A DNA stretch of 64,000 nt, taken from Williamsia limnetica. Its GTDB lineage: Bacteria; Actinomycetota; Actinomycetes; Mycobacteriales; Mycobacteriaceae. The stretch lies in the NCBI RefSeq assembly GCF_003217475.1, contig NZ_QJSP01000012.1, positions 62,001-126,000 on the forward strand. The letters run 5' to 3'. Shown piece after piece: positions 1 to 64,000 of this stretch. Every line of letters begins with the position of its first letter. Position 1 is the stretch's first letter. Below the pieces are notes generated by a model. The model had not been told where the DNA came from. It ran no database searches and saw only the letters and a program-made list of their open reading frames with translations. Made by a program: the position numbers and the translations under genes.

Positions 1-238
1 CGTTTGACACTGACTGTGGGTGGGTGTGAGACCACCGGTGGTGGAGGACATACGGATCGAACGTATCGAAGGCGTCCCAACCGACGCATCCCCCTCGACT
101 CCTGCGGGCTCTCACCCGCGAACTCAAGAGTGCGCTCACTGTAGCTTACATCTTCATTTCGTGTCATCTCGAAACGCGAAGTTCATGCCGAGCTTTCGGA
201 TTCTGTCCTGCCCGAGGCGGCAAGTACCCTGTAGCACT
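1..238. other. Upstream region of glmS, no gene seen
   Basis: No convincing coding region lies here. The reading frame of glmS stays open to the left, but GlmS must begin at its Met-Cys so this part is not translated as GlmS. A weak -10-like TACCCT at 225-230 lies 8 nt before the glmS ATG and could give a nearly leaderless message. Confidence 0.5.
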
Positions 239-2101
239 ATGTGTGGAATCGTCGGATACGTGGGCAAACGCGATGCTCTCGAGATTGTTGTCGAGGCACT
301 GCGACGGATGGAGTACCGCGGGTACGACTCGGCCGGCGTCGCCATCCTCGACGGGACCGGACACACCGCGGTGGAGAAGAAGGCCGGGCGGCTCGAGAAC
401 CTGGACAAGGAACTCGCCACCCTGGGCCGCGACGCCTTCGTCGGCACCACCGGCATGGGACATACCCGTTGGGCCACCCACGGCCGTCCGACCGACCGCA
501 ACGCCCATCCCCACACCAGCATCGACGGCAAGATCGCCGTCGTCCACAACGGGATCATCGAGAACTTCGCCGTCCTGCGCAGCGAGGTCGAGAAGGCCGG
601 TATCGAGTTCAGCTCCGACACCGACACCGAGGTCGCGGTCCACCTGATGGCACTGCAGTACGCGTCGGGCCCGACCGCCGGTGACTTCGTCGCGAGTGCG
701 TATGCGGTGCTGGGCCGGCTCGAAGGTGCGTTCACGCTGGTCTTCACCCATGCCGATCACGCGGACACGATCGTCGCCGCCCGTCGCTCGACACCGCTGG
801 TCGTCGGGGTGGGGGTGAACGAGATGTTCGTCGGTTCCGATGTCGCCGCGTTCATCGAACACACCCGAGAAGCGGTCGAACTCGGGCAGGACCAGGTGGT
901 GGTCATCACTGCCGATACGTACGAGATCACCGACTTCACCGGCAACACGGAGCCCGGCAGGCCGTTTCACATCGACTGGGATCTCGCCGCCGCGGAAAAG
1001 GGTGGTTACGACTACTTCATGCTCAAGGAGATCGCCGAGCAGCCGCAGGCGCTCGCCGACACCCTGCTCGGGCATTTCGAGAACGGTCGGATCATGCTCG
1101 ACGAGCAGCGTCTGACCGATGACGACCTGCGCGACATCGACAAGATCTTCGTCGTCGCATGTGGCACCGCCTACCATGCCGGTCTGCTGTCCAAATACGC
1201 CATCGAGCACTGGACGAGGCTTCCCGTCGAGGTCGAACTGGCCAGCGAGTTCCGGTATCGCGATCCCGTTCTGGATCGCTCGACCCTGGTCGTCGCCATC
1301 TCGCAGTCCGGTGAGACCGCGGACACCCTGGAAGCCGTGCGGCACGCGAAGGAGCAGAAAGCCCGCGTCCTGGCGATCTGCAACACCAACGGGGCGCAGA
1401 TACCGCGCGAGTCCGACGCGGTGCTCTACACCCACGCAGGGCCTGAGATCGGCGTTGCATCGACGAAGTGTTTCCTCGCGCAGATCACCGCGACCTATCT
1501 GGTCGGGCTCGCGCTCGCCCAGGCGCGCGGCACCAAGTACCCGGACGAGGTCGCCCGCGAGTTCGCGGCACTCGAGGCAATGCCTGCCGCCGTGGAGAAG
1601 GTGCTCGAGACGGTCGAACCGGTTCGGGAGCTGGCTCGCAGCCTGGCCGCCAGTCCCACCGTCCTGTTCCTCGGACGGCACGTGGGCTATCCGGTGGCGC
1701 TCGAGGGTGCACTCAAACTGAAAGAGCTGGCGTACATGCACGCCGAGGGATTCGCTGCAGGCGAGCTCAAGCACGGGCCCATCGCGCTGATCGAAGACAA
1801 CCTCCCGGTCATCATCGTCATGCCGTCACCCACCGGCCGCGCGGTGCTGCATTCGAAGATGGTCAGCAACATCCGTGAGATCCAGGCCCGTGGCGCCACC
1901 ACGATCGTCATCGCCGAGGACGGCGACGACACCGTGGTCGACGTGGCCGACCACCTGATCCGGATCCCGCAGGTGCCGACCCTGCTGCAGCCGCTGGTTT
2001 CCACTGTGCCGCTGCAGGTCTTCGCTGCTGCGGTCGCTCAGGCCAGGGGCTACGACGTGGACAAGCCTCGAAACCTGGCCAAGTCCGTCACCGTCGAATA
2101 G
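239..2101 (+). CDS. glmS: Glutamine--fructose-6-phosphate aminotransferase (isomerizing)
   Basis: GlmS makes glucosamine-6-phosphate from fructose-6-phosphate and glutamine, the first step toward UDP-GlcNAc for peptidoglycan; it is cytosolic. The start at 239 is fixed because the protein must begin MCGIVGYVG, Cys2 being the N-terminal nucleophile of the class II glutaminase domain (about residues 2-220). Two SIS sugar-isomerase domains follow, with the motifs VACGTAYHAG and AISQSGETADTL, and the usual C-terminal signature KPRNLAKSVTVE closes the protein. The length of 620 aa is normal for the family. nnrD starts 16 bases downstream on the same strand, so the two are probably co-transcribed. 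Confidence 0.97.
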   Translation: MCGIVGYVGKRDALEIVVEALRRMEYRGYDSAGVAILDGTGHTAVEKKAGRLENLDKELATLGRDAFVGTTGMGHTRWATHGRPTDRNAHPHTSIDGKIAVVHNGIIENFAVLRSEVEKAGIEFSSDTDTEVAVHLMALQYASGPTAGDFVASAYAVLGRLEGAFTLVFTHADHADTIVAARRSTPLVVGVGVNEMFVGSDVAAFIEHTREAVELGQDQVVVITADTYEITDFTGNTEPGRPFHIDWDLAAAEKGGYDYFMLKEIAEQPQALADTLLGHFENGRIMLDEQRLTDDDLRDIDKIFVVACGTAYHAGLLSKYAIEHWTRLPVEVELASEFRYRDPVLDRSTLVVAISQSGETADTLEAVRHAKEQKARVLAICNTNGAQIPRESDAVLYTHAGPEIGVASTKCFLAQITATYLVGLALAQARGTKYPDEVAREFAALEAMPAAVEKVLETVEPVRELARSLAASPTVLFLGRHVGYPVALEGALKLKELAYMHAEGFAAGELKHGPIALIEDNLPVIIVMPSPTGRAVLHSKMVSNIREIQARGATTIVIAEDGDDTVVDVADHLIRIPQVPTLLQPLVSTVPLQVFAAAVAQARGYDVDKPRNLAKSVTVE

Positions 2102-2117
2102 GGCACGACCACAGACC

Positions 2118-3602
2118 ATGATCGGTTACTTCAGTGCGGAGCAGATCCGGTCCGCCGAAGAGGCGACCGGTGACCTGCTCGAACGCGGTGTGCTGATGGG
2201 TCGGGCCGCGCACGCGGTCGCAGAAGTCGTTGCGGCGGAATTGAGATCGCGCAGCGGCGGATGCTACGGCCGCAGCGTCGGTGTGCTGACGGGTGCCGGC
2301 GACAACGGGGGAGACGCGCTGTACGCCGCAGCACTGCTCCGGCGTCGCGGTGTCCGGGTCGAAGCTGTTCTCCTCGGTGGAGACCGGACGCATGCCGCTG
2401 GATTGGAGAGCTTTCGGCGGTCTGGCGGGCGTGTGGTCGAGAGTTTCTCTGCCGGAATCGATCTGGTGATCGACGGTATCGTCGGCTTGAGTGGGAAAGG
2501 TTCGCTCAGGCCTGCGGTGGCAGCCCTCGTCGAGTCCCTCACGGCGCCGATCGTGTCGGTGGATCTTCCGTCCGGGGTCGACGCGGACACCGGACAGGTG
2601 AATGTCCCCGCGGTCCGCGCTGCGGTCACGGTCACGTTCGGGGCGCTTCGGATCGCACACGTACTGGCGGCGCCGCAGTGTGGCCGAATGGTATTGGCCG
2701 ACATCGGGATCGACGCCCACGAGCCGACGCTGCGACAACTGACCGATGCCGAGGTCGCCCACCTGTGGCCCGTTCCCGGCCCGTCCGACGACAAATACAG
2801 TCAGGGTGTGGTCGGGATCGTCGCGGGCTCGGCCCGGTATCCGGGTGCGGGCGTGTTGTGCAGCGGCGCAGCGGTTGCTGCCACATCCGGGATGGTTCGG
2901 TACGCCGGAACCGCAGGGCCGCAGGTACTGTCGCAGTATCCGGAGGTTATCGCCACAGAAGAGCCCGAAGATGCGGGCAAGGTGCAGGCCTGGGTGATCG
3001 GACCGGGTGCCGGCACCGAGGACACCGGTGTGCGGCGGCTGAGGTACGTGCTGGACACCGACGTGCCCGTGCTGATCGACGCGGACGGATTGACATTGCT
3101 GGCGCGGCATCGTGAGCTCGTCGTCGGGCGCAGCGCCCCGACTCTGCTCACACCGCATGCGGGGGAGTTCGCCCGCATCACCGGTACAGAGCTGGGAGCG
3201 GACCGGGTCGAGGCCGTCCGCGGGCTCGCCGCTGAACTGGGCGTCACGGTGTTGCTCAAGGGCAGGGCCACGCTGATCGCCTCACCGGACGGCGACGTGC
3301 TCGTCAACGACGCAGGGTCATCGTGGGCTGCGACTGCCGGCGCGGGCGACGTGCTCTCGGGTGTCGCGGGCAGCCTGCTCGCCTCGGGGATCCCGGCACC
3401 GCTGGCGGCTGCGGCCGCCGCGCGGGTACACGCCCTCGCTGCGATCGCGGCCTCCGCGGGGTCGGTGTCGAAGACCGCCGGGGGAGCGCCGATCGGGGCG
3501 TCGGCACTGGTGCGTGCGGTGTCGCCGACGCTGCGGGTGTTGCTGTCCGGGAAGACTCGTGACGACGCGGCCCCGGCCGGATGGGAAGATGGCAGACGAT
3601 GA
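2118..3602 (+). CDS. nnrD: Bifunctional NAD(P)HX epimerase / ADP-dependent NAD(P)HX dehydratase
   Basis: This enzyme repairs hydrated nicotinamide cofactors: the N-terminal YjeF domain epimerises NAD(P)HX (about residues 1-215) and the C-terminal ribokinase-like domain dehydrates the S epimer using ADP (about 225-485). The motif [11 protein letters not shown] in the N domain and [10 protein letters not shown] near residue 406 in the C domain support this. The protein is 494 aa, typical of the fused bacterial form. It follows glmS directly and its TGA overlaps the alr ATG (ATGA at 3599-3602), so nnrD and alr are translationally coupled. The same pairing with alr is seen in related actinobacteria. 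Confidence 0.93.
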
Positions 3603-4777
3603 ACTCTCCTGCGCTCGAAGCACACGTCGATCTCTCCGCAGTGGCCCACAACGTCGAGATATTGCGGTCACACACGACTGCGCAGGTGATGGTGGTCGTC
3701 AAGGCCGACGGGTACGGGCACGGCGCCGCGCAGGTGGCGCGGGCCGCACTCGCCGCCGGTGCAACAGAACTCGGCGTGGCGACGATCGACGAGGCACTGG
3801 CCGTACGGCGCGACGGGGTCGGCGCTCCCATCCTGGCGTGGATGCACAGTCGTGGGTCCGACTTCGCGGGTGCAATCGACGCAGACGTTCAGATCGGCGT
3901 CTCCTCACCCCGCCAACTCGATGCAGTTGTCGCCGCAGCACGGGTGGCGCGGCGTCCGGCCGCGGTGACGGTCAAGATCGACACCGGCCTGGCGCGTAAC
4001 GGGGTAGCGCCTGCGGAATGGGATCAGCTCGCCGCGGGGCTGGCGAAAGCGGTTGCGGAGCAATCGATCGTCCTGCGCGGCGCCATGACGCATCTGGTCC
4101 GCGGCGACGAACCACGGCATCCCGAGAACGATCTGCAGGCGCAGCGCTTCGACGAGGCCGTCGCCGATCTGATCCGGGTGGGTGCACGTCCGCAGGTACA
4201 GCACATCTCCAACTCGGCCGCGACCCTGATGAGGCCGGACCTCGCTCGTGACCTGGTTCGGCCGGGCATAGCCGTCTACGGCCGTTCTCCCGCGCCTGAT
4301 CGCGGCGACTTCGGTTTGCGGCCCGTCATGACCCTATCCGCCGAGGTGCTGTCGCTGAAGAAGATCAAAGCCGGACAGGGGGTTTCGTACAGTCACACAT
4401 GGGTTGCGCCCCGTGACACCACCGTCGCGCTGTTGCCGGCCGGCTACGCGGACGGCGTACCCCGACTGATGTCGGGCCGCCTTCGGGTACAGATCAACGG
4501 CCGCGGTTTCCCCGGCGTCGGCCGCGTGTGCATGGACCAGATGGTGGTCGATGTCGGGCCCGACGGCGGTGGTGTCGCCGAGGGCGATCGGGCCATCCTG
4601 TTCGGTACGGGTGCCGGAGGAGGACCGACCGCGCTGGATTGGGCCGAGGCCATCGGATCGATCGACTACGAGATCGTGTCGGGCATCCGGGGTCGTACGG
4701 TGCGTACCTACAGCGCTGAACCCGTCGGCACATCCGACACCGGTTCACGCAGTACCCAGGGCATCGGGGCTCCCTAG
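3599..4777 (+). CDS. alr: Alanine racemase
   Basis: PLP enzyme that interconverts L- and D-alanine for peptidoglycan. The PLP lysine is Lys35 in [10 protein letters not shown], and the second catalytic base is the Tyr in the YSHTW segment, with MDQMVVD further on as in other Alr proteins. The ATG at 3599 is chosen because it overlaps the nnrD stop and has GGGAAG about 10 nt upstream; an in-frame ATG at 3581 would add six residues not seen in the family. The product is 392 aa. The alpha/beta hydrolase gene begins on the base after the alr stop codon. Confidence 0.95.
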
Positions 4778-5827
4778 ATGGAGCGATCCGGACGACTCGA
4801 GATCCTTGCCGGTACGGCCGGGGTGGCAACACTCGGAGCCCTGGCGGTGGGTGCCGCCGTGCGATCGATCACCCGTCGCACACCGACATCTGTGGATCCG
4901 AACTCCATCGAGGATTTCGGCCTGATCTACGACGACCACGCGAGTATCGTCGTCGCCGATGACGGTGTGCCGCTGGCCGTCCGAGAGGTCGGCCCCTCGG
5001 ACGCCCCTGTGACCGTTGTCTTCGTCCACGGATTCTGCCTCCGGATGTCGACGTGGCATTTTCAGCGGCGTGATCTCGCCGAGCAGTGGGGTGACGACGT
5101 CCGGATGGTTTTCTTCGATCATCGCGGTCACGGTGAGTCGGGACAGGCCTCGCCGAAGTCCTGCACCATCCCGCAGATGGCCGCCGACATCGAAGCAGTC
5201 CTGCGGTCGGTGGTGCCCGTGGGGCCGGTCGTACTCGTCGGGCACTCGATGGGCGGTATGGCGGTGATGGCTCTGGCCAGCAGACGTCCGGAGTTGTTCG
5301 GTACCAGGGTGATCGGCGTCGGTTTGGTGGCCTCGTCAGCGCACGGTATTGCCGAGGCCGGATTGGGGCGAGGGTTGCAGAACCCCCTCGTCGACGCCTT
5401 CCGGCTGTCGGTGCGGCAGGCGCCCCGGGCCGTGGAGGCAGGCCGGGGGCTCACCAGACTACTGATGGCTCCGGTGCTGACGGCCGGGAGCTTCGGCTCG
5501 ACCTTCCATTCCCCGGCGGTCGCCGAGTTCACCGAATCGGTGATCCAGCGCACCCGGATCGACACCGTCGTGAACTTCTTGCGGTCGTTGGAGGAGCACG
5601 ACGAGACCGCAGGCTTGGTGGTGCTGTCGGGCATCGACACCATGGTGGCGTGCGGGTACGAGGACAAGGTGACACCGCTGCCGAACTCGGTTGAGCTGCA
5701 CAACAAACTGGGTCCGAACTGTGAGCTCATCGGAGTGGCCGAATGCGGTCACATGGTGATGCTGGAAAATCCTGCGGTGATCACGGCGGCGATCGACGCG
5801 CTGGTCCAGAGGGTCGGCGGGCAGTGA
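4778..5827 (+). CDS. Alpha/beta hydrolase, membrane-tethered
   Basis: A 349-aa alpha/beta hydrolase of unknown substrate. A hydrophobic stretch at about residues 8-30 suggests an N-terminal membrane anchor. The oxyanion-hole sequence is VFVHGFCLR, and the nucleophile elbow is GHSMGG with Ser157. A late His in ECGHMVMLE and an upstream Asp complete a plausible triad. It abuts alr (the ATG immediately follows the alr stop) and overlaps tsaE by GTGA at 5824-5827, so it belongs to the alr-tsaE-tsaB operon. Proteins of this kind lie between alr and tsaE in many mycolata; no specific function can be assigned from sequence. Confidence 0.88.
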   Translation: MERSGRLEILAGTAGVATLGALAVGAAVRSITRRTPTSVDPNSIEDFGLIYDDHASIVVADDGVPLAVREVGPSDAPVTVVFVHGFCLRMSTWHFQRRDLAEQWGDDVRMVFFDHRGHGESGQASPKSCTIPQMAADIEAVLRSVVPVGPVVLVGHSMGGMAVMALASRRPELFGTRVIGVGLVASSAHGIAEAGLGRGLQNPLVDAFRLSVRQAPRAVEAGRGLTRLLMAPVLTAGSFGSTFHSPAVAEFTESVIQRTRIDTVVNFLRSLEEHDETAGLVVLSGIDTMVACGYEDKVTPLPNSVELHNKLGPNCELIGVAECGHMVMLENPAVITAAIDALVQRVGGQ

Positions 5828-6309
5828 ACTCAGAGATCTCGGGAAGTTCCGACGACCGCCCACCGGTGGATCTGCCGCATCGACGGCAGCTGCCCACCGT
5901 CGAGGACACCGAGGCGTTCGGCCGAGAACTGGCCACCGAGCTCGCGGCGGGTGACCTCGTCATCCTCGACGGCCCGCTGGGTGCGGGCAAGACGGCGATG
6001 GCGCGGGGGATCGGGGCAGGTCTGGGAGTGCAGGGCCGGATCACCTCGCCGACGTTCATCATCGCCCGTGAGCATCGGGCAGGGGTTCCGGGGCGGCCGG
6101 CGATGATCCACGTCGATGCCTACCGTCTCGGCGATCTCGCCGAACTCGATGCGCTCGATCTCGATACCGACCTCACCGACTCGGTGGTCGTCGTCGAATG
6201 GGGCGAGGGTGTCGCAGAACGGCTCGCCGGGAGGCATCTGCTCATCCGGCTGATCCGCGACCTCGACACCGACGAGCGATCCGTCGACTACGGCTGGCTC
6301 CCCCGATGA
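5824..6309 (+). CDS. tsaE: tRNA threonylcarbamoyladenosine biosynthesis ATPase TsaE
   Basis: TsaE is the ATPase partner of TsaB and TsaD in making t6A at position 37 of ANN-decoding tRNAs. The Walker A motif GPLGAGKT is clear, followed by SPTF and HVDAYRL, all family hallmarks. The GTG at 5824 is preferred because it overlaps the hydrolase stop (GTGA); the longer frame to 5743 would only duplicate the end of the previous gene. Product 161 aa. tsaB follows after a 91-base gap that holds a possible independent promoter. Confidence 0.95.
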   Translation: MNSEISGSSDDRPPVDLPHRRQLPTVEDTEAFGRELATELAAGDLVILDGPLGAGKTAMARGIGAGLGVQGRITSPTFIIAREHRAGVPGRPAMIHVDAYRLGDLAELDALDLDTDLTDSVVVVEWGEGVAERLAGRHLLIRLIRDLDTDERSVDYGWLPR

Positions 6310-6386
6310 TGGGTCGTTCTGGCGGTGCCCACCTGGGCTTTCGCTCGCCAGAAGAGCACATCATCGGGGTCTGGGTCGTGCGCGGG

Positions 6387-6392
6387 TAGGCT
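6387..6392 (+). promoter_or_regulatory. Candidate -10 element for tsaB
   Basis: TAGGCT ends 8 nt before the GTG of tsaB, in the only real gap of this operon, so tsaB-rimI-tsaD may also be transcribed separately as a near-leaderless message. Position only; no recognisable -35. Confidence 0.4.
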
Positions 6393-6400
6393 GGCTGATC

Positions 6401-7060
6401 GTGCTTGTGCTCGCCATTGACACCGCAACCCCGGAGGTCGTCACCGGGGTTGTCGAGGTGACCGACGATGTCGGTCCGGTTGTCCGGTCCGAGCGCAGGG
6501 AACTGACCACGCGCGGCCACGCCGAGATCCTGACGACCCGCATCCTGGAGTGCCTCGCCGAGGCCGGGATCGCACGCCGTGAGCTGGATGCGGTGGTCGT
6601 AGGTCAGGGCCCGGGGCCGTTCACCGGCCTGCGGGTCGGGCTGGCGACGGGAGCCGCCTTCGGCGACGCCCTGGGAATCGGAGTTCATGGCGTCTGTTCC
6701 CTCGACGCAATCGCGCTGCAGGAACCAGATGTCCGATCGCTGCTCGTCGTCACCGACGCTCGTCGCCGCGAGGTCTATTGGGCTCGATTCGTCGACGGGG
6801 TGCGGACACACGGCCCAGACGTGCTGGCGCCTGGTGAGTTGGCCGACCACCTGGCCGGCGAGAGCATCGACGCGGTGGCCGGGTCGCCCGGCCACACCGC
6901 GCTGTTCGGTCTCCCTGCCCGTGGTGCCAGCGCGCCCACTGCCGCAAGCCTGGTGCAGGTGGCGTTGCCCAACCTGGTGGCGAGTGTGGTCCCGGGACCG
7001 CTCACGCCGCTGTACCTGCGGCGGCCCGATGCCGTTGAACTCAAGGACCGTAAGAAGTGA
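6401..7060 (+). CDS. tsaB: t6A biosynthesis protein TsaB
   Basis: TsaB is the non-catalytic scaffold paralogue of TsaD in the t6A complex. It begins LVLAIDTATPEV and carries GQGPGPFTGLRVGLATG, the diagnostic ASKHA-fold segment. The product is 219 aa. It starts at GTG 6401, downstream of a possible -10 at 6387-6392, and its TGA overlaps the GTG of rimI (7057-7060). The order tsaE-tsaB-rimI-tsaD is the standard actinobacterial arrangement. Confidence 0.95.
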   Translation: MLVLAIDTATPEVVTGVVEVTDDVGPVVRSERRELTTRGHAEILTTRILECLAEAGIARRELDAVVVGQGPGPFTGLRVGLATGAAFGDALGIGVHGVCSLDAIALQEPDVRSLLVVTDARRREVYWARFVDGVRTHGPDVLAPGELADHLAGESIDAVAGSPGHTALFGLPARGASAPTAASLVQVALPNLVASVVPGPLTPLYLRRPDAVELKDRKK

Positions 7061-7536
7061 TCAGTGACCTGAGGCCCCGCGACGCCGCGCGCTGCGCCGC
7101 ACTGGAGGCCATCCTGTTCGCCGGGGACTCGCCATGGCCTGCAGATGCGTTCCGCAGTGAAATGCTGGCCCCGCACAATCATTACTTCGCAGTGCGCGAC
7201 GACGAGACACTGATCGGATACGCCGGCATCTCCGTGCTGGGTCCCACGGACCATCCGGAGTGCGAAATCCACACCATCGCAGTCGATCCCGCCTACCAGG
7301 GCCGCGGACACGGACGTGAACTCCTCCTGGCGCTCCTCGAGGTCGCCGACCGGCACCGGGCCGAGGTGTTCCTGGAGGTGCGCACGGACAACGACACCGC
7401 GATCGAGATGTACCGCCGTAACGGGTTCGAGCAGGTCGGCGTTCGCAAGCGGTATTACCAGCCCAGTGGGGCCGACGCCTACACGATGCGCAGGCCGGCG
7501 GTCGGGATCGCCGCGGCAAAGGAGCAACTCGCATGA
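7057..7536 (+). CDS. rimI: Ribosomal protein S18 alanine N-acetyltransferase (GNAT)
   Basis: A GNAT-fold acetyltransferase of 159 aa. The acetyl-CoA loop appears as [11 protein letters not shown], preceded by the beta strand [10 protein letters not shown]. RimI acetylates the N terminus of ribosomal protein S18 in E. coli, and mycobacterial RimI has broader N-terminal specificity; its place inside the t6A operon is conserved. The GTG start overlaps the tsaB stop, and its own TGA overlaps the tsaD ATG (7533-7536), giving coupled translation on both sides. Confidence 0.92.
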
Positions 7537-8564
7537 TCGTTCTCGGAGTCGAGAGCTCCTGCGACGAGACCGGAGTCGGAATCGTCAGGTGGAACGCCGA
7601 TCACACGACGACGCTGCTCGCCGACGAAGTGGCGTCCAGCGTCGACGAGCATGCCCGGTACGGCGGGGTGGTGCCCGAGGTGGCGTCCCGGGCGCATCTC
7701 GAGGCCATCGTGCCCACCATGCGTCGAGCCCTGACAGCGGCCGACATCACGGTTCCCGACGCCATCGCAGTGACCATCGGTCCGGGTCTGGCCGGTGCGT
7801 TGCTCGTCGGTGTGGCGGCGGCGAAAGCCTATGCGGCCGCGTGGGATGTGCCGTTGTACGCCGTCAACCACCTCGGTGGTCACGTCGCGGTCGACACGCT
7901 GGAACACGGACCGATGCCGGCGTGTGTGGCCCTTTTGGTCTCCGGTGGGCACACACACCTACTGCACGTCACCGACCTGGGCGCGCCGATCGTCGAGCTC
8001 GGGACCACGGTCGACGATGCGGCGGGAGAGGCGTTCGACAAGGTCGCGAGACTGCTCGGGCTGGGCTTCCCCGGCGGGCCGGCGCTCGATGCTGCTGCTC
8101 GACTAGGTGATCCGAACGCCATCAGGTTTCCCCGGGGCATGACGGGTCCCCGGGACGCACGCAACGACTTCTCGTTCAGTGGTCTCAAGACCGCCGTCGC
8201 CCGTCACGTCGAGAAGTGCAGGCGCGATGGGATCGAGCCGCCCGTCGCCGACATCGCCGCGTCGTTCCAGGAAGCCGTCGCCGACGTACTGACCATGAAG
8301 GCGGTGCGTGCCTGCGTCGACGTCGGCGTGGACACCCTGGTACTCGGGGGCGGGGCCACCGCCAACTCCCGCATCCGATCGATGGCACAAGAACGTTGTG
8401 CTGCAGCAGGCATCACGTTGCGGGTTCCGAAGCCGCGACTGTGCACTGACAACGGGGTGATGATCGCAACGCTCGGCGCCCACGTGATCGCCGGTGGCGC
8501 GCAGCCGTCGGAACTCACGGTCGCCACGGACCCCGGGTTGTCGGTCCAGGTCAGCAGCTACTGA
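7533..8564 (+). CDS. tsaD: tRNA N6-adenosine threonylcarbamoyltransferase TsaD
   Basis: Catalytic subunit that transfers threonylcarbamoyl from TC-AMP to A37 of tRNA. The N terminus [14 protein letters not shown], the metal-binding His pair in NHLGGH, and SGGHTHLL are all characteristic. Product 343 aa, full length. It closes the tsaE-tsaB-rimI-tsaD run through an ATGA overlap with rimI. In mycobacteria the gene (once called gcp) is also found immediately upstream of groES; here a methyltransferase and a MarR/MFS divergon have come between. Confidence 0.96.
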
Positions 8565-8643
8565 CCCCGGTTGGTTCTCGGTGAACCCCTGACAGCGCCG
8601 GTGTGGTGGGCGCATGCTCGAGGCAGACCACGGAGGGCCGGCG

Positions 8644-9501
8644 ATGACGAACACACCAGGCGATCAGCAACTCAGGACCCAGCTGCACGAGGTGCGGAAC
8701 TCGGTGGCGTCGGGTTGGGCGGCCAACATCGATCACATCGAGCAGCGGGGCGCCAGGGTCACGGACCTGATGCTCGACGCCATCGGACCGGAGCCCGGCC
8801 AGCGCATTCTCGAGCTCGCGTGCGGAACCGGTGCCACCGGTCTTGCCGCGGCGCGCCGGTTTGGTCCCGGGAGCATGGTGACTGTGTCGGATGTGGCGCC
8901 TGACATGGTGGCGGTGGCTGCCGAGCGCGCCGCGGAACAGGGTGTCACCAACGTCGCTACGACGGTGCTCGACATCGAGCAGATCGAGATGCCCGACGGG
9001 GTGTTCGACGCGGTTCTCTGCCGAGAGGGGCTGATGTTCGCGGTCGATCCGGGGCGCGGACTCGCCGAGATCCGTCGTGTCCTCACGCCACGGGGCCGGG
9101 TGTCGGTGGCGGTCTGGGGTGTGCGCGAGAAGAACCCGTGGCTCGGGGTGTTGTTCGATGCGGTCAGCGCAGAGATGGGGTTCGCGGTACCGCCACCTGG
9201 CCTGCCGGAGCCGTTCTCGCTGTCTGATCCGGGCCGTCTGCGTGAATTGTTCGTCGCTGCGGGTTTTCTCGACGTCACCATCACCGAGGTCTACGACCCG
9301 TTCGTCGCCCCTGACTTCGAATCGTGGTGGGTGCGGGTGTCGGCGATGTCCGGCCCGCTCGCGACGATGCTGAAAGCGATGAATCCCGACATGGCACAGT
9401 CGCTGACCGGACGGCTCCGGGAACTGGTTGCTCCCTACGAGACCGATGCCGGCGTCGAATTGCCCGGACTGGCAATGGTTGCCTGCGCATACCGAGACTG
9501 A
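8644..9501 (+). CDS. Class I SAM-dependent methyltransferase
   Basis: A 285-aa methyltransferase with the SAM-binding motif ILELACGTGATGLAAA near residue 50. The substrate cannot be told. The start at ATG 8644 is favoured over 8614 because GGAGGG at 8632-8637 sits 6 nt upstream. The gene ends 16 bases before the stop of the convergent marR gene. It is absent from the M. tuberculosis order at this point, so it is an insertion relative to that backbone. Confidence 0.85.
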   Translation: MTNTPGDQQLRTQLHEVRNSVASGWAANIDHIEQRGARVTDLMLDAIGPEPGQRILELACGTGATGLAAARRFGPGSMVTVSDVAPDMVAVAAERAAEQGVTNVATTVLDIEQIEMPDGVFDAVLCREGLMFAVDPGRGLAEIRRVLTPRGRVSVAVWGVREKNPWLGVLFDAVSAEMGFAVPPPGLPEPFSLSDPGRLRELFVAAGFLDVTITEVYDPFVAPDFESWWVRVSAMSGPLATMLKAMNPDMAQSLTGRLRELVAPYETDAGVELPGLAMVACAYRD

Positions 9502-9517
9502 ACTCGTGGGGCCGTCC

Positions 9518-9964
9518 TCAATGCGAGGTGGCGGCAGGGGTGTCCAGTTCTGTTGCGCCGCAGAGTGATCCCGATGTGCAACCGTCGGCCTCTGCGCGCA
9601 GGATTGCGCGCTGTACGGGCTTTGCCGAGTCGTAACGGTTTCGGCCTTCGGCGGTGAGTTCGGTGAACACCGATCGACGGTCTCCGGCACACATCGATCG
9701 CTCGACCAGCCCGTCTTTTTCCAGACCCGCAACGAGGCGGGACAGTGCGCTCTGGCTCAGGTGTACGAGTCCGGCGAGCTCGCTCATACGCATCTTCGCA
9801 TTGTCGGCAGCGGCGAGGAGTTCGAGCACCTCGAACTCGCTGTTGGAGATCTCGTGGGACGACTGCAACGCGCGATCGAGGTCGCACTCGAGACGGTGAT
9901 AACGCACCGAGAGCGTGTGCCAGGCCTTGGCCAGGTCATCGTCGCTTCGCTGCGGGTCGGACAT
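9518..9964 (-). CDS. MarR-family transcriptional regulator
   Basis: A 148-aa winged-helix regulator. The recognition region reads MSELAGLVHLSQSALSRLVAGLEKDGLVER, followed by the wing GDRRSVFTELTAEGR, typical of MarR. It is divergent from an MFS transporter gene, the classic layout of a drug- or phenol-responsive repressor and its pump. On its own strand a TAGAAT hexamer (9976-9971) ends 6 nt before the ATG, so its message is probably leaderless. It is expected to bind the inverted repeats between the two genes. Confidence 0.9.
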   Translation of the reverse strand: MSDPQRSDDDLAKAWHTLSVRYHRLECDLDRALQSSHEISNSEFEVLELLAAADNAKMRMSELAGLVHLSQSALSRLVAGLEKDGLVERSMCAGDRRSVFTELTAEGRNRYDSAKPVQRAILRAEADGCTSGSLCGATELDTPAATSH

Positions 9965-10049
9965 AGGGGCATTCTATCAGATGCAAAGGAATTAATGTCG
10001 TCTGCATTTTATGTAGACACATTAGATGCAGATGCATATAGTTCTCGCC
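9965..10049. promoter_or_regulatory. Divergent promoter-operator of marR and the MFS pump
   Basis: Forward promoter: TAGACA at 10014-10019, 17-nt spacer, TATAGT at 10037-10042, 7 nt before the pump ATG. Reverse -10: TAGAAT at 9976-9971. Candidate operators: TCTGCAT (10001-10007) with ATGCAGA (10026-10032), flanking and overlapping the forward -35; a second palindrome ATGCA-GA-TGCAT at 10026-10037; and the half-site AGATGCA at both 9979-9985 and 10024-10030. The region is markedly AT-rich. Confidence 0.75.
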
Positions 10050-11543
10050 ATGACCGTCGACCTGAACAGACAGCGACCACCCGACAAGCCCTCCGACTCA
10101 GCGCGGACGCCCGATCACGTGACCTCGGCCGGAGGCTGGAGTGCGAGGGTCTGGCTGCTGCTGGTGGTGCTGGCAGGCGCCCTGTTCCTCGATGGCCTCG
10201 ACGTGTCGATGGTCGGGGTCGCGCTCCCGTCCATGGGCGGCGACCTGGGCATGGACCAGACCCAGCTCCAGTGGATCGTCAGCGGTTACGTGCTGGGGTA
10301 CGGGGGTTTGCTCCTACTCGGCGGCAGGGCCAGTGACCTGCTGGGACGACGAACGGTGTTCCTCGCCGCGTTGGCGGTGTTCGGTGTGGCCTCGGTGGTC
10401 AGTGCCGCCACGGAGATCGATTCCCTGATCATCGCGTTGCGCTTCGTCAAGGGCGTGGCCGCAGCGTTCACCGTCCCCGCCGGATTGTCCATCATCACGA
10501 CGACCTTCGCCGAAGGGCCCGCACGCAACAAGGCGCTCTCGATCTACACCGTCTGCGGTGCCAGCGGATTCTCACTCGGACTCGTCTTCGGCGGACTGCT
10601 CACCGAGTTGTCCTGGCGCGCAACGCTGATCTTCCCGGGCCCGGTCGCAATAGCACTGCTCGTGGTCGGCGCCCGGGTGATACCGACCTCGCCGCGAAAG
10701 CCCTTCAACTGGGCGCACTTCGACGTCGTGGGTGCGCTCACGAGTACCGCCGCGCTGCTGACCCTGGTCTATGCGGTCGTGCAGGCACCCGAGGTCGGGT
10801 GGTCGGCGCCGTCGACGATCGTCCTGTTCCTGGTCGCGGTCGTGCTGTCGGCGACGTTCATCGCCGTTGAAATCCGGCACCGTCATCCATTGCTACGCCT
10901 GGGTATTCTGCGCTCACTCACCCTCGTACACGCCAACCTGGCGGCGGCGGCGATGTTCGGTGGATACGTCGCGTTCCAGTTCGTGGTCACGCTGTACCTG
11001 CAGGATTCGCTCGGATGGTCGCCGATCCAGATGTCTCTGGGGTTCTTGCCTGCCGGACTGCTGGTGGTCGCGAGCGCCTTCTTCATGGACCGGATCCTGG
11101 ACCGGATCAGTACCCGCATCCTCATCGCGGCGGGCTTCGTGGCGTTCCTTGTCGGGTACCTGTGGTTCCTGCGTGTCGAACCAGGTGCCAGTTACGTGGT
11201 GTTCCTGCTCCCCACGATCGTTTTCCTCGGTCTCGGATTCGCCATCACCTTCCCGTCCGTCAACTCCCAGGCCACCGCCGGCGTCTCCGACGACGAGCAG
11301 GGCCTGGCGTCGGGACTGGTGAACACGAGCATCCAGATCGGCGGCGCTCTCATGATGGCCGTGATCACCGCCATCCTCGGCAGTGCCGAGCCGGGCAGGC
11401 CGGGGGAGCTGATCGGCGGCATGGTCCCGGCGATCACCGTGATCGCGGCACTGACCGTGGTCGCACTGCTCGGAACGCTCGTGGTCCTGCTGTTCGAACG
11501 TCGGTCTGCCGCCAGGGACAGGGCGAGGGTGGTCTCAGGATGA
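10050..11543 (+). CDS. MFS transporter, DHA2 (14-TM) drug-efflux type
   Basis: A 497-aa major facilitator with about 14 hydrophobic segments. Motif C-like and motif A segments such as LDGLDVSMVGVALPSM, RASDLLGRRTVF and GLASGLVNTSIQIGGAL place it with EmrB/QacA-type proton-driven efflux pumps. The ATG at 10050 lies 7 nt downstream of a -10 TATAGT; the upstream in-frame start at 10026 would fall inside the operator. The divergent MarR gene is the likely regulator. Substrate unknown. Confidence 0.9.
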   Translation: MTVDLNRQRPPDKPSDSARTPDHVTSAGGWSARVWLLLVVLAGALFLDGLDVSMVGVALPSMGGDLGMDQTQLQWIVSGYVLGYGGLLLLGGRASDLLGRRTVFLAALAVFGVASVVSAATEIDSLIIALRFVKGVAAAFTVPAGLSIITTTFAEGPARNKALSIYTVCGASGFSLGLVFGGLLTELSWRATLIFPGPVAIALLVVGARVIPTSPRKPFNWAHFDVVGALTSTAALLTLVYAVVQAPEVGWSAPSTIVLFLVAVVLSATFIAVEIRHRHPLLRLGILRSLTLVHANLAAAAMFGGYVAFQFVVTLYLQDSLGWSPIQMSLGFLPAGLLVVASAFFMDRILDRISTRILIAAGFVAFLVGYLWFLRVEPGASYVVFLLPTIVFLGLGFAITFPSVNSQATAGVSDDEQGLASGLVNTSIQIGGALMMAVITAILGSAEPGRPGELIGGMVPAITVIAALTVVALLGTLVVLLFERRSAARDRARVVSG

Positions 11544-11563
11544 GACGTTTGCACCCTGCGACC

Positions 11564-11597
11564 TTGAGTGCTGGCACTCGCATGTATAGAGTGCTAG
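11564..11597 (+). promoter_or_regulatory. CIRCE element (HrcA operator) of groES, with an overlapping second palindrome
   Basis: The left arm CTGGCACTC (11571-11579), a 9-nt loop and the right arm GAGTGCTAG (11589-11597) match CIRCE (TTAGCACTC-N9-GAGTGCTAA) with few changes. The left arm is shared with a tighter palindrome GAGTGC-TG-GCACTC (11566-11579). A possible promoter is TTGAGT (11564-11569) with TATAGA (11585-11590), so HrcA binding would cover it. Confidence 0.88.
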
Positions 11598-11726
11598 TCG
11601 GCACCCAGTGAGGTTCCGGCACCCGCGACGACGGGACCGATCCAGGCGCCATATACGTGTAGACACAGCTAACTCAGGTCCGGTCATCATCGGACCCGAA
11701 CTACCCCGAAAGTGGAGGCTCACATC

Positions 11727-12026
11727 GTGGCGAGCGTGAACATCAAGCCGCTTGAGGACAAGATCCTCGTTCAGGCCAATGAGGCTGAAACGACGACTGC
11801 GTCCGGCCTGGTCATCCCCGATACGGCCAAGGAAAAGCCGCAAGAGGGCACCGTCGTCGCCGTTGGCGAAGGACGCGTGAACGAGCAGGGCAACCGGATC
11901 CCGGTCGACGTCAAAGAGGGCGACACCGTCATCTACAGCAAATACGGCGGCACCGAGATCAAGTACTCCGGCGAGGAGTACCTGATTCTCTCGGCGCGTG
12001 ACGTGCTGGCAGTCATCTCCAAGTAA
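11727..12026 (+). CDS. groES: 10 kDa co-chaperonin GroES
   Basis: The heptameric lid of the chaperonin. The 99-aa product starts (M)[15 protein letters not shown], which fixes the GTG at 11727; GGAGG at 11714-11718 lies 8 nt upstream. The mobile loop [12 protein letters not shown] and the end DVLAVISK are standard. Expression is likely repressed by HrcA through the upstream CIRCE element. A strong hairpin separates it from groEL1, which would leave groES in excess over groEL1. Confidence 0.97.
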
Positions 12027-12061
12027 CTCGGTTCTTCGAGCAATCGAGGCACGAGTTGGAC

Positions 12062-12107
12062 AACCGCCCCGGCGTCCCCATGCGGGGGTTGCCGGGGCGG
12101 TTCTGTT
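12062..12107 (+). terminator. Hairpin between groES and groEL1
   Basis: AACCGCCCCGGC (12062-12073) pairs perfectly with GCCGGGGCGGTT (12091-12102), with an inner CCCC/GGGG stem, and is followed by CTGTTTT. It has the form of an intrinsic terminator or attenuator within the operon. Confidence 0.75.
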
Positions 12108-12133
12108 TTCCTCACCTTTTTTCATATTTCTAG

Positions 12134-13777
<1,644 letters not shown>

Positions 13778-13797
13778 TTGTCGGTAACGCCTGAAAG

Positions 13798-13836
13798 AGC
13801 GGCGCCGCGACCATTCCGGTCGCGGCGCCGCTTTTT
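13798..13836. terminator. Bidirectional terminator between groEL1 and whiB3
   Basis: A perfect 15-bp stem, AGCGGCGCCGCGACC with its complement, closes a 5-nt loop (13813-13817) and is followed by a run of five T. It stands between the convergent groEL1 and whiB3 genes. Confidence 0.9.
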
Positions 13837-13893
13837 GTGCTGGGGTGGGGTCGACGAATATGAGTCGCCCCGTGTTCATTGCCCGCGAGGGCG

Positions 13894-14190
13894 TCAGCTG
13901 GCGATACGGCGGCCGACGCCGCGTTTCATCAGGATTCCGCGCTCGGATTCCGACAGCCCGCCCCAGATGCCATAGGGCTCGGCCACGGCGAGTGCGTGCT
14001 CTCGGCAGGCGGCGACCACCGGGCACTGGTGGCAGAGTTCCTTGGCGCGGCGTTCGCGCTGCGCACGGGCTCGCCCACGTTCTCCGTCGGGATGGAAGAA
14101 CATCGATGAGTCGACACCACGGCACAGGCCCTTCATCTGCCAATCCCAGATGTCGGCGTTCGGTCCGGGTAGGTGGTTTGGCTGAGGCAT
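13894..14190 (-). CDS. whiB3: WhiB-family redox-sensing regulator WhiB3
   Basis: A 98-aa Wbl protein. Cys23, Cys53, Cys56 and Cys62 are the four ligands of the 4Fe-4S cluster (CxxC in ELCHQC), and GIWGG at about 74-78 is the family turn. The N terminus MPQPNHLPGPNADIW and the stretch SSMFFHPDGERGRAR match WhiB3, which controls lipid synthesis in response to redox state and pairs with region 4 of the primary sigma factor. GAGGAG lies about 7 nt upstream of the ATG on the minus strand. Its place next to groEL1 and opposite the sigD region is conserved in mycobacteria. Confidence 0.95.
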   Translation of the reverse strand: MPQPNHLPGPNADIWDWQMKGLCRGVDSSMFFHPDGERGRARAQRERRAKELCHQCPVVAACREHALAVAEPYGIWGGLSESERGILMKRGVGRRIAS

Positions 14191-14635
14191 CTGCGTGCTC
14201 CTCTATAACGTGCCGTGAGGCGTAATTGAGACCTGGTGCGACCAGTAACAACATTGTTTTCCGGTGTCTCACTTACCGTATGCAAATCGAGGAAATGGAG
14301 TCAACAGCCGGTAATTTCGCCATTCGAAGACGATGATTTCGGCCGATGTTAACCAACCGTTTATTGGACGAGATGTTGTTTTTTGCATGGATATCCATCC
14401 ACGTCCGACCCGGGGGTATCGCCATCGCCGCACTTCAAAGCTGATTTTGGTGATGATTCGCCCACGGAACCAGGGCCCGGAACAAGCAATCTGGGCGCAG
14501 TTGCCCGGCGGCCCGGATTTACCTGGCGGACATGTGTGGTTTATCTGGAATTGACATCACGGAGCGATTTCGGCACTTTTCGGTAAGTTAAATTCAGGCT
14601 AATTCAGATGTCCGAATCGTGATGTGAGGAGAGCG
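14191..14635. other. Long AT-rich divergent spacer between whiB3 and the sigD-cluster gene
   Basis: About 445 bases lie between the whiB3 start and the next start on the plus strand. They are visibly richer in A+T than the genes. Short open frames at 14333-14554 and 14383-14586 have no recognisable product. I take this as a regulatory region with a long whiB3 leader; no operator could be named. Confidence 0.5.
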
Positions 14636-15466
14636 ATGCAGGTCACACTACCCGCGATCGCGTTCGGGGGCAGCGCGAGATCGTGCCCGATTCCCGCCGC
14701 AGTCGACCCCTTCTCCACCTGGCTTCGGGCCGTTGCCCTCGGTGGTACCGGACGCTATGCCGCCGCGGCGACAGAACTGGAGCGACTGGATGTGTCGGGT
14801 GTGGACGACGCGCTGAGGTCGCTCGCGCTGTCGACGAGAGCGGCTCACCGCAGGCAGGCGGGCCGTCATCACCTGGCCGTCGCGGATGATGCAAAAGCAT
14901 TGTTCTTCGCTGCCGGCCCGATTCGGGCAGATCCGACACTCGAAGGCGGGGGACGCCGCACGGCGGCGCTGTGTGATGCCCTGACCGGGCTGGCCGCCGA
15001 CAACCTGGGTCGCGGCATGTTCGGGGCATCGGGTCGCCTGCTCGACAGGGTGGAGCGGACGCTGGACGGCCGCGGTCGGCACCCCGGTGGCGACTGGATT
15101 TGGGATGGGCGGGTGGAACTCCGGTTGCGGTGGGTTCGGGCCGAGTTGGCCATGTTCACCGGCGATGCGGCCGGAGCCGACCGACATGCCAGAGACGCGG
15201 TGGCCATGAGTGCGGGATGTCCGTCGATCCGGCACGTGATCAAGACCGACCTCATCGCGGCGGCGGCCGTCGCCACCGGCGGAGATGTCGGACAGGCGAT
15301 GGAGCGGGCGTCACGGGTGAGTGATCTGGCGAGAGAACACGGTCAGCTGCCCTTGGAATGGGCGGCCGCGAAACTCCTGGCCGGAATCGGGGCCGGTGCA
15401 CAGTGGTCGACGCAGGCGGAACACCTGGGAGCGCGACTGAAGGTACAAGGCGCTGCGCTGGACTAG
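14636..15466 (+). CDS. Conserved actinobacterial protein upstream of sigD
   Basis: A 276-aa, alpha-helical, Ala-rich protein that occupies the position of M. tuberculosis Rv3415c, beside sigD and opposite whiB3. Helical pairs resembling tetratricopeptide-like repeats can be seen, for example around VALGGTGRYAAAATELERLD and AAHRRQAGRHHLAVADDAKAL, but no catalytic motif. The ATG at 14636 has AGGAG at 14627-14631 just upstream; a GTG at 14624 is also in frame. Its role is unknown; the context suggests a link to the SigD/WhiB3 stress network. Confidence 0.8.
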   Translation: MQVTLPAIAFGGSARSCPIPAAVDPFSTWLRAVALGGTGRYAAAATELERLDVSGVDDALRSLALSTRAAHRRQAGRHHLAVADDAKALFFAAGPIRADPTLEGGGRRTAALCDALTGLAADNLGRGMFGASGRLLDRVERTLDGRGRHPGGDWIWDGRVELRLRWVRAELAMFTGDAAGADRHARDAVAMSAGCPSIRHVIKTDLIAAAAVATGGDVGQAMERASRVSDLAREHGQLPLEWAAAKLLAGIGAGAQWSTQAEHLGARLKVQGAALD

Positions 15467-15593
15467 CGCGGGCAGCCACCACGCGAGCCACCATCGGCGT
15501 GCTGGATAAGCTGAAGGCGACTTACCGCGGGGGAAATCGCCCCTGCGTGGCCTGCACCAGTTGGCGAAGGTAACGCGGAGACATCAGCGAGCG

Positions 15594-16181
15594 ATGATTT
15601 TTACAGGTGACGAGTTGGACCGGGCGGTGACTGCGGCAGCGCAGGGCGACCGGTCAGCTCTCTCCGATGTTCTCGAGAGTGTCCGACCACTGGTGGTGCG
15701 TTATTGCAGGGCCAGGGTCGGAGGTGGTGAGCGGCATTCGCTCTCTGCCGACGATGTGGCGCAGGAGGTCTGCATGGCGGTCATGACCGCGCTGCCCCGG
15801 TATCAGGACCAGGGCAGGCCGTTCATGGCGTTCGTGTATGGCATCGCAGCGCACAAGGTGGCGGATGCCCACCGTGCAGCCGGACGAAACAAGTCCGAGC
15901 CGGTGGAGGAGATGCCTGAACGGATGGACACCGGCGATGGCCCGGAACAGCGGGCACTCGATTCGGACGCCGGCAGGCGGATGGACGAACTGCTGGCCAC
16001 GCTCCCGGAGAAGCAGCGCGAGGTGCTCGTGCTGCGGCTGGTGGTGGGGCTGTCGGCGGAAGAGACGGCTGCCGCAGTCGGGAGTACGGCCGGTGCGGTC
16101 AGGGTGGCCCAGCACCGGGCACTGGGCAAGCTGAAAAACGAGATCGCGAAAGGTGGTGAGGGCAATGAGCAGTGGGCGTGA
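15594..16181 (+). CDS. sigD: RNA polymerase sigma factor SigD (ECF)
   Basis: ECF sigma factor of 195 aa. Region 2 contains DDVAQEVCMAVMTALPRYQDQ and FVYGIAAHKVADAHR; region 4 is LPEKQREVLVLRLVVGLSAEE through VAQHRALGKLK. The sequence is very close to mycobacterial SigD throughout. The start is not certain: ATG 15594 has GGAG about 13 nt upstream, while TTG 15561 is the upstream limit. The stop lies 17 bases inside the next gene, which encodes its anti-sigma factor, so the two are made together. Confidence 0.94.
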   Translation: MIFTGDELDRAVTAAAQGDRSALSDVLESVRPLVVRYCRARVGGGERHSLSADDVAQEVCMAVMTALPRYQDQGRPFMAFVYGIAAHKVADAHRAAGRNKSEPVEEMPERMDTGDGPEQRALDSDAGRRMDELLATLPEKQREVLVLRLVVGLSAEETAAAVGSTAGAVRVAQHRALGKLKNEIAKGGEGNEQWA

Positions 16182-17085
16182 TCGACGCAAAGACCGCGAT
16201 CGAAGGGCTGACAGGGGAGTAAGGGCTGTGCCCTCACTCGGTACGGACCCCATCGATGAGGATTCGATCCCGGTGAACCTGGGAGCGGTGCGGGCCGATG
16301 ACGAGTTCATCGACGCCCTGCTGACCAAGCCCGTCGTCCCCGCACAAACACCTGTCGACTACGAATTGGCGGCGCTGCTGTCCAACTGGCGCAGCGACAT
16401 CATGGCGGAGCCGATGCCTGCCGGTCCGACCTTGGAAGAGGTCGAAGCAGGTATCGAGGCGCAACGTCGTGTCGCGTCGCGCCGCAGATCGCTCCGGCTG
16501 GTGAAGTTCACCGCCGGTGCAGCCGCGGGCTTCGCGATCCTGTTCGGCGGAGTCAGCGTGGTCGCCCACAACGCGGCGCCCGGCGACCCCCTGTGGGGAG
16601 TCAAAGAGGTGATGTTCGGCGCGGACGCGTCGGCAACCCTGGCGGTGGCCGATGTGCAGGCGAACATCGATCGCGCTGCCCAATCCCTGGCCGCCGGTGA
16701 CAAGCCGGCCGCGTCCACCTTCCTCGATCGCGCCCAATCGCAGCTCGGTGACGTCCGTTCCGAGGACGAGCGAAAAGCCCTACAGGCCAAGATCGACGAG
16801 GTCCGGGGCAAGCTGGCAGTTCCCGCGGTGACCACGACGACGTCCGAGAAGCCGACGACTCGGTCCTCCACCCCGCCCCAGACCTCGGTGGCCGAGGTCC
16901 CCACCGTGACGGTGACCGTCCCACAGGAGACCGTCACCATCACGCCTCCGGAGACGTCGGCAACGTCCGAACCGCCGGTCTCCACGTCGCCGTCCGGCCC
17001 GACCATCGTCAGTGAGCCGCCGACCGAGCCGAATCCGTCGAGCAGCAGCAGTAGCGTTCCGCTGCCACCACCTCCACCGGCCTAG
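16165..17085 (+). CDS. rsdA: Anti-sigma-D factor RsdA
   Basis: A 306-aa single-pass membrane protein. The N-terminal cytoplasmic part (about residues 30-85, with VNLGAVRADDEFIDALL and LLSNWRSDIMAEPMPAG) matches the SigD-binding segment of M. tuberculosis RsdA (Rv3413c). One membrane helix follows (FTAGAAAGFAILFGGVSVVA, about 117-136). The outer part has a short helical region and then a long Thr/Pro/Ser tail ending in Ser and Pro runs, typical of wall-spanning linkers. It overlaps sigD by 17 bases. In M. tuberculosis RsdA is removed by regulated proteolysis; the same is inferred here. Confidence 0.92.
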   Translation: MSSGRDRRKDRDRRADRGVRAVPSLGTDPIDEDSIPVNLGAVRADDEFIDALLTKPVVPAQTPVDYELAALLSNWRSDIMAEPMPAGPTLEEVEAGIEAQRRVASRRRSLRLVKFTAGAAAGFAILFGGVSVVAHNAAPGDPLWGVKEVMFGADASATLAVADVQANIDRAAQSLAAGDKPAASTFLDRAQSQLGDVRSEDERKALQAKIDEVRGKLAVPAVTTTTSEKPTTRSSTPPQTSVAEVPTVTVTVPQETVTITPPETSATSEPPVSTSPSGPTIVSEPPTEPNPSSSSSSVPLPPPPPA

Positions 17086-17138
17086 TACCGACGAGCAGGC
17101 CTAGTACCGACGAGCAGGCCTAGTACCGACGAGCAGGC
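17082..17138. repeat. Three tandem 19-bp repeats over the rsdA stop codon
   Basis: CTAGTACCGACGAGCAGGC is repeated three times without change (17082-17100, 17101-17119, 17120-17138). The first copy supplies the rsdA TAG. Because 19 is not a multiple of 3, the TAGs fall in three different frames, and because CTAG is its own complement the minus strand is stopped in three frames too. Confidence 0.95.
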
Positions 17139-17167
17139 CAGATTCGGCACCGGCACGAATCAATGAA

Positions 17168-17196
17168 TCAGCGCCGCGAACATCTCGCGGCGCTGA
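17168..17196. terminator. Bidirectional hairpin between rsdA and the DUF5319 gene
   Basis: TCAGCGCCGCGA (17168-17179) and its perfect complement (17185-17196) enclose a 5-nt loop. There is no T run, but the position between two convergent genes fits a factor-assisted or bidirectional terminator. Confidence 0.7.
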
Positions 17197-17214
17197 TGTC
17201 GTTCCGGCGAGCTG

Positions 17215-17607
17215 TCAGTCGTCGTCTCTGGCGTGCATCATCGCGTCGGCGTAGCCGCGGCAGTAATCCCACGTCACGTATGCCTCAGGGGACGGGTCGA
17301 CGGCGGGTTCGTGCGGCCGCACCGTCCCCTCGACGAGAAGCTGCAGCAGGTTGGCACGCAGCATGTCCCAGTCATGATAGTGATCGAGTTGACAGTCGTC
17401 GCAGATCACCACCAATCCGCGGATCCCGCGGCGGTGGAGCAGTGCCTCGTAGACCGCGAGATCGGCAAGGTCTTCTTCGATCGCCATCCGCTCATTGGCG
17501 TCCAAGGGCTCACCCGGTGGGGCGGCGTCGAGCGCTGCGGACGGATCCCCGCCGGGATCGTCGGCGAAGGGGTCCGGTGGCAGTCCCGGAGGCAGATGAT
17601 CTCGCAC
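17215..17607 (-). CDS. DUF5319 family protein (Rv3412-like)
   Basis: A 130-aa acidic protein of unknown function, conserved in mycolata next to rsdA and guaB2. It has a CxxC pair (CDDC) next to HYHDWDMLRANLLQLL, which could bind a metal, and ends in TWDYCRGYADAMMHARDDD. The GTG at 17607 gives the family N terminus MRDHLPPGLPPDPF; the GTG at 17616 is an alternative. Neither start has a clear ribosome binding site. It is divergent from guaB2 and convergent with rsdA. Confidence 0.88.
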   Translation of the reverse strand: MRDHLPPGLPPDPFADDPGGDPSAALDAAPPGEPLDANERMAIEEDLADLAVYEALLHRRGIRGLVVICDDCQLDHYHDWDMLRANLLQLLVEGTVRPHEPAVDPSPEAYVTWDYCRGYADAMMHARDDD

Positions 17608-19366
<1,759 letters not shown>

Positions 19367-19417
19367 GTCCGTCTTCCCACTTCTTGACAGACACGGCAGC
19401 TACGAAAGGCACTCCAC

Positions 19418-20560
19418 GTGCGTGATCACGTCGATATCGGCATGGGCAGAACTGCCCGGCAGACATTCGAGCTCGGTGACATCAACATCGTCCCGTCCAG
19501 GCGGACGCGTTCGTCCAGCGAGGTCTCGACCACGTGGCAGCTCGACGCCTACCGCTTCGACACCCCGATTCTGGCCCACCCGACCGACGCGCTGATCTCG
19601 CCGCAGTCTGCCATCGAGCTGGGCCGGCTGGGCGGGCTCGGCGTGCTCAACGGTGAGGGGCTGTGGGCCCGGCACCGCGATGTCGAGGACAAGATCGCTC
19701 AGGTCGTGGAGATCGCCGAGAACGATGTCGATCCGTCCGCGGCCGTTCGCAAGCTCCAGGAGCTGCACGCGGCTCCGATCGACCGCGACCTGCTGGCTGC
19801 TGCCGTCTCGACGATTCGCGACGCCGGTGTCACCACCGCGGTGCGGGTCAGTCCGCAGAAGGCCGCCGAGCTGACGCCGGTCCTCGTCGCGGCGGGTGTC
19901 GAACTGCTCGTCATCCACGGCACGATCATCTCGGCCGAACACGTGTCGAACGACGGTTCCGAGCCGCTGAACCTCAAGACGTTCATCGCCGACCTCGATG
20001 TACCGGTGATCGCGGGCGGTGTCCACGACCATCGCACTGCCCTGCACCTCATGCGCACCGGTGCTGCGGCCGTGATCGTCGGCTACGGGTCGACGGCCGG
20101 CTCGACGACCACCAATGAGGTACTCGGTATCGGGGTGCCGATGGCCACCGCGATCGCTGATGCTGCGGCAGCCCGGCGTGAGTACCTCGACGAGACGGGC
20201 GGCCGGTACGTACACGTCATCGCCGACGGTGACATCCACACGTCCGGTGAACTCGCCAAGGCGATCGCGTGCGGCGCCGACGCTGCGGTGCTGGGCTCGC
20301 CCCTGGCCTCGGCCGCAGAGGCGCCCGGCCGTGGTTACTACTGGGCTGCCGCCGCGGCTCACCCGTCCATGCCGAGAGGCGCGCTGTTGCCGGTCTCCAC
20401 CGATGCCGGCCGCCCCTCGTTGCAGACGGTCCTGCACGGACCTACCGACGACCCATTTGGGCACCTGAACATCGTTGGCGCACTTCGTCGTTCGATGGCC
20501 AAGGCCGGCTACTCCGACCTCAAGGAGTTCCAGAAGGTCGGGCTCTCCGCCTGTAAGTGA
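19418..20560 (+). CDS. guaB3: IMP dehydrogenase-related protein GuaB3
   Basis: A 380-aa IMPDH-like barrel without CBS domains. Compared with GuaB2 it lacks the catalytic Cys loop: the corresponding stretch reads GYGSTAGSTTTNEVLG, with no Cys. Normal IMPDH chemistry is therefore unlikely; some GuaB3 proteins act as GMP reductases, but that cannot be decided here. The GTG at 19418 has GAAAGG at 19404-19409. It follows guaB2 closely and is probably co-transcribed. Confidence 0.92.
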   Translation: MRDHVDIGMGRTARQTFELGDINIVPSRRTRSSSEVSTTWQLDAYRFDTPILAHPTDALISPQSAIELGRLGGLGVLNGEGLWARHRDVEDKIAQVVEIAENDVDPSAAVRKLQELHAAPIDRDLLAAAVSTIRDAGVTTAVRVSPQKAAELTPVLVAAGVELLVIHGTIISAEHVSNDGSEPLNLKTFIADLDVPVIAGGVHDHRTALHLMRTGAAAVIVGYGSTAGSTTTNEVLGIGVPMATAIADAAAARREYLDETGGRYVHVIADGDIHTSGELAKAIACGADAAVLGSPLASAAEAPGRGYYWAAAAAHPSMPRGALLPVSTDAGRPSLQTVLHGPTDDPFGHLNIVGALRRSMAKAGYSDLKEFQKVGLSACK

Positions 20561-20613
20561 CGACCGTTCACGCGGGCTTGCCAAAGGCGTGACCAGACGT
20601 CTATGTGACAAGG

Positions 20614-20619
20614 TACGAT
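20614..20619 (+). promoter_or_regulatory. -10 element of choD (leaderless)
   Basis: TACGAT ends exactly 6 nt before the GTG at 20626, where transcription should begin. No ribosome binding site precedes that GTG, which supports a leaderless message. Confidence 0.6.
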
Positions 20620-20625
20620 GTCAAA

Positions 20626-22425
20626 GTGTCTGTATCACGCGGTAACGGTTACTCGCAGCCCGAGCACACCGTTCCCGGCGCGGATCTCGATTTCGATGTA
20701 CTGATCATCGGTTCGGGGTTCGGCGGGAGCGTCAGTGCGTTACGGCTGGTCGAGAAGGGCTACAGGGTCGGCGTCGTGGAGGCGGGGCGGCGTTTCACCG
20801 ACGAGCAGTTCGCCAAGACCAGTTGGCGACTGCACAAATGGCTGTGGGCACCGAAGTTCGGGATGTTCGGCATCCAGCGCATCCACCTCCTCAAAGACGT
20901 CATGATCCTGGCCGGGTCAGGGGTCGGAGGGGGATCGCTGAACTACGCCAACACCTTGTACAAGCCGCCGACGCCGTTCTTCCAGGATCCGCAGTGGGCG
21001 CACATCACCGATTGGGAGGGCGAACTCTCGCCCTATTACGACCAGGCCCGCCGGATGCTCGGGGTCGTGACGACCCCGATCGAAACCCACGCCGATCGTG
21101 TGATGCGTAAGGTCGCCGACGACATGGGGGTGGGCGACACCTTCGGGCCGACCCCGGTCGGGGTGTTCTTCGGTGCCAAGTCCGGCGGAACGGGTGCGCC
21201 GGGTGAGCGGGTGGAGGACCCGTACTTCGGCGGTGCGGGCCCGGACCGCACGGTCTGCACGGAATGCGGTTCGTGCATGACGGGATGCCGCGTCGGCGCG
21301 AAGAACACCCTGCTCAAGAACTATCTGGGGCTCGCCGAATCCGCAGGCGCGACGATCATCGACCGCACCACGGTCACCGGCCTCGAGCCGCAGGCCGACG
21401 GGAGTTGGCGGGTACGCACGTCGCGGTCCGCGGCCTGGGGTCGGCTAGGAGCACGGAGACGAACCATCACCGCAGGTCAGGTCGTCGTCGCCGCGGGTAC
21501 GTTCAACACCCAGAAGATCATGCACCTGGGCAAGGAAAGCGGATCGCTCCGCAACGTCTCCGACACCCTGGGCCTGCTGACGCGCACCAACTCCGAATCC
21601 ATCCTGGGCGCCATGCGTCGCGAGTACGACCCGGCGCAGGATTTCTCCGAAGGTATCGCCATCACCTCGTCCTTCCATCCGGCTCCCGACACCCACATCG
21701 AGCCGGTGCGATACGGCAAGGGGTCCAACGCGATCGCGCTGCTACAGACCTTGCTGACCGATGGCGAGCCGGGACGATCGCGGCGACTCAAGTTCCTCGA
21801 CAAGGTCCGCGAAGAGGGACCGGGCAGTCTGCTGCTCCTGCTGAAGCTGCGCAAGTGGAGCCAGCGCACGGTCATCCTGCTGGTGATGCAGAACCGGAAC
21901 AACTCGCTGACCACTTTTGTGCAGAAGCTCGGGCCGTGGAAGTTCGTGAACAGCAAACAGGGTCACGGTGAGCCCAATCCGACGTGGATCCCGGCGGGCA
22001 ACGAGGCCACCGAGCGGGCGGCGGCGCAGTTCGACGGCTTGGCCGGCGGAACGTGGGGCGATGTGTTCAACATGCCGCTGACCGCACATTATCTCGGAGG
22101 TTGTGTGATCTCCGACAACCCGGAAACCGGAGTTGTCGATCCGTATCACCGGGTGTGGAACTATCCGACGCTGCACATCACCGATGGGGCGGCCATCTCG
22201 GCGAACCTCGGTGTCAACCCGTCCTTGTCGATCTGTGCGCAGGCAGAACGGGCGATCGCGCTGTGGCCCAACCAGGGTGAAGACGACAAGCGCCCGCAGC
22301 AGGGCGCCCCGTATGTGCGGATCGCACCGACCCGTCCCAACGCGCCGGTGGTGCCTGCCGACGCTCCGGGCGCTCTGCGGCTGCCCCTGACGGTTGTGCC
22401 GGGACCCACCGAGGTCAGTGCATAG
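20626..22425 (+). CDS. choD: GMC-type oxidoreductase ChoD (putative cholesterol oxidase)
   Basis: A 599-aa FAD enzyme. The dinucleotide fold is VLIIGSGFGGSVSALRL with VVEAGRRF at the end of the second strand. The Cys-rich segment CTECGSCMTGCRVGAKNTL and the C-terminal TAHYLGGCVISDNPETGVVDPYHRV place it with the actinobacterial ChoD group of GMC oxidoreductases. These are annotated as cholesterol oxidases, though the physiological substrate is debated. The GTG at 20626 is chosen because a -10 TACGAT lies 6 nt upstream; GTG 20605 would add seven residues. It separates guaB3 from guaA, as in mycobacteria. Confidence 0.88.
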   Translation: MSVSRGNGYSQPEHTVPGADLDFDVLIIGSGFGGSVSALRLVEKGYRVGVVEAGRRFTDEQFAKTSWRLHKWLWAPKFGMFGIQRIHLLKDVMILAGSGVGGGSLNYANTLYKPPTPFFQDPQWAHITDWEGELSPYYDQARRMLGVVTTPIETHADRVMRKVADDMGVGDTFGPTPVGVFFGAKSGGTGAPGERVEDPYFGGAGPDRTVCTECGSCMTGCRVGAKNTLLKNYLGLAESAGATIIDRTTVTGLEPQADGSWRVRTSRSAAWGRLGARRRTITAGQVVVAAGTFNTQKIMHLGKESGSLRNVSDTLGLLTRTNSESILGAMRREYDPAQDFSEGIAITSSFHPAPDTHIEPVRYGKGSNAIALLQTLLTDGEPGRSRRLKFLDKVREEGPGSLLLLLKLRKWSQRTVILLVMQNRNNSLTTFVQKLGPWKFVNSKQGHGEPNPTWIPAGNEATERAAAQFDGLAGGTWGDVFNMPLTAHYLGGCVISDNPETGVVDPYHRVWNYPTLHITDGAAISANLGVNPSLSICAQAERAIALWPNQGEDDKRPQQGAPYVRIAPTRPNAPVVPADAPGALRLPLTVVPGPTEVSA

Positions 22426-22437
22426 CTGCCGCGCGTT

Positions 22438-22443
22438 TAGACT
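22438..22443 (+). promoter_or_regulatory. -10 element of guaA (leaderless)
   Basis: TAGACT ends 6 nt before the guaA GTG at 22450, placing the expected transcription start on the start codon. Confidence 0.55.
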
Positions 22444-22449
22444 GGTCCG

Positions 22450-24045
22450 GTGACGGACAGCGCAGATTCAGGTGTGGAAGCAGTGGCCCCGCGACCGGTG
22501 TTGGTGGTCGACTTCGGCGCTCAGTACGCCCAGTTGATCGCCCGTCGGGTACGTGAGGCGCGGATCTTCTCCGAAGTGATCCCACATACCGCGTCCATCG
22601 AAGAAATCAAGGCGAAGAACCCTGCTGCGCTGGTTCTTTCGGGTGGGCCGGCGTCGGTGTATTCCGAAGACGCGCCGGGGATCGACCACGATCTGTTCGA
22701 CCTGGGCATCCCCGTGATGGGGATCTGCTACGGCTACCAGGCCATGGCCGACGCCCTCGGCGGTGTCGTCGCCAACACCGGTGGCCGCGAGTTCGGCCGG
22801 ACGACGCTGACCACCGCAGGCGACGGTGTACTGCACTCGGGAACACCCGAGCAGCAACCGGTGTGGATGAGTCACAACGACGCCGTGCAAGAACCGCCTC
22901 CGGGCTTCACGGTGACCGCATCGACGCCGGGCGCCCCGGTTGCGGCGTTCGAGTCGCTGGAACGGCGTATGGCCGGCGTTCAATATCACCCCGAGGTGAT
23001 GCATACGCCTCATGGCCAGCAGATCTTGACGAGATTCCTGTACGAAGTCGCCGACCTGGCGCCCACCTGGACTGCGGCCAACATCGCCGATGCCCTCGTC
23101 GAACAGGTCCGTACCCAGATCGGTGACGGTCTGGCCATCTGCGGTCTCTCCGGCGGGGTCGACTCCGCAGTGGCCGCAGCGCTGGTCCAGCGGGCCATCG
23201 GTGATCGGTTGACCTGTGTGTTCGTCGATCACGGACTGCTGCGGGCCGGTGAGCGTGAACAGGTCCAGCAAGACTTCGTCGCTGCCACCGGCGCGCGATT
23301 GGTCACCGTGGATGCCGAAGAGACCTTCTTACGAGAATTGTCCGGGGTGAGCGATCCGGAAGCCAAGCGAAAGATCATCGGCCGCGAGTTCATCAGGTCC
23401 TTCGAAGGCGCGATCACCGACGTCCTCGGTGATCGGGCGGCGCACGGCGACAAGGTCGACTTCCTCGTACAGGGAACGCTCTACCCAGACGTCGTCGAGT
23501 CCGGCGGAGGCAGCGGGACAGCGAACATCAAGAGCCACCACAACGTCGGCGGGCTGCCTGAGGACCTCGAGTTCAGTCTCGTCGAACCGCTGCGCCTGTT
23601 GTTCAAGGACGAGGTCCGTGCGGTCGGCCGGGAACTGGGGCTGCCCGAGGAAATCGTTGCACGGCAACCTTTTCCCGGTCCAGGTCTGGCGATCAGGATC
23701 GTCGGGGAGGTCACCGGTGAACGGTTGGCGCTCCTGCGCAAGGCCGATCTGATCGCCCGCGAGGAACTGACGACGGCCGGACTGGACAACCAGATCTGGC
23801 AGTGCCCGGTGGTCCTGCTGGCCGATGTACGCAGCGTCGGCGTACAGGGAGACGGGCGCACCTATGGCCACCCGATCGTGCTGCGTCCGGTGTCGAGCGA
23901 GGACGCGATGACCGCGGACTGGACGCGTATTCCCTATGAAGTTCTGGAGATCATCTCCACCCGGATCACCAACGAGGTGCCCGAGGTGAATCGGGTGGTG
24001 CTCGACGTGACCAGCAAGCCGCCGGGCACCATCGAGTGGGAGTGA
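22450..24045 (+). CDS. guaA: GMP synthase (glutamine-hydrolysing)
   Basis: Converts XMP to GMP using ATP and glutamine. The N-terminal class I glutaminase has Cys93 in GICYGYQ and the His/Glu in QYHPEVMHT; the synthetase half has the PP-loop [14 protein letters not shown] and the C-terminal dimerisation domain ending KPPGTIEWE. The product is 531 aa, full length. Together with guaB2 and guaB3 it completes guanine nucleotide synthesis. It ends 4 bases before the convergent small membrane protein gene. Confidence 0.97.
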
Positions 24046-24049
24046 CCCG

Positions 24050-24271
24050 CTAACTGTCCGGCGGAGATGTCGGCGTCGACTTCTTCACGTCGGAACCCTT
24101 GCCGCGGCCTCCGCTGAAGATCAGGGCGAGTCCGACGACAACGGTGATGCCGAGGATGATCCACGGGCCCGCCGCCGACCCGTTGAGGTCGGGGGCACCG
24201 AGCAGTCCCCAGACTGCGACGAGTGCGGCACCGATGCCCACCAGGGCCAGGGTGGGGGAGAACCTACTCAC
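24050..24271 (-). CDS. Small two-helix membrane protein
   Basis: A 73-aa protein with two hydrophobic segments (about residues 7-26 and 36-54) and a polar Lys/Ser/Pro tail. No known family was recognised. Its GTG overlaps the end of the pspC gene by 8 bases on the same strand, so it is the second gene of a pspC operon and may act with it in envelope-stress signalling. Confidence 0.7.
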   Translation of the reverse strand: MSRFSPTLALVGIGAALVAVWGLLGAPDLNGSAAGPWIILGITVVVGLALIFSGGRGKGSDVKKSTPTSPPDS

Positions 24272-25610
24272 GGATGACCTCCACGTTGCCGAGAGTCGTG
24301 TCGGCGTCGATGGTCAGCACCGGACCCGCGGTTCCGTCGTTCCCGCCGTCCAGGCCGTCGGGGCACTTCGCCTCGCCGATGGCAGCGTCGCATGTGGTGC
24401 GTAGGTTCATGCCCTCGGGTGCGATGATCTTGAACTCTCCGACGCCCAGGTCGACAACAACCTTCTTGTCCTCCGTGAGGTCGACGGCGGTCAGATCGAG
24501 TTGGCCCGAACCGATCGACAACGAGTACTCATCGCGGATGTCGGCGCTCGTCAGCGGCTTCCAATCCCGATCGCCGATCGGGCCGGAAGGCATGCCATCG
24601 ATCAGCGAGGCCACCACGACGAACCCCGCCATCGCGATCGCCACGGGGATCAACCCGGCGCCGCGTCGGACGAAGGCGCCAACCAGGAGGCCTGCGGCGA
24701 CCACAGCCAGCCCGATCGCTGCCACCTTGGCCGGGTCGAGCCAGTCCGTCCCGGCCGAGATCGCGGCGGCCACACCGGTGGCGATGACAGTGAGACCGAG
24801 TACCACCGGGGTGAACCTGGAGCGCGGACGGTCGTCGGTCTCCGGCGGCTCTGTGGGTTCGGGTAGGTCCCACGCAAACGGAGCTGCTCCCAGCGGATCC
24901 CATGCCGGAGGTGTCGGGACGAGCGGGTCCTGCGAGCTGTCGGGTGAGGCTTCTGTCGCACCCTCGGGAGCCATGGTGCCATCGCTCGCCGGCGCGTCCT
25001 TCAGCCAGGCCCGAGGGGTCCAGCGCTGGAATGGTTGTCCGGCCTCATCGATCCCGCCGGTCGTCTCCTGCCACCAGGACCCGGGCGCAGCGGACTGTGC
25101 GACGGGTCGCTGACCTACCGTGTCGGCACTGGTGCCCGGTTCCGGAATCGGGGTCCGCTGGTACAACAGCCACCAGCCCAGAGCCATCAGTGCGAGTCCC
25201 GCGACGCCGCCGCCGCTCCAGGCGAGATGGGGTCCGGCGACCAACGCGACGACCACGACGATGACGACGCCGACGATGGTCGGCGGGTGCGACGAAGCGT
25301 GGCGGACACCGTGCAGGAGACGATGTGCATGAGTGTCTGTCGCAGCAGCTCCCGCCGAGACAGACCCCTCGGGCAACAGGATCCACGCCGCGATGTAGAT
25401 GAGGATACCTGCGCCACCGAACAGGGCCGAGACGATGAAAGCAACCTTGACCAGGGTCGGATCTACCTTGTACCGCACCCCGATCCCGGTGGCGACACCA
25501 GCGATGGTCGACCCGGCCGCAGCACGGGCCGGTCGGGTACGCCACATGTTGTGGAGTTCATCCGAACTGAACGGCGAACCACTCTTCACGTTTTCATTGT
25601 CGATAGTCAT
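24264..25610 (-). CDS. PspC-domain membrane protein
   Basis: A 448-aa protein with an N-terminal PspC domain (about residues 25-85, RPARAAAGSTIAGVATGIGVRYKVDPTLVKVAFIV and ILIYIAAWILLP) followed by further membrane helices. The C-terminal part is outside the membrane and lacks catalytic motifs; its last 100 residues resemble the DUF4097/LiaF-type adhesin-like beta domains seen in stress sensors, which is only a guess. The gene is divergent from a PspC-fused histidine kinase and its regulator. Its start codon belongs to the last unit of a 35-bp repeat ladder (see 25608-25709). Confidence 0.85.
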   Translation of the reverse strand: MTIDNENVKSGSPFSSDELHNMWRTRPARAAAGSTIAGVATGIGVRYKVDPTLVKVAFIVSALFGGAGILIYIAAWILLPEGSVSAGAAATDTHAHRLLHGVRHASSHPPTIVGVVIVVVVALVAGPHLAWSGGGVAGLALMALGWWLLYQRTPIPEPGTSADTVGQRPVAQSAAPGSWWQETTGGIDEAGQPFQRWTPRAWLKDAPASDGTMAPEGATEASPDSSQDPLVPTPPAWDPLGAAPFAWDLPEPTEPPETDDRPRSRFTPVVLGLTVIATGVAAAISAGTDWLDPAKVAAIGLAVVAAGLLVGAFVRRGAGLIPVAIAMAGFVVVASLIDGMPSGPIGDRDWKPLTSADIRDEYSLSIGSGQLDLTAVDLTEDKKVVVDLGVGEFKIIAPEGMNLRTTCDAAIGEAKCPDGLDGGNDGTAGPVLTIDADTTLGNVEVIRE

Positions 25611-25709
25611 GGTCGAGCTCCGCTCCGCTTCGTCTTCGTAGTCATGGTCGAGCTCCGCTTCGCTTCGTCTTCGTAGTCATGGTCGAGCCCCGCTTCGCTT
25701 CGTCTTCAT
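25608..25709 (-). repeat. Tandem 35-bp repeats forming three coupled mini-ORFs before pspC
   Basis: On the minus strand ATG codons lie at 25709, 25680, 25645 and 25610, the last being the pspC start. The first three open mini-ORFs of 10, 12 and 12 codons. The second and third encode MTTKTKRSGARP and the first MKTKRSGARP. The TGA of each overlaps the next ATG as ATGA. GGAG (GGGG before the second) lies 7 nt before each ATG after the first. Unit spacing is 35 between full copies. The two internal base differences between copies (CGA/CGG, GGA/GGG) do not change the peptide. Confidence 0.85.
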
Positions 25710-25710
25710 G

Positions 25711-25854
25711 TCGACCTGGTCTGCAGTTCATGCCTCAATTCTCGGCAGTGGGCGAGGCATTGACCATCGGGATTCACCCTGATCTACTCCCTGGACTTCG
25801 ATCTGGGTAACAACCCTGATGTGCACAGCGGTCCATGCATGCAAGTATCGAGTG
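25711..25854. other. Divergent promoter region of pspC and the PspC kinase
   Basis: About 140 bases without a gene. On the plus strand AAGTAT at 25843-25848 lies 6 nt before the kinase ATG, fitting a leaderless start. The minus-strand promoter for the mini-ORF ladder must also lie here. Confidence 0.45.
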
Positions 25855-27111
25855 ATGCCCACAGTCGAACGCGTACACCGTCGCGATGGTGGCCGTGTCA
25901 TCGGTGGCGTCGCCGGAGGCGTGGCCGATCACCTTGGGATGGATGCATTTCGGGTGCGGGTCGTCTTCGTGATCCTGAGCGCGCTGGCCGGGGCGGGTGT
26001 CTGTGCCTATGGGCTGCTCTGGTTCATGTGCCCGCCCGGTACCGACACCGAACCGCCGAGTGGTTCAGAACGCAGGCAGGGCATCGGACTGGCCATCGTC
26101 GGCATCGTCGCGGTGGTGTCGGTCGGTTTCGTGGCATCCGGGACGCCGGCCCAGTTCCTCATCCCGCTCGTCGTCGTCGCCGTCGGGGCCTCGCTGGTCT
26201 GGCGTGAACTCGACTCCAGCTGGCGCCCGCGATCAGGGTCGGCGCGGGCGCTGACCTGGACCCGGATCGCCGGGGGCGCAACACTTGTGGTGGTCGGCCT
26301 GGTGGTCGTCGTCCTCGCGGGCAACAACCGCATCGGCGGGCTCAGCGCGACACTGCTCGCGGTCGCGGCGACGGTTCTGGGTGTCCTGTTGCTGACCATC
26401 CCGCTGTGGTTACGGATGGCCAGGATGCTCGGCGCCGAGCGAGCCGCCCGGATCCGTACCGCGGAACGAGAAGAAATTGCTGCCCACCTTCATGATTCAG
26501 TACTGCAGACCCTTGCGCTGATCCAAAAACGATCTGCCCACGGCGACGAGGTGCAGCGGCTGGCGCGCAGCCAGGAACGGGAGTTGCGCACCTATCTGTT
26601 CGGAGATCTCGGACCGCAGAGCGATTCGCTGACAGCAGCGTTGAAGTCGGTGGCCGCCGAGGTCGAAGACCACTACGGTGTCGAGGTCGAAGTGGTCACC
26701 GTGGGAGATGTGACGGCCGACGATCCCTCGTGGAGCACCGAGCATCGCCGGTGGGCCGCTCTCATCGCCGCCTCGCGCGAAGCCCTCGTCAATGCCGCCA
26801 AGCATTCCGGGGAACGATCGGTCGATGTGTATGCCGAGGTCGACGGCGACCTGGTCGAAGTGTTCGTCCGCGACCGCGGGGTCGGTTTCGATCCCGATCA
26901 GGTACCGGAAGATCGACGCGGGGTGTCGGGCTCCATCAAGGGCCGGGTGCAACGACACGGCGGTACCGTTGACATCAAGTCGACGCCGGGTCGCGGGGTG
27001 GACGTGCGGATGGCCATGCCGCGTGGGGTCGAGCCCTCGGGCGCTCCTGAAGGCAGCGGCGACGACACCGAGTCCATCCGGGAAGCGGTGAATCGAGAGC
27101 GGGAGAGATGA
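25855..27111 (+). CDS. Histidine kinase with N-terminal PspC domain
   Basis: A 418-aa sensor kinase of the NarL-partner class. An N-terminal PspC domain (about residues 8-62, GRVIGGVAGGVADHLGMD and GLLWFMCPPG) is followed by several membrane helices to about 190. The HisKA_3-like dimerisation segment EREEIAAHLHDSVLQ carries the phospho-acceptor His213, and the ATPase domain shows REALVNAAKHSG (N box), RDRGVGFDP and GRGVDVRM. The stop overlaps the regulator ATG (ATGA at 27108-27111). The PspC fusion and the divergent pspC gene suggest it senses membrane stress. Start ATG 25855 chosen over 25819 because of the -10 at 25843-25848. Confidence 0.92.
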   Translation: MPTVERVHRRDGGRVIGGVAGGVADHLGMDAFRVRVVFVILSALAGAGVCAYGLLWFMCPPGTDTEPPSGSERRQGIGLAIVGIVAVVSVGFVASGTPAQFLIPLVVVAVGASLVWRELDSSWRPRSGSARALTWTRIAGGATLVVVGLVVVVLAGNNRIGGLSATLLAVAATVLGVLLLTIPLWLRMARMLGAERAARIRTAEREEIAAHLHDSVLQTLALIQKRSAHGDEVQRLARSQERELRTYLFGDLGPQSDSLTAALKSVAAEVEDHYGVEVEVVTVGDVTADDPSWSTEHRRWAALIAASREALVNAAKHSGERSVDVYAEVDGDLVEVFVRDRGVGFDPDQVPEDRRGVSGSIKGRVQRHGGTVDIKSTPGRGVDVRMAMPRGVEPSGAPEGSGDDTESIREAVNRERER

Positions 27112-27779
27112 CCGGGCGAAGCGAGCCGTATCGGGTGTTCTTGGTGGACGATCACGGTGTGTTCCGTTCGGGGGTGCGAGCCGAATTGGCGTCGGAGAAC
27201 GACATGCAGGTGGTCGGGGAGGCCGGCGCGGTGGCCGATGCCGTCACGGGAATCCTGCAGTCGAGTCCCGACGTGGTGCTCCTCGACGTACACATGCCTG
27301 CAGGCGGTGGCATCGCGGTGCTCCGGGGGATTGCCGACGCAGCCCCTGACAAGGCACCGGTGTTCTTGGCACTGTCCGTCTCCGATGCCGCCGAAGACGT
27401 GATCGCGACGATTCGGGCAGGTGCTCGCGGCTACGTGACCAAGACGATCGGTGGTCCGGAGCTCGCCGATTCGGTGCGGCGCGTCGCCGACGGGGATGCG
27501 GTGTTCAGCCCACGGCTCGCAGGGTTCGTACTCGACTCCTTCACCGGGCGTTCTCCGCTGCCCGAGCCCCATCTCGATCCCGAGCTCGATTCGCTGACGC
27601 CCAGGGAGATGGAGGTCCTGCGACTGCTCGCCCGAGGTTTCACCTACCGTGAGATCGCCGAGGATCTGGTGATCTCGATCAAGACGGTCGAGACACATGC
27701 GTCGAATGTGCTGCGAAAGACCCAGCAGTCCAACCGAAATGCGTTGACCCGATGGGCTGCCAACCGCCACATCAGCTAG
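27108..27779 (+). CDS. LuxR/NarL-family response regulator
   Basis: A 223-aa response regulator. The receiver has the acidic pair VDDH, phospho-acceptor Asp60 in LLDVHMP and the Lys in GYVTKTI; the C-terminal LuxR helix-turn-helix runs from LTPREMEVLRLLARGFTYREIAEDL to TVETHASNVLRK. It overlaps the kinase gene by 4 bases and is surely its partner. Its targets likely include the divergent pspC operon, by analogy with other PspC-kinase systems; this is inference. Confidence 0.95.
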   Translation: MTGRSEPYRVFLVDDHGVFRSGVRAELASENDMQVVGEAGAVADAVTGILQSSPDVVLLDVHMPAGGGIAVLRGIADAAPDKAPVFLALSVSDAAEDVIATIRAGARGYVTKTIGGPELADSVRRVADGDAVFSPRLAGFVLDSFTGRSPLPEPHLDPELDSLTPREMEVLRLLARGFTYREIAEDLVISIKTVETHASNVLRKTQQSNRNALTRWAANRHIS

Positions 27780-27784
27780 CTCCG

Positions 27785-27856
27785 CACAAACCCAGGTACT
27801 CCAGGCACACCCAGGTGTTGCAACACCTGGGTGTGCCAGGATCGGCTGGGTTTGTG
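27785..27856. terminator. Long symmetric hairpin between response regulator and kinase genes (copy 1 of a repeat family)
   Basis: A 72-bp nearly perfect inverted repeat centred between 27820 and 27821. The outer arms CACAAACCCAG/CTGGGTTTGTG and the 20-bp inner arms are exact; only 27796-27800 and 27841-27845 fail to pair. It ends on the base before the stop of the convergent kinase gene. It resembles the hairpin at 52803-52874. Confidence 0.9.
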
Positions 27857-29047
27857 TCAGCGGATGACGGCGATCAAGGTGATGGCGATCGCGGCGAGCA
27901 CCACGAAGACCAAGAAGACCGCGGCGGCGAGGCCGAGATGCCGTGACTGCGGCTGTGGGGGTTGCAGTCCGAAGACGGGCGCAGACGGCTGCGAGTGCTG
28001 GGTGACCTGCCAGGGGTCGGGGGTGACGGGCGGGTGGGTCTGCGCGGCATCCTGCCATCTGGGACCCGACGACGTGACCGCTGGTAGGCCCGACTCGGTG
28101 GTGGTGGGAATGCGCCGGGTCGGGGGCCGGTGCGGCGGCCGGCCAGGCGAGGGGCGGTCGAGGGGACTGGCCAGGATCATCGCCGTGTTGCCGTTGTCGC
28201 CTGCGGCCACCTGCGCGAGCCGGTCACGGACCTCGGCCATGGTCGGGCGCCGGGCGGGGCTGGGTTCGAGCATGGCGAGCAGTGCGCCTTCGAGCTGACC
28301 CGATCGCTTCGGCGGATTGATCTCGCCCCTGGCCACCCGGTGCAGGAGGACCAGTGAGTTGTCGTCGATGCCGAAGGGTGGCTCGCCCTCGGTGGCGGTG
28401 AAGAGTGTGGAGCCGAGTGAGTAGACATCGGACGCCTCGGAGGGATCTTCGCCACGGGCGACCTCCGGCGCAAAGTACGCCGGGGTGCCGGTGATGACCC
28501 CCGTCTGGGTGAGCTGAACGTCGTCCTTCGACCGGGAAATGCCGAAATCGGTGAGTTTGACCAGGCCCGCGTTGCGACCTTCGGCGATCAAGATGTTGCC
28601 CGGCTTGATGTCGCGATGCAGGATTCCGGCAGTGTGTGCCTCGGTCATCGCATCCGCGATCTGGGCACCGATCTGCGCGACCTGATGCACGGGCAGGGTG
28701 CCGGTCTGATGAAGTATCTCCGCGACGCTGCGGGAGGGCAGGTACTCCATCACCAGCCAAGGCTCTCCGGACTCCAGCGCCACATCATGCATGGCGATGG
28801 CGTTGCGGTGACTGAGCCTGGCCGCGATCCGGCCTTCACGCATGGCCCGCTGGCGCATCTGGGCGGCAGAGTCCTCGGTCATGCCCGCCACCGAGAGCAC
28901 CTGCTTCACGGCGACCTCGCGGTCGAGCAGGGTGTCGTGGGCCAGCCACACAGCGCCCATACCGCCGCCGCCGATCTTCGAGCGCAGCCGGTAGCGCCCG
29001 GCGACCAGATAGTCGGGGCCGGGAACGCGGTAATCGGAGGCGCTCAC
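27857..29047 (-). CDS. Serine/threonine protein kinase (PknB type), single C-terminal membrane helix
   Basis: A Hanks-type kinase of 396 aa: glycine loop IGGGGMGAVW, Lys48 in VAVKQV, catalytic HRDIKPGN (Asp146), DFG (Asp167) and GTPAYFAPE. After the kinase domain comes a Pro-rich juxtamembrane stretch and one helix (LGLAAAVFLVFVVLAAIAITLIAVI) that ends the protein, so there is no extracellular sensor such as PASTA. The GTG at 29047 is chosen because a -10-like TAAGGT lies 7 nt upstream on the minus strand; the longer frame to 29215 would cover the LexA box of imuA'. Substrates unknown. Confidence 0.9.
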   Translation of the reverse strand: MSASDYRVPGPDYLVAGRYRLRSKIGGGGMGAVWLAHDTLLDREVAVKQVLSVAGMTEDSAAQMRQRAMREGRIAARLSHRNAIAMHDVALESGEPWLVMEYLPSRSVAEILHQTGTLPVHQVAQIGAQIADAMTEAHTAGILHRDIKPGNILIAEGRNAGLVKLTDFGISRSKDDVQLTQTGVITGTPAYFAPEVARGEDPSEASDVYSLGSTLFTATEGEPPFGIDDNSLVLLHRVARGEINPPKRSGQLEGALLAMLEPSPARRPTMAEVRDRLAQVAAGDNGNTAMILASPLDRPSPGRPPHRPPTRRIPTTTESGLPAVTSSGPRWQDAAQTHPPVTPDPWQVTQHSQPSAPVFGLQPPQPQSRHLGLAAAVFLVFVVLAAIAITLIAVIR

Positions 29048-29264
29048 GTGTCCGACCTTAGTGGACTGGTGAGGCGGAAGTGGACGGTGTGCCTGGTGTG
29101 CGCGACTCGCCCGGACAAATCGGGCCGACGCGCCGAACGATGTTGACGCTTGTCGGAGGGCTGTCCTACGCTCAGAAAAGTTCGAAAATGTGTTCGAGTT
29201 CTGATGGTGGCCCACCTTCCCTGAGCCGCTTCCTCACCTCGGTGAGGAGTGATCTGGAGGTGCG
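29048..29264. other. Divergent spacer between the kinase gene and imuA'
   Basis: About 217 bases holding the LexA box at 29182-29197 and the probable kinase promoter at its left end. No gene seen. Confidence 0.5.
29182..29197 (+). promoter_or_regulatory. LexA/SOS box of imuA'-imuB
   Basis: TCGAAA-ATGT-GTTCGA matches the actinobacterial SOS box TCGAAC-N4-GTTCGA with one change. It lies 67 bp before the imuA' ATG. Confidence 0.85.
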
Positions 29265-30062
29265 ATGCGGGCGATGGAGACAGTCCCGGACAAGGCTGCG
29301 AAGCTGGCGATGTTGCGGCAGACCCTGGCTTCGGCAACCACCCGGGCACGGCCGGAATCAATTGTGCCACAACGTCAGATGTCGGCGGTGACCACACCGC
29401 AGGAGAAGTACTCGGATCGGGACCGCCTAGCTGTTCCGCCTGCGCTCGAGCAGTTGTTGCCTGCGGCAGGGTTGGTGAGGGGCACGGTGGTGGCGCTGGA
29501 AGGAGCGCGTTCACTGTTGCTCTCACTGATCGCCCAGGTGAGTGCTGACGGCGGACATGTTGCGGTGATCGGACAGCCACAGCTGTGTCTGCTGGGGGTG
29601 GTGGAGATGGGTGGTGATCTGTCGCGGATCGCGGTGATACCAGACCCCGGCCCGGACCCTGTCGAGATCGCCGCGGTGCTGCTCGACGGGCTCGATCTCG
29701 TCGTCGCCGGACTCGGCGGTATCTCGGTGCCACCGTCCCGCAGTCGTGTGGTGATGGCTCGTGCGCGCAGCAAGGGCGCGGTCTTGGTGGTCACGGACGG
29801 CACCTGGTCGGGAGCACATGTGAAGTTGCAGTCCAGGGTCTGTGATTACCGACATCAGCCGGCTGCGCGCCGACGTGGTCACGGCCGTCTCGGTGGGGTG
29901 TCGCTGACAGTGCGCTCGGTGGGGCGTGGTTTTTCCGGTGCCAGTACCCGACTCGATGTCGTCGACCGCGGGGGTCGTGTGCAATTGCTGGATGCCGTTG
30001 CCGAGCAGCATGATTCCGCGACATCCTCGCAGGAGGCGGCCGCGATGAAGGTGGCGCTGTGA
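29265..30062 (+). CDS. imuA': Mutasome accessory protein ImuA'
   Basis: A 265-aa RecA-like protein without a complete Walker A motif, matching M. tuberculosis Rv3395c. It works with ImuB and DnaE2 in SOS-induced translesion synthesis and mutagenesis. The core from LEQLLPAAGLVRGTVVALEGARSLL to LDLVVAGLGG corresponds to the degenerate RecA fold. GGAGG at 29256-29260 lies 4 nt before the ATG at 29265; ATG 29274 is an alternative. It overlaps imuB by GTGA (30059-30062), and an SOS box lies upstream. Confidence 0.92.
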   Translation: MRAMETVPDKAAKLAMLRQTLASATTRARPESIVPQRQMSAVTTPQEKYSDRDRLAVPPALEQLLPAAGLVRGTVVALEGARSLLLSLIAQVSADGGHVAVIGQPQLCLLGVVEMGGDLSRIAVIPDPGPDPVEIAAVLLDGLDLVVAGLGGISVPPSRSRVVMARARSKGAVLVVTDGTWSGAHVKLQSRVCDYRHQPAARRRGHGRLGGVSLTVRSVGRGFSGASTRLDVVDRGGRVQLLDAVAEQHDSATSSQEAAAMKVAL

Positions 30063-31639
30063 GTGGTCGGGTGTTCGGTCTCTGGTGTCCGGATTGGCCG
30101 GCGGTGGCCGCAGCGGCCGATGCCGACCTCTCTCCTGATCAGCCGATCGCGGTGTTGGGTTCGGGGCGGGTGGTCGCGTGTTCGGCGTCGGCACGGGCGG
30201 TTGGGGTTCGCCGAGACATGCGTAAGCGCGATGCCCAAGCCCGGTGCCCTCAGTTGACGTTGGCCGAGGCCGACCAGTGCCGTGATGCCCGGTTGTTCGA
30301 GCCGGTGGTGGCAGCGGTTGCTGAGCTGATACCTCTCGTAGAAGTCCTGCGACCTGGTCTGCTGGTGTTGCCTGCGCGTGGTGTCGCACGGTACTTCGGC
30401 AGTGAAGAGATCGCCGCAGAAAAACTGACGGACATCGTCTCCTCGTGCGGTGTCGAGTCGCAGGTCGGGATCGCCGACGAGCTCTTCACCGCGATCATCG
30501 CCGCCCGGCGGGGCATGGTGATCCCCATGGGCGGAGGCGTCGAATTCCTTGCTCCACTGCGTATCTCCGAGCTGGCCGTGGAGCCCAGCATGTGCATGGA
30601 TGATCGTCTGTCGCTGGTCGACCTGTTGTGGCGGATGGGACTTCGGACGATCGGCGACTTCGCGGGTCTGTCGGCCGCGGACGTGGCCACCCGATTCGGG
30701 GCCGACGCCATCTACGCCCACCGCACGGCGCGGGCCATGCCGCAGCGTCCGCCGTCCGGGCAGGCGCCCCCGCCGGACCTGGTGGTGGAGCATCAGTGCG
30801 ATCCACCCGTGGATCGGGTGGATGCTGCGGCGTTCATCGGCCGCCGACTGTCGGCCCAGCTACATGATGTGCTCGCGGCGGCGTCGGTGGCCTGCACCAG
30901 GCTCACCGTGCAGGCGGTCACCGACAGTGGCCGCGAGTACTCCCGGACCTGGCGCTGTGCCAATCCGCTCACCCCTGACGCGACAGCCGACCGGATCCGT
31001 TGGCAACTGGAGGGCTGGTTGTCCGGGCGCAATGCCGCGGATCGGCCAGACGGCCCGGTGGTGCTGCTGCGTCTAGATCCGGTGGAGGTGATCAGCTCGG
31101 GCGCACTGCAACTGGGTTTCACCGGAGGTGGACTGACAGGAGGGGACGGCGAAGTGGCCGAACGGGTGCGTCGGGCTCTGGTACGTGTGCAGGGGCTGCT
31201 CGGTGGAGATCGGGTGCAGATACCTCTACGCAGTGGTGGTCGAGGCCCGGGGCAACAGATCACCCTGGTGCCGTTGGGCGATGAACTGGTGCCCGCCGCA
31301 GACCCACAGGCCCCGTGGCCGGGACGGGTGCCGGGGCCGTCCCCGTCCATACTGCCCATGGCGCCGGTGAGTGTGCGAGACGCCGCGGATCATCCGGTGG
31401 AGGTCACCGGCCGAGGTGGTTTCACCGGCGAACCGGCCAGTCTCACCTGGGGTAGCCGCACCTGGCGGCTGAACTGGTGGGCCGGCCCCTGGGCCACCGA
31501 TGAGCGATGGTGGTCGGAGACAGAGGCCGGGTCCCACGGCGGATACTATGCCAGAGCTCAAGTGCTGCTCGAGGATTCGCGGGCGCTGCTACTTCACTAT
31601 CAGCAGGGGCAGTGGACGGTGGAAGGGGTGTACGAGTAG
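30059..31639 (+). CDS. imuB: Mutasome hub protein ImuB (inactive Y-family polymerase)
   Basis: A 526-aa Y-family polymerase homologue. The usual N-terminal metal-binding motif of active Y polymerases is replaced (FGLWCPDWPAVAA), so it should not synthesise DNA; ImuB is known as the adaptor that binds the beta clamp, ImuA' and DnaE2. The little-finger region and the conserved QIPLRSGGRGPGQQ segment near residue 385 are visible. It is coupled to imuA' by a GTGA overlap. dnaE2 lies about 4.7 kb away on the same strand with its own SOS box. Confidence 0.92.
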   Translation: MSGRVFGLWCPDWPAVAAAADADLSPDQPIAVLGSGRVVACSASARAVGVRRDMRKRDAQARCPQLTLAEADQCRDARLFEPVVAAVAELIPLVEVLRPGLLVLPARGVARYFGSEEIAAEKLTDIVSSCGVESQVGIADELFTAIIAARRGMVIPMGGGVEFLAPLRISELAVEPSMCMDDRLSLVDLLWRMGLRTIGDFAGLSAADVATRFGADAIYAHRTARAMPQRPPSGQAPPPDLVVEHQCDPPVDRVDAAAFIGRRLSAQLHDVLAAASVACTRLTVQAVTDSGREYSRTWRCANPLTPDATADRIRWQLEGWLSGRNAADRPDGPVVLLRLDPVEVISSGALQLGFTGGGLTGGDGEVAERVRRALVRVQGLLGGDRVQIPLRSGGRGPGQQITLVPLGDELVPAADPQAPWPGRVPGPSPSILPMAPVSVRDAADHPVEVTGRGGFTGEPASLTWGSRTWRLNWWAGPWATDERWWSETEAGSHGGYYARAQVLLEDSRALLLHYQQGQWTVEGVYE

Positions 31640-31666
31640 CCCCCCGATGAAGACGCTCCGCCTTTA

Positions 31667-31700
31667 CGAAGACGCGCCACAAATATGTGGAGCGTCCTCG
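31667..31700. terminator. Hairpin between imuB and the serpin gene
   Basis: CGAAGACGCGCCACA (31667-31681) pairs with 31686-31700 at 13 of 15 positions around the loop AATA, followed by TAATT. It lies between convergent genes. Confidence 0.7.
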
Positions 31701-31722
31701 TAATTCTGGAGCGTTTGAGAAA

Positions 31723-32994
31723 TCACTGCCCGTCGGGTTGCCCGACTGTTCCGAGAAAGAGTGGCAGACCTGTTGCGGTGTCGATGATCTGGAAGACGAA
31801 CGGTCGATCTGCGATGAAGGACTCCGCGGGCTTTTGCGGCGGCAGCGCGGTGACGCCGACGTCGATCTGGGTGACCGACGCCGCGAGGGTGCCTTTTTCA
31901 CCCACGGTGATCGTGCTGTTCTGAGCTGCGGCGGTGACCGCCAGCTCAGGACTGATCGCCGACAGATCAGCTGCGCCACCGAACAGATCCCGAACGCCGA
32001 GCTGCTCCAAGGTGGCCTTCAGGTCCACGGCGGTCTTGATGTCCCACTTGGGCAGGCGCACCGCGGTCGACGTCTCCGGCGCTTGCCTCAGGGTGCTCGA
32101 CGCCTCTGTGAGGGCTGTACCAGTGAGGAATGCGTCCACACCTACGCCTGCCTCCGGTAGAAACACCTGCATCGCCAAACCCGCCGAGTACGGCAATTGC
32201 ACGCCACTCCAGCCCGGCCTGCGGACGAAAGGCACGGTGAGCTGACCGTTCATCATGTCCACCTCGCCGACCGAGCCGGTTGTGGAGGTGAAATCGGCTG
32301 GGGCCGTGGATGCCGGGGAGAACGGCTGCTGCCATGCGGCGGCGAGGAACACGGTGGACAGCAGGCTGATCACCGTCTCGGTATCGTAGGTCGTCGGTGT
32401 CTCGGTGAGCCGGCCACCGGTATTGATCGACAGCCATCTGTTGATTGCCGCCTCTGTCTGCGACTCGGCGAAATCGACCGGGTAGACACCACTGTCGAAG
32501 ACACGCCCGAGAGTCGCCAGGTAGTCCTGACCGACATCGAGTGACTCGTCGATGAAGATTCCGGTGGCCTCGTGGAACACCGGCGGGGTCGGTGGGTTCT
32601 CTTTGTCGACATCGCCGGGATTGCCGTCGACCCGGTCGAGTTGACCGATCATCGCCGCGATGGCATCGTCGTCGGTCGCGCCGAGCACCGCATCGAGTTC
32701 TGCAGCGGTGTTGCCACCTGCGCCCGCGCGGAGCATCTGTAGCGCGAGCATCGCGCCCCACGGTGAGACCACCTTGTTGGCGTCCACACCGGTCTGCCGC
32801 AGCATGTCGACACCGAATGCGGCAGTGCCCTCGACCAGTTCATCTGCGGCGCTGCGAACCTCGTCGATACCGATTTCGTCGAAGCGCACCCCGGATGCCT
32901 TGGTCAGCTGCGCAGTGGAGCTCGCCTGGGTGCCCTGCGCACACGCAGCGACCGTCAAAGCTGCGGCGATGAGCAGCACCCACAGTGGTTTCAC
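31723..32994 (-). CDS. Serpin (serine protease inhibitor), predicted lipoprotein
   Basis: A 423-aa serpin. The C-terminal signature DRPFVFQIIDTATGLPLFLGTV and the hinge GEKGTLAASVT are those of inhibitory serpins (P15 Gly, P14 Thr, small residues P12-P9). Aligning the reactive loop with antitrypsin puts P1-P1' at Thr382-Ala383, before the conserved LPP. The GTG at 32994 is chosen because it overlaps the stop of the upstream gene (GTGA) and gives a clean lipoprotein signal, MKPLWVLLIAAALTVAAC, with lipobox VAAC (Cys18). The first ATG at 33024 would only lengthen the n-region. It is third in a minus-strand operon. Confidence 0.92.
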   Translation of the reverse strand: MKPLWVLLIAAALTVAACAQGTQASSTAQLTKASGVRFDEIGIDEVRSAADELVEGTAAFGVDMLRQTGVDANKVVSPWGAMLALQMLRAGAGGNTAAELDAVLGATDDDAIAAMIGQLDRVDGNPGDVDKENPPTPPVFHEATGIFIDESLDVGQDYLATLGRVFDSGVYPVDFAESQTEAAINRWLSINTGGRLTETPTTYDTETVISLLSTVFLAAAWQQPFSPASTAPADFTSTTGSVGEVDMMNGQLTVPFVRRPGWSGVQLPYSAGLAMQVFLPEAGVGVDAFLTGTALTEASSTLRQAPETSTAVRLPKWDIKTAVDLKATLEQLGVRDLFGGAADLSAISPELAVTAAAQNSTITVGEKGTLAASVTQIDVGVTALPPQKPAESFIADRPFVFQIIDTATGLPLFLGTVGQPDGQ

Positions 32995-34118
32995 GCGTTT
33001 GCCCCGCGCGCGGTCACCGGCCATCTGCTCAGTGTGCCGTGACGGTTGACGATCACCAATTCATCGGCCAGATTGACTGCTGTACACACGTGATTGGGAG
33101 CCAACCGTACCCGGTCGCCCAACTCGGGTCGATCGGCCGAATCGGTGAAGTCGACGGTCGCATGGTGTTCGGACAACGCGGAGACACGAGCATCGCCGTA
33201 GTCCGGCAATCGACCGACCCCGGTGGTCCAGGCCGGGTGATCGGCTCCGAGCGATTTGCTGCCCGCGTCCAGGACGGCTTTGTTGCCGTCGAGATGTACG
33301 ACGGTGGTCACGACGGTCAGCGCCACGTCCGACATCGAGCACACACCCAGCTCCACCTGTTGGGCGTCGTTGAACGGATAGACCCCCGGTCGGATCTCTG
33401 TGAGCACGGTGGGATCGGCGTGGGCAACCGACGGCGTCGATCCGCCGCTCCTGATCACCGGGTCGATGTCGACTGCCCGCAGCGACTGGGCCGCCATGGC
33501 CAACGCGTTCGCCTCCTGGACCGCGACCGCCACCGGCCGACCAGGAAAATAACTGTGTCCGGGGAACGTGAAGATGCCCAGGACCTCTAGGCCGGCCGCC
33601 GCGGCACCGTGCCCGATGTCGCCTGCCCGCTGTGGGTGGACACCGGTGCGGTGCTGACCACTGTCGACCTCGACGACGACCCGCGCGCCTGGCACATGGC
33701 GCGCTATCCGAGCGGCCCCGGCGATGGAGTCGACCGCGAGCAGAACCTCGGCGTGGTCCATGATCGCGCGGAGCCTGCGAGCCTTGTTCTCGGTGAGCCA
33801 CAGGGGGTAGGCGATGAACAGATCGCTGACCCCCGCCGCCGCGAAGACCTCGGCTTCGCCCACTGTTGCCACCGTCAAACCGGTTGCGCCGCGAGAAATC
33901 TGCCGCGCAGCCAGTTCCGGGCTCTTATGGGTTTTCGCGTGTGGTCGCAGTACGAAACCGGAGGAGGAGGCGAACTCGGCCATACGGTCGAGGTTCGCCT
34001 CCACCACCGCCTCGTCGACCACGGCAACCGGGGTGTCGAGTCCTGCGGTGGCAGCCAGGACTCTGTCGATGCGGCCGATGTCGGAACCGCTGGGCGGATT
34101 TTCTGAAGGAGCTACCAC
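32991..34118 (-). CDS. D-threonine aldolase / D-serine dehydratase-like PLP enzyme
   Basis: A 375-aa fold-type III PLP protein: an alanine-racemase-like barrel with the PLP lysine in LRPHAKTHKSPELA, then a D-serine-dehydratase-like C-terminal domain with the zinc ligands His and Cys in PNHVCTAVN. Members split or cleave D-amino acids (D-threonine aldolase, D-serine dehydratase); the exact substrate is not decided by sequence. Its GTG lies inside the end of the acyl-CoA reductase gene (7-base overlap) and its stop overlaps the serpin GTG, so all three are translated together. Confidence 0.85.
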   Translation of the reverse strand: MVAPSENPPSGSDIGRIDRVLAATAGLDTPVAVVDEAVVEANLDRMAEFASSSGFVLRPHAKTHKSPELAARQISRGATGLTVATVGEAEVFAAAGVSDLFIAYPLWLTENKARRLRAIMDHAEVLLAVDSIAGAARIARHVPGARVVVEVDSGQHRTGVHPQRAGDIGHGAAAAGLEVLGIFTFPGHSYFPGRPVAVAVQEANALAMAAQSLRAVDIDPVIRSGGSTPSVAHADPTVLTEIRPGVYPFNDAQQVELGVCSMSDVALTVVTTVVHLDGNKAVLDAGSKSLGADHPAWTTGVGRLPDYGDARVSALSEHHATVDFTDSADRPELGDRVRLAPNHVCTAVNLADELVIVNRHGTLSRWPVTARGANA

Positions 34119-36238
34119 GAAATCCCTGGTATTCGGTTCAATGACTTCCGGGCCACCCGGCGGGCGCCACTGTCGACCATCGCCACCCGGACGGGGCGGG
34201 CGAGTGCATGGGCACGGTCGCGCACACCGTGTGCCCGTGCGATCGCTTGTGTTTCGTGATCTGATCCGGAGCTTTCGACGTTGCCCTTCGCGGCCGCGGA
34301 GTCGGGGAACAGGAGGTAACCCTGGTGGTGCAGTCGGCCGGTCAGCTTCGGGGTGAGGAACTGTCCGATCTGCGCGAGTGTGCCGAGCGGGGTGTCGATG
34401 CGGCGCGGCTTCTCGATGATGCCCCGCACCACGATCGCCGCCGCGGTCTGTGGGCTGAGCACCTTCGCATTGTCGTATGCCTCGGTGGGCGCGATCATCT
34501 TGGTCCGCGTCAGCGGCATGTGGATGTTGGTGAACGTGATGTGATCGGACAGCGTTTCAGTGGCGGTGACGTCGCTGAACGCCTCCAGGGCAGCCTTCGA
34601 CGCCACGTAGGCGGCAAAACGCGGACCGCGCGCTTGCACACCGATGCTCGACACATTCACGATGTGCCCGACGTTGCGCTCCTTCATGTGAGGCAACAAT
34701 GCCAGAGTCAGGTGCACCGCGCCGAAGTAATTGACAGCCATTGTTCGTTCGTAATCATGGCTGCGGTCCACGGCGTCGATGGTTGCCCGTCGAATCGAGC
34801 GTCCGGCGTTGTTCACGAGCACGTCGACGTGGTCGTGTTCGGTGAGGATGGTCTTGATCGTCAGGTCTACCGCTTCGCTGTCCGTGATGTCGCAGGGGTA
34901 GGCGTACGCCTCGCCTCGGTGACCATCGTGCGCCGGTTGTTCGGATCGCAGCTCCTCGACGGCCGCCGCGAGTTCGTCGGCGCCGCGCGCCAGTAGGAAG
35001 ACCACTGCTCCCTTTCGTACGCATTGCCGGGCGGTCTCCTTCCCGATACCTGTCGAGCCTCCGGTGATCAGGATGTGCGAACCAGCGAGCGGACCTGCCG
35101 GGTTGCGCCGACGATGCCGGCTGGGATCGAGGTGCTCGTGCCAGTACCGCCAGAGGCCCGGTCCGTAGTCGGCGAGGTCGGGCAGGGTCACGCCGTAGCC
35201 GCCGAGCACCCCGAAGGTCTTGTCGGCTTTGAAATTCGTGGGGATCGAGAGGGTGTCGAGGATGGCGGGCGGGATGCCCTGCTGCCGGGCGATGAGATCC
35301 CGTCCGGTCCGGATCACCCCGTGTGAGCTGCGGTCGACGACTGGCGCAACGAATCGGTGGGGCACCAGGTCGCGGCCGTGCGGTCCGGCGAAGGCAGGCG
35401 CGATCGCGTTGTACATCTCGGTGATCGTCTGGGGGTGCGGACTGACGAGATGGAACACCTCGCCGCCAAGATCGGGGGTGCCGGGCGGTGCCTCGGCCAG
35501 ATCGTGCCGCATGAGGGTCACTAGTGCTTCGGCGACGAAATCGACGGGCACCATGTTGGTCAGACCCATGTCGGGCATGGGGACTGTCCATCGGGAGGGG
35601 AGCCGGCCTAGTTCGCGCAGATAACCGAAGAAGTAGTACGGACCGTCGACCTTGTCCATTTCGCCGGTGACAGAATCACCCACCACGATCGCAGGTCGGT
35701 ATACCCGCCAGCGTAGGTCTTCGGCATCACGGACCAGTCTCTCGGATTCGAACTTGGTGCGGTGATATGGAGACGGGAACTGTTGTCCCAGATCGAAATC
35801 GGCTTCGGTGAACTCGCCGGCGTGGTCGCCCGCGACCGCGATCGACGACACGTGATGCAGCATCGCGCCGCGCTCGCGTGCGAATGCGATGACCCGGGCG
35901 GTGCCGTCGACATTGGCGCTCTGCTGATCGGCGGCGCTCGCGGCCATGTCGTAGATCGCACCCAGGTGCAGAACGTGTTCGATGTTCGACAGGTCGTGTG
36001 CGGTGGTGTCGACGCCGAGATCTGGCGCGGTCAGGTCGCCCTCGACGGCGACGATGCGATCGCGGCCCGGCCAGTCGGCACTCGCGCTCGTCAGTCGCTC
36101 CACTGAACTCGGACGGACCAGCACGAACACCGTGGAGTCGGCGCCCTGGGCCCCGTCCGCCTCGAGCGCGGCGAGTAGCAGGGGCAGGACGCGACGGCCG
36201 ATGAATCCGGTGCCGCCGGTGATGAAGTAGTCGGACAT
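34112..36238 (-). CDS. Fatty acyl-CoA reductase, two-domain SDR (FcrA1/AcrA1-like)
   Basis: A 708-aa protein with two fused short-chain dehydrogenase domains. The N-terminal extended SDR (about 1-375) has GGTGFIG and the YxxxK pair in YHRTK and is of the male-sterility/thioester-reductase type; the C-terminal classical SDR (about 385-660) has GGSTGIG, NNAG and YVASK. This is the layout of M. tuberculosis Rv3391, reported to reduce fatty acyl-CoA to alcohol for wax esters. AAGGAGGAG about 9 nt upstream supports the ATG at 36238. It is divergent from dnaE2 and leads the operon with the PLP enzyme and serpin. Confidence 0.88.
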   Translation of the reverse strand: MSDYFITGGTGFIGRRVLPLLLAALEADGAQGADSTVFVLVRPSSVERLTSASADWPGRDRIVAVEGDLTAPDLGVDTTAHDLSNIEHVLHLGAIYDMAASAADQQSANVDGTARVIAFARERGAMLHHVSSIAVAGDHAGEFTEADFDLGQQFPSPYHRTKFESERLVRDAEDLRWRVYRPAIVVGDSVTGEMDKVDGPYYFFGYLRELGRLPSRWTVPMPDMGLTNMVPVDFVAEALVTLMRHDLAEAPPGTPDLGGEVFHLVSPHPQTITEMYNAIAPAFAGPHGRDLVPHRFVAPVVDRSSHGVIRTGRDLIARQQGIPPAILDTLSIPTNFKADKTFGVLGGYGVTLPDLADYGPGLWRYWHEHLDPSRHRRRNPAGPLAGSHILITGGSTGIGKETARQCVRKGAVVFLLARGADELAAAVEELRSEQPAHDGHRGEAYAYPCDITDSEAVDLTIKTILTEHDHVDVLVNNAGRSIRRATIDAVDRSHDYERTMAVNYFGAVHLTLALLPHMKERNVGHIVNVSSIGVQARGPRFAAYVASKAALEAFSDVTATETLSDHITFTNIHMPLTRTKMIAPTEAYDNAKVLSPQTAAAIVVRGIIEKPRRIDTPLGTLAQIGQFLTPKLTGRLHHQGYLLFPDSAAAKGNVESSGSDHETQAIARAHGVRDRAHALARPVRVAMVDSGARRVARKSLNRIPGISW

Positions 36239-36328
36239 TGATGCGCTCCTCCTTGAAAGGTGGACCCCCGCCTGCGACGCTGACCCGACCCCCGTGCGGA
36301 CTTTGATGTGTCGAGAGTAACAGGTACT

Positions 36329-36357
36329 TTGCATGTCGAAAGTGTGTTCGATACCAT
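36329..36357 (+). promoter_or_regulatory. dnaE2 promoter with embedded LexA/SOS box
   Basis: -35 TTGCAT (36329-36334), 17-nt spacer, -10 TACCAT (36352-36357), 5 nt before the ATG. The SOS box TCGAAA-GTGT-GTTCGA (36336-36351) fills the spacer almost exactly, so LexA would block polymerase. It differs from the imuA' box only in the four central bases. Confidence 0.88.
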
Positions 36358-36362
36358 GGGGT

Positions 36363-39300
36363 ATGGGCTGGAACGAAGGCCCTCCGACCTGGTCGGAGAT
36401 GGAACGTGTTCTCTCTGGACGGCCGACCTCGGGCGGGCGTCCGGGTGAGACGTTCTCCGGTGATGGTGGCGACAGTCCGGCGTGGTCGCGCAAGCGCGGA
36501 CCCTATGAGGCAGGCGAACTTCGGCGGGGTGTTTCTGACACCCGGTACGCCGAATTGCATGCGCACACCTCGTACAGTTTTCTCGATGGCGCCAGCAGTC
36601 CCGAGGAGATGGCCGAAGAGGCCTACCGGCTCGGGCTGGAGGCGCTGGCGATCACCGATCACAACGGCTTCTACGGGGTGGTGCGCTTCGCCGAAGCGGC
36701 CCTGGAATGGGAACTGCCGACGGTCTTCGGGTCCGAACTCTCGCTGGAGCACGATTCGGCCCGCACCGGGGTGGCCGACCCGGATGGTGCGCATCTGCTG
36801 GTGTTGGCCCGCGGCCAGGAGGGGTACCGGAGATTGTCCCGGCAGCTCGCGAACGGGCACATGGCTGCCGGTGAGAAAGGGCTGCTCCGCTTCGACATCG
36901 ACACCTTGGCCCAAGCCGCGGCCGGTCACTGGCTGATTCTCAGCGGGTGCCGTAAAGGGACGGTGCGAGCGGCTTTGTCGACGGGCGGACCGTCCGCTGC
37001 CGAGGCGGCGCTGCGTGATCTGATCGAAAAATTCGGTCGCGACAACGTGGTGATGGAGTTGACGGCGCAGGGCGCCGCCGATGACGACGAGCGCAACGCC
37101 GCACTCGCCTGGGTCGCCAGGCGTAATCGGGTGGCCACCGTGGCCACCACCGGCGCGCACTTCTCGGCGCCGCATCGCCGGCGGCTGGCGATGGCGATGG
37201 CCGCGGTTCGCGCCAGGCGCAGCCTCGACGACATGGACGGCTGGCTCGGTCCGCTGGGCGGAGCGCATCTGCGCAGTGGTGACGAGATGATGCGTCTGCT
37301 CAGTGCGCACCCCGACGCCATAGACAACGCCGCGATGCTGGCCAAAGATCTGGCATTCGGACTGCATCTGATCGCTCCCAAGCTACCGCCGTTCGATGTG
37401 CCCGAGGGTTACACCGAGAGTTCGTGGCTACGTGAACTGACGGCCAGGGGAGCGCTGGAGAGATATGGCCCACCCCAGAGTCACCCGAAGGCATATCAGC
37501 AGATCGAACACGAGTTGAACGTGATCGACTCACTGGGATTTCCCGGTTACTTCCTGGTGGTACACGACATCGTCTCGTTCTGTCGTACCCACGACATCCT
37601 CTGTCAGGGCCGAGGTAGCGCGGCGAACTCGGCGGTCTGTTACTCGTTGGGGGTCACCGCGATCGACCCGGTGGGGAACAGTCTGTTGTTCGAACGCTTC
37701 CTGTCCCCGGCCAGGGACGGCCCGCCGGACATCGATGTCGACATCGAATCCGACCGTCGCGAAGAAGCCATCCAGTACGTGTATCAGCGATACGGCAGGC
37801 AGAATGCCGCGCAGGTGGCCAACGTGATCACCTACCGCGGCAAGTCGTCGGTCCGAGACATGGCCCGTGCCCTCGGATATTCGGTGGGACAACAGGATGC
37901 CTGGAGCAAGCAGGTGCAGCGATACGACAAGGCCCAGCCCACCGACAGCGACATCCCAGACGATGTGCTCGATCTTGCGAACCAGATCAACGGCATGCCG
38001 AGGCATCTCGGTATCCACTCCGGTGGCATGGTGATCTGCGACCGGCCGATCGCCGATGTATGCCCCACCGAGTGGGCGAGGATGCCCAACCGAAGCGTGT
38101 TGCAGTGGGACAAAGATGACTGTGCTGCCATCGGATTGGTGAAATTCGACCTACTGGGACTCGGTATGCTCTCGGCCATCCACTACGCCATCGACTTCCT
38201 TGCCGAGCACCGCGACATCCATGTCGACCTGGCGAAGATCGATCTCACCGAGGCCGCCGTCTACGACATGCTCTGCAAGGCAGACACCGTCGGGGTGTTC
38301 CAGGTGGAGTCGCGGGCGCAGATGGCGACCCTGCCCCGGCTCAAGCCCCGCGAGTTCTACGACCTCGTGGTCGAGGTCGCACTCATCCGGCCAGGCCCGA
38401 TCCAGGGCGGTTCGGTGCATCCGTACATCCGGCGCCGCAACGGTCTGGAAGAGCCCACCTGTGAACACCCCTCGATGGAAGCGGCATTGCACAGAACGCT
38501 CGGGGTGCCCCTCTTCCAAGAACAGCTGATGCAACTGGCGGTGGACGTGGCGGGTTTCACTTCCGCAGAAGCCGATCAGCTGCGTCGCGCGATGGGATCG
38601 AAACGCTCGCCGGAAAAGATGGAGCGACTACGGGCACGGTTTTACGAAGGCATGGAAGAGCTGCACGGCATCACCGGTGAGGTGGCCGACCGCGTCTACG
38701 AGAAAATGGCCGCCTTCGCCAATTTCGGCTTCCCCGAAAGCCATTCACAGAGCTTCGCCTCACTGGTCTTCTACTCGTCCTGGCTCAAACTCCATCACCC
38801 CGCCGCGTTCTGTGCAGCACTGATCAAGGCGCAGCCCATGGGGTTCTACTCACCGCAAACGCTGGTCGCCGATGCCCGAAGACACGGTGTCAAAGTGCAC
38901 GGTCCCGACGTCAACCTCTCGCAACCGCACGCGGATCTGGAGAACGCAGGCCTGGACGTCCGACTCGGGCTGGGATCGGTGAAACACATAGGTATCGACC
39001 TCGCCGAAGCGATCGTCGCCGAACGCGAATCCGGTGGGGCGTTCACCAACGCCGCCGACCTCTCCCGGCGCTGCGACGTCAACACCCGACAACTCGAGGC
39101 GCTGGCGACCGCAGGTGCACTCGAGTGTTTCGGGACCAGTCGGCGGCAAGCACTCTGGGATGCGGGAGCAGCAGCACAGGAGAAGTCCGATCGGCTCCCG
39201 CTGCACGAGATCAACACCTCACCGGCATTACCGGGAATGAGCGACGTCGAGATGGCCGCCTCGGATGTGTGGGCCACCGGCGTCAGCCCGGGGTCCTATC

Positions 39301-39650
39301 CCACCGAGTTCATCCGGCCCCAACTCGACGCACTGGGCGTGACCGCGGCCGTCGACCTGCTGTCGGTACCCGATGGTTCGCGGGTGCTCGTCGGGGGAGC
39401 GGTCACCCATCGGCAACGACCCGCCACCGCCTCAGGGGTGACGTTCGTCAACCTCGAAGACGAGACCGGGATGGTCAACGTGGTCTGTTCGGTGGGGCTG
39501 TGGGCCAAGTACCGCAAACTCGCACAGACCGCTCCGGCCCTGCTGATCCGCGGCCGAGTGCAAAACGCCGAAGGAGCCGTGACCGTGGTGGCAGAACGCC
39601 TCCAACGCATGGACTTGAGAATAGGAACCCGCTCCAGGGACTGGGCTTAG
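36363..39650 (+). CDS. dnaE2: Error-prone DNA polymerase III alpha subunit DnaE2
   Basis: A 1095-aa C-family polymerase. It opens, after a polar N-terminal extension of about 55 residues, with the PHP domain ELHAHTSYSFLDGASSPEEM, continues through the polymerase core (DIDVDIESDRREEAI; KFDLLGLGML) and ends with an OB-fold region (VNLEDETGMVNVV). DnaE2 does SOS-dependent translesion synthesis with ImuA' and ImuB. The ATG at 36363 is chosen because the SOS box and -10 lie immediately upstream; the frame is open to 36333 but that part is promoter. Confidence 0.95.
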   Translation: MGWNEGPPTWSEMERVLSGRPTSGGRPGETFSGDGGDSPAWSRKRGPYEAGELRRGVSDTRYAELHAHTSYSFLDGASSPEEMAEEAYRLGLEALAITDHNGFYGVVRFAEAALEWELPTVFGSELSLEHDSARTGVADPDGAHLLVLARGQEGYRRLSRQLANGHMAAGEKGLLRFDIDTLAQAAAGHWLILSGCRKGTVRAALSTGGPSAAEAALRDLIEKFGRDNVVMELTAQGAADDDERNAALAWVARRNRVATVATTGAHFSAPHRRRLAMAMAAVRARRSLDDMDGWLGPLGGAHLRSGDEMMRLLSAHPDAIDNAAMLAKDLAFGLHLIAPKLPPFDVPEGYTESSWLRELTARGALERYGPPQSHPKAYQQIEHELNVIDSLGFPGYFLVVHDIVSFCRTHDILCQGRGSAANSAVCYSLGVTAIDPVGNSLLFERFLSPARDGPPDIDVDIESDRREEAIQYVYQRYGRQNAAQVANVITYRGKSSVRDMARALGYSVGQQDAWSKQVQRYDKAQPTDSDIPDDVLDLANQINGMPRHLGIHSGGMVICDRPIADVCPTEWARMPNRSVLQWDKDDCAAIGLVKFDLLGLGMLSAIHYAIDFLAEHRDIHVDLAKIDLTEAAVYDMLCKADTVGVFQVESRAQMATLPRLKPREFYDLVVEVALIRPGPIQGGSVHPYIRRRNGLEEPTCEHPSMEAALHRTLGVPLFQEQLMQLAVDVAGFTSAEADQLRRAMGSKRSPEKMERLRARFYEGMEELHGITGEVADRVYEKMAAFANFGFPESHSQSFASLVFYSSWLKLHHPAAFCAALIKAQPMGFYSPQTLVADARRHGVKVHGPDVNLSQPHADLENAGLDVRLGLGSVKHIGIDLAEAIVAERESGGAFTNAADLSRRCDVNTRQLEALATAGALECFGTSRRQALWDAGAAAQEKSDRLPLHEINTSPALPGMSDVEMAASDVWATGVSPGSYPTEFIRPQLDALGVTAAVDLLSVPDGSRVLVGGAVTHRQRPATASGVTFVNLEDETGMVNVVCSVGLWAKYRKLAQTAPALLIRGRVQNAEGAVTVVAERLQRMDLRIGTRSRDWA

Positions 39651-39863
39651 GTTTGTCTGCTCGCTCCGCTCGCTTGTCGGTGTGGCCATCAGGCGGTCGT
39701 TCTTCCCTTCTCCTCACCTCGCTGGCGCTCGTTCGTCGGCAGTCCAGAACAACCGCGGCCACCCCTCCCGGGTCCTCGCATCGCTGCGCTCCCTCGCTCC
39801 TCCGTTTAGACAACGCGGGGCCGACTGCCGGGTCCTCGCATCGCTGCGCTCGCTCAGACCTTC
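39651..39863. repeat. Gene-free region with low-complexity and 24-bp direct repeats
   Basis: Downstream of dnaE2. It is full of short CGCTCG/CTCGCT motifs. A 24-bp sequence beginning CCGGGTCCTCGCATCGCTGC occurs at 39768-39791 and, identical, at 39828-39851, exactly 60 bp apart. No gene is seen. Such repeats are common as intergenic filler in this group of actinobacteria. Confidence 0.75.
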
Positions 39864-39869
39864 ATGCGT

Positions 39870-39995
39870 GGTTCGCCGACCGGGCCGATAGCGTCGTCGA
39901 GCGTGCCGCAACAGTCGTTGACCGTGCCGTTGTTCGCGCCGAGCGGGCCGATATCACCGCCGAGTGTGCCGAAACTCGAGCCGAGCGGGCCCATA
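39870..39995. repeat. Six degenerate 21-bp tandem repeats
   Basis: Units end at 39890, 39911, 39932, 39953, 39974 and 39995 and share a core like CCGAGCGGGCCGATA / CGAGYGTGCCGNNN, alternating between the two versions. The period equals seven codons; read on the minus strand it gives units like IGPLGAN and FGTLGGD, on the plus strand units like PISPPSV. Which strand, if any, is translated is not clear. Confidence 0.7.
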
Positions 39996-39997
39996 AT
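39992..39997 (+). promoter_or_regulatory. -10 element of the DUF167 gene
   Basis: CATAAT, one base from consensus, ends 7 nt before the GTG at 40005; a leaderless start is likely. Confidence 0.5.
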
Positions 39998-40004
39998 CGC
40001 TTCT

Positions 40005-40232
40005 GTGGATGACATCGTGGTGACCGTCAAGCCGAACAGTCGCAAAGGGCCGCTGGTCGAGGTTGCCGGCGACGGCGCTCTGACGATTTTCGTGCGTGAA
40101 CCAGCCACCGAGGGCAAGGCCAATGCCGCCGTTGCGCTCCTGCTCGCGAGGCATTTCGGCGTGTCCAAGTCCCGCGTCGTCCTCACCGGTGGTGCGACCG
40201 CTCGCACGAAAAGGTTTCGTATCGACCGATAG
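40005..40232 (+). CDS. DUF167 / YggU family protein
   Basis: A 75-aa protein covering the whole DUF167 fold: VVTVKPNSRKGPLVEV, LTIFVREPATEGKANAAVALLLARHFGV and VLTGGATARTKRFRI. The function of the family is unknown. The GTG at 40005 is chosen for its -10 and because the upstream frame runs through the 21-bp repeats. A perfect 9-bp hairpin (40218-40240) covers the stop codon and separates it from the retron-like locus. Confidence 0.85.
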   Translation: MDDIVVTVKPNSRKGPLVEVAGDGALTIFVREPATEGKANAAVALLLARHFGVSKSRVVLTGGATARTKRFRIDR

Positions 40233-40240
40233 TCGATACG
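40218..40240. terminator. Hairpin over the DUF167 stop codon
   Basis: CGTATCGAC (40218-40226) and GTCGATACG (40232-40240) pair perfectly around a 5-nt loop. No T run follows. It overlaps the -10 proposed for the retron-like RNA (40237-40242). Confidence 0.55.
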
Positions 40241-40248
40241 ATGGCACG

Positions 40249-40408
40249 TGTGCGCGGTGGGGAGGTGAGAGTGGGTTCTTCGAACCCGTCTCAGGGGCAA
40301 CCCCTGGGTACATCTCACAGTTGGTATCAGCGTCCGACGCCGCTCGGCATGCTCCGCGTGCTATCCGGCGCCGCCGACACAGGTTCATGGTCACCTCCTC
40401 GCCGCGCA
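40249..40408 (+). ncRNA. Retron-like msr-msd RNA
   Basis: Segment a1 GCGCGGTGGGGAGGTGA (40252-40268) pairs along all 17 positions (two G.U) with a2 at 40391-40407; U40251-A40408 extends it. Directly after a1 come two small hairpins with 3-nt loops: GGGTTC-TTC-GAACCC (40273-40287) and CAGGGG-CAA-CCCCTG (40292-40306), the msr-like part. A longer imperfect hairpin (40332-40378), with stems CGCCG/CGGCG and GCATGC/GCGTGC around TCC, is the msd-like part. G40269 or G40271 are candidates for the branching G. A -10 TACGAT (40237-40242) would start transcription right at a1. The RT gene follows 25 nt after a2. Confidence 0.75.
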
Positions 40409-40433
40409 TGTCATTCATGACCGGCGCCGTGTC

Positions 40434-41711
40434 GTGACCGACAGCTACTCGTTGGGCGGTCTGGGACCACGTCTGCGCCTGACCGCGGAGTCTGTCGAAC
40501 ACCTGATGACGAGGCTCGAGGTCGATCCGCGCTGGACGGTCTCCGCACTGGTCGACATGCTCGTGGCGACGATGGAACAGACCGTGGTCACCGAATTGCT
40601 CGGCGTGCTGCTCGACCGGTTTCCCGAGCGGCCCACCGATCTGGCCGCTGTCCGCACCTTCCTCACGCCGCTGATAGGCGCGCCGCGCCGGCGCGCGTTC
40701 GAGGATCCGGACGAGCCGATCATGCGGTTCGAGCTGCCGCAGCTCCGGGACTATTCGGACGTGGCCCGCTGGCTCAACCTCACTGTCGGCGAACTGGAGT
40801 GGTTTGCTGATCGTGGTCACTGGTTGCGGACGAAGGACGGTCCGCTGCAGCATTACCGTTACTGGCAGGTGCCCAAACGCGATGGCGTGCGGATGATCGA
40901 GGCGCCCAAACCCCACCTGAGAGAGATTCAGCGACGGCTGCTGAGCACCATCGTCGACCACATCCCGCCACACCGGGCTGCGCAGGGTTTTGTGCCGGGC
41001 ACCTCGACCTCGAGTTTCGCCTGGCCGCACACCGATCGTCCGGTGGTGGTCCGAATCGATTTGCGCGACTGCTTTTCCTCGATCGGAATTGCCAGGGTCA
41101 GGGCCATTTTCGCGGCGGTGGGCTACCAGAGAACTGCGCGGGTCCTGGCAGAACTGTGCACCACCACCACGCCCATCACCCACCTCCGGGACGTACACCA
41201 CCGGCAAGCGGCACTCCTGCGGCAGCGGCATCTCCCGCAGGGTGCGCCGACGTCCCCGGCGTTGGCAAACCTCGTCATGCGTGCCATGGACCGCCGGATC
41301 TGGGGATACGCCCGACGAAACAGCCTGCATTACAGCCGGTATGGCGATGATCTGGGGATTTCCGGCGACAACATGAACCCAGAAGCAGTGTTGTGGGTGG
41401 TGCAGCGCATCATTGCCGACGAAGGTTTCACCGTGCACCCGGACAAGACCAAGATCATGCGGGCGCATCAGCGCCAGCAACTGGCGGGGCTGGTGGTCAA
41501 CGACCAACCGAGTATCGCCCGACGTGACTACGACAATCTCCGAGCATTGCTGCACAATGCGATTCGTACGGGCGCGCAGGCGCAGAACCGATCGGCGCAC
41601 CCGAATTTCCGGGCGCACGTGCGGGGCAAGATCGCCTGGATCGGGGCAACCAGTACGCAGCGACGGAACATCTTGCTGGCGTTGGCCGAGCAGGTGGACT
41701 GGGACCGCTGA
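40434..41711 (+). CDS. Retron-like reverse transcriptase
   Basis: A 425-aa reverse transcriptase. Motif order: QVPKRDGVRMIEAPKPHLREIQRRLL; QGFVPGTSTSS; VVRIDLRDCFSSI with Asp209; LPQGAPTSPALANL; and the catalytic YGDD at 303-306. The retron-specific positions are present but altered: the NAxxH motif reads FAWPH (195-199) and VTG reads LAG (350-352) in LAGLVVNDQPSIARRDYDNLR. An N-terminal extension of about 105 residues precedes the usual LxWFAD helix. The GTG at 40434 overlaps the TGA of a short frame (from ATG 40387) that spans a2, so translation may be coupled. Group II intron maturase domains are absent. Confidence 0.9.
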   Translation: MTDSYSLGGLGPRLRLTAESVEHLMTRLEVDPRWTVSALVDMLVATMEQTVVTELLGVLLDRFPERPTDLAAVRTFLTPLIGAPRRRAFEDPDEPIMRFELPQLRDYSDVARWLNLTVGELEWFADRGHWLRTKDGPLQHYRYWQVPKRDGVRMIEAPKPHLREIQRRLLSTIVDHIPPHRAAQGFVPGTSTSSFAWPHTDRPVVVRIDLRDCFSSIGIARVRAIFAAVGYQRTARVLAELCTTTTPITHLRDVHHRQAALLRQRHLPQGAPTSPALANLVMRAMDRRIWGYARRNSLHYSRYGDDLGISGDNMNPEAVLWVVQRIIADEGFTVHPDKTKIMRAHQRQQLAGLVVNDQPSIARRDYDNLRALLHNAIRTGAQAQNRSAHPNFRAHVRGKIAWIGATSTQRRNILLALAEQVDWDR

Positions 41712-41758
41712 GGATGAACACCCGCAATCCCGCCCTATCACTTGGCGTCGAAGGCGCC

Positions 41759-41764
41759 TAACCT
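41759..41764 (+). promoter_or_regulatory. -10 element of the retron-associated gene
   Basis: TAACCT ends 6 nt before the ATG at 41771 and no ribosome binding site is present, so this gene may have its own leaderless transcript besides read-through from the RT gene. Confidence 0.45.
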
Positions 41765-41770
41765 CGGTAA

Positions 41771-42190
41771 ATGAGCCTGAGCAATTATTCGAGCAATCTC
41801 GATCGCAATACGCCCGGGGCCGCGGACCCCAACGAGACCAAACGGAGTCTCGACGCCCAACTCGAGCATGTACTCGGACTCGAGGACGGTTGGCAGGGGC
41901 CCGACTCATTGGCCCCGACCCCTGCTGCGCGGGAGTTCTTCGAGAAGTACTTCGACGGCTTGCAGAGTTCGTACTGGACCGAATCAACTCCCACAGCGAC
42001 GCCGGCGGGCGGCTTGCACATGGAATGGAGTCGCGACGGCAGCGACTATTCCGCAGACATCCTCGCAGGCGGTCAGTTGCTGCTCAAAGTGGTTGCCCCG
42101 ACCGCGACCGACAATGCCGAACTGCACATCGAGGAACCGACCACCGCGATGTTGCGCAAGTTCATCATGCGTGGACTACCGATCGATTGA
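41771..42190 (+). CDS. Unrecognised small protein next to the reverse transcriptase
   Basis: A 139-aa acidic, soluble protein. The N-terminal half has LDAQLEHVLGLEDGWQGPDSLAPTPAAREFFEKYFDGL, the second half is beta-rich (GGLHMEWSRDGSDYSADILAGGQLLLKVV). The LEDGWxG...AP.P and GGLHMEW blocks look like conserved sites, but I do not recognise an enzymatic or toxin fold, and it has no membrane segment. It follows the RT gene by 59 bases, before a backbone gene on the opposite strand, so it is the only candidate partner or effector of the retron-like locus. Confidence 0.75.
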   Translation: MSLSNYSSNLDRNTPGAADPNETKRSLDAQLEHVLGLEDGWQGPDSLAPTPAAREFFEKYFDGLQSSYWTESTPTATPAGGLHMEWSRDGSDYSADILAGGQLLLKVVAPTATDNAELHIEEPTTAMLRKFIMRGLPID

Positions 42191-42202
42191 TCCGCAGACC
42201 GG

Positions 42203-42685
42203 TCATACCGCGCCAGGAAAGCCGTGCTGCCGCCAGGCCTCGTACATCACGATGCTGGCAGCGTTCGCCAGATTGAGCGATCGGCGTCCCGGCAGCATGG
42301 GTATCCGGACCCGCTCGGTGACGTGAGGGTCCGCCAGCACCGCCTCGGAGAGCCCGGTCGGCTCGGGGCCGAACAGCAACACGTCGCCCGGCTGATAGCT
42401 GATGTCGGTGTAGAACGTGTCCGCGTGAGCCGTGAACGCGTACACCCGTTGCGGTGCAAGTTCTTTCCAGGCGGCGAACAGATCGGAATGAACGGTCACC
42501 GAGGCCATATCGTGGTAATCGAGCCCGGCTCGCTTCACCTTTGGCTCGGACAGGTCGAAGCCGAGCGGCTCCACCAGGTGTAATTCACACCCGGTGTTGG
42601 CGGCGAGCCTGATCGCATTTCCCGTGTTCGGCGGGATGCGAGGTTCATGGAACAGCAGTCGAAACACCCCCTGAGCTTGCCGCAT
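42203..42685 (-). CDS. trmL: tRNA (cytidine/uridine-2'-O)-methyltransferase, SpoU family
   Basis: A 160-aa SPOUT methyltransferase that 2'-O-methylates the wobble base of certain leucine tRNAs. The knotted-fold motifs are FHEPRIPPNTGNAIRLAANTG, LLFGPEPTGLS and IPMLPGRRSLNLANAASIVMYEAWRQ. ATG 42685 has GAGGG about 8 nt upstream; a TTG at 42703 is also in frame. In M. tuberculosis the equivalent gene (spoU) is also found between dnaE2 and mfpA. Confidence 0.93.
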   Translation of the reverse strand: MRQAQGVFRLLFHEPRIPPNTGNAIRLAANTGCELHLVEPLGFDLSEPKVKRAGLDYHDMASVTVHSDLFAAWKELAPQRVYAFTAHADTFYTDISYQPGDVLLFGPEPTGLSEAVLADPHVTERVRIPMLPGRRSLNLANAASIVMYEAWRQHGFPGAV

Positions 42686-42710
42686 CGGGCGCACCCTCGA
42701 CAAACTGGTG

Positions 42711-43322
42711 TCAGCCCAGCGGTGCCCATCCTGACTCCACCGATCTCGCGCACCGGCTCGGCTCGTCCCCCGCGGAGACGAACAGCGCTGTCAACATCGG
42801 CACGGCGTGGGCCAGTGCAGATTCGGGTAGGGGACCGCCTGCCACCAGGGATGCCAGCCCGTGCCCGATCATCCACTGCTGGGTCGCCAACGCAGACGGA
42901 TCCACATCGGGGCGGAATCGGCCTGCGCTCGAACAGCGTTCGACGCCGATGACGAGATGGTGCAGGCTTGCTTCGGCTGCAGCCGCATCCTCCAGATCCG
43001 CGCTGGTGTCGAACATGACCCGGTACAGATTGGGGTTCTGCAAAGCGTTCGACAGATACGCGACGCCCATCATGGTTTGATCGCGGACCGGATCGTCGGA
43101 CATCTCCAGAGCAGAGAGTCTGGCGGCGAGGCGGGTGAAGCCTTCTTGGCGCAGCGCCTTCCAGAGCCCGTCCATGCCGTCGAAGTAGGTGTACACGGCC
43201 ATCGTCGAGACCGACGTCCCGGACACCAGTGACCGCAACGTCACCGGTTCCCGCGCACGCAGCATCTGCGCCGCGCGTTCGATGAGCATCGAACGGGTCT
43301 GAGGATTCTTGTTCCGAACCAT
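42711..43322 (-). CDS. TetR-family transcriptional regulator
   Basis: A 203-aa regulator with an N-terminal TetR-type helix-turn-helix (TRSMLIERAAQMLRAREPVTLRSLVSGTSVSTMAVYTYFDGMDGLWKAL) and an all-helical ligand domain. It is divergent from a RidA gene, with a palindrome between them. The ATG at 43322 is used; an ATG at 43337 would place the start inside the operator. The ligand is unknown. Confidence 0.88.
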   Translation of the reverse strand: MVRNKNPQTRSMLIERAAQMLRAREPVTLRSLVSGTSVSTMAVYTYFDGMDGLWKALRQEGFTRLAARLSALEMSDDPVRDQTMMGVAYLSNALQNPNLYRVMFDTSADLEDAAAAEASLHHLVIGVERCSSAGRFRPDVDPSALATQQWMIGHGLASLVAGGPLPESALAHAVPMLTALFVSAGDEPSRCARSVESGWAPLG

Positions 43323-43333
43323 GGCATCACAAT

Positions 43334-43357
43334 ACATAACAATGCTATGTTTACGAT
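43334..43357. promoter_or_regulatory. TetR operator within the ridA promoter
   Basis: ACATA (43334-43338) and TATGT (43346-43350) form an inverted repeat with a 7-nt centre. It sits just upstream of a -10 TACGAT at 43352-43357, in the spacer of the ridA promoter, so the regulator probably represses ridA and perhaps itself. Confidence 0.6.
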
Positions 43358-43400
43358 ACGGCGATTCGCGGGCGACGCCGACGACCGAGAGGGGAACCCC

Positions 43401-43808
43401 ATGGCCATAGAGCTGATCAACCCAGAAGGATTGCCAAAACCCGATGTGTATCGCCAACTCTCGATCGCGACAGGGTCCAGGCTGGTATTTCTGGCCGGAC
43501 AGGTGGCGAGGGATGCCGAGGGCAACCAGGTCGGCGCGGGAGACTTCGCGGCGCAGGTCGAGCAGGCATACCTCAACATCGGAACTGCGCTGGCGGAGAT
43601 CGGTGGCTCGTTCGACGACGTCGCGAAGCTGACCATCTACGTGGTGGATTGGTCGCAGGACAAGTACCCGCTGCTCGGTGAGGGCGTCGCAAGGGCGGCG
43701 GCGAAGCTCGGTGTCGATCCGGTGAAGCCGATCACCCTGCTCGGCGTCGCATCGCTCGGTGAGCCCGACCTCATGGTCGAGGTCGAGGCGACCGCAGTGC
43801 TCGACTGA
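43401..43808 (+). CDS. RidA family (YjgF/Rid) protein
   Basis: A 135-aa Rid protein of the group that hydrolyses reactive enamine/imine intermediates or acts on related small molecules. The body VFLAGQVARDAEGNQVGAGDFAAQVEQAYLNIGTALAEIGGSFDDVAKLTIYVVDW is typical; the catalytic Arg of canonical RidA near the C terminus is not obvious (PDLMVEVEATAVLD), so it may be an Rid subfamily with another activity. The ATG at 43401 has GAGAGGGG just upstream. It is divergent from, and probably controlled by, the TetR regulator. Confidence 0.85.
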   Translation: MAIELINPEGLPKPDVYRQLSIATGSRLVFLAGQVARDAEGNQVGAGDFAAQVEQAYLNIGTALAEIGGSFDDVAKLTIYVVDWSQDKYPLLGEGVARAAAKLGVDPVKPITLLGVASLGEPDLMVEVEATAVLD

Positions 43809-43841
43809 TCGCCTCGGGGTGAGGCGTGTAGACATGGGCAC

Positions 43842-44444
43842 ATGAGTGTTGAGGTTTCCACCGACGAACGGTTCGACTTCGCCGACTTCTCCAATGAGGA
43901 CTGGTCCGAGCGCGAGTACGTGGGCTGCAGCTTTGTCGAATCGGATCTGAGTGAACTACGCACGCGCGGTGTGACATTCACCGATTGCGACTTCAGCGGG
44001 GCCAACTTGTCCCGATCGAGTCACAGCGCGAGCGCATTCCGCAATTGCCACTTCGAACGGGCGCACCTGAACAAGGTCGAGATGACCGACTGCAGCCTGC
44101 TCGGCACCGTGATCACGAACTCGCGCGTTCGGCCGATGACGTTGATCGACTGCGACCTGTCGCTGACGTCGATTGGTGGCGTCGATCTGTCGGGGGTGGT
44201 GCTACGAGGTTGCCGGCTCCGGGAGGCCAACCTGTCCGATTCGACGCTGATCGGTGCAGACCTGTCCGGGACCGACCTCACCGGGGTGCGCGCCATCGGC
44301 ACGAAACTCGGCAAGGCGGACCTTCGCGGCGCGAGGGTGGATCCGATGCTCTGGCTGCAGGCATCCGTGGTCGACGCCCTGGTCGATGCCGGGCAGGCAC
44401 TGGAGTTCGCTGCCGCCCACGGCCTGCGAATCGGGGGCGAGTGA
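43842..44444 (+). CDS. mfpA: Pentapeptide repeat protein, MfpA-like
   Basis: A 200-aa right-handed quadrilateral beta-helix protein. Pentapeptide units with Phe or Leu at the centre run from about residue 12 (DFADFSNEDW) to 165 (ADLSGTDLTG, ADLRGARVD). MfpA mimics B-form DNA and binds DNA gyrase, lowering fluoroquinolone sensitivity. The location between spoU/trmL and folD matches M. tuberculosis mfpA, which supports orthology, though the conservation outside the repeats is weak. AGACAT lies 6 nt before the ATG (leaderless). Its TGA shares one base with the next ATG. Confidence 0.82.
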   Translation: MSVEVSTDERFDFADFSNEDWSEREYVGCSFVESDLSELRTRGVTFTDCDFSGANLSRSSHSASAFRNCHFERAHLNKVEMTDCSLLGTVITNSRVRPMTLIDCDLSLTSIGGVDLSGVVLRGCRLREANLSDSTLIGADLSGTDLTGVRAIGTKLGKADLRGARVDPMLWLQASVVDALVDAGQALEFAAAHGLRIGGE

Positions 44445-45478
44445 TGACCGCTCGAACCCGCGGACGTAAACCCTCGATCTCACCGGTCACATGGACGCCG
44501 ACCCCGGTGGACACCGCCGGTTGGCCGACACCGCAGGCACCGCCGATCACGGTGGTCGACGTCGGCTCGCCCTCGCCCGAGGATGTCGTCGCCGATGATC
44601 ACGGCCGCATCTGGACGGGAACGGTCGACGGGAACATCATCGCCATCGACGCCGGCACCGGCCGGTGGGATGTGGTGGCGAACACCGGCGGCCAGCCGCT
44701 GGGACTCGAGGTCATCGGTGAGACCCTGCTGATCTGTGACAGCAGGCGCGGGCTCCTGTCGATGGACATGACCAGCGGCCGGATCGACGTGGCCCTGGAC
44801 CGCGTCGACGGTGAACCACTGACGTTCTGCTCCAACGTGATCGTCACCCGCCACACCGGTGGAGCCACGCCGCGGCCCCTCGAACTGCACCTGACCCAGT
44901 CGACGACACGGTTCACCCTCGACGACTACAGAGCCGACATCATCGAGCACGACGGTTCGGGACGGCTGATCCGCGTCGACCTCGGAGACGGGTCGGAACC
45001 GCCGCGCGCGACCGTTCTACTGCATGGTCTGCAGTTCGCCAATGGTCTGGTCCGCCACGACGACCGGCTGGTGATCGCCGAGACCGGGGACTGCAGCCTG
45101 CGTTCCTATGTGCCGGCGACCGGCACGAGTGAGGTGCTGCGCGGCGGCCTGCCGGGTTATCCCGACAACTGTTCACTGTCTCCGGACGGTGACCACCTGT
45201 GGCTCGCGATGGCGGGTCTACGCAGCCGTCCGCTCGAAGCCCTCGCCGGCCATCCACGGATCCGGCAGCTGGTGTGGCGGATCCCGGATCGACTGCTACC
45301 CGATCCGGAGGCGCCGCTGTGGGTTCTGAAGATCCACCTACCGAGCGGGCGGGTGGTTGCCGACCATCGGGTCGATCTCCCGGGGTTCGGTCAGAGCACG
45401 GGAGTCCTCGAGCGCGACGGGCGAGTATGGGTCGGCGGCATCGGATCGTCGCGAATCGCGTGGTTCGACATCGAGTAG
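44444..45478 (+). CDS. SMP-30 / strictosidine synthase-like beta-propeller lactonase
   Basis: A 344-aa six-bladed propeller. SPEDVVADDHGRIWTGTVDGNI starts the first blade; HGLQFANGLVRHDDRLVIAETGDCSLRSY and GYPDNCSLSPDGDHLWLAMAGLRS match the strictosidine-synthase-like/gluconolactonase family. Asn and Asp residues in these loops probably bind calcium. The substrate, most likely a lactone or ester, is unknown. It is coupled to mfpA through a TGATG junction and has no signal peptide. Confidence 0.83.
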   Translation: MTARTRGRKPSISPVTWTPTPVDTAGWPTPQAPPITVVDVGSPSPEDVVADDHGRIWTGTVDGNIIAIDAGTGRWDVVANTGGQPLGLEVIGETLLICDSRRGLLSMDMTSGRIDVALDRVDGEPLTFCSNVIVTRHTGGATPRPLELHLTQSTTRFTLDDYRADIIEHDGSGRLIRVDLGDGSEPPRATVLLHGLQFANGLVRHDDRLVIAETGDCSLRSYVPATGTSEVLRGGLPGYPDNCSLSPDGDHLWLAMAGLRSRPLEALAGHPRIRQLVWRIPDRLLPDPEAPLWVLKIHLPSGRVVADHRVDLPGFGQSTGVLERDGRVWVGGIGSSRIAWFDIE

Positions 45479-45514
45479 TGGGCGGGGCAGGCGCGAGCAA
45501 CGAGCGGAACCTGG

Positions 45515-45520
45515 AACAAT
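45515..45520 (+). promoter_or_regulatory. -10 element of folD (leaderless)
   Basis: AACAAT ends exactly 6 nt before the folD GTG at 45527. Confidence 0.5.
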
Positions 45521-45526
45521 GACGTC

Positions 45527-46396
45527 GTGAGCGCAGTCGTACTTGATGGAAAAGCAACCCGCGATGAGGTCTTCGTCGACCTCAAGACGCGCGTGGAGAA
45601 ACTTCGGGATTCCGGCATCGCGCCTGGACTCGGCACCATCCTCGTCGGTGACGACCCGGGATCGCAGGCCTACGTGCGCGGTAAGCACAACGACTGCGCC
45701 AAGGTCGGCATCGCGTCTATTCGTAAGGATCTGCCGGCCGACATCACCACCGAGCAGCTCAACGCGGCGATCGACGAGCTGAACGCGGACCCGGGCTGTA
45801 CCGGTTATATCGTGCAGCTCCCGCTGCCGAAGCACCTCGACGAGAACGCAGCCCTCGAGCGCATCGACCCCGACAAAGACGCCGACGGCCTGCACCCGAT
45901 CAATCTCGGCCGCCTGGTACTCGACGGCGCAGGGACGTCGCAGAGTGCGTTGCCGTGCACGCCGCGCGGCATCCTGCACCTGCTGCGTAAGTACGACGTA
46001 CCGATCAAGGGCGCCCACGTGGTGGTGGTGGGCCGCGGGGTCACCGTTGGCCGCCCGATCGGGCTCTTGCTGACCCGCCGCACCGAGAATGCCACCGTGA
46101 CGTTGTGCCACACGGGCACCCGGGATCTCGCTGCCGAGGTTTCTCGGGCGGACATCGTGATCGCCGCGGCGGGCGTCCCCGGTCTCGTCACCGCAGACAT
46201 GGTCAAGCCCGGCGCAGCAGTGATCGACGTAGGCGTCAGTCGAACGGCGGACGGGCTCGTCGGCGACGTCGCGAAGGGGGTCTGGGATGTGGCCGGGCAT
46301 GTCTCACCCAACCCCGGAGGTGTGGGACCGCTCACACGAGCGTTCCTGTTGGCAAACGTCGTCGAACGCGCCGAGGCCGCGTTGGTTCGCGCCTGA
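45527..46396 (+). CDS. folD: Methylenetetrahydrofolate dehydrogenase / cyclohydrolase
   Basis: FolD converts 5,10-methylene-THF to 10-formyl-THF in two steps with NADP+. The 289-aa protein shows [22 protein letters not shown] with the catalytic Lys, QLPLPKHLD, and the NADP-binding [17 protein letters not shown], then the end [19 protein letters not shown]. The GTG at 45527 lies 6 nt after a -10 hexamer. The DUF3017 gene starts 5 bases after its stop, as in mycobacteria. Confidence 0.96.
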
Positions 46397-46401
46397 TCGG
46401 G

Positions 46402-46755
46402 ATGGCCAGAGCTTCGGCAACCGAACCGACCACCCCGGATAACGGCCGCGCTCGTGCGCGCCGACTGCACCGCGTACGGCAACTGCGCTGGGTAGTGGTC
46501 CAATTGCCCTTCCTGGCGGTGATGACCGTCGTCATCGTGGCGGCCATCTTTCTGATCGTCGACCGCTGGCGCCGCGGCGCGTTCGTCTTCGGATCGGCGG
46601 CACTGCTCGCGGCGCTGTTACGCGCCCTCATACCCACGTCGCGGGTCGGTCTGCTGGAGGTTCGCGGCCGCTTCGCAGACGTGGTCGCGATGACTCTCGC
46701 CGGTGTGGCGATCCTCTGGCTGGCGACCTCGATCGACCCTTTGGGCACAGATTGA
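46402..46755 (+). CDS. DUF3017 membrane protein
   Basis: A 117-aa protein with about three membrane helices (around residues 37-53, 56-73 and 90-108). It belongs to the actinobacterial DUF3017 family found directly after folD (Rv3355c in M. tuberculosis). The function is unknown. Short spacing makes it a folD operon member. Confidence 0.87.
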   Translation: MARASATEPTTPDNGRARARRLHRVRQLRWVVVQLPFLAVMTVVIVAAIFLIVDRWRRGAFVFGSAALLAALLRALIPTSRVGLLEVRGRFADVVAMTLAGVAILWLATSIDPLGTD

Positions 46756-46934
46756 TTACAATGGTTCGTGGTACTGCATCCTGAACTTGCAGTCAGTGAA
46801 GATGGAACACTTTCATCCTTACGGGCGATGCACTTCGGAGACGGCAGTGTTGGGGTGGTGAAAGCGGCCCCGCCGGGGGAGGCAGCAACGCAGAACCCGG
46901 ACGACCGAGACCATCATCGAGCCGGAAGAGAGTC
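46756..46934 (+). other. Spacer and probable leader before the Hsp70-like gene
   Basis: A -10-like TACAAT lies close to the DUF3017 stop, which would give the next gene a leader of about 160 nt. The middle is GC-rich (CCCCGCCGGGG) and may fold. I could not match it to a known riboswitch. GGAAGAGAG just before the ATG is the ribosome binding site. Confidence 0.4.
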
Positions 46935-48404
46935 ATGACCACCTCACTGGGTTTGTCTGCGGGCAGTGGAATGATCCACTGCGTCCTGCTGACGACCGAT
47001 GAGGCCGGACGTACTCACACAGTCAATCGCGTCATCGACGTCGACCCCACCGACGGGCTCACCCGGGCCGGCCGGGTCAACTCCGGCATCGATCTCATGC
47101 TGGGTCAAGCGCGCGACAACGACGCGAGCGTGGGCACGATCGGGGTCGCGTATCGGACCGACGAGCAGGCACGAGAGATCGCCTCACGTGGCACCGGCGC
47201 CAAGCGCCAGATCCATCTCGTCGCAGAGACCGAAGCGATCGCGCACCACTTGATCTCCACCGGAGAGATCAGTCGGTTCGAATCGGTCGTGGTGGTGGAT
47301 CTGGGCGACACCGGGATGAGCCTGTACACCGTCGATCCCGTAACCAGGCGCATCACCGATCTTCAGCGCAGCACGGCCGTGTCAGGCAACGGGCTCGACG
47401 CACTGCTCGCCTCTGAACTCACGAGTACGGGCAGGATCCGCGGGCGTCGCAAATCCAGCGTCCTGAGCGCGTGCCGAACGGCAAAAGAGGAACTGTCCGT
47501 CAGGGACTCGACGTCGATCATGTTGGGCAACCCCGCACTCCCCGTGCCGGTCACCCGGACAGTACTCGAACGACTCCTGCGGCCGATGGCCTCCGCTGCC
47601 GCGGACGAGGTTGCGGCCTACGTCGAAGGTCCGCGTGTGGCGCGCCCCGAGGCTGTCGTCCTGGTCGGGGGGCTGGCCAACATCCCGTTGCTGCGTGACC
47701 TCATCGTCGAGCGCAGCGGTCTCGAACCGGTCCTGCCGCACGCGCCGGAGTCCGTTGCCGCGCTCGGCGCCGCAACTGTGGCGGCCGCCGGTACCAGGGC
47801 CTCGACGCTTGCCTTCATCGGAGGACGACGCAGTCGCGACTGGCTGTCGGCAGCGCCCCTGGCGGTGTTCGGCGCGCTACTGGCGGGAGCCTTGATGACG
47901 GTGTATGCCGTGGGTTCCTCACTCGCGGGGAATCCGTCGACTCCGTCCACGCCGTCGTCGGTCACCGTCGAGGCCGAGGCGACGACCACGTCGCCACCGC
48001 CGCCTTCCACCGGTGAATCGCGCGTGACGCCGACGGTCACCTCGCCGCAGCAGCAGATCTCGGTCACCGCCGCGCCTCCTCCCGCGCCGGTCGGTGGCAA
48101 CGCCGGGACAGGTGCGGGCAGCGGTAATCAGGATCCGGGTTGGGCGACAACGGAATTGCCCGCACCGAGTGGATCGACTGAGCAACCTTCGACATCGACG
48201 TTGAGCACCTCGCTGTGGCCGTTCCCGATTCCGTCCATCACCTGGCCACCGCCGTTGGGTCAGCTGCCGTCGAGTGCACCCGATCCGACTGCGATCGTGA
48301 CCCCGCCGGTCACCTCGCCGACGCCGGCGCCCCCGGCGGAGGGTGCTCCGGCATCGCCTGCGCCCTCACCGGGGCCGGTGCCCACCACGCAGCCCGCGGG
48401 CTGA
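46935..48404 (+). CDS. Membrane-anchored Hsp70-like protein with Pro/Thr-rich outer tail
   Basis: A 489-aa protein. The N-terminal part (about 1-290) is an actin/Hsp70-type ATPase fold: VVVVDLGDTGMSLY is the second phosphate loop, AVVLVGGLANIPLLRDLI the adenosine motif, and ESVAALGAATVAA the final helix. The first phosphate loop is degenerate (GLSAGSGMIHCVLL). One membrane helix follows (about 306-327) and then 160 residues rich in Pro, Thr and Ser, expected to span the wall. There is no peptide-binding domain. Similar proteins occur in mycolata; the role is unknown. Confidence 0.82.
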   Translation: MTTSLGLSAGSGMIHCVLLTTDEAGRTHTVNRVIDVDPTDGLTRAGRVNSGIDLMLGQARDNDASVGTIGVAYRTDEQAREIASRGTGAKRQIHLVAETEAIAHHLISTGEISRFESVVVVDLGDTGMSLYTVDPVTRRITDLQRSTAVSGNGLDALLASELTSTGRIRGRRKSSVLSACRTAKEELSVRDSTSIMLGNPALPVPVTRTVLERLLRPMASAAADEVAAYVEGPRVARPEAVVLVGGLANIPLLRDLIVERSGLEPVLPHAPESVAALGAATVAAAGTRASTLAFIGGRRSRDWLSAAPLAVFGALLAGALMTVYAVGSSLAGNPSTPSTPSSVTVEAEATTTSPPPPSTGESRVTPTVTSPQQQISVTAAPPPAPVGGNAGTGAGSGNQDPGWATTELPAPSGSTEQPSTSTLSTSLWPFPIPSITWPPPLGQLPSSAPDPTAIVTPPVTSPTPAPPAEGAPASPAPSPGPVPTTQPAG

Positions 48405-48428
48405 GCCCCGGGAACTCCCTGCCGGCGC

Positions 48429-49571
48429 CTATCGGCGCGCGAGGTCGACTGTCTTCTTCAAAAGCTCTGAAATGGCGTCGGATTCGGTCAGGAATCCATC
48501 GTGACCGTTGTCTGAGTGCACTACGTGCAGGCCGCCGACGCATCCGGGCATGAGCTCGGCCAGCTCGATCTGCTGACGCAGCGGGTAGAGCCGGTCGGAG
48601 TCGATGCCGCCGATGACGACGGGCACCTGGCAGTTCCGTAGCGCCGCCTCGACGCCGCCGCGACCGCGGCCGACATCGTGGTGGTTGAGGACCTCGGACA
48701 GCACCACGTAGCTACCGGGATCGAATCGGTGCACCAACTTGTCGGCCTGGTGTTCGAGATAACTCTGCACCGCATATCGACCGCCGCTCAGCGGATCCTC
48801 ATCGCCCTGAGGCGAATTGGCGAAGCGATCGTCCAGCTCGAGCTCGTGCCGGTAGTACATGTGGGCGATCCGGCGAGCGATGCCGAGTCCAGCGGTGGGG
48901 GCGCGCCCGGAGCCGTGATAATTGCCGCCCTGCCAATTCGCATCCGAGGTGATGGCAGCGATCTGAGTTGTCTGCGTGCCGATCTGATCTGCGGAGGCCC
49001 GGGCACCCACGGCGAGGATCAGAGCGCTGCGGACTCGCTCGGGGTAGCCGATCACCCATTCGAGCGAACGAGCACCGCCCATCGAACCACCGAGGACGGA
49101 GGCGACGGAATCGATCCGCAGGGTGTCCATCAGGGCGACCTCGGCGCGCACCTGGTCGAGCACGGTGATGTGTGGGAACCGTGAACCCCACACGCGCCCT
49201 TCGGAATCGAGCGATGCCGGACCCGTCGAACCGCGGCAGCCACCGAGGACATTCGCCGAGATCACACACCATTCGTCGGTGTCTACGGGACCTCCGGGTC
49301 CGATCAGACCGTCCCACCAACCGGGGGAGGGCTGATCAGGTCCGGCCGGTCCGGTGACGTGAGAGTCGCCGGTGAGTGCATGGAGCGTCAGCACCACGTT
49401 GTCGCGCGCCGGCGACAACGTGCCCCAGCGCTGAAACGCCAGGGTCACGTTGTCGATGCGTTGACCGTTGTCCAGTTCGAGAGGACCGACCGACACACTG
49501 GTCAACTGCCCATCCGGAAGGGACTCCCAGTCCGGATGAGTGCGCGGTGGCGTGTGCGGGTCGATGCTCAC
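48429..49571 (-). CDS. metX: Homoserine O-acetyltransferase
   Basis: MetX acetylates homoserine in methionine synthesis. The alpha/beta hydrolase fold protein of 380 aa has the nucleophile in [14 protein letters not shown], Asp in [11 protein letters not shown] and His in [10 protein letters not shown]. It was long called metA in mycobacteria. The GTG at 49571 follows the metY stop by one base, so both are made from one message that is likely controlled by the SAM-IV riboswitch upstream of metY. Confidence 0.95.
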
Positions 49572-49572
49572 C

Positions 49573-50889
49573 TCACTTGGCCGCGGCGAAGCCGGTGTCG
49601 AGGTCGGCGAGGATGTCGGCGATGTTCTCGATGCCGACAGCCAAGCGCACCAATCCGGGAGAGACGCCTGCGGCGATCTGCTCTTCCGGGATCAGCTGCG
49701 AGTGGGTGGTCGACGCGGGATGGATCACCAGCGAGCGCACGTCACCGATGTTGGCGACGTGGCTGTGCAGGGTGAGTGCGTCCACGAACTTCTTGCCTGC
49801 GTCCACCCCGCCTGCGATCTCGAAGCCGATGATCGCGCCCTGGCCACGCGGCGCCAGTTCCTGGCCGCGCTGGTACCAACGCGAGGATTCGAGGCCTGCG
49901 TAGGCCACCGACTCGACCTGGGCGTGCTTGGACAGGTACTCGGCAACGGCCTGTGCATTGGACACGTGTCGCTCGATGCGAAGGCTCAGCGTTTCGATGC
50001 CCTGCGCGATGAGGAACGCGTTGAACGGCGAAATGGCGGCGCCGGTGTCGCGAAGCCACTGCACCCGGGCCTTCAGTGCGAACGCCGGCGCACCGAGGTC
50101 GGCGAAGATCGCGCCGTGGTAGCTCGGATCCGGTGTGGTGAAGCCGGGGAACAGGTCTTTGCCATCACGCTGCCCTCGCCAGTCGAACGTGCCTCCGTCG
50201 ACGATGACGCCGCCGACCGAGGTGCCATGGCCGCCAAGGTATTTGGTGGCGGAATGGACGACTATGTCCGCGCCGTGGGCGAGTGGGTTGATCAGGTACG
50301 GCGTGGCGACGGTGTTGTCGACGATCAGAGGCAGGCCTGCCTCGTGCGCGACTCCCGAGATCCCGACGAGATCGAGGATCTCGTTGTTCGGGTTCGAGAT
50401 GGTCTCACCGAACAGTGCGCGGGTGTTCGGCCGGATGGCGGCGCGCCAGCTGTCGAGGTCTTCGGGATCTTCGACGAAACTGACCTCGATGCCGAGCTTC
50501 GGCAACGTGTAGTGGAAGAGATTGTAGGTGCCGCCGTAGAGACGGGGGCTTGAGACGACGTGGCCGCCGTTCTCGACGACGTTGAGGATCGCATAGGTCT
50601 CCGCCGCCTGGCCGGAGGCGACGAGCAAGGCCGCGACGCCACCCTCGAGCGCGGCGATGCGCTGCTCCACCGCATCCTGCGTGGGGTTCATGATCCGGGT
50701 GTAGATGTTGCCCGGTTCTGCGAGCCCGAAGAGATTGGCGGCATGCTCGGTGTCGCGGAACGTGTACGAGGTCGTCTGATAGATGGGGAGGGCCCGCGCA
50801 GAGGTCTGCGAGTCGGGGGCCTGGCCGACATGGACCTGCTTGGTCTCGAAGCTCCAGTTGTCAGCCGGATTGACGTCGTTGTCAGACAT
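49573..50889 (-). CDS. metY: O-acetylhomoserine sulfhydrylase
   Basis: PLP enzyme that makes homocysteine from O-acetylhomoserine and sulfide. The 438-aa protein has the PLP lysine in [23 protein letters not shown] and the SSxS-type C-terminal [15 protein letters not shown]. The ATG at 50889 gives the family N terminus [22 protein letters not shown]; the frame is open further upstream but that part is leader RNA. It is the first gene of metYX. Confidence 0.95.
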
Positions 50890-50921
50890 GCAAGGATTCT
50901 CTTTCTGGGTCGGTGAAACAT

Positions 50922-50952
50922 CCAATTGAAATTGGGTCCGACCAGCGGACCC
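50922..50952 (-). promoter_or_regulatory. Alternative hairpins between the SAM riboswitch and metY
   Basis: GGGTCCG (50934-50940) pairs with CGGACCC (50946-50952); CCAATT (50922-50927) pairs with AATTGG (50930-50935). The two stems share 50934-50935, so they exclude each other and could form the expression switch below the aptamer. Confidence 0.55.
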
Positions 50953-50953
50953 G

Positions 50954-51058
50954 CGCTTGCTGCGGCGAACCGCAACCAGGTCATCACCCGGAGCACCCCA
51001 CCGCGGTTGGAGGGTTGCCGGTCAGCGAGCCGGGGCTTGTTGCTGACGCTCATGACCT
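50954..51058 (-). promoter_or_regulatory. SAM-IV riboswitch upstream of metYX
   Basis: Read on the minus strand the RNA starts GGTCATGAGCGTCAGC and continues AACAAGCCCCGGCTCGCTGACC, GGCAACCCTCC, then GATGACC. P1 is GGTCAT (51057-51052) with ATGACC (50984-50979). P2 is GTCAGC with GCTGAC. These are the SAM-I/SAM-IV core elements. The extra GCGG-TTCG-CCGC hairpin on the 3' side of P1 fits SAM-IV, which is typical of actinomycetes. TATATC about 14 nt upstream is a likely -10. Confidence 0.85.
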
Positions 51059-51079
51059 TTCGCAGTAGAGGATATAACA

Positions 51080-51320
51080 CGCGCGGGAGTCGCTGAGAAC
51101 CCTCTCGCGCACGTGGATTTCTCACCGTTCCGGGGCCGGGCAATCACGTATCGTTCTCCGGCCGTGTAGGGGGTCGGCGGCCCGGACGCGGTGCGGATTC
51201 ACCCGTTCAGACGATATCTGATAACAGGCGTTTTCTTTTATGATTGTTTCTTCAGGAGTTTCAATCGTTGGTCCGCGATCTCTCGGCTTTTGGTCGTCGT
51301 GACAATCCGAGGGGTTCGAT
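51080..51320. other. Spacer between the metY leader and the esterase gene
   Basis: About 240 bases with an AT-rich core (about 51215-51260). It should hold the divergent promoters. No further gene is seen. Confidence 0.4.
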
Positions 51321-52796
51321 ATGGGTTCGCATTCGAAGCGGGCGCACGCCCGAAAGCGCTCGGCCACTCGGCGGCGCGCGATGGCTGCGGCGGCAACCGC
51401 GGCGGTGACCCTGCCGGTCGTCGGATTCCTCGCTCAGCCGGCGAACGCGGCGGACGACCCGGTCGAGTGCGCGCAGGGTCGCGTGTTCGTCGTGCCCGGA
51501 ACCGCTGATCCCAACTCACTACACACTGCCGGGCTCGAGACGCGGTACGGAACCCAGGGCAAGGACTACCGGATCGAGATCGTCGAGTATCCGGGTGTGC
51601 TGTGGCCGCTCGGAGGGACGTCCTACGACCAGAGCGTCGACGAGGGTGTCGACAATCTCGAGACCGCAGTGGCGGCGTATCACGCTGCGTGCCCCGACCA
51701 GCCGGTCGTGATCGTCGGATACTCCCAGGGTGCTCGTATTGCCGGGGACGTACTGTCGGAGATCGGCCGTGGGCAGAGCTCGGTGGACATCGATCCCACG
51801 CAGGTGTCGGGTGAGTTGTACTCCGACCCGCGGCGCACCGGCGACGCCCAGGGTCGCGGGATCGAGCTCGTGCTCCCGGGGGTGCTGCCCGGCATCACCA
51901 TGAACGGCCCGCGGGATGGGTTCGGTCTGAGCAGGGTCACCCAGTTCTGCGTCGAAGGGGATCCGATCTGCGATCTCCAGGACCCGCTCCACTACCCGCT
52001 GCGGGCAGTCGACGGCTTGCTCGGCTATTTCGTCAAACACGTGACCTACGACGACGACATCACCATGGGCCCGGATGCCAGCGAGAACTCGCCCCGTGAC
52101 GTCCTCATCCCTGCTGATCCCGCGTTCGGGGTGATTCTCAAGAGTCTCGGGTTGCCCTATCGCCTCATCGCGGTCGAGAATCCGTTGCCGTACCCGGACC
52201 TCGCGGTTCTTCGTCCGCTGTTCCATGCCGTGAACCAGTTCCTGCCGGCGCTGCCGGACCTCGGCCACGGTGCGTACCTCCCGGACCTCTGGATCCTCCG
52301 CGACGCGCTGTCGGGAAGTCAGACCGCGTGGCAGGCCATCGGTGGCAGTGCCATCAGCATCCTGCGGTACCCGGAGAACTTCGTCCGCAATTGGGTTGCG
52401 GAGATCGACAGGCAGCTCGATCAGCTCGATGGCGTCAGGCTCGGAACCGTGCCTGCGCCGACCACGCCCGTATCCGCGACGCACCAGACCGCGACGCCCT
52501 CGCAGGAGAATCAGGTCTGGATCGAACCGCAGGACCTCCCGCAGCCCGCAGCAGCTGAACCTGCGCCTGTGTCGACTCCGCCCGCCGCGACCGGACCCGA
52601 GAGCTCTGGCCCGGCCATCGCGAGACCGGCCACCGGCGAACCTGCCGATCAGACTCCCGAAACCGCGCCTTCGCCCGAACCCATTGCTTTGCCCGAACCC
52701 GCACCCTCGCCCGAACCCGCACCCTCGCCCGACAATGGGGACGCGTTGCCGTCCTCCGCCGACGAGGACCCGGTCGAAGCACCCGCCGCGGCCTGA
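51321..52796 (+). CDS. Secreted PE-PPE / cutinase-like serine esterase
   Basis: A 491-aa exported hydrolase. An Arg-rich n-region, a hydrophobic stretch and the site ANA-ADD at about residue 44 form a signal peptide. The mature part shows FVVPGTADP and VVIVGYSQGARIAGD with the nucleophile Ser, as in the PE-PPE domain (PF08237) and cutinase-like proteins of mycolata. The last 120 residues are low-complexity Pro/Ala/Glu with short PEPAPSPE repeats, probably a wall-associated linker. GAGGGG at about 51308 precedes the ATG. Substrate unknown, likely a lipid ester of the envelope. Confidence 0.85.
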   Translation: MGSHSKRAHARKRSATRRRAMAAAATAAVTLPVVGFLAQPANAADDPVECAQGRVFVVPGTADPNSLHTAGLETRYGTQGKDYRIEIVEYPGVLWPLGGTSYDQSVDEGVDNLETAVAAYHAACPDQPVVIVGYSQGARIAGDVLSEIGRGQSSVDIDPTQVSGELYSDPRRTGDAQGRGIELVLPGVLPGITMNGPRDGFGLSRVTQFCVEGDPICDLQDPLHYPLRAVDGLLGYFVKHVTYDDDITMGPDASENSPRDVLIPADPAFGVILKSLGLPYRLIAVENPLPYPDLAVLRPLFHAVNQFLPALPDLGHGAYLPDLWILRDALSGSQTAWQAIGGSAISILRYPENFVRNWVAEIDRQLDQLDGVRLGTVPAPTTPVSATHQTATPSQENQVWIEPQDLPQPAAAEPAPVSTPPAATGPESSGPAIARPATGEPADQTPETAPSPEPIALPEPAPSPEPAPSPDNGDALPSSADEDPVEAPAAA

Positions 52797-52802
52797 CGGA
52801 AC

Positions 52803-52874
52803 CACAAACCCTGTTACTCCAGGCAAACCCAGCGGTTGCGGCACCTGGGTTTGCCCGGGCAGCCTGGGTGTGTG
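52803..52874. repeat. Hairpin repeat downstream of the esterase gene (copy 2)
   Basis: An imperfect hairpin with inner arms CCAGGCAAACCCAG (52819-52832) and CTGGGTTTGCCCGG (52845-52858). It begins CACAAACCC and includes ACTCCAGGCA, as does the hairpin at 27785-27856. It starts 6 bases after a stop codon and may terminate transcription. Confidence 0.8.
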
Positions 52875-53066
52875 TGGTCTGCTGACCGATGCGCTCGGCG
52901 CTCTGGCTACGGGTATGCTGATTTAGCAGTACGCCCGTCATATTTTCTCGTGTGGACCCGTCGGACGTGCGCGACTCACGAGGTCGCAGAACACAAGCCC
53001 CCACCGCAGGGCAGTACATCGCCTCGCCACCGGCGGCCGACAGGTAACAGGAGGACGCGTAGCCAT

Positions 53067-54290
53067 ATGGGCAAGATCAAGGTCGAAGGAACAGTCGTAG
53101 AGCTGGACGGCGACGAGATGACACGCATCATCTGGCAGTTCATCAAAGAAAAGCTGATCCACCCGTATCTGGACATCGACCTGGACTACTACGACCTCGG
53201 AATCGAAGAACGCGACCGCACGGATGACCAGGTCACGATCGATTCCGCGAACGCCATCCTGCGGCACGGTGTCGGGGTCAAATGCGCCACGATCACGCCC
53301 GACGAGGCTCGCGTCGAAGAGTTCGGTCTCAAGAAGATGTGGCGTTCTCCCAACGGCACCATTCGGAACATATTGGGAGGCACAATATTCCGTGCCCCGA
53401 TCATCATCTCGAACGTGCCGCGCCTGGTCCCGGGATGGACCAAGCCGGTCATCGTCGGGCGCCACGCCTTCGGTGACCAGTACCGCGCAACAGATTTCAA
53501 GGTGCCCTCGGCCGGCAAGGTCACCATCACGTACACGCCCGACGACGGCTCGGAACCGATCGAGCACGAGATCGTACAGATGCCCGAGGAGGGCGGCGTC
53601 GTGATGGGGATGTACAACTTCAACAAGTCCATCGAGGACTTCGCGCGGGCATCGCTGAACTACGGTCTGCAGCGCAACTATCCGGTGTATCTGTCGACCA
53701 AGAACACCATCCTCAAGGCCTACGACGGCGCCTTCAAGGACATTTTCCAGCACGTCTTCGACACGGAGTTCAAGACCGAGTTCGATGCTGCGGGACTTCA
53801 TTACGAGCACCGCCTCATCGACGACATGGTCGCGTCCAGCCTCAAGTGGGAAGGCGGCTACGTCTGGGCCTGCAAGAACTACGACGGGGACGTCCAGTCG
53901 GACACCGTCGCGCAGGGGTACGGGTCGCTCGGTTTGATGACCTCGGTCCTGTTGACCCCGGACGGCAGTATCTGCGAGGCCGAGGCGGCCCACGGAACGG
54001 TCACCCGGCACTACCGTCAGCATCAGCAGGGCAAACCGACGTCGACGAATCCCATCGCGTCGATCTTTGCGTGGACTCGTGGTCTCGATCACCGCGGCAA
54101 ACTCGACAACACCCCCGAGGTGCGGGAGTTCGCACAAAAGCTCGAAGACGTGGTCATCGACACCGTGGAGGGCGGGAAGATGACAAAGGATTTGGCGCAA
54201 CTGGTCGGCGGCGACCAGGTCTATCTCACCACCGAGGAGTTCCTCGGGGCGCTCGACGAGAACCTCGAAGCAGCGATCAGAGCAAGCTGA
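53067..54290 (+). CDS. icd1: NADP-dependent isocitrate dehydrogenase, homodimeric type
   Basis: TCA-cycle enzyme, here the eukaryote-like dimeric type (Icd1). The 407-aa protein shows [20 protein letters not shown], the substrate-binding [15 protein letters not shown] and [12 protein letters not shown] near the C terminus. The ATG at 53067 has AGGAGGA about 12 nt upstream; the open frame further left has no family similarity. The order metX-metY-icd1 is shared with mycobacteria. Confidence 0.96.
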
Positions 54291-54446
54291 GACGCGGGCC
54301 GGACGGTCCGCGCCGGTCGGGACGCCGAGGGGTCCTGTGGGGCAGTTCACGTACCGTCAGCGGAATGCCGCGACGTCGGCAACGGTTTCAACCTTGGTTA
54401 CCTCGGCAACGTCGCCGTCCCCCCGAATGTCCCGAGAGGATGATCC
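54291..54446. other. Spacer between icd1 and the MFS gene
   Basis: No gene. A GC-rich partly self-complementary stretch (GCGGGCCGGACGGTCCGC, about 54295-54312) could end icd1 transcription. Confidence 0.35.
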
Positions 54447-55697
54447 ATGTCTGCAGTCAGTGTCACCACCCCCGCTCCGACCGGGGGCATGCGTGGCAGC
54501 AGACGGACCGTCATCCTCGCCCTGGCGCTCGGTGCCTTCGGGATCGGGACGACGGAGTTCGTCGCGATGGGCCTGCTGCCCTCGATCGCGGAATCGCTGG
54601 GAACCAGCGAGCCGACCGCCGGCCACGTGATCTCTGCCTATGCGCTCGGTGTGGTCGTCGGTGCCCCGCTGATCGCGGCGCTGACCGCGCGGATGTCGCG
54701 GCGCACCCTTCTGATCGCACTGATGATCGCGTTCACCGTCGGTAACGCGGCCACCGTCTTCGCGCAGTCCTACGGGATGCTGATGTTCGCCCGGTTCATC
54801 GCCGGTCTGCCGCACGGCGCCTACTTCGGTGTGGCATCGCTGGTCGCGGCATATCTCGCCGGACCGTCGTCGCGGGCGAAAGCTGTGGGGCAGGTCATGC
54901 TCGGCCTGAGTGTCGCGAACGTGGTCGGAGTTCCCGCCGCCACCTGGCTGGGCAGTGCACTCGGCTGGCGCGCGGCATTCGTGGTCGTCGCGGCGATCGG
55001 CTTGCTCACCATCGCAGCACTCTGGTGGTACCTGCCGTCGCTGACCGGCATGAAGATCACCAATCCGATGACCGAACTCGGTGCGCTCGTGCGCCCACAG
55101 GTCTGGTTCACCCTGTTCATCGGCATCGTCGGATTCGGCGGCATGTTCGCGTTCTACACCTACATCAACACCACGTTGACCAGTGTTTCGGGCGTGTCCG
55201 AGTCGCTCATCCCGATCGCGTTGATGCTGTTCGGGCTCGGCATGGTGGCCGGCAACCTCGCAGGCGGCTGGCTTGCCGACCGCGGAGTTGTCCGCGCCAT
55301 CGCGATCGGCCTCGTGGCGATCATGGCGATGCTGCTGCTCTTCGCGCTGCTCGCCTCGAACGCCTGGGCGGCGCTGGCGCTCACCTTCCTGATCGGGCTG
55401 AGCGGGACCGCTCTGACTCCCGCGCTGCAGATTCGGCTGATGGACGTCGCCGACGACGCGCAGACCCTGGCGGCCGCGCTCAACCATTCGGCGTTGAACA
55501 TCGCGAACGCAGGCGGCGCGTGGCTCGGCGGTCTCGTGATCGCCGCCGGATACGGGTACCGCGCACCGTCCGTGCTCGGTGCCGGCCTCGCGGTGGCGGG
55601 ACTGCTCGTACTCGCCCTGGCTCTGCTCTATGCCCGGCGGACCAAGAGGAAAGCCGCTCCCGTCGTGGAACCGCTGGTCACGGCAGACGCGCGTTGA
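54447..55697 (+). CDS. MFS transporter, DHA1 (12-TM) AraJ/Cmx-like
   Basis: A 416-aa transporter with 12 predicted helices. GTTEFVAMGLLPSIAESLGTSEPTAGHVISAYALGVVVGAPLIAALTARMSRRTLLIALM is the signature start of sugar-efflux/chloramphenicol-exporter type MFS proteins. The substrate is not known. GAGAGGAT just upstream supports the ATG at 54447. The gene stands alone between icd1 and the exonuclease gene. Confidence 0.9.
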   Translation: MSAVSVTTPAPTGGMRGSRRTVILALALGAFGIGTTEFVAMGLLPSIAESLGTSEPTAGHVISAYALGVVVGAPLIAALTARMSRRTLLIALMIAFTVGNAATVFAQSYGMLMFARFIAGLPHGAYFGVASLVAAYLAGPSSRAKAVGQVMLGLSVANVVGVPAATWLGSALGWRAAFVVVAAIGLLTIAALWWYLPSLTGMKITNPMTELGALVRPQVWFTLFIGIVGFGGMFAFYTYINTTLTSVSGVSESLIPIALMLFGLGMVAGNLAGGWLADRGVVRAIAIGLVAIMAMLLLFALLASNAWAALALTFLIGLSGTALTPALQIRLMDVADDAQTLAAALNHSALNIANAGGAWLGGLVIAAGYGYRAPSVLGAGLAVAGLLVLALALLYARRTKRKAAPVVEPLVTADAR

Positions 55698-55811
55698 CGT
55701 CGCCGGTCGGCGTGTCGGCCACGCGGTGATCGCAGCCCGGTGATCGGGCCGTCCGTCGCCGCGGTGTCCCGCTCGATCTCGTGTCGGTGCCCGCCCGTAG
55801 GCTCGGCGGAC

Positions 55812-56618
55812 GTGACGACAATCGTGACCACGATCAACGCAAACGGCATCCGCGCGGCCGTGAAAGAACGATCTGAGCGCAATCTCGGATTGCTGCCCTG
55901 GCTGCGCGATACCGACACCGATCATGTTCTCCTGCAGGAGACCAGGGCCACCGAGGAGCAGACGTTCGACGCGCTGGCACCGGCCCTGGCCGATGGCTGG
56001 CACCTGTGCATGAGCGAGGCGGCCATCAAAGGACATTCAGGGGTGGCGATCTTGTCCCGGACCGAACCGGACAAGGTCCGGCGTGGTTTCGGCAGCGACG
56101 AGTTCGACACCACCGGGCGCTACCTCGAGGCCGACTTCGGTGATCTGACCGTCGCCAGCCTGTATCTCCCGAAGGGTGCCGCCGACGGCCCGAAGCGGGA
56201 TGAGAAATTCCGGTTCCTCGACGAGTTCGCCGCACACCTCGGCACCCTCGCGCGCAAACGTCGCGACGTCGTCGTCGGCGGCGACTGGAACATCGCGCCC
56301 ACCGAACTGGATCTGAAGAACGCCAAGGGCAACGTGAAGAACCCAGGCTTCCTGCCGGAAGAACGTGCCTGGGTGGCAGACCTCCTCGACAGCGGCTGGA
56401 ACGATGTCGCTCGCGAACTCGCCGGGGACGTCGCCGGTCCGTATTCCTGGTGGAGCTGGCGCGGCAAGGCATTCGACAACGACGCCGGCTGGCGAATCGA
56501 CTACCAGCTGGCGAACAAGCGGATGGCGGCGAAGGCCACCAAGTCCTACGTGCACCGCGCCGACGCTTACGACCTGCGGTGGTCCGACCATGCGCCGGTC
56601 ACGGTGGAGTACTCGTAA
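55812..56618 (+). CDS. xthA: Exodeoxyribonuclease III family nuclease
   Basis: A 268-aa endonuclease/exonuclease/phosphatase-fold protein for AP-site cleavage in base-excision repair. Motifs: TTINANGIRAA, VLLQETRA, GHSGVAILSR, VGGDWNIAPTELDLKN and RIDYQLA followed by the final DLRWSDHAPVTVEY with catalytic Asp-His. The GTG at 55812 lies 8 nt after TAGGCT, probably a -10. trpS begins 32 bases downstream. Confidence 0.92.
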   Translation: MTTIVTTINANGIRAAVKERSERNLGLLPWLRDTDTDHVLLQETRATEEQTFDALAPALADGWHLCMSEAAIKGHSGVAILSRTEPDKVRRGFGSDEFDTTGRYLEADFGDLTVASLYLPKGAADGPKRDEKFRFLDEFAAHLGTLARKRRDVVVGGDWNIAPTELDLKNAKGNVKNPGFLPEERAWVADLLDSGWNDVARELAGDVAGPYSWWSWRGKAFDNDAGWRIDYQLANKRMAAKATKSYVHRADAYDLRWSDHAPVTVEYS

Positions 56619-56638
56619 AACGGGTCGCGGCCGGATGA

Positions 56639-57691
<1,053 letters not shown>

Positions 57692-57697
57692 GTCGAC

Positions 57698-58822
57698 GTG
57701 ACCAACCGAACGGGGAAACCGATGTCACCTGCAAACGGTCGCGACTCCGCCTCCGTCACAGCCACGGCGTCGGCAGAGGCGGACGCATCTGCGAAGGACA
57801 ACAAGGTCGGCCAGCCGTCGTTCCTCGACAAGCAGCGTGCAGCCCGACCCTGGTTGGACCACCTCGTCGAGGCAGGTCAGCGCTACCAGGGCAGCAAAGG
57901 TGACTACTTTGCCGCCGGGACAACCTATTTCAGTATCTTCGCGCTGTTCCCACTGCTGATGATCGGATTCGCCGCCGCGGGTTTCGTGTTCGTCAACAAC
58001 CCCGATCTCCTCGACCGTGCGAAGGACAAGATCGCGGAGTCGGTGGACGGCAGCATGGGGGAGCAGCTGACCGATCTGATGAACCAGGCCATCGACTCCC
58101 GCGCGACGATCGGTGTCGTCGGGCTGGTGGTTGCGCTCTACGCGGGTCTGGGCTGGATGGCGAACCTGCGGATGGCGTTGACTGTGCAGTGGGGCGCCGA
58201 ACCCGAAGCCGACAGCATGGTGAAGACCAAGCTCGCCGATCTCGCGGCGTTGCTCGGCTTGTTTGCCGCCATGGTGGTCACGTTCGCGCTGTCAGCTCTG
58301 TCGAGCAGTGGTCTGACGGCAAAGATCCTCGAGTGGTTGCAGCTCGATGATCTGCCCGGGGTGTTCATCGCGATCAGGGCGGTTTCCATCGTCCTCTCGA
58401 TCGTCGCATCGTGGTTGCTGTTCACGTGGGTCATCGCGAAGCTGCCGCGCATCGCGTTACCACTGCGCAACGCGGCGAAAGCCGGGCTCCTCACAGCCGT
58501 GGCCTTCGAAATCTTCAAGTTCGTGGCGAGCTTCTACCTCCAGTCCGTGATCACCGGACCCGCGGGCGCGACCTTCGGGCCGATCCTGGGCATCATGGTC
58601 TTCGCGTTCATCACCACGCGAATCATCTTGTTCGCAACAGCGTGGGCAGCGACCGATCCCCGGAACCTGAAGTACGAGCACGCCGCGGTTCCCGATCCGG
58701 TGGTCATCGTTCCGCGAGTAGAGGTCCGTGAAGGCCTCGGTCCGCGCGGCGTCGCTGCCGCGATCGGTACGGGCGTCGTCGCTGCGGTGGGCATCTCGGC
58801 GGCAACCCGCCGCAGACGCTAG
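57698..58822 (+). CDS. YihY/BrkB family membrane protein
   Basis: A 374-aa inner-membrane protein with about six helices between residues 75 and 325. YFAAGTTYFSIFALFPLLMIGFAAAGFVF is the family start; the old RNase BN label for this family is wrong. The N-terminal 60 residues are polar, and the end is a short Ala-rich hydrophobic stretch followed by RRRR-like residues. Equivalent to Rv3335c beside trpS. Function unknown. Confidence 0.88.
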   Translation: MTNRTGKPMSPANGRDSASVTATASAEADASAKDNKVGQPSFLDKQRAARPWLDHLVEAGQRYQGSKGDYFAAGTTYFSIFALFPLLMIGFAAAGFVFVNNPDLLDRAKDKIAESVDGSMGEQLTDLMNQAIDSRATIGVVGLVVALYAGLGWMANLRMALTVQWGAEPEADSMVKTKLADLAALLGLFAAMVVTFALSALSSSGLTAKILEWLQLDDLPGVFIAIRAVSIVLSIVASWLLFTWVIAKLPRIALPLRNAAKAGLLTAVAFEIFKFVASFYLQSVITGPAGATFGPILGIMVFAFITTRIILFATAWAATDPRNLKYEHAAVPDPVVIVPRVEVREGLGPRGVAAAIGTGVVAAVGISAATRRRR

Positions 58823-58837
58823 GCGCCCGCGACCAGC

Positions 58838-60163
58838 TCAGGAGCGTTTGTTCATTCGCAGGGCCGCGTACACGAGACCGACGACGACGAGTGCCCCGAG
58901 CAGGCCGATGAACAGTCGAACCGTCCAATCGGTGCTGCTCTCGGATGCGGGTGCGGCGACCCGATTGCCCTCTCGTGGCTCGGCGCCGGCGGATTCGGTC
59001 GTCTGCCCCGCCCCGTCGATCAGGGTGCCGATGTTCTGCTCGGCGGGCTGGGCGAATCCGTAGTCGAGCATGGCCTCGGCTTGACGCCAGAACGAACCGG
59101 GCCCGTCGTTGAGCCCGTACATCTGCACGATCAGGATCTGACGACTGTCACGTTCGGCGACTCCGACGTAGGTCTTCCGGGCGTCGTCGGTGTATCCGGT
59201 TTTTCCCGCGACCATACCGGGGTAGCTGTAGAGCAACTGGTTCATGTTGTAGAGGTCGATACCCGGGTCACCTGAAGGCGTGGTCTCCATGGTCGTCTCG
59301 ATCGATGAGTCGGTCCCGTCGGCGTCGGTCGTTTGCGCGGGCATGCCCGGATATCCGGGGAACCGGATCTGGTCGTGTCTCGAGATCTCCACGAACTCGG
59401 GGAACTGCAGGGCCGCGCCGAAGATCAGCGCCTCGTCATACGGCGAGCTGCTCATGCCGGGCCCGTCCAGACCCGACGCAGAGGCGGCGCGGGTGTCGGT
59501 CGCCCCGAGCTCAGCTGCCTTCTCGTTCATCTTCTCGACGGCTGCATCTTGGCCACCGAGTTCGCGGGCGAGCGCATGGGCGCAGTCGTTGCCAGACACC
59601 AGCATCAGGCCGGTGAGCAGATCACGAACCGTGTAGGTACCGCCGGGACCGACGCCGGCGGCATCGCCCTCGACCTCGTCGTCTTCCTGCGTGCCGGTGA
59701 CCGTCGCGTCCAGATCGAGCTCGTCGAGAACCACCAGGGCGAGCAGCACCTTGATGGTGCTGGCCGGGCGATAGCGGCCATGTGGGTCCTTGGCCGCCAG
59801 CACTTTTCCAGCTGTCAGGTCGGCGATCAGCCACCCCGCGGCGGTCAATCCGTCGGGCGCGGGTGCCGCCCCCGGCGCGAGGACGACTCCGCAGCCTCCG
59901 AGGAGGTCGCCGCCCACGGGTGGATCCACGACCGGCAGGGGCGTCGGAGACGGGACACCTGCTGGTACGACCTCTGACTCATCGACGGGCGGGATCGGGG
60001 TGCTCTGGTACGGGCAGTTGTCGGTGACCGTCTCGGGCGCCGGTGCCCCGATCGGTGGCGTCGGCGTGGCCGGTGCGGCTCCGGCGACGGCAGGTCCACT
60101 GACCGATATCAGGAGCATCAGCGACGCCACCAGGATTGAAACGCGCTGTAGTGGTCGGATCAT
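58838..60163 (-). CDS. dacB: D-alanyl-D-alanine carboxypeptidase
   Basis: A 441-aa penicillin-binding protein of the SxxK class that trims peptidoglycan stem peptides. A signal peptide (about 1-29, ending AGAA) leads to a Pro-rich linker, then STIK with Ser135, SGN at 190-192 and KTGYTD. A C-terminal helix (about 412-433) with RMNKRS anchors it in the membrane. A -10-like TACTGT lies 8 nt before the ATG on the minus strand. Corresponds to the dacB1 position in M. tuberculosis. Confidence 0.93.
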   Translation of the reverse strand: MIRPLQRVSILVASLMLLISVSGPAVAGAAPATPTPPIGAPAPETVTDNCPYQSTPIPPVDESEVVPAGVPSPTPLPVVDPPVGGDLLGGCGVVLAPGAAPAPDGLTAAGWLIADLTAGKVLAAKDPHGRYRPASTIKVLLALVVLDELDLDATVTGTQEDDEVEGDAAGVGPGGTYTVRDLLTGLMLVSGNDCAHALARELGGQDAAVEKMNEKAAELGATDTRAASASGLDGPGMSSSPYDEALIFGAALQFPEFVEISRHDQIRFPGYPGMPAQTTDADGTDSSIETTMETTPSGDPGIDLYNMNQLLYSYPGMVAGKTGYTDDARKTYVGVAERDSRQILIVQMYGLNDGPGSFWRQAEAMLDYGFAQPAEQNIGTLIDGAGQTTESAGAEPREGNRVAAPASESSTDWTVRLFIGLLGALVVVGLVYAALRMNKRS

Positions 60164-60279
60164 CGCATGCGACAGTACCGGTCACCGCCCATCCCGGGCG
60201 CGACGGAAGGGTGGAATTCGACTGTTCGGTTCAGTGATTCGCACCGGCGAGTGCGTCTGGGACCCTGCGGCGAGAGGCC

Positions 60280-60285
60280 TACGAT
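60280..60285 (+). promoter_or_regulatory. -10 element of the GH5 lipoprotein gene (leaderless)
   Basis: TACGAT ends exactly 6 nt before the ATG at 60292, as at choD. Confidence 0.55.
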
Positions 60286-60291
60286 GGGGCG

Positions 60292-61434
60292 ATGATCCGC
60301 GGAGCGTATGCCGGTCGACGCCCTGCTGAGCGTCGACGGTTGCCGCACCTGCTCATCACGGCGGTGATCCTGGCGTTGGTTGCCGTCGTGACCGGATGTG
60401 GCGACAGCGGCTCGGATGACGCGAACGGCGCATCTCGCGTGTCGACGACTCCCGATGGCTTACTCCTGGACGGCCGCCCCTGGTGGCCGACCGGATTGAA
60501 CGCATATCAGCTCGGTACCGACTGGACCGTGAACAAGGGCTGCGGGGCACAGGTCGACCTCGACTCCTACTTCGGCTCGTTGCCGGAGGACTCGGTGACC
60601 CGGTTCAACCTCTTCGCGTCGATGGTTGTCGACAAGAACACTCATGAAACCGACTATTCGCGGCTGGATTCGATCTTCGATGCCGCCGGACGACATGATC
60701 AGCTTCTGGTGCCGGTACTGGCCTCGGGTGAAGGTGCTTGCGAGGACGGGAACTTCAAAGATCACCGGTGGTACGCCTCCGGATGGGACGACGTGTCGCC
60801 GGAAGCCGCGCCCATGCCGTATGCCCGCTGGCTCGATACCGCGGTGGCTCGCTGGGGCGCGTCGTCGTCGCTGGCGGGTTGGGAACTGGTGGGTGAACCG
60901 GAGGCGAGCAACTGCGGCGACGCCGCCTGCGCCTGGCAGGGCAGGACCTGTCCCGAGGACGCCGCCCGCGTGCTGCGGGCATTTTTCGATGATGCCGGCG
61001 CCCGCCTGAAGTCGCTCGATCCCGACACCCCGGTCTGGGCCGGGCTCGCCGGTGGCGGGCAGTGCGGAGCCCAGTTCACCGAGTACGCCGACGTCGTCGC
61101 ATCAGCCGGTATCGACGTACTCGACTATCACGACTACGACGCGCAGGAACCGTTACCGGGGAACGACCATGACGGGCTTCAGATGCGGCTGACGCAGGCG
61201 CGGGCTGTGGGCAAGCCCCTGGTCGTCGCCGAGGTCGGACAACCCGCCGGCGGCTGCATCACTTTGCAAGCGCGCGCGGATACCCTCTCGCGCAAGATCT
61301 CTGCCCAGCAGACGGCAGGTACGGCCGGTGCACTCTTCTGGTCGTTCGTGCCCGATCCTCGACTCGGTCAGTGCACCTTGGACATCGGGCCCGGGGACCC
61401 GATGTTCGGGGTCATCCGCAAGCTCGCGAACTGA
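60292..61434 (+). CDS. Glycoside hydrolase family 5-like lipoprotein
   Basis: A 380-aa (beta/alpha)8 glycosidase on the outer face of the membrane. The signal ends in the lipobox VTGC with Cys36. DGRPWWPTGLNAYQ is the first strand, GWELVGEPE holds the acid/base Glu202 and PLVVAEVGQ the nucleophile Glu314, as in endo-mannanase/GH5 enzymes. Several Cys residues could form disulphides. The convergent genes beyond it encode a GT-C and a GT2 glycosyltransferase, so it may trim or process the glycan they make. The substrate is not known. Confidence 0.82.
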   Translation: MIRGAYAGRRPAERRRLPHLLITAVILALVAVVTGCGDSGSDDANGASRVSTTPDGLLLDGRPWWPTGLNAYQLGTDWTVNKGCGAQVDLDSYFGSLPEDSVTRFNLFASMVVDKNTHETDYSRLDSIFDAAGRHDQLLVPVLASGEGACEDGNFKDHRWYASGWDDVSPEAAPMPYARWLDTAVARWGASSSLAGWELVGEPEASNCGDAACAWQGRTCPEDAARVLRAFFDDAGARLKSLDPDTPVWAGLAGGGQCGAQFTEYADVVASAGIDVLDYHDYDAQEPLPGNDHDGLQMRLTQARAVGKPLVVAEVGQPAGGCITLQARADTLSRKISAQQTAGTAGALFWSFVPDPRLGQCTLDIGPGDPMFGVIRKLAN

Positions 61435-61456
61435 GGCTCCCAGCGAGGGTGATCGG

Positions 61457-63151
61457 TCAGTCGTCCACCGAGGCGAGCACCCGATAGATGCGCCACGTCG
61501 GCTGGTCCTCGCCGGCGTTGGGGACCTCGAGCGCGAGTGACGCTATGTCGGCGCCGGTCTCGTACAGCGTCGGATAGCGGAGATTGAGTGCGTCAGATTC
61601 TCCACGCCCGGTGTTCGGAACCGAGAGCAGATACTGCACGTTGCCGGCAGCGGGGTCGTTCAAGATGGTGGTGAAGTCCAGATCGGACGGGACGACGAAA
61701 GTCTTGGGCTTCGACGACGCGACCACGACGGCAAATCCGTACACGGTGTCGGTCAAAACCGATCCCTCGGGTAGGTCGAGACCGTCGAGGTATTCGGCGA
61801 TCTCGCGTTCGGTCGAGAAGGTCGCCGCGATCCGGTGTTCGGTCGCCTTGAGGGCGGTGACATTGTCCGGTTCCGGTGCCAGCACCGCCCCGAGGGCGTA
61901 TTCCTGCGGAGCGTAGTGCGGTTTGCTCATACCCCACGCCGAACTCGGCACGGTGACGGCGAGCAACAGAGCAGCGGCCACGAGCGCAGGCCACTTCGGG
62001 GCGCGACTGATGCGGTGCCGGGGTGCCGGATGCCGCGATGGCGAGAGTGACTGGTCGGGAGCGTATTTCCCGCGGCGCTTGGTGATCGTGCACGCACGGG
62101 CCGGCAGGAGCAGGACGGCCACCGTTGCGGCCATCGGTACGGCAAGGATGTAGAAGCGCAGGAAACCGAAGGTCGAGCCGCTGGCGTAGCTGTAGGCCTG
62201 AAAGGCGAGCACCGCGCCGAAGATCAGTACCGGGACAGCCAGTGGGATCCAGTCGCGGCGCCACCATCCCGCGACCGCCGCGATCAGCACCAGCGGGATC
62301 AAGGTCGGCGCCAGTAGCACGGTCGAGACGAAGGAGAATTCGAGGCCGGGGAGGAACTGATCGGGGGTGTCGGCCCCCGACTGCCGCATGATCGAGGAGT
62401 TTCCGTACTGGGAGCTGAACTGGGCGAACGCCTGTCCCGTGATGAGCCAGCTGGTGGCAGCCCACCCGAGGAACGCGAAGAACCCGGGAAGGGCGACTAA
62501 TCCACCGTCGAGCAGGGCCCGGCGCCAGCGCAGATGCTTGGCGCTGCGGAATGCGGTGATCGACGCCACGAGTATCGCGGCCGTCGCGATGGCGGCGACC
62601 GCGTCGTATCGGGTCAGGTAGCCAAGTCCCAGAGCGACTCCCGCCGCAGCGAGATGGTGTACGTCGTCATCGGTTGCCCAGGCGATCAGTCGGCGAACGG
62701 CCCAGCATGTGAAGAACACGAAAGGGGCTTCACTCATCCCATTGGAACCATAGAAAACGATCATCGGATTGAAGGCGAACAGCGCCGTGATCACCAGGGT
62801 GAACGATCGGGGCAGTCCGCGGTCTGCACCGATACCGAGTACCTGCACCGCTGCGCCCGCCATGAAGAGCGAGGACATGATCACGCCGGAGTACGCGAGT
62901 TCGGTCATGGGTTGCCAGAGCTCGCTGAACCCGATCGTCGGTAGTTGGACGAGCGCGGTCAGGGGCGTGAAGATGAAACCGATTGCCGCGACGTGCGGAT
63001 CGCGACTGAACAGGACTGTCTGCGCTGACGAAACCCGCGACAGCGAGTCGCCGATGATGAAGCCGTGGTGGACGCACAGGTAGTATCCGACGGCCAGATA
63101 CACCGCGGCCGCGATGACGTAGACGAGCGTGCTGAGGCGTCTGCTAAGCAT
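61457..63151 (-). CDS. Polytopic GT-C-like membrane glycosyltransferase
   Basis: A 564-aa protein with about ten to twelve membrane helices and a C-terminal soluble domain of about 140 residues. The first outer loop HHGFIIGDSLSRVSSAQTVL has the acidic residue expected of GT-C enzymes that use polyprenyl-phosphate sugars, and LGLGYLTRYDAVAA is similar to mannosyltransferases of the PMT/ArnT group. The ATG at 63151 overlaps the end of the GT2 gene by 8 bases, so the two are coupled. The specific sugar is unknown. Confidence 0.78.
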   Translation of the reverse strand: MLSRRLSTLVYVIAAAVYLAVGYYLCVHHGFIIGDSLSRVSSAQTVLFSRDPHVAAIGFIFTPLTALVQLPTIGFSELWQPMTELAYSGVIMSSLFMAGAAVQVLGIGADRGLPRSFTLVITALFAFNPMIVFYGSNGMSEAPFVFFTCWAVRRLIAWATDDDVHHLAAAGVALGLGYLTRYDAVAAIATAAILVASITAFRSAKHLRWRRALLDGGLVALPGFFAFLGWAATSWLITGQAFAQFSSQYGNSSIMRQSGADTPDQFLPGLEFSFVSTVLLAPTLIPLVLIAAVAGWWRRDWIPLAVPVLIFGAVLAFQAYSYASGSTFGFLRFYILAVPMAATVAVLLLPARACTITKRRGKYAPDQSLSPSRHPAPRHRISRAPKWPALVAAALLLAVTVPSSAWGMSKPHYAPQEYALGAVLAPEPDNVTALKATEHRIAATFSTEREIAEYLDGLDLPEGSVLTDTVYGFAVVVASSKPKTFVVPSDLDFTTILNDPAAGNVQYLLSVPNTGRGESDALNLRYPTLYETGADIASLALEVPNAGEDQPTWRIYRVLASVDD

Positions 63152-64000
63152 TGCCGCCCTCCGCGCCGCCCGGCGCGTCGTCGCCGGGGTTGACATCGGT
63201 CTTGACCGATAGGCCGTGGAACGTCTTCTCCCAGTAGGACGGATTCCGGATCAGCTGGTAGCACCCCTTCGCCGAGGCGATGCTCATCATCACCCAGTAG
63301 ATGGGAACGGTCAGCGCCGGGACGAGCAGGTCTGGGCGATCGTCTTCCCGAATGGCGATGAGATTCATGTAGATGGTGGCGCCGTTACCGAAGATCAGCG
63401 AGACGAGCGCCGGGAAGTAGATGTACCAGGGGAAGACCTCTCCGATGAATGCCGGCTGGCCGAGGAACCACATCACCGTGATCAGCCAGAAGATCAGGTT
63501 GAGGCAGGCGATGACGGGAGTGCCGGCCAACAACAACGTGAATCGGACGAAGCTGACGGTGCCGATGGCCTTCCACAGGGTGACAGGACGTCGCACGTGG
63601 ACCAGCCACGTCTGCAGATATCCCTTGTACCAGCGTGATCGCTGCCGAATCCAGTTGATGGGGTCGCTGTTGGCCTCCTCCAAGGTCACCGAATCGATCA
63701 CCGCTGTGCGGTAGCCGGTCTCAGCGATACGGACACCGAGGTCGGCGTCTTCGGTGACGTTGAACGGATCCCAGGCACCGATCTCTCGCAGCACAGAACG
63801 TCGTAGGTGGTTGGAGGTGCCACCGAGCGGGATGGGCGCCCGACTACGCATCAAACCGGGCAGCAGATAGCCGAACCACAATCCGTAGTCGTTGGTGAAC
63901 CAACCGGTCAGCAGGTTCTGCCTGCCGTTGTGGAACGCGAGTTTTGCCTGAACACACGCGATGGAATCGTCGCCGTCGGCGAAAGCGAGTACCGCTCGGC
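63144..64000 (-). CDS. GT2 glycosyltransferase, processive type (partial; start beyond the window)
   Basis: The frame stays open to the right edge, so the N terminus is missing. The visible 285 residues hold the middle and end of a cellulose/hyaluronan synthase-like enzyme: AFADGDDSIACVQAKLAF, NVTEDADLGVRIAE (TED) and QRSRWYKG (QxxRW), followed by at least three membrane helices. It probably polymerises a cell-surface glycan from nucleotide sugars. It is coupled to the GT-C gene downstream. Confidence 0.85.
   Translation of the reverse strand, partial: RAVLAFADGDDSIACVQAKLAFHNGRQNLLTGWFTNDYGLWFGYLLPGLMRSRAPIPLGGTSNHLRRSVLREIGAWDPFNVTEDADLGVRIAETGYRTAVIDSVTLEEANSDPINWIRQRSRWYKGYLQTWLVHVRRPVTLWKAIGTVSFVRFTLLLAGTPVIACLNLIFWLITVMWFLGQPAFIGEVFPWYIYFPALVSLIFGNGATIYMNLIAIREDDRPDLLVPALTVPIYWVMMSIASAKGCYQLIRNPSYWEKTFHGLSVKTDVNPGDDAPGGAEGGNA

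Follow-up and report, generated by a model that had tools for sequence, protein, structure and literature searches.

A covarying RNA and its reverse transcriptase as a probable two-part retron of Williamsia and related Mycobacteriales

The DNA analyzed here, referred to as the window, is the 64,000-nt stretch of the Williamsia limnetica contig NZ_QJSP01000012.1 at positions 62,001 to 126,000. It contains, in this order, a 5' stem arm (a1), two hairpins with 3-nt loops, an imperfect hairpin, a 3' stem arm (a2) and an ORF for a reverse transcriptase (RT), with a gap of 25 nt between the end of a2 and the presumed RT start codon. The features of the locus are the following:

40237-40242, plus strand: TACGAT, a promoter element of the -10-like kind about 12 nt 5' of a1; conserved across loci as [CT]AnnnT.
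40251-40268, plus strand: a1, 5' arm of the closing stem; from the fold, with double changes in 7/7 outer-helix and 3/4 inner-helix pairs, and 90.3% paired in further sequences.
40269, plus strand: candidate branching guanosine and 2'-OH primer site, the first unpaired base 3' of a1; G in 111/111 sequences, its role being proposed from known retrons.
40273-40287, plus strand: msr hairpin 1, loop TTC at 40279-40281; from the fold, with compensatory changes in the nine-sequence alignment A1, and 84.0% paired in further sequences.
40288-40311, plus strand: msr hairpin 2, GNRA-type loop GCAA at 40297-40300; every cell of 8 core pairs paired in the alignment A2, loop GNAA in 105/111.
40331-40372, plus strand: msd core, with conserved CGTC at 40331-40334, a hairpin at 40338-40370 and the tip heptamer GCTCCGC at 40351-40357; loop TNC in 110/111, GCTNCGC in 97/111, 8/10 pairs with double changes.
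40391-40408, plus strand: a2, 3' arm of the closing stem; from the fold and covariation, with G40390, T40391 and C40392 invariant at its junction.
40434-41711, plus strand: retron RT, 425 aa from a presumed GTG start, YGDD at residues 303-306; matched by PADLOC RT_other and RT_outgroup, RVT_1 and Foldseek.

Direct reading of the sequence shows a1 (40252-40268) and a2 (40391-40407) base-paired along 17 positions, two of which are wobbles (T40258-G40401 and G40260-T40399); the RNA fold adds the closing pair 40251/40408. The fold of the 160 nt from 40249 to 40408 has an energy of -85.6 kcal/mol (z = -4.95), a stability equaled by 0/200 dinucleotide shuffles. A preliminary description, made from the sequence, had drawn the same stem, the two short hairpins with loops TTC and CAA after a1, an imperfect hairpin before a2 and the TACGAT box, and had recognized in their succession upstream of an RT the order typical of retrons. 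Each of these elements is found where it was placed; the loop of the second hairpin can be read equally well as CAA (40298-40300) or as the tetraloop GCAA, the GNAA form of its cap being an RNA tetraloop type. The same description had assigned the DNA to a mycolic-acid actinomycete, which agrees with the placement of Williamsia in the Nocardiaceae, Mycobacteriales, in the NCBI taxonomy. Searches against Rfam recovered no match for the retron RNA in the window. The sole Rfam gathering match in the window is a SAM-IV riboswitch on the minus strand at 50948-51057 (110 bits).

The conservation of this RNA was studied with a model, R1, built from nine upstream sequences, with a consensus of 52 pairs, 13 of which show compensatory changes. 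R1 gave full-length matches of 36 to 180 bits in 62/62 sources; these contain the nine building loci and three repeats and represent 59 distinct places. One of the loci, L036 (NZ_JNYV01000003.1), is of the Williamsia type in a record titled Kitasatospora arboriphila, which is probably mislabelled. For the alignment A2 the 62 sources were reduced to 53 by dropping three repeats, five near copies and the lowest-scoring sequence, L026. In A2 95.6% of the cells are paired, versus 78.2% in shuffles; the covariation score is 0.434, versus 0.130 in shuffles and reached by 0/500 of them; and double changes occur in 21/29 pairs, a count again equaled by 0/500 shuffles. The covariation signal is lost when the partner is slid by one to three columns. 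A further 57 distinct sequences tell the same story, with double-change types in 15/18 pairs of a1/a2 and with 92.1% and 92.0% of the cells paired in msr hairpin 2 and msd, respectively. The a1/a2 stem, for which the preliminary description had proposed a covariance analysis across homologous RT loci, thus shows compensatory changes in both of its helices. The competing stem GTGAGA/TCTCAC, which had been put forward as an alternative fold overlapping a1, fared differently: 58.3% of its cells are paired, versus 56.3% in shuffles (11/500 as high), and its covariation score is matched by 133/500 shuffles. Its covariation is at the level of chance, and it is therefore unsupported as a conserved fold.

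The occurrence of the RNA closely tracks that of the RT. Among previously unused loci R1 matched in 59/60, the only miss being G326, in which the RT match is N-terminally truncated. Of 401 genomes of the same family, which we take to be the Mycobacteriaceae of GTDB, 121 have an RT match (E <= 0.001) and 113 have the RNA, one copy each. All 113 fall among the 121, and the RNA occurs in 0/280 RT-free genomes. In 112/113 it precedes the RT match by no more than 500 nt, just 5' of the gene, the exception again being G326 with a weak match 10 kb off. Seven of the eight RT genomes without the RNA have distant RT matches alone (best E 1.2e-21 or worse) and the eighth (G018) has a split RT. Similarly, in 101 relatives the 28 genomes with the RNA are all inside the 40 with an RT match; six of the 12 RT genomes missed by R1 (G063, G070, G078, G090, G097 and G098) became positive once the locus was searched alone. 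Beyond the family R1 weakens, matching 20/33 sources at E <= 0.01 (some of which are one locus taken twice), and its misses there include distant RTs, along with L101/L130 (G634), whose RT is 43% identical. Covariation thus establishes the predicted RNA structure, and its partnership with the RT is fixed. No description of this RNA was found in the part of the literature consulted.

The RT is a member of the retron clade. Its ORF matches the domain RVT_1, and among PADLOC profiles the best scores are those of RT_other (PDLC02949, 563 bits) and RT_outgroup (PDLC03740, 533 bits, covering profile positions 7-407 of 407), which place it in the same RT clade, followed by RT_XIII at 316 bits. Weaker matches were obtained with profiles for DRT2, DRT3a and group II RTs. 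In Foldseek searches with a structure model (pLDDT 83.5) ranks 1-18 are all chains of retron entries, the best being 7v9x_A of Retron-Eco1 (E 1.4e-21, about 26% identity over the match). The motifs of regions X and Y were examined in the alignment A3, which holds 40 of 55 proteins, the window's included; those left out include L004, L013 and L023, which are short, and L050, which has no intact frame. Of the NAxxH motif of region X the H is present in 40/40 and the N in 0/40, the commonest form being FAWPH (13/40), and the VTG of region Y is LAG in 26, LTG in 6, VTG in 4 and other forms in 4 of 40. Known retrons, too, are described as varying at the N of NAxxH or at VTG in two papers (PMC6868368, PMC4244168). 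Conservation is unevenly distributed along the protein: identity of 37 homologues to the window's RT averages 18% over residues 1-100 versus 56% over the core (136-425). The fast-evolving N-terminal region forms four helices in the structure model (residues 18-80). Modelled alone with AlphaFold2 it reached a pLDDT of 56, too low for a fold search, and profile searches, including PADLOC, matched no separate domain in it.

The positions expected to matter for DNA synthesis were compared in a set of 111 sequences, from which seven distant out-of-family sequences (L024-L030) and two identical ones were removed and to which two sequences from plasmid records were added. Two guanosines, G40269 and G40271, had been suggested as the branch point; the first is invariant, and the second is G in 99/111. 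C40331 and C40334 are as invariant as the three bases at the a2 junction. The middle base of the TNC at the msd tip may be C, G, T or A, and the complement of the tip heptamer GCTNCGC is d(GCGNAGC), a mini-hairpin for which, as far as is known, any middle base works. For the DNA mini-hairpin d(GCGAAGC), extraordinary thermal stability and resistance to nucleases have been described (PMC10527192). The folding energy of the msd DNA copy is no better than that of shuffles (z = 0.55 and -0.17), the energy model showing no unusual stability.

A further indication comes from the kinds of mismatches tolerated in each stem. When RNA is copied into DNA, a G-U pair gives rise to a C-A mismatch, and an A-C mismatch gives rise to a G-T wobble. 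The ratio of G-U to A-C cells in the RNA-only stems is 122:40 in a1/a2, 45:6 in msr hairpin 1 and 97:0 in msr hairpin 2, and it is 11:20 in msd over 11 consensus pairs, a count that leaves out the pair 40346-40362. The bias varies with the choice of msd pairs: over 12 pairs, with this non-consensus pair included, the msd ratio is 37:31 versus 122:40 in a1/a2 (P = 0.003). With one count per genus, pair and type, and the pair dropped, it is 5:11 versus 55:27 (Fisher P = 0.011, not tree-corrected). This mismatch bias is suggestive of selection on the DNA copy of msd, the counts being ones that ignore relatedness.

Upstream of a1 a -10-like element is conserved among the relatives. The pattern [CT]AnnnT, starting -15 to -9 from a1, is present in 53/58 loci, against an average of 5.3 and a highest count of 13 in control windows, and before a1 in 58/59 more loci, where the controls averaged 4.6 and reached at most 10. 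The longer form TGGCAnnnT, which is an extended -10 with C replacing the usual first T, occurs upstream of a1 in 31/58 and 46/59 loci (77/117), versus at most 1 in controls. A -35 consensus was not found, 49/53 loci matching TTGACA at three or fewer of its six positions. At the other end of the RNA, 56/58 loci with an RT frame have a candidate start codon for the RT no more than 60 nt past the end of a2. Apart from these elements, the window has a perfect 10-bp inverted repeat with a 5-nt spacer at 40217-40241, overlapping the -10 element, which may be an operator or an upstream terminator. L003 and L004 share this repeat; L002, with an RT 89% identical, lacks it. An unrelated perfect inverted repeat of 18 bp precedes a1 in L015, and in L005 and L008, at about 1075-1224, a 19-20-base motif around CCGTCGACCGTGCCGAAAC repeats at a spacing of about 21 bp upstream of the retron.

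An associated effector gene beside the RT was not found in 41 loci and 111 neighbour ORFs. In the 41 loci no ORF family near the RT, except the RT itself (whole or broken), is common to more than three other genera. The 111 neighbour ORFs, from 39 loci, were chosen crudely as the longest or most conserved frame, 6/117 picked ORFs being left out. In Pfam searches of these the commonest family was SpoU (the trmL of a shared site), recovered 5 times at E <= 1e-5, and in PADLOC searches one family had 2 matches at E <= 1e-10. The shared site is one where dnaE2 and trmL closely flank the retron in 4/40 loci (genus codes g1, g16 and g18). In two g9 loci the retron adjoins trmL and the dnaE2 matches are 2.5-5 kb upstream of it; one g15 locus has part of dnaE2 on the opposite strand, 4.6 kb upstream. 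A functional tie to this SOS polymerase was considered and set aside, the association being a shared site and not a rule across the 40 loci. Overall, the retron copies occupy many different genomic sites.

With respect to inheritance, the RT tree has 19 genus-label changes against a minimum of 17, and descent is therefore mostly vertical within genera. Myxobacterial retrons are likewise thought to be vertically inherited, according to a review (PMC6868368). Besides this mostly vertical descent the sequences point to changes of site and some transfer. A Dietzia plasmid carries one copy, which R1 scores at 154 bits. Another, L139 (NZ_LR134447.1; 101 bits), is on the Tsukamurella 'plasmid 5'; polA and rpsA lie close to the retron there, and this replicon is probably a chromosomal piece. 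RTs 45% identical are encoded on three Burkholderia replicons, and on that of Burkholderia pyrrocinia (L140, 4500-4697) the RT is preceded by a fold that shares the layout and includes a GGGGCUACCCC hairpin; its stability is modest (z = -1.80, 8/200 shuffles as stable) and R1 scores only 17 bits. In IMG/VR the exact msr pattern had 0 matches; 220 RT relatives were recovered, of which 80 were kept, each at most 38% identical. Distant RTs are present in 12 phage records. The above review (PMC6868368) notes putative actinobacterial retrons; in the accessible portion of a Rhodococcus ruber genome report that it cites (PMC6498646), a gene is only labelled as a retron-type polymerase.

Taken together, these observations support the retron identity of the locus as secure, short of msDNA. 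The locus is very probably a two-part retron consisting of the RNA and the RT, driven by its own promoter, with a predicted G40269-primed msDNA and no adjacent partner gene. By analogy with known retrons, the dedicated promoter would start the RNA at a1, which would pair with a2 to close the RNA, and the RT would bind the msr hairpins and prime from the 2'-OH of G40269. It would then copy msd from the a2 junction, around G40390, toward msr. The predicted product is an RNA-linked single-stranded DNA with a GNA-capped hairpin at its tip. That the RNA and the RT form a working retron is supported, if only indirectly, by the covariation, the promoter conservation and the msd mismatch bias. Weighing against the reading are the ordinary folding energy of the msd DNA copy, the departures from NAxxH and VTG, the dependence of the mismatch bias on the pairs counted and the fading of R1 beyond the family.

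The best surviving rival is a selfish or decaying element that makes msDNA from which nothing is selected for and the host derives no benefit. This would fit the patchy presence of the RNA (113/401), the many different sites, the lack of an effector and the two-piece RT matches in G018, G055, G056, G269, G291 and G308, which might be assembly errors. The purifying selection on the RNA stems, the promoter and msd speaks against it, as does the mostly genus-wise RT tree, and we regard it as unlikely. A second rival, in which the RNA would serve an RT of another kind (group II-like, DGR or DRT) as a cis-regulatory leader or guide and no msDNA would be made, would draw on the position of the RNA directly upstream of the RT in a presumed common transcript and on the weaker DRT2, DRT3a and group II matches. 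It is very improbable: the RT matches retrons far better in both profile and structure, the closing stem, the invariant G that follows it and the hairpin of msd agree with a retron, and the window has no Rfam intron match.

As for a tripartite retron, the adjacent gene considered as its effector encodes 139 aa at 41771-42190, 59 nt downstream of the RT, and has a weak match to PADLOC PDC-M32A (E about 1e-5). In a Williamsia genome with neither an RT nor an RNA match (G004) its homologue is directly adjacent to a DUF167 gene; the inserted or lost unit is therefore the RNA with the RT. The gene is evidently a Williamsia host gene adjoining the retron site. Despite its closeness to the RT, this retron-free site and its occurrence beside the RT in 0/39 loci examined in other genera lead to its rejection as the effector and largely refute the tripartite reading, which we consider highly improbable.

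For the two-part retron the role that we favour, with some reserve, is guarding against phages. Since no third component is encoded alongside, it would be either the fast-evolving N-terminal helical region of the RT or a host protein encoded elsewhere in the genome. A more specific proposal is tentative and, as a whole, possible but doubtful: a retron without a neighbouring effector, in which the fast-evolving N-terminal helical region of the RT would itself act as sensor or effector. What is selected for would be a DNA hairpin, GNA-capped and resistant to nucleases, under purifying selection on the DNA strand. Such a retron would be expressed from a TGG-CAnnnT promoter typical of the family, of whose sampled species 28% (113/401) have it.

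Retrons are known mainly as anti-phage units of RNA, RT and effector. Retron-Eco1 (Ec86), the source of the nearest structure match, has the same RNA layout as the Williamsia retron; the 7v9x structure shows Ec86 with its effector, whereas the Williamsia locus has no adjacent effector, and the window's RT has about 100 extra N-terminal residues relative to Ec86. PADLOC type XIII, the next-best profile, presumably relates to the myxobacterial retron Mx162, and RTs of the Mx162 type have long N-termini and, to our knowledge, no known effector. The RT clade itself is already catalogued in PADLOC as RT_outgroup/RT_other. These profiles cover the protein alone; the RNA, the promoter-like element and the absence of a partner gene come from the present analysis.

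Thus, in conclusion, the untyped RT_outgroup clade gains a defined RNA, a candidate branch point and a promoter. In this family the RNA, promoter and msd appear to be under selection at varied sites without a recurring companion gene, and it therefore isolates the question of what role retron DNA may have without a toxin. The RT could also provide a native DNA-producing enzyme for GC-rich actinomycetes.
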